From a virus, in IMG/VR virus record IMGVR_UViG_3300029448_000244, positions 1 through 24,508 of that record: DNA of 24,508 bases. The stretch is one strand, 5' to 3'. Of this stretch, positions 1 to 24,508 are shown piece by piece. Both the position numbers and the translations under genes were made by a program. How positions within the stretch are numbered: position 1 is the first letter of the stretch; the number at the start of each line of letters is the position of its first letter. The notes beneath the pieces are model-generated. The model had not been told where the DNA came from, made no database searches, and saw only the letters and a program-made list of their open reading frames with translations.

Positions 1-57
1 GCATTAGGGTTTGCTGACCTTACAGTCAGTATGCCTGAATTGAGATTAGCGGCGTAA
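1..57 (+). CDS. 3' end of an incoming gene (partial, unknown)
   Basis: Frame 1 is open from the first base and ends in a double stop (TAA TAA at 55-60), giving 18 residues (ALGFADLTVSMPELRLAA). It could be the C-terminus of a gene that begins before the window, on the same strand as the following small gene. Too little is visible to assign a family, and an open stretch this short can occur by chance. Confidence 0.35.
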   Translation, partial: ALGFADLTVSMPELRLAA

Positions 58-76
58 TAACCAATGATTTCAGGGG

Positions 77-107
77 TTTGGCCCACCTTGCAACAGAACG
101 GGCCAAA
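77..107. repeat. Inverted repeat just upstream of a start codon
   Basis: TTTGGCCC (77-84) pairs perfectly with GGGCCAAA (100-107) around a 15-nt loop. The 3' arm ends 5 nt before the ATG at 113. No T-run follows on the plus strand, so it is not a typical intrinsic terminator for the gene ending at 57. It could occlude the weak ribosome-binding region of the 113-328 gene or end a processed transcript. Confidence 0.45.
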
Positions 108-112
108 AAAAT

Positions 113-328
113 ATGTATAAATTATTTGCAATTATCTGTTTATTGACCAATGGTACCATGGAATGCACACCATATAGTGATAGTTCGGCAATGGTTTATA
201 AAGACTTACAATCCTGCGAGCGAGAAGCCCAAGAAAGATTTTACGGCATGTCCACTATCTTTGAAGCATATGCTATTCCGTTTGATAAAATGGTTGTTGG
301 CTGTGAAGAGATAGAAGAAATTAATTAA
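113..328 (+). CDS. Small Cys-containing protein, possibly exported (unknown)
   Basis: The product is 71 aa. A hydrophobic N-terminus (KLFAIICLL, residues 3-11) could be a short export or membrane signal. Four cysteines (residues 9, 18, 35, 64) fall in a compact domain with a helix-like middle (KDLQSCEREAQERF) and a C-terminal GCEE. I do not recognise a named family; small proteins of this form occur as hypotheticals in marine phages. No strong Shine-Dalgarno precedes the ATG, which lies 5 nt after an inverted repeat. The 3' end overlaps the convergent 321-1568 gene by 8 nt. It is one of only four complete plus-strand genes supported here. The coding call is moderately secure and the function is unknown. 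Confidence 0.6.
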   Translation: MYKLFAIICLLTNGTMECTPYSDSSAMVYKDLQSCEREAQERFYGMSTIFEAYAIPFDKMVVGCEEIEEIN

Positions 329-1568
329 TAGTATCTGCTTCTTCGTTGCTATCTAGTTGTTGTGCAATCACGTCCCTATCTCTTTTATTCAAATTATCTA
401 ACAAGGATTGACTTTGATTGTATATAGATCTGTTTACCACAGTGATACTCAATTGCCTGCAGGCGTCTGTGATCTGTTGCTCAACAGTGAGGGAGTCATA
501 ATTTTTTGTGTCGATCCTGCTATCATTTTTTGCCTTGTTGGCCACCGCTTCTAGGTCAATTGCATCTAGCACATCAGGAAGTCCACTTGCCGCCAGCACT
601 TGATCTATCAGAGTAGATTTATCAGAATCTGTGCTTGTGGTGTAGATTGGATTTAGATCTGCTTGGTTTTTTTCGTAGTCGATAAAATATTGTTTCCAAT
701 TAGTGTTTTGAGAAACCCTAATCATTATGTTTCGCAGTTGTTCGTTATCCGCAAGACCTATAAAGGTACTGTTGTCTGTCAGTGTCGCCGTGTATGTTCT
801 TAAGTTGCTCACGTTCGATTTTTCAAGAGCAACCTGCACATCAACCGCTTCATTATCTGTCACCAGTTGTGTTCGGAAACTAGTAAACGGTTCCGAAGTC
901 AAAGCAGTGTTAAAGTTGGTTGCCGCGGTTGCCGCCGCCGTAGCAAATGTATCTAAAGTTTGTTGGAAGTCAGTTGAGTCGGCAACCACACCATCTACAA
1001 AGTTTGTCATGTTGGTCAATGCAGTTTGGTATGCCGTATCTGTTGCTATTGCTTTGTCGTTGATAAAAGTAATTGATTGTAGTAAGGATGTAAACACAGG
1101 CAATGAACTGTCCTCTGTCTCTAAAAATTTGTTATTCAGTGTGCCCAAATGATCATTTACATCTCTGTTGAGTTCTCCTGCCCCGACACCGTACAGTTCA
1201 GGTATGGTTGTTTGCAATCCTTGAACCAGTTGTAATATTTCTATGAAAGTGCCCTGCCCTTGGTCTTCCGGTGTGCCCGTGATTGTAGCATCACCTGGTA
1301 TGATAGAACCATCCAATAATGTTGCTGTATGATCCAGCATATCATTTAGATATCTACCAACATTCAAATGAGGTTGATTGTTAATTGTTAATCTTGCATT
1401 ATTTTTTTGTGTTGTGGTTAAAACATTATTATTTTTTATTGCATCATCTAATGTGAATGTCTTTGCAACCCAACCTAACTTTAATTTATCCACTGCGTTT
1501 TCTATACCTTGGTTGCTGAAATCTGGTGAGTTGTCAACTAATGTCTTTAATCCTTTTTTGACTGTCAT
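321..1568 (-). CDS. Unknown protein paired with PAAR spike tip, probable virion protein
   Basis: The product is 415 aa, rich in Thr, Asn, Asp and Ala, with essentially no cysteine and no membrane segment. An Ala/Thr/Phe-rich helical stretch lies near residues 205-225, and the C-terminal third (VEQQITDACRQLS onward) looks helical. The gene begins 3 nt after the PAAR stop codon, and its AGGA ribosome-binding site lies in the last codons of PAAR, so the two are co-translated. It therefore probably follows the same late promoter at 1886-1893. Position directly after a spike-tip gene suggests a virion component or a protein delivered with the spike, but this is inference from context. No catalytic motif is visible. 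Confidence 0.75.
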   Translation of the reverse strand: MTVKKGLKTLVDNSPDFSNQGIENAVDKLKLGWVAKTFTLDDAIKNNNVLTTTQKNNARLTINNQPHLNVGRYLNDMLDHTATLLDGSIIPGDATITGTPEDQGQGTFIEILQLVQGLQTTIPELYGVGAGELNRDVNDHLGTLNNKFLETEDSSLPVFTSLLQSITFINDKAIATDTAYQTALTNMTNFVDGVVADSTDFQQTLDTFATAAATAATNFNTALTSEPFTSFRTQLVTDNEAVDVQVALEKSNVSNLRTYTATLTDNSTFIGLADNEQLRNIMIRVSQNTNWKQYFIDYEKNQADLNPIYTTSTDSDKSTLIDQVLAASGLPDVLDAIDLEAVANKAKNDSRIDTKNYDSLTVEQQITDACRQLSITVVNRSIYNQSQSLLDNLNKRDRDVIAQQLDSNEEADTIN

Positions 1569-1571
1569 TTG

Positions 1572-1877
1572 TTATCCTGCAAAGGTGTTAAATGAACCTT
1601 GTATCATTCGACCACGGTCCGCCGAGTCGCCCACCCTAGCAACTGGTCTGCCCTCCGCGAACACAGAAAATGAACCTCTGTTCACTTTGGCCCGGTGATT
1701 CACACAACACACACCTTTGCCACATTTTCTCAATATGGTATGTGGCTTCAACCTGTCTCCGGGTCGCACAACTGCTCTGCCATTTATAAAAACTGAACGG
1801 GCAGTTGCGTTTACACCTGCAGTGCTAGAACATGCGTGTCCTGTCTTCGCTAGATCATCCTGTCTTGAAACTCTCAT
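1572..1877 (-). CDS. PAAR-repeat spike-tip protein (T4 gp5.4-like)
   Basis: The product is 101 aa, the usual size for stand-alone PAAR proteins. Two PAAR-type blocks are visible: GHACSSTAGVNATARSVFING near residues 13-33 followed by RPGDRLKPH, then HRAKVNRGSFSVFAEGRPV and ARVGDSADRG. His and Cys residues (GHAC, KCGKGVCCVNH) could bind the metal ion that sharpens the tip. PAAR proteins cap the central spike trimer of myovirus baseplates and type VI secretion systems and help puncture the host envelope. A late-type promoter sits 8 nt before the ATG. The gene is followed by the 415-aa unknown with a 3-nt gap. The family call is firm; the exact counterpart of T4 gp5.4 is inferred from context. 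Confidence 0.88.
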   Translation of the reverse strand: MRVSRQDDLAKTGHACSSTAGVNATARSVFINGRAVVRPGDRLKPHTILRKCGKGVCCVNHRAKVNRGSFSVFAEGRPVARVGDSADRGRMIQGSFNTFAG

Positions 1878-1885
1878 TGTACGAG

Positions 1886-1893
1886 TATTTATT
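1886..1893 (-). promoter_or_regulatory. T4-type late promoter motif (AATAAATA) for PAAR unit
   Basis: On the minus strand AATAAATA is followed by CTCGTACA and then the PAAR ATG. It differs from the T4 late core TATAAATA at one base. With T4 geometry (+1 about 6 nt after the motif) the mRNA would begin about 2 nt before the start codon. A hairpin (1894-1908) abuts the upstream side. Confidence 0.6.
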
Positions 1894-1908
1894 GCGGTAA
1901 AAAACCGC
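1894..1908 (-). terminator. Hairpin between nrdB and PAAR unit, possible terminator/insulator
   Basis: GCGGT and ACCGC form a perfect 5-bp GC-rich stem around a 5-nt loop. It lies between the nrdB start-proximal PAAR promoter (1886-1893) and the nrdB stop codon at 1914. No run of T follows on the minus strand, so efficiency as an intrinsic terminator is doubtful, but the position between two transcription units fits an insulating role. Confidence 0.35.
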
Positions 1909-1913
1909 CCAGA

Positions 1914-3014
1914 TTATAACTTAAATTTGCTGAATTGGCCCTTCTTGACATCCTGTTTGATGCCGCCAACTATGTATGATTCAACTTCTGTTTCCTGTGG
2001 TGCCACCTGCATACCTTTGCTTGACAGCCAGTGTTGCGTCCACGGTAGTGGATTCTGTGATGCAGACACATCGTACAATGGATCGTATCCCAATGCTTTC
2101 AATCTTTTGTTTGCAATGAATTCAACATATTTGCCTAGTAGTTTTTCATTTAGTCCTATGATAGATCCATCCTTGAACAAGTGCCTTGCCCATGCTTTCT
2201 CTTCTTCGACACAGTCTTTAAACATCTGTATCACAGTTTTTTCTGTGCCCTTGATCGCTTTTGTCATTTCGGGATCATCACCTTTGTGCCATGCTTTCAA
2301 TACGTGTGTGGATAGGTTCAAGTGTGTAGCCTCATCTCTTGCTATCAATGAAAGAATCTTTGCAGAACCTTCCATGAGTTTGAGTTCACCAAAAGCGAAT
2401 GTACAGGCAAATGATACGTAGAATCTTAATCCTTCTAGAAGATTAACTGTGTTCATTGCTAGGTACAGTTGTTTCTTAAGATCTATCATGTCAACTTTTT
2501 TACCTACTGCATGATCCAATGCCATCTTACCAAACTTGTCGTACTCACCTGTAACACTTTTTGCTCTCTTTAAAATTTCTTTGTCGTTTACAATGGTGTC
2601 AAATACTTCTGTGGGATCTGCATAAACATTCTTCATGATGTGCGTATATGATCTTGAGTGTATGGTTTCAAAGAAGTCCCATGTGACTATACAGCCTTCC
2701 AGTTCTGGATTAGACACATAAGGCAAAAACATAAGGCTTGGACCTCTGCCTTGCACACTATCTAGCAGTGTTTGATATTTTAAGTTACTTGTGAATATGT
2801 GTTTCTGTTCTGGCCTAAAATTCATAAAGTCTGCTCTGTCCTTTTGCAGTGATACTTCTTCGGGTCTCCAGAAGTAACCGATCATTGTTTGATTCAGTTT
2901 GTCGAACTGTGGATACTTGAATTCATCATATCTTTGTACACCACCATCCTCGCCAAAGAACATAGGCTGTTTAGTGAAGTCAATATCTCTTTGATTAAAA
3001 ACAGTCTTAGTCAT
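1914..3014 (-). CDS. nrdB: Ribonucleoside-diphosphate reductase class Ia, beta subunit
   Basis: The product is 366 aa, near the usual length for NrdB. It houses the diferric-tyrosyl radical that starts catalysis in NrdA, converting ribonucleoside to deoxyribonucleoside diphosphates for phage DNA synthesis. All iron ligands seen in E. coli NrdB have counterparts: Asp85 (LLDSVQGR), Glu116 and His119 (ETIHSRSY), Glu194 (LLEGLRF), and Glu228 and His231 (RDEATH). The radical tyrosine is Tyr123. The C-terminal tail (VESYIVGGI to FSKFKL) matches the peptide that docks onto NrdA. The gene begins 15 nt after nrdA, with a weak AAAGAA ribosome-binding site, so the two form one operon. I see no truncation or missing ligand. 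Confidence 0.96.
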   Translation of the reverse strand: MTKTVFNQRDIDFTKQPMFFGEDGGVQRYDEFKYPQFDKLNQTMIGYFWRPEEVSLQKDRADFMNFRPEQKHIFTSNLKYQTLLDSVQGRGPSLMFLPYVSNPELEGCIVTWDFFETIHSRSYTHIMKNVYADPTEVFDTIVNDKEILKRAKSVTGEYDKFGKMALDHAVGKKVDMIDLKKQLYLAMNTVNLLEGLRFYVSFACTFAFGELKLMEGSAKILSLIARDEATHLNLSTHVLKAWHKGDDPEMTKAIKGTEKTVIQMFKDCVEEEKAWARHLFKDGSIIGLNEKLLGKYVEFIANKRLKALGYDPLYDVSASQNPLPWTQHWLSSKGMQVAPQETEVESYIVGGIKQDVKKGQFSKFKL

Positions 3015-3029
3015 AATAATTCTTTTGTG

Positions 3030-5441
3030 TTAGATTGTACAGGCTTCGCACTCACCGTCGTCTGCGGTTGTACTTATCTGATCATGGCCATTTACAGCGT
3101 CCTCGGGTTCGAGGATCACATCCTCACCATCGTCTTCTAGTTGTGTGGCAATACCCGCTGGTTGTACGTCCTCTTCCTCCCCTTTGAAATCGTATGTATT
3201 CTGATAGTAACTTGTCTTCCAACCAAGTTTGTATGCTGTCAGCATGTCTTGTGCCATCGCTGACAGAGGTACTTCGTTGTTTTCATATTGTAATGGATTG
3301 TAACTCCAGTTGCCTGATATGGCCTGGTCAAAATACTTCTGCATCATTGCCACCACATTAATGTAGCCTTCGTTGCTTGGCATGTCCCATAACAGAGTGT
3401 AGTCATTTTTTAATTTAGGATAACCTGGTGCTATCTGTTTTAATGGTCCTTTTTTACTTTTCTTGATTGACAGTAATGCTCTAGGTGGTTCGATACCATT
3501 TGTTTCATTACTAACAACGGAACTACTCTCACTTGGCATCTGTGCTGACAGTGTGCTGTGTCTTAGTCCATACTTGGCAATGTCTTTTCTTAAACTTTCC
3601 CATGCCATTCTTTGTTTGTGTGGCACAACTTTGTCTACATCTTTCTTGTAATGATCTATTGGCAGTTGTCCGTCTGCGTATTTTGTTCTTTCAAAGCCTT
3701 CACACTTGCCTTTTTCTTTTGCAATATTACAACTTGCTCTCAACAATTGGTATTGGAATGCTTCTGAAAGCCTGTCCACCAATGCCCATGCTTCTGGATC
3801 GGAATACTTGACACCGTTCTTGGCTAGATAGTGTGCTAGGCCAATGTAACCAATACCTAGACTTCTTCTTTTCTTTGTGCTTACCTCTGCCGCTTTTACA
3901 GGATAATCTTGATAGTCAATTATTTGTTCTAGAGCTCTTACAGATAAATCACATATATTTTCTAATTCACTTAAATCATTTAGTCCGCCAACATTTACAG
4001 CAGAAAGTATGCAAAGTGCGATCTCTCCTTGGTCATCATCAACGTGCTGTATTGGTGTAGTGGGTAATGTAATCTCTTGACAAAGGTTACTCATTGATAC
4101 TTTGTCTTTGAAACTCGAGTGAGAGTTACAGTGATCCAAGTTCATAATATAGATTCTACCTGTCTCTGCCCTCTCCTTCAACAAGTCAAAAAACAAGTCT
4201 TGTGCCGGAACTGTTTTCTTTGGAATAGTTTTGTCTGCTTCGTATTTCAAATATAGGTCATCAAACTCTTCTGTACCAAAAGCATCATATAGTCCAGGTG
4301 CCATGTGTGGCGATATCAAAGTTATATCTTCTTCGTTTAAGAATCTTTCATAGAACAGTTTACTGATCTGTATGGAGTAGTCCATACGTCTCACTCTGTT
4401 GTCCTCTGTGCCTTTGTTGTTTTTCAGTACAAGTATGTCTTCAATCTCAGGATGCCATATAGGAAAGTGTACAGTTGCGTTTCCGCCACGCACACCATTC
4501 TGTGTGCAACATCTCACTGTCGATTCGAATTTCTTTAGGAACGGAATGACTCCTGTGTGTTGGACCTCCCCTCCTCTAATTTTACTATTAATACCTCTGA
4601 TACGTCCTGCGTTGATTCCTATGCCTGCTCTTCTGGCAACGTATAAACCAATCGCCATATCACTTGAAAAGATTGAAGGCAGTGTATCATCACTGTCAAC
4701 AAGGACGCAAGAAGCAAATTGTCTGATAGGTGTTCTTACCCCTGCCATCACTGGTGTTGGAATGTTTATCTTGTGAAGTGATATTGCATCATAATATTTT
4801 TTTACATAACTCATTCTATTCTTTATCGGGTAGTCTGCAAACAATGTTGCCGAGATCATCATGTACATGTCCTGTGGCGTTTCGTAAAGTTGTCCTGTGC
4901 TTCTGTCTTGCACTAGATATTTGTCACATATCTGTCTAAGTCCTGCGTAAGTGAACTTAAGATCTCTGTCTCTCTTGATCCATGTGTTGAATTTTTTGAT
5001 TTCTGTTTTTGTATATTTGTCTAATATGCCTTTGTCATACACACCCAGTCTAATATTTCTTAAGATTAGTTTAAGCAATGGAATGTATTCGTACTGTCCA
5101 TGTGCTTCTTTTCTAACATCATAAGATAAGAGTCTTGCCGCGGCATATTGATAGTTTGGATACTCCAACGATATAAGATCATTTGCGGATCTAACCAAAA
5201 CATTTTGGATGTCCTTGGTGGTCATGCCATCATAGAACTGAATGTTTGCATTCATTTCTATTTGCGAGGAACTTACACCTGTCAATCCTTCACAAGCCTC
5301 TTCAACGACGAAATGAATTTTATTAATGTCAAGGCTCTCCAACCTGCCATCTCTTTTTTGGACTTTGATCGTACTAGAGTTGGTGTTCGGCATTAAGTTT
5401 TTATAATTTTTGTTTTTGATTTTTGTTTTTGTTGTATCCAT
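3030..5441 (-). CDS. nrdA: Ribonucleoside-diphosphate reductase class Ia, alpha subunit
   Basis: The product is 803 aa, slightly longer than E. coli NrdA. An N-terminal ATP cone (about residues 24-115) precedes the catalytic barrel. The redox-active cysteines are Cys245 (RQFASCVL) and Cys477 (EIALCILS), with the radical Cys454, Asn452 and Glu456 in SNLCQE. The radical-transfer pair is Tyr745-Tyr746 (YYQNT). The tail shuttle pair is Cys798 and Cys801 (CEAC), after an acidic linker of about 50 residues that is longer than in E. coli. No intein is present. The first 16 residues are a Lys/Asn-rich, A-rich-DNA stretch; a start at Met17 (5393) would align better with the family, and neither ATG has a strong Shine-Dalgarno. 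The gene leads the nrdA-nrdB operon. Confidence 0.96.
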   Translation of the reverse strand: MDTTKTKIKNKNYKNLMPNTNSSTIKVQKRDGRLESLDINKIHFVVEEACEGLTGVSSSQIEMNANIQFYDGMTTKDIQNVLVRSANDLISLEYPNYQYAAARLLSYDVRKEAHGQYEYIPLLKLILRNIRLGVYDKGILDKYTKTEIKKFNTWIKRDRDLKFTYAGLRQICDKYLVQDRSTGQLYETPQDMYMMISATLFADYPIKNRMSYVKKYYDAISLHKINIPTPVMAGVRTPIRQFASCVLVDSDDTLPSIFSSDMAIGLYVARRAGIGINAGRIRGINSKIRGGEVQHTGVIPFLKKFESTVRCCTQNGVRGGNATVHFPIWHPEIEDILVLKNNKGTEDNRVRRMDYSIQISKLFYERFLNEEDITLISPHMAPGLYDAFGTEEFDDLYLKYEADKTIPKKTVPAQDLFFDLLKERAETGRIYIMNLDHCNSHSSFKDKVSMSNLCQEITLPTTPIQHVDDDQGEIALCILSAVNVGGLNDLSELENICDLSVRALEQIIDYQDYPVKAAEVSTKKRRSLGIGYIGLAHYLAKNGVKYSDPEAWALVDRLSEAFQYQLLRASCNIAKEKGKCEGFERTKYADGQLPIDHYKKDVDKVVPHKQRMAWESLRKDIAKYGLRHSTLSAQMPSESSSVVSNETNGIEPPRALLSIKKSKKGPLKQIAPGYPKLKNDYTLLWDMPSNEGYINVVAMMQKYFDQAISGNWSYNPLQYENNEVPLSAMAQDMLTAYKLGWKTSYYQNTYDFKGEEEDVQPAGIATQLEDDGEDVILEPEDAVNGHDQISTTADDGECEACTI

Positions 5442-5499
5442 ATTTATCTAATTTTGTGTTTATATAATTTTTAACCAATTTTTGTCATTGTCGTTCGGC

Positions 5500-5528
5500 T
5501 AAAATTGCAACGTCGTATTGCAATTTTA
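5500..5528. repeat. Perfect 11-bp inverted repeat in the nrdA leader
   Basis: TAAAATTGCAA (5500-5510) and TTGCAATTTTA (5518-5528) are exact reverse complements around a 7-nt loop. It lies in the 162-nt gap between the tail spike stop and nrdA. It could be an operator, a leader hairpin (it starts just after the predicted start of a sigma70-like promoter at 5541-5567), or a weak AT-rich bidirectional terminator with A/T flanks. It does not resemble the NrdR box consensus. Confidence 0.55.
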
Positions 5529-5540
5529 TAATGTACTAAT

Positions 5541-5567
5541 ATTATAATGAAAAAAGTTTTTTGTCTA
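5541..5567 (-). promoter_or_regulatory. Candidate sigma70-like (early) promoter for nrdA-nrdB
   Basis: On the minus strand TAGACA (5567-5562) and TATAAT (5546-5541) are separated by 15 nt. The -10 element is perfect but the spacer is shorter than the usual 17. The surrounding gap is very AT-rich, so chance matches are easy. Its position before an RNR operon fits early or middle expression by host polymerase. A GATAAATA late-like motif also overlaps the first nrdA ATG. Confidence 0.3.
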
Positions 5568-5603
5568 GTAGATAATAGATTTTTTTAAGGACAACTTTAG
5601 GTA

Positions 5604-7229
5604 TTATACCAGTATTTCTACCTGATATTCCATAGTGACATCTGTGCTTGAATCATTTGTTGTAACATACTTGACACGTATTGTGTCATTACCAGCAGTT
5701 GAGTCACCATCAGAAGTGATGGCAGATAATGTTGTGCCCACATCAGATGTTTCTTCATAGTCATCATTGTGTGTGCATAGTTCTCCAGCGGCACTAATCG
5801 TGAACACTCCTGTTCTGTACTTGGCACCTCTGTTCATTTTGTAAGTAATCCTAACACCTTTATCATTAAAGCCAGGAAGATAAATTCCTGTATCAGTGGC
5901 CGACGATGTGTTATTTGAAAGTGTAATTTGTTTAACTGCTTTTTTGTGTAAACCAATTCCTTGAACTTCTGGTGGAGCATTAGATGGATCTGTAGAATCA
6001 CCAAAGTCTGTGTCTCTTTGACTTGTTCTTTCAAAGAAGTCTAGTGTTGACGTACATTCATCTGCATCAAATTGTATCACAGGCACTTCTGAAATTGATT
6101 GCACACCGTCAAAGTTATTGCCAACAGTTTCGGCATACCAGTTTCCATAAGAAATAATATTTCTTGGACCCGCACCTGTCAATGCTGAATCCATTGCACT
6201 GTTCTGTACTAGGATAGCCTGTTGTCCAATTGTGTTCCAACTGGAACCAGTGAACTGAACATCTCTTGGGCCTTTGGTAAGTCCATCTGTAGAACCATCC
6301 ATTGTCGCACCAAGCAGTGCACCATAATATGCAGTGCTGAAATCACAATTAGTAAATCTAACGTTGGTTACATCAAAACTTATATCAACTAATCTAGCAA
6401 AGCCTGTAAACTGGCATTGATCAAATACAATATAAGAACAAGGCAAAGCAGTGGTTGATCTTACCGTTACCCCTTTAGAATTAGAAGCATCTGTCCCTCC
6501 AGAAACATATGTTCCTTGAAATTTAACATTGTTTACGAATACTTTTGAAGCATTGTCTATTGAAAGTCCACCATGAGCCACTGTGGTTCTGATGGTCATG
6601 TTCGAAATTTGTATCTGTGTAGGAGTAGTTGCACTGGAGTCACCTATGTTTCCATACACCTGTCCTTCGTCATCTTCTGTTACTAATGCAGGAGCCGAAG
6701 CAGAATTTTTTATAATAGTTTTATCCGGACCTTCTCCAACTAAATGTGCGAAAGGTGGTATGGTCAACGATGCGGCTATTTTATATGTGCCTGCTGGAAA
6801 GAATAAAACTCTTCTTGCCCTTGCGTCGTCCTTGTCTGTGTCTCTGTATAGTTCGTCAATAGCTCTTTGTATCGCAACGACATCTGCTGTTGAATCATCT
6901 CCTACAGCACCAAAGTCTTTGACTGAAACGTAATCGTCTAACCTTTTTTGTACTGTTCTTGAAACATCACCTGTTGCTCCAGTAACTATCGGAGTTGAAT
7001 CACCCAAATAACCTTTGTATGTATGTGATAAAGATGTAGTAAAAGAACTTGACCCAGCGGTCATTATCTCAGTGTTTCCTACTGCCGGAGCACCGTCCGC
7101 CACTGTGCCATTACCTATATAAAGTTTTTGATCGTCGATAGACCAACCCAGTTCTCCAGCCGCCAATTGGGGTAGATCGGTTTTTTTACCTCTACGGTGT
7201 TGTATTCTTGATATCTGAACTATCGGCAT
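5604..7229 (-). CDS. Tail spike/fibre with Mtd-like N-terminus and pectate-lyase beta-helix
   Basis: The product is 541 aa. Residues 8-41 (IQHRRGKKTDLPQLAAGELG, then a KLYIGNG block) match the N-terminal module common in marine phage fibres and Mtd-type receptor-binding proteins. Residues 100-150 (VSVKDFGAVGDDSTADVVAI, then VLFFPAGTYKI) are the characteristic start of a Pectate_lyase_3 right-handed beta-helix. Residues about 160-400 show short beta repeats rich in Asn, Thr and Phe. The C-terminal 150 residues look like a separate beta domain, possibly receptor-binding. It likely binds or degrades a surface polysaccharide. Catalytic residues cannot be assigned by eye. A late-type promoter lies 7 nt before the ATG. 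The gene stands alone between the nuclease gene and the nrdA leader. Confidence 0.85.
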   Translation of the reverse strand: MPIVQISRIQHRRGKKTDLPQLAAGELGWSIDDQKLYIGNGTVADGAPAVGNTEIMTAGSSSFTTSLSHTYKGYLGDSTPIVTGATGDVSRTVQKRLDDYVSVKDFGAVGDDSTADVVAIQRAIDELYRDTDKDDARARRVLFFPAGTYKIAASLTIPPFAHLVGEGPDKTIIKNSASAPALVTEDDEGQVYGNIGDSSATTPTQIQISNMTIRTTVAHGGLSIDNASKVFVNNVKFQGTYVSGGTDASNSKGVTVRSTTALPCSYIVFDQCQFTGFARLVDISFDVTNVRFTNCDFSTAYYGALLGATMDGSTDGLTKGPRDVQFTGSSWNTIGQQAILVQNSAMDSALTGAGPRNIISYGNWYAETVGNNFDGVQSISEVPVIQFDADECTSTLDFFERTSQRDTDFGDSTDPSNAPPEVQGIGLHKKAVKQITLSNNTSSATDTGIYLPGFNDKGVRITYKMNRGAKYRTGVFTISAAGELCTHNDDYEETSDVGTTLSAITSDGDSTAGNDTIRVKYVTTNDSSTDVTMEYQVEILV

Positions 7230-7236
7230 ATAGCGT

Positions 7237-7244
7237 TATTTATT
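7237..7244 (-). promoter_or_regulatory. T4-type late promoter motif (AATAAATA) for tail spike
   Basis: On the minus strand AATAAATA is followed by ACGCTAT and the spike ATG at 7229. It overlaps the stop codon of the upstream nuclease gene (7243-7245). Expected initiation falls 1-2 nt before the ATG, predicting an almost leaderless transcript. No Shine-Dalgarno is present in the 7 nt. Confidence 0.6.
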
Positions 7245-7956
7245 AAAGGACAGTCTTGTAATATTGTTCTAATTTACTGTACCACTGCCCGACCCAGTGA
7301 TCATAGTTCTCAATTTCAAAGGTTTGATATTCGTTATTCTGTGTGCATATAAACATTCGTCCACTTTTAATCTGTGTGTCGTATTGTTTGTTATGGGCTT
7401 CTGCATAGGCAACAAGTTGTAGATAGTAATCCTCAACCCAATCTTTCTTCTTAAGACGTCTTGCCTGCTTGAAATCCATTATGGCAGGCTCGCCTTTGTA
7501 TACACCAACCAGGTCGGTGGTGCCCGCATATAGTTCGGGATAGTAGAGAGAAACTTCTGATCCCCATACTTCACTCACATCTTTCAAACCATTGTCTATT
7601 ATTACATTTGCCATCTTATGTGCCTTCTGCTGTATGAAATTTGAACCAGGAGTTCTATCCTCACCTTTGACATGTTTCTCTAGGCTTCGGTGCATCACTG
7701 TTCCTATGTTGGCTGACTCTGTTGTGATCTGTTGTGCCTTCTCCGCACCCACTCTCTTACGCCATGCGTGTAGATGTGTCATGTCCTTGGTTGCACTCAA
7801 CACAGTGGTAACACTGGGCAACTGCCTGCCGTCTGGAGTTTCGTAGTGCCGTTTATGATTCTTGGTCACTCTGGCAAGTTCTCCATAAGGATACTTTTGA
7901 TTATAGATTATACCTTTGCTCACAATCACATCTTTTGGTATTTTCATAGTAGACAT
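7243..7956 (-). CDS. PD-(D/E)XK exonuclease, RecB/MGME1-like
   Basis: The product is 237 aa. The motif order is that of the RecB/Cas4/MGME1 branch of PD-(D/E)XK nucleases: His89 in GTVMHRSLE, Glu134 (WGSEVSLY), Asp148 (AGTTDLVG), the Asp161-x-Lys163 core (IMDFKQ), and a Gln180-LVAYA helix. These residues bind the metal ion and position DNA. Stand-alone single-domain members trim single-stranded ends; in phages they are candidates for recombination, replication or host DNA degradation. No helicase domain or four-cysteine Fe-S cluster of the Cas4 type is seen. It starts 8 nt after the radical SAM gene at 7965-9242, so both share a transcript. Met4 is an alternative start. Confidence 0.85.
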   Translation of the reverse strand: MSTMKIPKDVIVSKGIIYNQKYPYGELARVTKNHKRHYETPDGRQLPSVTTVLSATKDMTHLHAWRKRVGAEKAQQITTESANIGTVMHRSLEKHVKGEDRTPGSNFIQQKAHKMANVIIDNGLKDVSEVWGSEVSLYYPELYAGTTDLVGVYKGEPAIMDFKQARRLKKKDWVEDYYLQLVAYAEAHNKQYDTQIKSGRMFICTQNNEYQTFEIENYDHWVGQWYSKLEQYYKTVL

Positions 7957-7964
7957 ATTGTATA

Positions 7965-9242
7965 TTACTTCTGTGACTTTGTCAAAGATTCTTCTAAATC
8001 TGGTAATAAGGTACGCCAGGTAGTGCTATTCCTAAACTTATCCTGGTGGTCGTTGTATCTCATGAACATCTTCTGATATATTTTTTGTTGGTCAGTTGAG
8101 AATGTCTCTGTTCTCAAATCAGTGGCATGACCTAATAACTTTGTCACTGTGTTTGCATGGTCAATAGTTTTTGAGGCCTTTTCTATCCTGTCTGCAATTT
8201 TTAATCTATGCTCTGTTGGTAGGATGGCATAATCACAGATGATTGGATATCTAACCTGCGATACCCATGCGATGTCACAATCATCGCTAATGAAATTTTG
8301 TAAGAAGAACTGACACATCTCAGGTAATTGGTCGATGTTCAGTAATTGTATGGCCGGTGCAAAACTGAATCGTCCATTTTTGTGTTTTTCTACTGTGGCT
8401 TTATAGAATGATATGGCTTTCAACACACTGTTCCAGTCACAGGGATATCTGATATATCTGTTCCTTGCGTCCAATCCGTCGATGCTGGCATGGATAGTGA
8501 AATGTTGCACAGCACCCAACCAGGTGGATAGGTTCTTGCTGGTGTTGGTCATGTTTGTCGTGATAGTCAACTTTTTATCTTTGAGTGTATCCTGCACACT
8601 ACAATATTCTAACAACTCGTAAAATTCTTTTATTATAGTTGGCTCTCCACCTATCACTACCAATTGATCAACATTCTTACTGACGTGTTCAAATATACTT
8701 TTTTTGATCTTTTTATTCTTGTACCAATCGTATTCTATTTCAAGCTCGCCAGTCCAGTTGTTCAGTACACCACTTTCCTTCTTAACCCATTTAAGAAATT
8801 CTGGATCCTGTTTGCCCATCTTGATCAGTTCCTTACCGATCATGTGACTGAACTGTTGGCTACACATCTTACAATGTAGGTTACAGGTGTTTCCAAAATG
8901 TAGTTCCAATGACGTGGGAGCATGGTCAACACTGCCGTCTTTGTTGGTTGCACTAATAAACTTTTCTTTGTTTTCGATAGTCCTCATCGATGTCAACCCT
9001 TGCGACTCCGCCGTGACACATTTTTGGCAATTAGTAATCTCCTCACCTGCGATCATCTTGAGTCTGATGTTCTTCATGTACTGGCTATTCCATGAATCAA
9101 GCATTTCGTCTCTGTTCATTTTATAGTGGTCATACTGGTTCTCTTTGGTTATGTTGTCCTCACTCATGCAACATATCTTCTGATGTCCTGTGGTGTGGAC
9201 ATACTGATGACGCCATGGATATGAGCAGTAAGTTTTAGACAT
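7965..9242 (-). CDS. Radical SAM protein no. 1 with N-terminal Cys-rich (SPASM/twitch-like) domain
   Basis: I place the start at the ATG at 9242 (425 aa). It gives an 8-nt ATGTCTAA overlap with the upstream peroxidase gene; an ATG at 9278 would add 12 residues. The radical SAM cluster motif is CNLHCKMC (Cys120, 124, 127), followed by the GGEP glycine motif (VVIGGEPT). Ahead of the core are Cys6 (CSYPW), Cys24/25 (KICC) and Cys72/75 (NCQKC) with a DSWNSQYMKNIR block. That arrangement resembles an auxiliary Fe-S SPASM/twitch domain, here N-terminal rather than in its usual C-terminal place. The core would cleave S-adenosylmethionine to a 5'-deoxyadenosyl radical. The substrate is unknown. It is one of three related genes in the window. 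Confidence 0.88.
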   Translation of the reverse strand: MSKTYCSYPWRHQYVHTTGHQKICCMSEDNITKENQYDHYKMNRDEMLDSWNSQYMKNIRLKMIAGEEITNCQKCVTAESQGLTSMRTIENKEKFISATNKDGSVDHAPTSLELHFGNTCNLHCKMCSQQFSHMIGKELIKMGKQDPEFLKWVKKESGVLNNWTGELEIEYDWYKNKKIKKSIFEHVSKNVDQLVVIGGEPTIIKEFYELLEYCSVQDTLKDKKLTITTNMTNTSKNLSTWLGAVQHFTIHASIDGLDARNRYIRYPCDWNSVLKAISFYKATVEKHKNGRFSFAPAIQLLNIDQLPEMCQFFLQNFISDDCDIAWVSQVRYPIICDYAILPTEHRLKIADRIEKASKTIDHANTVTKLLGHATDLRTETFSTDQQKIYQKMFMRYNDHQDKFRNSTTWRTLLPDLEESLTKSQK

Positions 9243-9654
9243 GTTGTAGTAGGTCCCTAGGTTTAAAATGTGCATCAAATTGCTTCACAAAATTATGTTC
9301 TTTATCTAATAGATACTTGTTGAAGTTCCAGTCGGGAGTGCCAAATGTTTTGAAGACTTTATGTTCAAGGTCTGTCTTTTTACACACAGGAAATGTCACG
9401 TCGTAATGGGTCCTGCAGAATTGTAGGAGTTCATAGTTGTCCCCGGGCTCCTGTCCTCCGAACATATTAGTGGGGAGTGCAACAGGCACTATGTTTCCTT
9501 CTTGGTACAGTGTTTGGAATTCTGCAAACTGTTTGGTAAATCCACACTGCGAGGCACTATTGAATATCACTATGGGTTTATTGTAAAATCTGTTAGAGAA
9601 CAGCAAACCATCTTTCAATGATTCCAGTTCAAGTTCCAATAACTTGTCGGTCAT
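9235..9654 (-). CDS. Glutathione-peroxidase-like thiol peroxidase
   Basis: The product is 139 aa, shorter than typical bacterial GPx/BtuE (about 160-180). The catalytic tetrad is visible: Cys37 (SASQCGFT), Gln68 (FGGQEPG), and Trp109-Asn110 (PDWNFNKYLL). Cys80 (LLQFCRTHYDVTFP) sits where the resolving cysteine of non-seleno, thioredoxin-dependent GPx lies. It should reduce hydrogen or organic peroxides using thioredoxin or glutathione. Usual PCNQFGGQE is here PTNMFGGQE. There is no signal peptide, so it is cytoplasmic. The shortening is at the N-terminus and in the loop before the WNF block. The stop overlaps the radical SAM start by 8 nt, so the two are translationally coupled; protecting an oxygen-sensitive Fe-S enzyme is one reading. 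Confidence 0.85.
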   Translation of the reverse strand: MTDKLLELELESLKDGLLFSNRFYNKPIVIFNSASQCGFTKQFAEFQTLYQEGNIVPVALPTNMFGGQEPGDNYELLQFCRTHYDVTFPVCKKTDLEHKVFKTFGTPDWNFNKYLLDKEHNFVKQFDAHFKPRDLLQHV

Positions 9655-9674
9655 ATATTGTAATTATGTGTGAA

Positions 9675-10031
9675 TTATTTTCTTTTATTCATTGCTGACT
9701 TGGCCATCTTCTTAACCACGTCAGTTGAACCTTGGTTATCAAAATCCATTTTAGGATCTTTTTCTGCCTCTGCATCTGTTTTGACAATAATCTTTTCATT
9801 GTCAAAATCTGCAACCACATTCTTTAGGTCACCGTCTGCGTCATAGATTCTTTTGAAAACATCATAATTGAATGCTGGATAACCTGTGTTGCTCATGATC
9901 TGTTTGACAGCATCCATGCTGATGTCACTTGCTTGGTCCTTCTCGTCAGCGTCACCCTTCATGTTCAACAGGATGTTGATAAGTGCTGACTCTAGGTCTG
10001 TGTCGCTTTTGTTAAATTCGAAAAATCTCAC
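9675..10031 (-). CDS. Small acidic/charged protein (unknown)
   Basis: The product is 118 aa, beginning with GTG (MRFFEFNKSD). It is charged and Asp-rich, without cysteine or membrane segments, and ends in a basic tail (VVKKMAKSAMNKRK). The middle (MDAVKQIMSNTGYPAFNYDV, then KRIYDADGDLKN) looks helical. It follows the 10037-10900 gene by 5 nt and precedes the peroxidase by 20 nt, so it belongs to the unit driven by the late promoter at 10906-10913. I do not recognise a family. Co-transcription with a probable virion gene suggests a structural or assembly role, which is inference only. Confidence 0.7.
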   Translation of the reverse strand: MRFFEFNKSDTDLESALINILLNMKGDADEKDQASDISMDAVKQIMSNTGYPAFNYDVFKRIYDADGDLKNVVADFDNEKIIVKTDAEAEKDPKMDFDNQGSTDVVKKMAKSAMNKRK

Positions 10032-10036
10032 AGGAA

Positions 10037-10900
10037 CTACTTCCCTGCTAGTTTGCTGTATAATCTGTTTGAAGTTTCAAACACTTCTTTTGATTCTCTT
10101 TGTTCTCTGCCTTCTGGTTCTGTGCCACCTGCTTCGGCATCAGAGGCTCCAAACTCATCGTCCTCTTCTCCTGCTTCTGAGTCCAGTGAGTCTAGATCTG
10201 TATCCATGTTCATCGTGTCATCGGCGCCCATAGGTTCTGAAGCAACTTCTTCTCCGGTCAATATTCTTACACCGTTGTCTAGTTCTTGCCTAGTTGTCGT
10301 TAAAGTTGATTCCGCCTGTTCAATCGCTGGTTGGATTTTTTGTAAGAAAGCGTCTGCCTTGTCCGCTCCCATTTCGTCTCTGATTCTGTCTGCTAGTTCT
10401 AACATGCCTTCTGTCTTCATTGATGCTAGATCTTCAAGAAATGATGTTACTTTGTCCATCATGTCCTTTGCCGCTAAAATTAATTCTGATTGTTCTTCTA
10501 CGCCTTCGGTCTGCAACATTTTACTCACTTGTTTCTTTTCATCTGGTGAAAGTGCTTGGCCTTTATCTAATTTAGACTTGGCACTGATCGCAGTTGATCC
10601 CGCTTTGGCTTGTGGATCACTTGCCATGCCGCCACCATATTCGCCAAGTTTTCTTTGTGTGATTTCTTGATTAATGATGTCTAACATCATTTGATTTTTT
10701 TGATAAGTGTTATCTTTTAATTCTTGTCCAAAGTGCGTGTTCTGTGTGATTTCATGTATTTTTGTTCTAACATGATTTGCGTAGTCTTGTAATTCTACTT
10801 CATTGAACTTTGTTAAGTCCATGGTCATATTGAATCTTGACTCAAATTCTTTTAGTAATGACTCAGTGGTTAATGGTTTTGTAAGTTCTATGCTCTGCAT
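10037..10900 (-). CDS. Helical protein with acidic C-terminal region, probable virion/assembly protein
   Basis: The product is 287 aa. Residues 1-90 (FESRFNMTMDLTKFNEVELQ onward) form a charged helical domain. Residues about 130-215 are predicted coiled or helical (DMMDKVTSFLEDLAS; QPAIEQAESTLTTTRQEL). Residues about 220-270 are very acidic and low in complexity, ending in a short basic tail. Acidic, helical proteins of this kind are common among phage scaffold or core proteins, but I cannot match it to a T4 gene. A perfect TATAAATA late promoter lies 5 nt before the ATG. The gene leads a unit with 9675-10031. No enzymatic motif is visible. Confidence 0.75.
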   Translation of the reverse strand: MQSIELTKPLTTESLLKEFESRFNMTMDLTKFNEVELQDYANHVRTKIHEITQNTHFGQELKDNTYQKNQMMLDIINQEITQRKLGEYGGGMASDPQAKAGSTAISAKSKLDKGQALSPDEKKQVSKMLQTEGVEEQSELILAAKDMMDKVTSFLEDLASMKTEGMLELADRIRDEMGADKADAFLQKIQPAIEQAESTLTTTRQELDNGVRILTGEEVASEPMGADDTMNMDTDLDSLDSEAGEEDDEFGASDAEAGGTEPEGREQRESKEVFETSNRLYSKLAGK

Positions 10901-10905
10901 GTTGT

Positions 10906-10913
10906 TATTTATA
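10906..10913 (-). promoter_or_regulatory. Perfect T4-type late promoter core (TATAAATA)
   Basis: The minus strand reads TATAAATA, then ACAAC, then the ATG at 10900. This is an exact match to the T4 late core. A start site about 6 nt after the motif would coincide with the A of the ATG, giving a leaderless mRNA. The same 5-nt spacing occurs at 15032-15039. Confidence 0.7.
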
Positions 10914-10915
10914 TT

Positions 10916-11419
10916 CTATCCACCGAACGTGTCATTAAAGATATGCTGTATTTTGCCCTTACATTCATCCGCTAGGTGGTTTGCTGTGTCCAATCTGTCC
11001 CAATACACGTTCTCTGCCAGTTCATCTTTGTGCTTTTGTGCTTCTCTGATCATGCGTTTAGCACTCTGTATGTCAAACAGTTGCGAGGCAAATTTTGTAT
11101 CAAGTTCAAGTATGTTAATGGGCACTGCTTTTTCATCCGCCAAGTGATGTGCAACTAGAATGGCCGTTTGTTTGAGGTTTATTTCCTCGTGTAACAGTTT
11201 TGCTTCTAGCATGTCTGCTATCACATAAACATATCTTGTACCTGTGTATTTCTTAGGTACGATCGCTATGTTGCCAATGAGTATTCCTTTGGAAAATTGT
11301 TTGGGTAAGTGTCGAAATGGTTGTCTTGCTTTTTCCTTGTGTGCCAATTCCGCAAGTTTATTCTTGAGTCCATATGCCTCAATCTGTTTTACCAGTTCTA
11401 TTTTACTTTTTGATGCCAT
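10916..11419 (-). CDS. Unknown phage protein
   Basis: The product is 167 aa, basic overall, with no membrane segment. It has a helical N-terminus (KSKIELVKQIEAYGLKNKLA), a short beta-like middle (KGILIGNIAIVPKK; TRYVYVIADM) and a long charged helix (SAKRMIREAQKHKDELAE). The start overlaps the upstream 11403-11639 gene by 17 nt, which argues for coupled translation. It ends 15 nt before the gene at 10900, with the next late promoter in between. The family is not recognised. Confidence 0.72.
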   Translation of the reverse strand: MASKSKIELVKQIEAYGLKNKLAELAHKEKARQPFRHLPKQFSKGILIGNIAIVPKKYTGTRYVYVIADMLEAKLLHEEINLKQTAILVAHHLADEKAVPINILELDTKFASQLFDIQSAKRMIREAQKHKDELAENVYWDRLDTANHLADECKGKIQHIFNDTFGG

Positions 11420-11639
11420 TCTTTACAAACCTTATACGCCTATTTAAAGCATATTGCATACCGCCTTCAATTTTTTTTCTTACGAAAATGGCCTTGTCTC
11501 CAAGTATCCTGGCAGTGCGAGCCTCTTCTGGTGATAGAGATCTGTCTGTGAATGATTCCACATTTTGATATTTTTCGACAAACAGCAGTTGCTCTTTGGT
11601 TAGAAACACTTTCACGTGCGGTGCTATCTGTACGAACAT
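11403..11639 (-). CDS. Small basic protein (unknown)
   Basis: The product is 78 aa. It shows HVKVFLTKEQLLFVEKY near residues 8-24, an acidic SPEEARTARILGDKAI helix, and a basic C-terminus (KKIEGGMQYALNRRIRF). No cysteine or membrane segment is present. It overlaps the next gene by 17 nt and follows 11665-11970 by 25 nt. The fold could be a small winged-helix-like protein, but this is a guess. It has no recognised family. Confidence 0.62.
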   Translation of the reverse strand: MFVQIAPHVKVFLTKEQLLFVEKYQNVESFTDRSLSPEEARTARILGDKAIFVRKKIEGGMQYALNRRIRFVKNGIKK

Positions 11640-11664
11640 ATTTTATTGTTGGGTTGGTAAAATT

Positions 11665-11970
11665 TTAGCCAGGCATTTTCATAAGGATTACTACCACTGT
11701 TGATAATAGTCCCGCAACCACTGTGCCTGCTGTTGCTATGATTGTCTTGGATGAACTTTTTTGTCCTGCGATCATATCTTCATTCATTTTTCCCAATCGT
11801 AATTCGATCGCTGAAAGCCTGTCGTGTAACCCTTTGTATCTCTCTGAACAAAGGTCAACGTGTGCTTCTAGGTTTTGTTTTTCTAATTCTGTTGTACTCA
11901 TAAATCGTTCTAAATCTTTTTTGAGGTATCTTACCTCCGTTAATAGAGCCTGTAAATGAGCCTGGGTCAT
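11665..11970 (-). CDS. Coiled-coil protein with C-terminal membrane anchor (XhlA/holin-like candidate)
   Basis: The product is 101 aa. Residues about 5-65 are heptad-like and charged (LLTEVRYLKKDLERF; GLHDRLSAIELRLGKM). Residues 76-97 form one hydrophobic helix (TIIATAGTVVAGLLSTVVVI), with a short MKMPG end. This layout, coiled coil then a C-terminal transmembrane helix, is that of XhlA-type and some holin-accessory or tail-anchored phage proteins. The sequence does not show which. No lysozyme or amidase gene is next to it, which weakens a lysis assignment. A late-type motif lies at 12019-12026, giving a leader of about 43 nt with a modest AAAGG site. Confidence 0.75.
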   Translation of the reverse strand: MTQAHLQALLTEVRYLKKDLERFMSTTELEKQNLEAHVDLCSERYKGLHDRLSAIELRLGKMNEDMIAGQKSSSKTIIATAGTVVAGLLSTVVVILMKMPG

Positions 11971-12017
11971 TGCCTATGCGAGCCTTTATTTGTTTTTAAT
12001 GTGCCTAAAATGTACTA

Positions 12018-12548
12018 TTATTTATTCTGCCAACCACCATACGAAAAGTATGTGTTTATTATGTCACCTGACAGTGCATTGATTACTTTTTGTTCGTTTG
12101 TGCCTGTATTGACTGTAGGTTGTTGCAGGTCGCTTGTTATAAAAGTTTGTATTGGAAAGTGTGCAGTTTCTTTGCATTCAGTAAGCATAGGAACCAGATT
12201 AAAATCTTCTGCCAACTGCTCTGTAGGATTAGCGGCCATACCAAACACTTCGGACTGCTCTGTGTAAAACGTAAAGTGCCATGATCTATGATGACCCTCA
12301 TAATACTTTCCAAATTTTGTATTGACTAGGTCATGATCAATCTTAATTGGATTATCCTCCCAAGTGATGTTACCCCTGATCTGCAATAGTTGTATCATTG
12401 TTTCAAAATTAGCATTTTGTCTTCTTGCAGTCCTTAAGGCTTCCTTACCATCTATCAAGTCTCCAGCATTGGTTTCAAATGGAAATGTTTTAGTGAGGCT
12501 ACCGTTCTTGGTAATGTCCACAAGGGTGTGCATCATGTAACTGTGCAT
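12018..12548 (-). CDS. Unknown phage protein
   Basis: The product is 176 aa. The N-terminus (MHSYMMHTLVDITKNG) is followed by KEALRTARRQNANFETMIQL, then an aromatic/His-rich middle (YYEGHHRSWHFTFYTEQSEV) and a C-terminal segment ending SYGGWQNK. No signal peptide, membrane helix or clear catalytic motif is visible. The general form is familiar from uncharacterised T4-like marine phage proteins, but I cannot name a family. It begins 5 nt after the 12554-12832 gene, with no clear Shine-Dalgarno. Met5 or Met6 could be the start. Confidence 0.72.
   Translation of the reverse strand: MHSYMMHTLVDITKNGSLTKTFPFETNAGDLIDGKEALRTARRQNANFETMIQLLQIRGNITWEDNPIKIDHDLVNTKFGKYYEGHHRSWHFTFYTEQSEVFGMAANPTEQLAEDFNLVPMLTECKETAHFPIQTFITSDLQQPTVNTGTNEQKVINALSGDIINTYFSYGGWQNK
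12019..12026 (-). promoter_or_regulatory. T4-type late promoter motif (AATAAATA) before coiled-coil gene
   Basis: The minus strand reads AATAAATA overlapping the stop codon of the 12018-12548 gene. The next ATG is at 11970, so the leader would be about 43 nt. Being embedded in an AT-rich gene end, a chance match is possible. Confidence 0.45.
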
Positions 12549-12553
12549 AGGAA

Positions 12554-12832
12554 TTATTTTTTCTTAACTGCGTCTATTTTTGCCTGTGCTTCTGCCCATT
12601 GTTCTTTGGTCATCATGACCTCCGCTGGCTCTTGCACCCGCTCTACATCATCAGGTATTAATTTTTTCAATCTGCAATTTAACAGGCCTCTCTTCCTGCC
12701 ACTCTCTAAAACTATTACTGGGTGTCCCCATTTGTCTATCTCTATTGCCTTGATTGTTTGATTGGCAAGGTGCATCCTGCCAACTTCTACTCTGTCTCCG
12801 ACTGCTATCTCTACCGTGAATTTCTCTATCAT
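12554..12832 (-). CDS. Small beta-barrel-like protein (unknown)
   Basis: The product is 92 aa. The first 60 residues alternate hydrophobic and charged positions in short beta strands (VGDRVEVGRMHLANQTIKAI; HPVIVLESGRKRG), like small KOW/SH3-type barrels. A charged C-terminal helix follows (KEQWAEAQAKIDAVKKK). A strong AAAGGAG site lies before the ATG. A late-type motif (12850-12857) and an upstream terminator mark it as the first gene of a new unit that continues into 12018-12548 with a 5-nt gap. Function unknown; nucleic acid binding is possible. Confidence 0.75.
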   Translation of the reverse strand: MIEKFTVEIAVGDRVEVGRMHLANQTIKAIEIDKWGHPVIVLESGRKRGLLNCRLKKLIPDDVERVQEPAEVMMTKEQWAEAQAKIDAVKKK

Positions 12833-12849
12833 AGTATTCTCCTTTGTGA

Positions 12850-12857
12850 TATTTAAG
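12850..12857 (-). promoter_or_regulatory. Late-type promoter motif (CTTAAATA)
   Basis: The minus strand reads CTTAAATA 17 nt before the ATG at 12832, with the AAAGGAG ribosome-binding site between. It lies 4 nt beyond the T-run of the terminator at 12862-12898. A promoter directly after a terminator is the arrangement expected for a new transcription unit. The motif departs from TATAAATA at two bases. Confidence 0.5.
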
Positions 12858-12861
12858 CCAT

Positions 12862-12898
12862 AAAAAAAGGGCGGACCTAATTAAAGAATCCGCCCTTT
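12862..12898 (-). terminator. Rho-independent terminator after the virion-type gene unit
   Basis: On the minus strand AAAGGGCGGA (12898-12889) pairs perfectly with TCCGCCCTTT (12875-12866) around a 13-nt loop, and the T-run continues to 12862 (seven T). It lies 17 nt after the stop of the 12916-13458 gene. This is the clearest intrinsic terminator in the window and ends the unit that starts at 14418-14425. Confidence 0.93.
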
Positions 12899-12915
12899 GG
12901 TAATTGTTGCTAGTA

Positions 12916-13458
12916 CTATGCGTTAACTCTTGCTGAGTTCATTCCGTATACTACTTCTTCACCTGCCGCAGTTACACCGTCTGCTGGTAGGTATCTCACG
13001 TCTACGTGAACACCACCTGCTGAATCGTTCTCAGTTATTCTTGCTAAGATTTCAACTTCGATGTCTGCTTCTGCGTCTGCGATAACTCCTGGGTCAGAAG
13101 CATCTGCTTGGTTTGGATCCAAGTTGATATCTCCTGCTGAGTCTGCCGCGTTGAACTGACCTGGTGTGCCTTCTACTATAAAAGAGTAGACATCACAAAG
13201 TTCGTCTTCAACGATTGAAGTGGCAATCGCCGCGTCTTTTTCAGTTGCTTTTACACCTAACGTGTATGATTGTGCAAGTATAGTACCGAAAGTACCTACT
13301 AACTTACTCATTTCGTTGAACACTGAATCTTTAGTGTCTGGTGTAGTTGCAGTTGTTAACATTTCGTCATCAAACAACATTTCAATAAAAGTTAAACCTT
13401 TACCTGTAAATGATTGTCTTCTGCACATGTTTGCTGTTGCATTACTTGTTGCTGGCAT
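12916..13458 (-). CDS. Probable abundant virion protein (unknown family)
   Basis: The product is 180 aa, acidic and rich in Ala, Thr and Asp. The N-terminus (MPATSNATANMCRRQSFTGK) is followed by a helical segment (MSKLVGTFGTILAQSYTLGV), an Asp/Ala-rich linker (about residues 105-130) and a beta-like C-terminus (VHVDVRYLPADG). An AGGAG site precedes the ATG. It is the third and last gene of a unit with the paralogous pair at 13480-14354, directly before a strong terminator. Strong ribosome-binding sites and the tight, terminated unit suggest high expression, as for a structural protein. No homology to the pair is obvious. Confidence 0.78.
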   Translation of the reverse strand: MPATSNATANMCRRQSFTGKGLTFIEMLFDDEMLTTATTPDTKDSVFNEMSKLVGTFGTILAQSYTLGVKATEKDAAIATSIVEDELCDVYSFIVEGTPGQFNAADSAGDINLDPNQADASDPGVIADAEADIEVEILARITENDSAGGVHVDVRYLPADGVTAAGEEVVYGMNSARVNA

Positions 13459-13479
13459 TTGTGTCTCCTATATTAACTA

Positions 13480-13911
13480 TTAACTAACAGCCGCCGCAGT
13501 TAAGATACCAAGTTTAGTTTCTGTTACTGTTGCACCTGTTAAGTCAGCAGTTACTCCAGGGAAAGAATCACTAGATTGATCTAATGTTCTAATGTAAGCC
13601 TGTAGTGCCGCTATTGTTGTTGTACTGGAAAGAGAGTCTAACTGATCTGTTCTCACCAAATACGATTTTTGTGTGTCCGAATCAACCAATGGACCTTCTG
13701 CTAATATTCTTAGTCCGTGATGTTCGAATGCATGTCTAGTCATTTGTAGACCTGCTACTGCTGAGCCTGTAGTTAAGTCACCTACTTCTGCTGATACGTC
13801 AACGATGAAGTCAACAGTAAGGATCGTTAGATCAACACCTTCTGCTTCAAAGTTTTGGTTCAATGAAAAGTTACCTTTACCACCTGCTACTTTACTTGCG
13901 TCATAAGCCAT
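13480..13911 (-). CDS. Probable virion protein, paralogue B of a tandem pair
   Basis: The product is 143 aa, sharing a framework with the next upstream gene (13935-14354): MAYD at the start, a GNF turn, EGV before a hydrophobic strand with TVD, GEV or VGDL turns, an AGL helix, then YLVRTDQLD, SSTTT and an IRTLD helix. Spacing is nearly collinear, so these arose by tandem duplication. An AGGAGG site lies 9-14 nt before the ATG. It has no cysteine, signal or membrane helix. Small, strongly translated, duplicated genes beside other virion genes suggest head decoration or tail proteins; which is not visible. Confidence 0.8.
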   Translation of the reverse strand: MAYDASKVAGGKGNFSLNQNFEAEGVDLTILTVDFIVDVSAEVGDLTTGSAVAGLQMTRHAFEHHGLRILAEGPLVDSDTQKSYLVRTDQLDSLSSTTTIAALQAYIRTLDQSSDSFPGVTADLTGATVTETKLGILTAAAVS

Positions 13912-13934
13912 TTTATTTTCCTCCTAAAATGTTA

Positions 13935-14354
13935 TTATGCTACCTGAGTATCAGACAAGTCTCTATCGCCTGCTGTTGCAGATGATATTGTTGCTGTTAC
14001 TTTATCAGGTGTTAATGCGTTTAATCCTCTTATAGCCGCTTGGATTGCCGCAACTGTTGTTGTTGAACTGATCGTGTCTAGAGCGTCTGCTCTTACCATG
14101 TAAGTTTGCTCTGTGTTTGAGTTGCCTAAAGCACCCATTCCTAAGACGTTAACGCCTTGGTTTTGGATTGCCTCTATTGATAACTTCAGACCAGCCGTGT
14201 TTGCTGATGCAGTTGAATGGGTTACTTCACCATTCATTGCACTAATATAATCAACTGTGATGAAGTCAACTCTTACACCCTCGCCCTCGTGAGCAAGATT
14301 TGGTGTTTGAAAGTTTCCTGGACCACCCGCTGATATTGTTCCGTCGTATGCCAT
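13935..14354 (-). CDS. Probable virion protein, paralogue A of a tandem pair
   Basis: The product is 139 aa and aligns end to end with 13480-13911 (MAYDGT, GNFQ, EGEGV, FITVDYI, GEV, AGLKL, YMVRADALD, SSTTT, AIRGL). The C-termini diverge after the shared IR-x-L helix. An AGGAGG site is placed 8-13 nt before the ATG. The leader is about 58 nt from a CATAAATA late-type motif and begins with a GC-rich hairpin that may protect the mRNA. It is first in a three-gene unit ended by the terminator at 12862-12898. Function is inferred from context only. Confidence 0.8.
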   Translation of the reverse strand: MAYDGTISAGGPGNFQTPNLAHEGEGVRVDFITVDYISAMNGEVTHSTASANTAGLKLSIEAIQNQGVNVLGMGALGNSNTEQTYMVRADALDTISSTTTVAAIQAAIRGLNALTPDKVTATISSATAGDRDLSDTQVA

Positions 14355-14391
14355 GATATATCCTCCTTTTTTCTCTGATATTATGACTAGT

Positions 14392-14408
14392 GCCTCCGCT
14401 CCGGAGAC
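14392..14408 (-). other. 5'-leader hairpin before the virion gene unit
   Basis: On the minus strand GTCTCCG (14408-14402) pairs with CGGAGGC (14398-14392), seven pairs including one G-T wobble, around the loop GAG. It begins about 4 nt after the expected start of transcription from the motif at 14418-14425. Terminal 5' stem-loops stabilise several bacterial and phage mRNAs, and this unit has very strong ribosome-binding sites. Confidence 0.45.
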
Positions 14409-14417
14409 ATTTGTATC

Positions 14418-14425
14418 TATTTATG
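14418..14425 (-). promoter_or_regulatory. T4-type late promoter motif (CATAAATA) for the virion gene unit
   Basis: The minus strand reads CATAAATA in the 102-nt gap before the 14354 ATG. It differs from TATAAATA only at the first base. The gap holds this motif, the 14392-14408 hairpin and the AGGAGG site, and nothing else that I can see. Confidence 0.6.
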
Positions 14426-14456
14426 GTAAAGGTTGGTAAATTAAGCAGTAATATTA

Positions 14457-15026
14457 CTATTTTTGCAGGATTTCCCGTACTTTTTTGGTCAAGTCAGTGT
14501 TTGGGAGTTTGCTTCTTAAAAACTGTACAAGTCTATCCTTGGCTTTGTTTTGAGTGCGGCTGTCCAATTTGTTAAAGTCGGCTATTGCCCTTCTGAGATT
14601 CCTGTAATTTGCGTCTGTGATGTTCAGTGATCTTTCCAAGCCTGTCAAAAATTTATATGGTTCTTCCCATGTTCTCAGGTATCTACGTAGTGCCATTACC
14701 GGAACAGGTTGTCTCTGCCTCATGGCCTGTGCCTGATTCTTGTTCTTAAGTTTTTTGGTTATATCTGGATCACCGGCTACTATTGCCAACATGTTGGCCA
14801 GATCGTTATTGACCATTCTCACTTGATCAAATGTACCCTTTGCCATTGTTTGATCGGCATACATCCTAGTGAAAGGCCTACCTTGTTCCATTGTGTGTAA
14901 GAATGTTAATGCAAGGAAACTAAGATATATTCTTTCTGTTACTTCGGGAAAGGTAAATCTCTGCAAGTCACTATGCCTTCTAATGACTTTGCCTTCAGAT
15001 ACATACTTTAAAAAAGGTGTTAGCAT
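14457..15026 (-). CDS. Basic helical protein (unknown)
   Basis: The product is 189 aa, strongly basic in its C-terminal half (LRRAIADFNKLDSRTQNKAK onward) and mostly helical. The N-terminal segment (RRHSDLQRFTFPEVTERIYL onward) is followed by FLALTFLHTMEQG and a Lys/Arg/Gln-rich middle. No membrane or catalytic motif is seen. A perfect TATAAATA lies 5 nt before the ATG. The start is only 19 nt from the divergent 15046 gene. It is the last minus-strand gene before the strand-switching island. The basic character could suit nucleic acid contact or assembly, but no family is recognised. Confidence 0.72.
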   Translation of the reverse strand: MLTPFLKYVSEGKVIRRHSDLQRFTFPEVTERIYLSFLALTFLHTMEQGRPFTRMYADQTMAKGTFDQVRMVNNDLANMLAIVAGDPDITKKLKNKNQAQAMRQRQPVPVMALRRYLRTWEEPYKFLTGLERSLNITDANYRNLRRAIADFNKLDSRTQNKAKDRLVQFLRSKLPNTDLTKKVREILQK

Positions 15027-15031
15027 ATAGG

Positions 15032-15039
15032 TATTTATA
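15032..15039 (-). promoter_or_regulatory. Perfect T4-type late promoter core (TATAAATA)
   Basis: The minus strand reads TATAAATA, then CCTAT, then the ATG at 15026. The match is exact and the spacing equals that at 10906-10913, so transcription would start at or next to the ATG. The whole 19-nt gap between divergent genes is occupied by it. Confidence 0.7.
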
Positions 15040-15045
15040 GAGCAT

Positions 15046-16116
15046 ATGAAAAAGATTTTTATTCTTACAGATTTAATGTTTTCGGGTCAGCATCTCCAAT
15101 TTGAAAACTTCATTAGAAGTGCCAATATAAGGGATATAGAATTTACCTATGAGCCCGAGTACTGGAATTTACACAACTATGATTGGGACACTTACGATGC
15201 TTTATATTGTATAATTGATCAAAGAGAACAGTTTATTGAAAACAAAGAATTTATCACACAACTACATTCAAGACTGGAGATATTGAATCAAAACGGTTTC
15301 AAGTTTATACTTGCTTGTCCATGGGAAAGTGGTGATAATATTAAGCACAGCAAATTCTTTAAAGAAATACAAAAATATGAATACACCAATTGGCACGGTG
15401 ACACCACATGGTTTTGGTATTGGATGAGAGAAAAACACAGGAATAACAAATTGCAATTTTCACATGATCATAATGGCAGTTACTGGCACAAAATACACGA
15501 GTATCTATATCTAAACAAGGCCACGAGAACACACAGGGTAAAACTATACAAAAAACTAAAACAAGAAAACGTTTTGGAGAATAGCATTTACACTTTTACA
15601 ATGCTGGATACACCTATCAGACTACCAAAGAAATATGAATTACCTGGCATAGACCCCGAGGACTATCCACGTTTTGGCAAGGACCAAGACATTTACGAAC
15701 TGCCGTACATTGACACAGTTTGTTCAATAGTTTCTGAAACCAATGACAATGATCATGATGTGTTCATGACAGAGAAAATATGGAAACCAATCTTGGCACA
15801 GCACATTTTTATTGTGCATGGAAATTATCTATACCTACAAAAATTGAGGGAGATGGGCTTCAAGACTTTTAACAATTACTTTGATGAAAGTTACGATTTA
15901 GAAAGAGATCCAGACAAAAGGATTGACAAGATAGTGTCTTTATGCAAGTCTCTAAAAGATAACAGCAAAGAATTACAGCATGGCCACAGGAAGTGGCAGG
16001 ATTTGTATTTGCGATCCAAAGCTCTTAGACAACACAATTATGATGTGTTCTGGAGTGACGACTACTATCAACGAGCAGTGACACAGACAGTATTAAAATT
16101 CCTAGGCATCGAGTAG
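15046..16116 (+). CDS. Glycosyltransferase-like protein (GT-B-type C-terminal block)
   Basis: The product is 356 aa. The N-terminus (MKKIFILTDLMFSGQH) begins like a Rossmann-type strand. A middle HR block (THRVKLYKKLKQENVLENSI, residues 162-181) is followed by FMTEKIWKPI (240-249), GNYLYLQKLREMGFKTF (259-275) and FDESYD (279-284). The TEK-W-PI segment followed by a hydrophobic strand and acidic block recalls the donor-binding part of GT-B enzymes such as GT10 fucosyltransferases. Cys-free except for a few positions; no signal or membrane helix. The donor and acceptor sugars are unknown. It starts 19 nt from a divergent gene and its last 15 nt overlap the convergent radical SAM gene. No clear promoter or Shine-Dalgarno is visible. 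The family call is tentative. Confidence 0.72.
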   Translation: MKKIFILTDLMFSGQHLQFENFIRSANIRDIEFTYEPEYWNLHNYDWDTYDALYCIIDQREQFIENKEFITQLHSRLEILNQNGFKFILACPWESGDNIKHSKFFKEIQKYEYTNWHGDTTWFWYWMREKHRNNKLQFSHDHNGSYWHKIHEYLYLNKATRTHRVKLYKKLKQENVLENSIYTFTMLDTPIRLPKKYELPGIDPEDYPRFGKDQDIYELPYIDTVCSIVSETNDNDHDVFMTEKIWKPILAQHIFIVHGNYLYLQKLREMGFKTFNNYFDESYDLERDPDKRIDKIVSLCKSLKDNSKELQHGHRKWQDLYLRSKALRQHNYDVFWSDDYYQRAVTQTVLKFLGIE

Positions 16117-17382
16117 TTTAGATATTTCAGGAAATAAGATACGGTAATCCAATTTTCTTCTTCTGTCCAGTTCTTGTAGATAACCTTTAAGCATTTTTTG
16201 ATCCCACTTATTAGGTTCTGTATTTTCACATTCAGTTTTTATTCCTATTAAATGATTGAGTTGCGCCTGCTTTATCAAATCTCCATTGGTTTCAAACATG
16301 TCAATGGCCTGTGATATTCCCAAAGGTATGATATCCTTTCCAAAGATAGTGGGATTCAGATATGGTCTCATATGATCTCCCGCCTTCATTCCACTCCAAT
16401 AAACCTGCCTCACCTTAGACCATGTGTTAATTTTTTGTATCAAATCCGGTAGAGTTGGAATAGTCAAGGCCATCAAGGCACTATTGATGCTTTGGGTGAT
16501 GCGTGTCTTGTGCAAAATAAATTCAAAATTCTCAGTATATTTTTTTAGATCTAATCCATTTCGCACATACTCTGCCTGTGGTCCCCAACAGTCTAGACTT
16601 CCAACAACTTGTAAGTTGTGTAATTTTCCTTTTTCAACCATTCGCCACATCCTTGCGAGCCATTTCTGCACCCTAGGTGGATCAACAGTGAGGTTTGAGA
16701 ATAACACCAGGGTAAGATTAGGATTATTAGTGCGTTCTAATAACGCTATCATTCTTTCAGTTTCTTTCTGTAGGAAAGGTTCGCCACCCAATATCATTAC
16801 TTTGTTAAGTTCATGTATGTGTTCTTCAAGCCAAACAAAAAGTTTATTTGTGTCATCCTCTATGTTTGGATTTACTTCAATCTTGCCGTATATTCTTACA
16901 GGAGCACCTTCGTTGTTTTCGAAACCATAATCAAATTGCCCATGTATTCTGTTCTCATTATCTATAGTTGAACTGAATTTTGAATTGCAGTAGATACATT
17001 TCAAATTACAGGTATTGCCAAAATAAATTTCCAACTGTGTGGGTGTAACATTAGTCGCTTTGTTATCACTCTCAAGTTCTTTTGGAGCAGTGACACCTTG
17101 CATGTTTAAATGTGACATCCTGTCTGAATGGCCACCGGCATCCTCAGTGCTCTTGCAGTGTTCACATCCTCGGCCAGGCCATTCCCCTTTCAACATTTTA
17201 CCTCGTGCTTCAAGTTTTGTTTTTATGTTGTGGAAATTCATTTTGTTATCTTTGAATTCATAAGGGTCATGAGTGACCCTATGACAACTTGCAGTAGTGC
17301 CCATGGTCAAGAACACCGTGGAGTGATTCCACTTTAGTTGACAAGGTATTCCTGATTTGATAGGAAAAGGTTTTGATTGCAT
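16102..17382 (-). CDS. Radical SAM protein no. 2 with N-terminal Cys-rich domain
   Basis: The product is 426 aa. The cluster motif is CNLKCIYC (Cys125, 129, 132), with the GGEP motif in MILGGEPF. The N-terminal region has Cys14 (GIPCQLKWNHSTVFL), Cys33 (TASCHR) and Cys73/76 (GCEHC), then an EDAGGHSDR block. Spacing of these four cysteines is close to that in the other two radical SAM proteins here, supporting a shared auxiliary Fe-S site. The core should produce a 5'-deoxyadenosyl radical. The substrate is unknown; peptide, nucleotide or sugar are all possible. It is divergent from radical SAM no. 3, with 32 nt between starts, and its 3' end overlaps the glycosyltransferase-like gene. Confidence 0.87.
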   Translation of the reverse strand: MQSKPFPIKSGIPCQLKWNHSTVFLTMGTTASCHRVTHDPYEFKDNKMNFHNIKTKLEARGKMLKGEWPGRGCEHCKSTEDAGGHSDRMSHLNMQGVTAPKELESDNKATNVTPTQLEIYFGNTCNLKCIYCNSKFSSTIDNENRIHGQFDYGFENNEGAPVRIYGKIEVNPNIEDDTNKLFVWLEEHIHELNKVMILGGEPFLQKETERMIALLERTNNPNLTLVLFSNLTVDPPRVQKWLARMWRMVEKGKLHNLQVVGSLDCWGPQAEYVRNGLDLKKYTENFEFILHKTRITQSINSALMALTIPTLPDLIQKINTWSKVRQVYWSGMKAGDHMRPYLNPTIFGKDIIPLGISQAIDMFETNGDLIKQAQLNHLIGIKTECENTEPNKWDQKMLKGYLQELDRRRKLDYRILFPEISKLLDA

Positions 17383-17390
17383 AATATACG

Positions 17391-17400
17391 TATTTAAATA
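17391..17400. promoter_or_regulatory. Palindromic, possibly bidirectional late-type promoter
   Basis: TATTTAAATA is its own reverse complement, so TTTAAATA reads on both strands. On the minus strand it is 8 nt before the ATG at 17382. On the plus strand it is 14 nt before the GTG at 17415. It sits in the 32-nt gap between two divergent radical SAM genes. TTTAAATA is one base from TATAAATA. AT-rich palindromes arise easily, so promoter function is inferred. Confidence 0.42.
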
Positions 17401-17414
17401 AAATAAGTACCTAT

Positions 17415-18671
17415 GTGAATAATAAAAAAATTAGATGTGTTTTAGCAGAATGCGGTATTGGTGTAGAAAACGCAGGTCATGTCAAAATGTGTAATGCTAG
17501 TAGGGAAGTATTCATGGACGACAAAAATCAACCGTATAGATTGGATACCAGTAGCATTAAGCAAATCTATCAAAGCAAAACCAGGAAAAAAATATTAGAA
17601 GATTTAGCAAACGGAGTACAACCTTCCAACTGTGAATCTTGTTGGGACTCAGAAAGATCTGGTGTTGAAAGCATCAGGCAAACAATGAATAGTGCAATTC
17701 CGGAAAATCCAAATATGGTTGCCGGACAGCCAAGTATTATTATCCTTAAACCAGGCAATCAATGCAATCTTGCCTGTAGTTATTGTAATCCCGAAACAAC
17801 TTGGAAATTATATAAGTCGGATTATATTTTGTCAGATCCACCTAGCAAATTACCCAATACCTATGAATGGTACAAAGAAAAATTCAAATACAAGAGTGCA
17901 GATAGTAAGCCTTCATACAGACAGTATATCTCACAATTTAAATCGCAACGAGAAAGTTTCAATAGAAGTAATGAGTTATGGAAAGACCTAGCAGATTGGT
18001 CTCCTGGTATTGTGCATTATGCACTGTTCGGTGGTGAACCTTTTGTAATGAAGCCTCTGTTTGATTTGCTAAATGAGACGGCTGACAAAGGTGATGCGGA
18101 ACATATCAGCCTTTACATCAGCACCAATGGCACTGTATGGTCCAAGAAACACATCGATACACTACTGAAATATGAATCAGTTGAACTTGGAATCAGCATT
18201 GATGCATTGAATAAACAATTCGAATATATGAGATACCCTGCCAAATGGGAAAAGGTGTTGTCCAATTTTGAAAAGTTTATCGATTTACGTGCAAAATCAA
18301 ATTCAGGAAAGGTAAGATTAAAGATAAGCGGTACTGCTAATCCTTACAATGTTTATTATCTAGATGAATTAAAAGATTTTGGTAAAAAATATGATGTTGA
18401 TGTAGACATCCATTTAATACAGATACCTGAGCATTATGATGTCCGTATACTTCCTGACAAGGTAAAAGAAGCAATTATTGAAAAGTTTAAGGATCGACAA
18501 GACTTACAAAATGTCAGCACACATTTAGAAACAACAATTACAAATGCTGATAAGCACTGCGAGGATTTTGTTTATTACACCAAGGGTCTAGATAAAATAA
18601 GAAACTTAAATTTTGGAGATACCTTTCCGGAATTTCAAAAGATATTACACCAAAGCAATATCAAAATCTAA
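17415..18671 (+). CDS. Radical SAM protein no. 3 with N-terminal Cys-rich domain
   Basis: The product is 418 aa with a GTG start; the ATG two bases earlier is followed at once by a stop. The cluster motif is CNLACSYC (Cys117, 121, 124), and the glycine motif is FGGEPF. Cys8, Cys26 and Cys73/76 (CESC) precede the core at almost the same spacing as in radical SAM no. 1. The segment between the cluster motif and GGEP is longer than in the others and is Lys/Tyr/Ser-rich (about residues 130-190). A late ISTNGT strand and SIDALNKQFEYMRYP match typical radical SAM barrel strands. It looks more AT-rich than its neighbours. The last 4 nt overlap the convergent 18668-19882 gene. The substrate is unknown. 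Confidence 0.88.
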   Translation: MNNKKIRCVLAECGIGVENAGHVKMCNASREVFMDDKNQPYRLDTSSIKQIYQSKTRKKILEDLANGVQPSNCESCWDSERSGVESIRQTMNSAIPENPNMVAGQPSIIILKPGNQCNLACSYCNPETTWKLYKSDYILSDPPSKLPNTYEWYKEKFKYKSADSKPSYRQYISQFKSQRESFNRSNELWKDLADWSPGIVHYALFGGEPFVMKPLFDLLNETADKGDAEHISLYISTNGTVWSKKHIDTLLKYESVELGISIDALNKQFEYMRYPAKWEKVLSNFEKFIDLRAKSNSGKVRLKISGTANPYNVYYLDELKDFGKKYDVDVDIHLIQIPEHYDVRILPDKVKEAIIEKFKDRQDLQNVSTHLETTITNADKHCEDFVYYTKGLDKIRNLNFGDTFPEFQKILHQSNIKI

Positions 18672-19882
18672 TTTTTAAACTTGTTCACCATGGTAAGATT
18701 ACGTCTTGAGAAACCTAATCTATCTACAAGTTTAACGGCATTGCCTGACTTGTCCACTGCCACAAATCCTTCTGGCTCGGTTACTTCTAAACCACCGTCG
18801 GTCTGTTGAAAAGATCCAATGGCCATTGCTTGGTTCATCTTCTTAAGTACAAATGCTTTCATTGTCTGCACTGCCTTATAAAAAGTAAGCATGGCCTGTA
18901 AAGGCTTTTTGGCTCTGTTAAGAAACACTGGCATCTGTTTCATTTTGTCCTGTCTCAACTGCAAAGCCTTTTGTGCTTTCAATCCTGCCATTTGTTGTTG
19001 CATTCTGTCTGCATAGAACTTCCTAAAACCTTGCAGGAACTGATTTACGTTGCTAGGCAACTGTCCTTGTTTGACCATTGCATTAATGTACATTTGAAAT
19101 GTAGGTATAAAGTCTTGGTTCTGTCCCAGTACGCCCGATAGGTTACGTGGCACACCATTTAATAAAGTCTCAAGTTTCTCTATGCCATTGTAGAACTGTT
19201 TAGTTTCTGCATCCGTAAATTTAGCACTACCCGAAACATCCTTGTAAGTCGCATTATCAAAAAACACATCATTACTTTGTGTAAATGAGCCCACATCCGC
19301 ACCGCCTTGAGCATTCATGTCGGCTAATGAATCACCTACGTAAGTTGTATGGAAAATTATACCAACTTTGGCTCTTGCTATTTGTTTGCCAAGATCTGAT
19401 CCTTCAGGCACAGCATATGTAATTGTGTTAGGTGTAAATGTTAAATTGGGTTTGCCGTCTATGTTTTTACGTGTGATGTCTTCGTCAGTGAATAGTAGAT
19501 CACCTTGTACCACACCCTTTATGTTCAGTTTTTTAAGATGAACCAAACACTTCAGTAATTTTTGTCCTAGGTCATCTGTCCCATGATTGTTTGCAATATC
19601 TTTTTTTGTGTAGTTAACTTTGGCATTTTTGGCAAACACTGATTTTGTTCCAACAAAAAATTTGCCGTTATCTGGATTTGTGCCGCAAACCACAGCAGGA
19701 GCACCATCCCATTTTACTGAAACTTTAACCGCTTCGGAAGAAGATCCTTTAAGTGTCAGCAATAGTCCTCTAAAGTATTCTACAACTGCCTTGCCACCCT
19801 CGTAACCGTCAGTGATGACAATATCTTCTATGTGTTCTAGGTGTGTCCTTTTGAATTCGGTAAGGACATCTTCGATTAACAT
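18668..19882 (-). CDS. Putative covalent nucleotidyltransferase/ligase-like protein
   Basis: The product is 404 aa. It carries, in the order of the RNA/DNA ligase and capping-enzyme superfamily, a motif I-like KWDG (Lys57-Gly60, followed by APAVV), a GVVQGDLLF block (123-131, motif III-like), KVGIIFHTTY (172-181, IIIa-like), EGFV (371-374, motif IV-like) and VKLV with Lys384 (motif V-like). About 190 mostly helical residues (190-365; many Gln, Lys, Met) separate IIIa from IV, which is unusual. If the fold is right, Lys57 would carry AMP or GMP. No neighbouring end-processing gene confirms this. The gene follows 19885-20184 by 2 nt, so both share the promoter at 20191-20198. The coding call is firm; function is inferred. 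Confidence 0.75.
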   Translation of the reverse strand: MLIEDVLTEFKRTHLEHIEDIVITDGYEGGKAVVEYFRGLLLTLKGSSSEAVKVSVKWDGAPAVVCGTNPDNGKFFVGTKSVFAKNAKVNYTKKDIANNHGTDDLGQKLLKCLVHLKKLNIKGVVQGDLLFTDEDITRKNIDGKPNLTFTPNTITYAVPEGSDLGKQIARAKVGIIFHTTYVGDSLADMNAQGGADVGSFTQSNDVFFDNATYKDVSGSAKFTDAETKQFYNGIEKLETLLNGVPRNLSGVLGQNQDFIPTFQMYINAMVKQGQLPSNVNQFLQGFRKFYADRMQQQMAGLKAQKALQLRQDKMKQMPVFLNRAKKPLQAMLTFYKAVQTMKAFVLKKMNQAMAIGSFQQTDGGLEVTEPEGFVAVDKSGNAVKLVDRLGFSRRNLTMVNKFKN

Positions 19883-19884
19883 GA

Positions 19885-20184
19885 TTAGTCCTCTTTGTAT
19901 TCGCCGTCTTTGATCTTCAATACGTTATTTTTAATGTCTTGATTTTCTTTGATACGTGCGACACCTTTTGAAAACTTAGATGCGTCCATGTTTTTTATAG
20001 CAGAATTAAATTTTTTTTCTAGTTTGAATGCAGTTTCTTGATTAAAGTTTTCTCTGATATAAGTGATCAACCTTATTGCTGATTCTAGTATATGAGACGC
20101 ACGGCTCTCCACCACTTCTTCTTTGTCCCTTTTAAGAGGCATTGAGCTTAATTCTTCTAATAAACTTTTAGTTCTTTTTTGCAT
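19885..20184 (-). CDS. Small charged helical protein (unknown)
   Basis: The product is 99 aa, almost entirely charged and helical (VESRASHILESAIRLITYIR; ETAFKLEKKFNSAIKNMD). No cysteine or membrane segment is present. It is 2 nt upstream of the ligase-like gene, as a two-gene unit with a late-type motif 6 nt before the ATG. The pairing suggests a partner or regulator of the larger protein. Similar small proteins are known from T4-like cyanophages, by recollection of form only. Confidence 0.7.
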   Translation of the reverse strand: MQKRTKSLLEELSSMPLKRDKEEVVESRASHILESAIRLITYIRENFNQETAFKLEKKFNSAIKNMDASKFSKGVARIKENQDIKNNVLKIKDGEYKED

Positions 20185-20190
20185 TGTAGG

Positions 20191-20198
20191 TATTTACT
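20191..20198 (-). promoter_or_regulatory. Late-type promoter motif (AGTAAATA)
   Basis: The minus strand reads AGTAAATA, then CCTACA, then the ATG at 20184. It keeps the TAAATA 3' half of the T4 late core but differs at the first two bases. The 6-nt gap would again give an almost leaderless mRNA. An AT-only inverted repeat lies 1 nt upstream. Confidence 0.45.
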
Positions 20199-20199
20199 C

Positions 20200-20218
20200 A
20201 TTATTATAACATAATAAT
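20200..20218. repeat. AT-only inverted repeat upstream of a late-type promoter
   Basis: ATTATTAT (20200-20207) and ATAATAAT (20211-20218) are perfect reverse complements around AAC. It lies in the 58-nt gap after the methyltransferase gene. AT-only stems are weak, so terminator activity is doubtful. The layout, hairpin directly before a TAAATA motif, repeats that at 1886-1908. Confidence 0.4.
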
Positions 20219-20242
20219 AGCAAAGGTCTATTGGTTATATGC

Positions 20243-20902
20243 TTATTTGACTTTACTATACACGAAATATTTCCGTTGATTAGTGTCATCACGTATATCT
20301 AGTACACTTAAATTGTACATTTCAGCAAGTTCTATAATGAATGGCACGTTCCAGGCGTAGAATTCGATCCAGTCCGCTTCTGGTTTGTCATGTGATAGTC
20401 CTGGATTGACCCTAAAAAACATTGTGCCACCTTTCGCCAACAGATTAACACAACGTCCTACTTCTGCTGTGATCTTGTCCCTGCTACCAAAATTAACCGA
20501 ACCCAAACATAAAATTACATCAAACTTCTGATCTGTTTTGTACTCCAACGTGCCGACTTCTAGGTCCGCATTTTTGTTGTAGGGATCTATACCTATAAGA
20601 TTCTGTATCTTGCCTTTGAATTCGTTGTAACCACATCCAACATCAAGCACCGCCCGTGGTTTAAGATTGTTGACTTCATCGATAAGCGCCAATCCAGAAT
20701 ATTTCCATTTCTTCATGTCGTTCTGCCAGTATTTGGAAAAATACTTGTTTAGGCATTCATCATCAATTACTTCCGCATACTTTTCTAGGCTCTCACAGCG
20801 AGGGACCGCAACGCCAAATTTTTCAAGTATGTAAGGTTGTGTAATTTTTTCTATATTGTTTTGACTATAACTTAAAAGTTCTGCAAATATTTTTTTATTC
20901 AT
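20243..20902 (-). CDS. Class I SAM-dependent methyltransferase
   Basis: The product is 219 aa. The Rossmann-type methyltransferase motifs are in order: VLDVGCGY (85-92, motif I, SAM-binding glycine loop), IGIDPY (103-108, acidic residue for the SAM ribose), FDVILCLGSVNFG (127-139, motif IV region) and LLAKGGTMFFRVNPG (154-168). The N-terminal 80 residues form a helical cap (ECLNKYFSKYWQNDMKKWKY), which likely decides the acceptor. The acceptor is unknown; small-molecule or sugar methylation is likelier than DNA, as no DNA-target motif is seen. The start overlaps the previous gene by 8 nt (ATGAATAA). It is the last gene of the tctA operon. Confidence 0.85.
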   Translation of the reverse strand: MNKKIFAELLSYSQNNIEKITQPYILEKFGVAVPRCESLEKYAEVIDDECLNKYFSKYWQNDMKKWKYSGLALIDEVNNLKPRAVLDVGCGYNEFKGKIQNLIGIDPYNKNADLEVGTLEYKTDQKFDVILCLGSVNFGSRDKITAEVGRCVNLLAKGGTMFFRVNPGLSHDKPEADWIEFYAWNVPFIIELAEMYNLSVLDIRDDTNQRKYFVYSKVK

Positions 20903-21473
20903 GTGATCTATAGACGTATACCTTGGTGTCTCGTTGTGCGTAATTATGTATCCTTAATTTTGGATCTGGTGATTTTATTTTAAGCACTCTACAAAGGTCA
21001 ATGTTGTCTATAGGACATTCAATATTGCCAATATTTTGTTGTATGAATTTGGTAATATCTCTATTCTGTTTTAAGATATGTGTTTTCATTTCGTTATTTG
21101 TTCCAAAATAACTGTAATCGGGATATGTGATATCAAAACCTCCAGCCTTTATCCACCAGTCAAAGCATTCAAGATGGCTTCGATATATTATTACAATGGG
21201 ATAACCCAGTGTCTTAAGTTCATCAAGTTTATGTGAGAATGTGTGTGACTTTATTATTCTCTTGCCGGAGCCAGAGAAAGGTTTATCCCAATTTTCTTTT
21301 GCATTATCAAACTCCATGCCTGGATCAAAATATGATCCAACGTGTTTGACTCCTCCATTTAAATATCTCCTTTCACTGGTGCTATCTGATTGATCTATAT
21401 CAGGGGAGTGATAAATGCTTTCGGCAACACTACTCCATTTAGATCCAGGTGCACCAGTAAAAAGAATATACAT
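20895..21473 (-). CDS. P-loop protein, sulfotransferase-like
   Basis: The product is 192 aa. The N-terminal strand and loop GAPGSKWSSV (7-16) resembles the phosphate-binding loop of PAPS-dependent sulfotransferases and related P-loop folds, though it is not a canonical Walker A. RIIKSHTF (72-79) and IVIIYRSHLECFDWW (93-107) match the sulfotransferase pattern of a His/Ser loop followed by a strand ending in YR-(S/D). These regions bind the 3'-phosphate of PAPS. The C-terminus is Arg/Asp-rich. An ATPase or kinase cannot be excluded. The start overlaps the tctC stop by 1 nt (TAATG), and the stop overlaps the methyltransferase start by 8 nt. No PAPS synthesis genes are visible in the window. Confidence 0.72.
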   Translation of the reverse strand: MYILFTGAPGSKWSSVAESIYHSPDIDQSDSTSERRYLNGGVKHVGSYFDPGMEFDNAKENWDKPFSGSGKRIIKSHTFSHKLDELKTLGYPIVIIYRSHLECFDWWIKAGGFDITYPDYSYFGTNNEMKTHILKQNRDITKFIQQNIGNIECPIDNIDLCRVLKIKSPDPKLRIHNYAQRDTKVYVYRSHE

Positions 21474-22519
21474 TATTTTGTGAGTTCTTCTTTGTAAACC
21501 GTGTTGTAACCCAACTGTTCACTTTTGAAATCACTCAAAGTTTTGAGAGCCTTGGATGTTATAAATGACTTCAGTGTTCTCACTGCGGCGTCACCTTCTG
21601 CACCTGTTCTCCATTCGTACTTGCCCACTTTCTTCTCGATAGCGGCCACTGACTCCGGATCATTTATCATCTTGTTCAGTGCTTCTACAAGTTTCTGTTT
21701 GTTTGGATTGCCTGCGTTCACCCAGAATGCTTTCTGTAGGGCATCTCTCCAACTCTTCACAAGTTTGTATGCATCATAGAAGTCACCACTTGGTGCAGTC
21801 AACCACATCTCTTCATACAGTTCCTCAAATGTAGGCTCTTGAAAGTTTGGATCCGCACTATGTTCCCCAGTGTTGACATCTAGTAATCCATGATGGAACC
21901 AAGTAAAGGCATCACCTTTTTTGATAACAGGCAACACGTGTTTTTTGTATGCCGCAGGGTTCTCTCGTGTGGCATTAAGGTCACCTCTTATGAATGCAAG
22001 TCTTCTCTCAGATCCTTTCATTCCTTTTACCCAGATAATCTTTTCCTCAAATGTTTTTACTGGATCATTATTTGGCCCTGCAAGTAACATCGTAATCGCC
22101 ATCACTTCCGGTGTCATACCCGATCCTGATGGAAACTGTATTGGCCCATTTAGCACGTCGGCATTCTTTCTTGCACCCACAATGATGTTTAGATTCATTT
22201 GTCCTATCGATTCCCAATCTAGATAATTGTAATCAACTGGCTCAACAAGATACGAAATACCGTTTCCCCCATGTGATACTAATATAGTCTTGTCGTCGAA
22301 CCTTAATTTGTTTTGGAACTCGTTTGGTCCCAGTTGGTCTCTGGCACCTGGCTTGTAGATCAAGTTGATCTTTTCTCCAAGGTGTTTCTCCCATTCTGCC
22401 ACAACTATCTGTGCCCACACAGAAGTTCCACCAGAAGGTTTTTGAGGCACGATTAAATTATAATCTGCCATGGCTGTTGTTGTCATTATCAACAAAGCCA
22501 GTATTGTTTTCTTAAGCAT
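21473..22519 (-). CDS. tctC: TctC-like periplasmic solute-binding protein (TTT family)
   Basis: The product is 348 aa, near the family's usual 320-330 plus a small extension. A Sec signal peptide (1-18, MLKKTILALLIMTTTAMA) is followed by the mature start DYNLIV. Family features are PQKPSGGTSVWAQIVVAEWE (ligand-loop and first helix), YKPGARDQLGPNEF, LDWESIGQMN, and an inner block with GSERRLAFIRGDLNATRENP. TctC proteins capture carboxylates in the periplasm and deliver them to TctA/TctB. The ligand cannot be read from sequence. The gene overlaps tctA by 8 nt (ATGCTTAA) and the next gene by 1 nt, so all are co-translated. The PSGG loop is a variant of the family's more usual AAGG-type turn. Confidence 0.88.
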   Translation of the reverse strand: MLKKTILALLIMTTTAMADYNLIVPQKPSGGTSVWAQIVVAEWEKHLGEKINLIYKPGARDQLGPNEFQNKLRFDDKTILVSHGGNGISYLVEPVDYNYLDWESIGQMNLNIIVGARKNADVLNGPIQFPSGSGMTPEVMAITMLLAGPNNDPVKTFEEKIIWVKGMKGSERRLAFIRGDLNATRENPAAYKKHVLPVIKKGDAFTWFHHGLLDVNTGEHSADPNFQEPTFEELYEEMWLTAPSGDFYDAYKLVKSWRDALQKAFWVNAGNPNKQKLVEALNKMINDPESVAAIEKKVGKYEWRTGAEGDAAVRTLKSFITSKALKTLSDFKSEQLGYNTVYKEELTK

Positions 22520-23948
22520 AGTCTATTCTACTCCGTTTTGTTATTCCCCAATACAGTAATAGTATAACACAGATCATTATAAAAATAAAGATAGGTCTTG
22601 TGATCACATCATTTACCGTATGTAGAGATGTTAGTTGATAAGTGAGATTGTATATCCTGTCACTCAACAGGTACCCTATCAGCAGTGCTGGCCTGCTGAC
22701 TTGGAATTTTTTACATAGCAGTCCCATGATAGAGAATGCTACAAGCACTGCAAGGTCTTCCCACCCGCCTGTGTACTGCAAGGTTGCCCAAACAATAACA
22801 GCAAGTATGAAAGGAAAGTAGTACACGTATGGAATACGTGTCACCCACCCTGCGAAATATGCCAGTCCATAACAGATGACAGCAGTTATTAAAGTTCCTA
22901 GCAAGAATGCGTAGGTCATGCTGTCAAATAGTTTGTCGTCATAAAAAGTATCAGGAGATCCTAGATCAATGCCTAGGTATAAAAACAGTCCCATCAGTAT
23001 CGCGGCGAATGGTGCACCTGGGATACCAAACAACACTGTTGGAATAAATGAAGAGGCCTTCTGTGCGTTGTTGGCACCTTCCGCTCCAACAACACCTTTG
23101 ACGTTGCCCACTCCAAACTTCTCTTTGGGATTGGCCGCCACCGTGGCTCCATATGCCAACCAGTCTGCCATCGCACCACCCAGTCCAGGCAGTAGTCCTA
23201 TGAAAGAACCTATGGCTCCTCCCCTTATGCTGTCCTTCCAACATCTCACAGTGTCCTTGAAACCTTGTATGAGGTCTTGCCAACTGCCTTGTTCTGCTTT
23301 TATTAATGTGGTCTTCTTTCTGTTGAACCATCCGTTCCAAAGTTCTGGTATAGCGAACAGTCCTGCCACGAAAGGTAATATCTGTACACCGTCCTCGAGG
23401 TATCTCCAACCCATCGTGAACCGAGGTACATTGTTGACATCGACACCTACAAGTCCTATCGTGATTCCTAACACTATTGCCAGTGTGCTTCGGACATATT
23501 TCCTAGTGGATACAAATCCCACAGTCACAAACGCCAACAGCACCAATGCCCATAGTTCGGGTATGCCCATGTACATGACAACTTTTGTGTACCAGGGTAA
23601 AAATAAAAATGTAAGCGACCCAAAGAACAGGCCATTCGCTGTGCTAGATGTTATTGCCGCCGACAAGGCCCTTGTTGCCTCCCCGTTCTTGGCCATTGGG
23701 AATCCGTCCACCATAGTTGCCGCCGCGGAGTTGGCTCCCGGTATGCCCAATAGCACACCTGCAAAAGAATCACCGGTTGTTGAGGATGCCACAACTGCCA
23801 CACAAAAAATCACACCCAAGTAGGGTTCGCCCACAAAGTAGGGCATGAATCCAAATAGTGTGATTAAGCCTGTGGTTGCACCCGCGGCTGGTATTAGGCC
23901 AATGATCAAGCCGTAAACAATACCTGCCATTAAGATAGCAAGTTCCAT
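22512..23948 (-). CDS. tctA: TctA-like large membrane permease (TTT family)
   Basis: I place the start at the ATG at 23948 (478 aa); a GTG at 23987 would add 13 polar residues before the first helix. The family is about 500 aa with 10-12 membrane helices, and the two inverted halves are visible. Half one has GLIIGLIPAAGATTG, then LLGIPGANSAAATMVDGFPM. Half two has GLLPGLGGAMADWLAYGATV, then FGVGNVKGVVGAEGANNAQK and LFGIPGAPFAA. The paired (G)xPG and GIPG motifs are the family signatures. It moves carboxylates with TctC and normally TctB, driven by an ion gradient. No TctB lies between or beside it. It is the first gene of the operon. No confident promoter is visible in the upstream gap. Confidence 0.92.
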   Translation of the reverse strand: MELAILMAGIVYGLIIGLIPAAGATTGLITLFGFMPYFVGEPYLGVIFCVAVVASSTTGDSFAGVLLGIPGANSAAATMVDGFPMAKNGEATRALSAAITSSTANGLFFGSLTFLFLPWYTKVVMYMGIPELWALVLLAFVTVGFVSTRKYVRSTLAIVLGITIGLVGVDVNNVPRFTMGWRYLEDGVQILPFVAGLFAIPELWNGWFNRKKTTLIKAEQGSWQDLIQGFKDTVRCWKDSIRGGAIGSFIGLLPGLGGAMADWLAYGATVAANPKEKFGVGNVKGVVGAEGANNAQKASSFIPTVLFGIPGAPFAAILMGLFLYLGIDLGSPDTFYDDKLFDSMTYAFLLGTLITAVICYGLAYFAGWVTRIPYVYYFPFILAVIVWATLQYTGGWEDLAVLVAFSIMGLLCKKFQVSRPALLIGYLLSDRIYNLTYQLTSLHTVNDVITRPIFIFIMICVILLLYWGITKRSRIDYA

Positions 23949-24045
23949 ATTATAAATCTTTAGGATTGGTAATGTTGTGAACTTCACTAGGAGCGTTACA
24001 ACAAATTATGTGTAAGTAATTATTCATCGTGTTAAGTAATATTAT

Positions 24046-24501
24046 ATGAAACTGAGTCGAAAGAAGCAACAAAAATTTATAATGTACAGGACATATAGTC
24101 ACCATGATCATGACATTGATGACTTCGACGAAGAGTTTTGGCCTATGATGGGCATACTTCTTTCTATCTGGGCAGTGTGGACAGGATTCATTCATTTGTT
24201 AGACTGGCTAACTTTTGATGCTATTGTTTGGTGGGTGGAACCCTTTACCATAACTCCTGTTTTATTTTTAATCGTAATGAAAGAGAAGTATGACTCACTG
24301 AATCCTCTTCACTGGTGGCCGATGGTTTGGGGATATAAAGCCAAACTGCCGGATGAGGACAGGATAACAATCAGACCATTAGACACAGAACGCATACTGC
24401 AACAGCATGGCGGTCCGTTAAATGTTCACATCATGGACTATGAACACATCAAGTTTCGTAGAAAGAAGGATGCTGTTATTTTTGGCTTGAAATATTTCTA
24501 G
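24046..24501 (+). CDS. Two-helix membrane protein (unknown)
   Basis: The product is 151 aa. A basic, His/Asp-rich start (residues 1-30) leads into two hydrophobic helices, about 34-52 and 57-78, then a Trp-rich loop (LHWWPMVWGY) and an 80-residue charged cytoplasmic-type tail (EDRITIRPLDTERILQ onward). It is divergent from tctA, 97 nt from the tctA ATG. TctB proteins have about four helices and lack such a tail, so I do not call it TctB. Met13 (24082) is an alternative start; neither has a Shine-Dalgarno. The family is not recognised. It could be a phage envelope-modifying or superinfection-exclusion protein, but nothing in the sequence shows this. Confidence 0.7.
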   Translation: MKLSRKKQQKFIMYRTYSHHDHDIDDFDEEFWPMMGILLSIWAVWTGFIHLLDWLTFDAIVWWVEPFTITPVLFLIVMKEKYDSLNPLHWWPMVWGYKAKLPDEDRITIRPLDTERILQQHGGPLNVHIMDYEHIKFRRKKDAVIFGLKYF

Positions 24502-24508
24502 ACGGTCC

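Follow-up and report, generated by a model that had tools for sequence, protein, structure and literature searches.

A phage TctA-TctC gene pair without a recognisable TctB in a transporter slot of marine T4-like phages

Background

Can a transporter related to the tripartite tricarboxylate transporters (TTT, TC 2.A.80) be built from two parts only? TctB is the TTT subunit to which no function has been assigned. Whether TctA needs TctB is debated (PMC5812351), and according to a 2026 paper no TctB has been characterised (PMC13390454). The question is raised here by a locus on viral DNA, found in a stretch of 24,508 nucleotides (hereafter the window) that makes up positions 1 to 24,508 of the 30,821-base IMG/VR record IMGVR_UViG_3300029448_000244. 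A first-pass annotation had described the locus as a phage-encoded TctA-TctC transporter without a recognisable TctB, and had left three options: the phage lends its parts to a host TctB, encodes a TctB elsewhere in its genome, or uses a two-part transporter. The features of the locus are as follows.

20243..20902 (-), methyltransferase-like protein of 219 aa, the slot's downstream anchor (PF13489 at 22 bits, below cut-off)
20895..21473 (-), P-loop protein ("sulfotransferase-like") of 192 aa, after tctC
21473..22519 (-), tctC-like secreted solute-binding protein (SBP) of 348 aa (from ORF, Foldseek and hhalign)
22512..23948 (-), tctA permease of 478 aa, PF01970 at 310 bits, terminating in ..RIDYA without a TctB tail
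23971..24004 (-), leader hairpin, conserved, 22 nt upstream of the tctA start; its stem has a bulged C and an internal loop of 2/1 (from folding and model R1)
24046..24501 (+), divergent 151-aa protein with two hydrophobic segments, the slot's upstream anchor in 60 of 84 loci; not TctB

Just past window position 24508, a stretch of unknown bases (L002:419-685) interrupts an ORF and marks a scaffold join beside the slot.

Results and discussion

The permease and its binding protein

The tctA product matches PF01970 far above the cut-off of 28.9 bits and covers profile positions 1-422 of 423, which bears out the complete TctA permease described earlier. Its start is placed at the ATG at 23948, since among relatives this is the sole conserved start and protein-level conservation does not extend upstream of it; a GTG at 23987, itself unconserved, was rejected. 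In the phage TctA the last TctA helix is followed by an [IL]DYA tail, and there the protein ends. A profile search of PDB sequences gave no relative of TctA or of the binding protein. Among the INPHARED phage records none has a TctC gene, and the matches to TctA are, in our reading, apparently bacterial DNA; they lie in short faecal records that carry no annotation, in small records with phage names and in one record of bacterial chromosome size.

The tctC-like ORF overlaps tctA by 8 nt, as had been noticed, and its product possesses a signal-peptide-like N-terminus. Pfam gave no TctC match even at E <= 1 when eight homologues were searched. An AF2 model of moderate confidence, built from eight viral sequences (pLDDT 59, pTM 0.63), was compared with the PDB by Foldseek and found nine matches at E <= 0.001, all of them chains of TctC/Bug-family proteins (Bug27 as the best at 5.5e-6, BugD, 2dvz, MatC, TphC and a terephthalate-binding protein). 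Since Pfam is blind to this protein and the fold matches are all TctC/Bug, the TctC label rests on fold. The earlier description of a TctC-type binding protein with a signal peptide appears to be right, the predicted fold of the 348-aa exported protein being that of the TctC/Bug type, with no Pfam support.

Distribution, selection and phage origin

Close-relative patterns recovered 62 distinct TctA loci and 203 matching stretches for TctC from IMG/VR. The tctA gene lies directly before tctC in 95 of the 95 viral loci with room, the P-loop gene follows tctC in all 124 with room, and the order tctA-tctC-P-loop gene is common to about 100 viral loci from many samples; these counts are of loci and not of independent contigs, as some contigs are represented by two loci. 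Moreover, tctAC is found together with gp23 capsid and terminase genes on one contig of 108 kb (G002). This contig and the recurring order confirm that the pair is phage-encoded and has conserved neighbours. Judged by NrdA and DUF6267, the closest relatives in culture are the Pelagibacter phages HTVC008M and Mosig, and cyanophages. The carriers are a group of uncultured marine T4-like phages with the pair at a fixed spot of the genome, and their hosts are perhaps Pelagibacterales. A scan of bacterial genome contigs gave a sole match, a phage contig binned in a Pelagibacter MAG. This contig (L145, CAJQJC010000036.1), of the same phage type and assigned to a Candidatus Pelagibacter MAG in GTDB, represents phage DNA in a reference bacterial genome.

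Both genes are under strong purifying selection with dN/dS of about 0.06 (median pairwise values of 0.063 for tctA from 55 distinct sequences and 0.060 for tctC from 74). The median synonymous difference (pS) is about 0.60 for tctA and tctC and 0.72-0.80 for the neighbour genes (window 20243-23948), a pattern that would fit a spread of the pair by recombination between these phages.

Several other genes were noticed in the window and on contig G001. The window encodes three radical-SAM-like proteins, of which 17415-18671 is above the Pfam cut-off for radical SAM, 16102-17382 just below it, and 7965-9278 recognised by its CxxxCxxC motif only. Contig G001 carries a full-length cytochrome b (L140:13489-14748, +; PF00033 and PF00032) between fibre-like genes and a clamp-loader gene, a xanthine/uracil permease family protein (L142:14336-15625) and a CHASE2-guanylate cyclase (L139:5236-7074); a cyclase is annotated in HTVC008M too.

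Bacterial relatives and the TctA phylogeny

The best TctA matches in the SAR11 order are proteins of 651-668 aa, in which the C-terminal part is a weak match to PF07331 (TctB). The phage TctA terminates where the fused protein runs on into TctB, and hence has no C-terminal TctB half. When Alphaproteobacteria were searched with the binding protein alone, the SBP was found beside a fused TctA-TctB in 11 of the 11 loci read, and likewise in eight Pelagibacterales loci chosen through TctA (19 of 19 in total, excluding loci from a wider phylum search that were too short to tell TctA fusion). The phage binding protein is of the matching subfamily, with an hhalign probability of 99.8 (E = 8.5e-30) against the SBPs beside fused TctAB.

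A TctA phylogeny with bacterial homologues, as the first-pass annotation had proposed, places all phage slot TctAs in one deep clade (UFBoot 100) that is sister to the fused TctAB clade; this is the ML tree, in which an earlier FastTree topology was redone with more phage types. Monophyly of the fused clade is supported by only 47 and therefore a lost TctB and a line that was never fused are indistinguishable: the phage TctA may either have lost its TctB half or descend from a line that split off before the fusion.

The phage proteins share about 34% (TctA) and 27% (binding protein) identity with the nearest bacterial ones, sampled from parts of Pseudomonadota plus, for TctA, plasmids. They are so far apart that the phage genes are therefore not recent host genes. 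Compared with an AMG, the pair is alike in lying intact on phage DNA under purifying selection (gp23 and terminase on G002; dN/dS), while low identity and the deep clade, within the sampled Pseudomonadota parts and TctA plasmids, speak against recent acquisition from a host. Several bacterial genomes have PrpF next to the fused operon, and aconitase was found in one locus tested. These neighbours hint at aconitate-like acids as the solute, which would be only weakly transferable to the phage at such a distance.

Absence of a recognisable TctB

A PF07331 search at E <= 10 found nothing in the window's own record and nothing in ten related contigs of 56-172 kb, and hence the earlier statement that no TctB is recognisable stands for these 11 records. 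The related contigs are fragments, the one of 172 kb having no detectable gp23 and terminase. The same profile, as a positive control, exceeds its cut-off in 55 of the 147 Pelagibacterales genomes searched, and fused TctB tails in this order are picked up too (E from 5e-6 to 3e-4); the search is therefore sensitive to TctB of such kinds. An HMM built from the fused tails gave nothing among the phage ORFs (best E = 0.44). Four large related contigs, about 470 kb in total, have no TctB profile match and no convincing small four-helix protein in common. Closer to the gene, 99 of 125 viral loci contain no small ORF with at least three helices within 8 kb of tctA, and most of the remaining candidates look on inspection like antisense shadow ORFs or represent a 200-aa membrane protein that is unrelated. 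The 151-aa protein next to the hairpin was also rejected as TctB; it has only its two hydrophobic segments, points away from tctA and shows no TctB profile similarity. The other TTT types found in the slot, at loci L241, L243, L246, L255 and L276, are all without TctB. TctB is poorly conserved, and profile searches could miss one; because the sample includes no complete genome, a TctB could also lie elsewhere in the phage genome.

A second and very divergent TctA (L137:10798-12981, +; PF01970 at 199 bits) is present on contig G001, followed by a 274-aa exported binding protein. This pair has no adjoining TctB, lies between 2OG-oxygenase-like and SufB genes, and its TctA was found in one IMG/VR contig only.

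Of the parts of a TTT, the phage locus thus has a TctA permease over the full profile and a TctC/Bug solute-binding protein by predicted fold, not by sequence profile; TctB, free or fused, was not found in its own record and ten contigs, from incomplete genomes. We therefore name it a TTT-like two-part system and not a complete TTT.

A transporter slot behind a leader hairpin

The hairpin is present once per locus in about 85 loci, and only upstream of transporter genes. Over all IMG/VR its pattern occurs on 59 contigs: 53 times before the window-type tctA, five times before other SBP-TctA pairs (SBP first, with a TctA 42-45% identical to that of the window) and once before a sodium:solute symporter. 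All 59 hairpins are upstream of the same methyltransferase gene, which is order-conserved across loci, and most have the 151-aa gene on the other side. The symporter (PF00474; L257:2471-3913, -) occupies the same slot with the same leader, and the slot methyltransferase comes next. Where a locus extends at least 3.5 kb upstream of this methyltransferase, it has tctAC in 17 cases, another TTT pair in eight and the symporter in one, and none is empty; this sample favours close relatives of the window, and six of its loci were chosen through the hairpin. The locus serves these phages as a cargo slot, with swappable transporters behind one conserved leader hairpin. The first-pass annotation was correct on the phage-encoded pair, and missed both this slot with its leader and the fused TctA-TctB proteins as nearest relatives. 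Its label of "sulfotransferase-like" for the 192-aa neighbour could not be confirmed beyond a generic P-loop kinase/sulfotransferase fold; Pfam has no match for this protein.

Covariation in the hairpin is weak within the close set (107 of 500 shuffles reach the observed score), and no credible RNA family was found in Rfam. In 197 Pelagibacterales genomes model R1 matches only the MAG-binned phage contig, plus two marginal matches (E = 0.09). Upstream of tctA in L122 and L127 a different sequence has the same fold layout, with a bulged C and an AAC/GUU stem; R1 does not recover these look-alikes, so their kinship rests on inspection of the fold. The hairpin may have a regulatory role, either as a leader in the RNA or as an operator in the DNA.

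A two-part transporter and its alternatives

On balance, the pair is probably a phage-specific two-part relative of the TTT. The binding protein would be exported to the periplasm, where it may capture a small, probably carboxylate, solute and hand it to an ion-coupled TctA permease made in the infected cell, and the module would be expressed behind the conserved hairpin from the transporter cargo slot of marine T4-like phages. Family membership suggests the direction of uptake and the class of substrate; we infer that the pair functions without any TctB, and the carboxylate substrate and late-stage timing given in the first pass are likewise presumed. Of the three options listed there, the two-part one is now favoured because every TTT variant in the slot is without TctB and none occurs in the about 470 kb of the four contigs, with some probability left to the other two. 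A two-part TTT is the simplest account, short of proof, of TctA and TctC kept together through deep divergence with TctB never seen.

Rather unlikely, yet to be taken seriously, is that the phage TctA and TctC use a host-made TctB, so that the working transporter would be a three-part hybrid of phage and host. TctB is available in 55 of the 147 Pelagibacterales genomes searched, and the nearest cultured phage relatives include the Pelagibacter phages HTVC008M and Mosig. However, Pelagibacterales are only presumed hosts, and 92 of the 147 genomes are without any TctB match. In the bacterial systems closest to the phage pair TctB is part of the TctA protein, which leaves no free partner to be expected from that subfamily; where TctB is free, it goes with TctA of other subfamilies. 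It is improbable that a diverged or unrelated small membrane protein, encoded elsewhere in the phage genome, replaces TctB. No small protein of three to five helices recurs near tctA in the 125 viral loci (99 with none), the four contigs of about 470 kb have no TctB profile match, and the 151-aa neighbour, with its two helices, shows no similarity to TctB, although the genomes are incomplete and TctB is the least conserved of the TTT subunits (PMC5812351).

The pair might not be an importer at all. Solute-binding proteins are able to work as sensors, and the phage one might do so, with TctA serving, for instance, as a decoy on the cell surface or as a factor in superinfection. This seems very unlikely, as the two genes stay together in all loci, and that the slot can hold a sodium:solute symporter (PF00474) instead points to uptake as the common function. 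Hardly credible at all is that the assembly joined a bacterial TTT operon to a phage contig. The window's record is a single scaffold in which a run of unknown bases comes directly beyond the window's end, but about 100 loci from many samples share the gene order, which refutes such a join, and the phage versions are only 27-34% identical to the bacterial ones.

Relation to known systems and implications

The favoured two-part system resembles the fused TctAB with SBP of Pelagibacterales and other Alphaproteobacteria in TctA and SBP homology and in its two-gene make-up. It differs in that the bacterial TctA has 650-750 aa with a C-terminal TctB half, whereas the phage TctA has 478 aa, and in gene order, which is SBP then TctAB in bacteria and TctA then SBP in the window. 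With the classical tctCBA of Salmonella and the Bug systems of Bordetella it shares the TctA family and the TctC/Bug fold of the binding protein; unlike them it has no tctB, a binding protein unseen by Pfam and a different order. The stand-alone TctA proteins of archaea (Winnen et al. 2003, as cited in PMC5812351) are, by that citation, without TctB like the phage pair; they also have no TctC, whereas the phage keeps its binding protein.

TTT-type genes have been seen on marine viral DNA before, as a tctA domain match in viral contigs from SUP05 SAGs (PMC4164917) and as "tricarboxylate transport" beside norB/nirK on an OMZ myovirus contig (PMC8115048). In the parts of these two accounts reached by a search of open-licence full texts, the conserved TctA-TctC pair, the missing TctB, the slot and the leader do not appear.

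It is quite possible, at slightly less than even confidence, that a true two-part TTT importer without TctB and interchangeable cassettes behind a shared cis-acting leader hairpin together form an "uptake slot" of this marine phage lineage. A TctA-TctC pair that occurs in nature without TctB, in abundance and with strong conservation, allows the need for TctB to be tested directly. Moreover, a slot with alternative uptake systems behind one leader suggests that these phages choose the nutrient imported by the infected marine cell, which would go beyond the known phage cases of phosphate and nitrogen.
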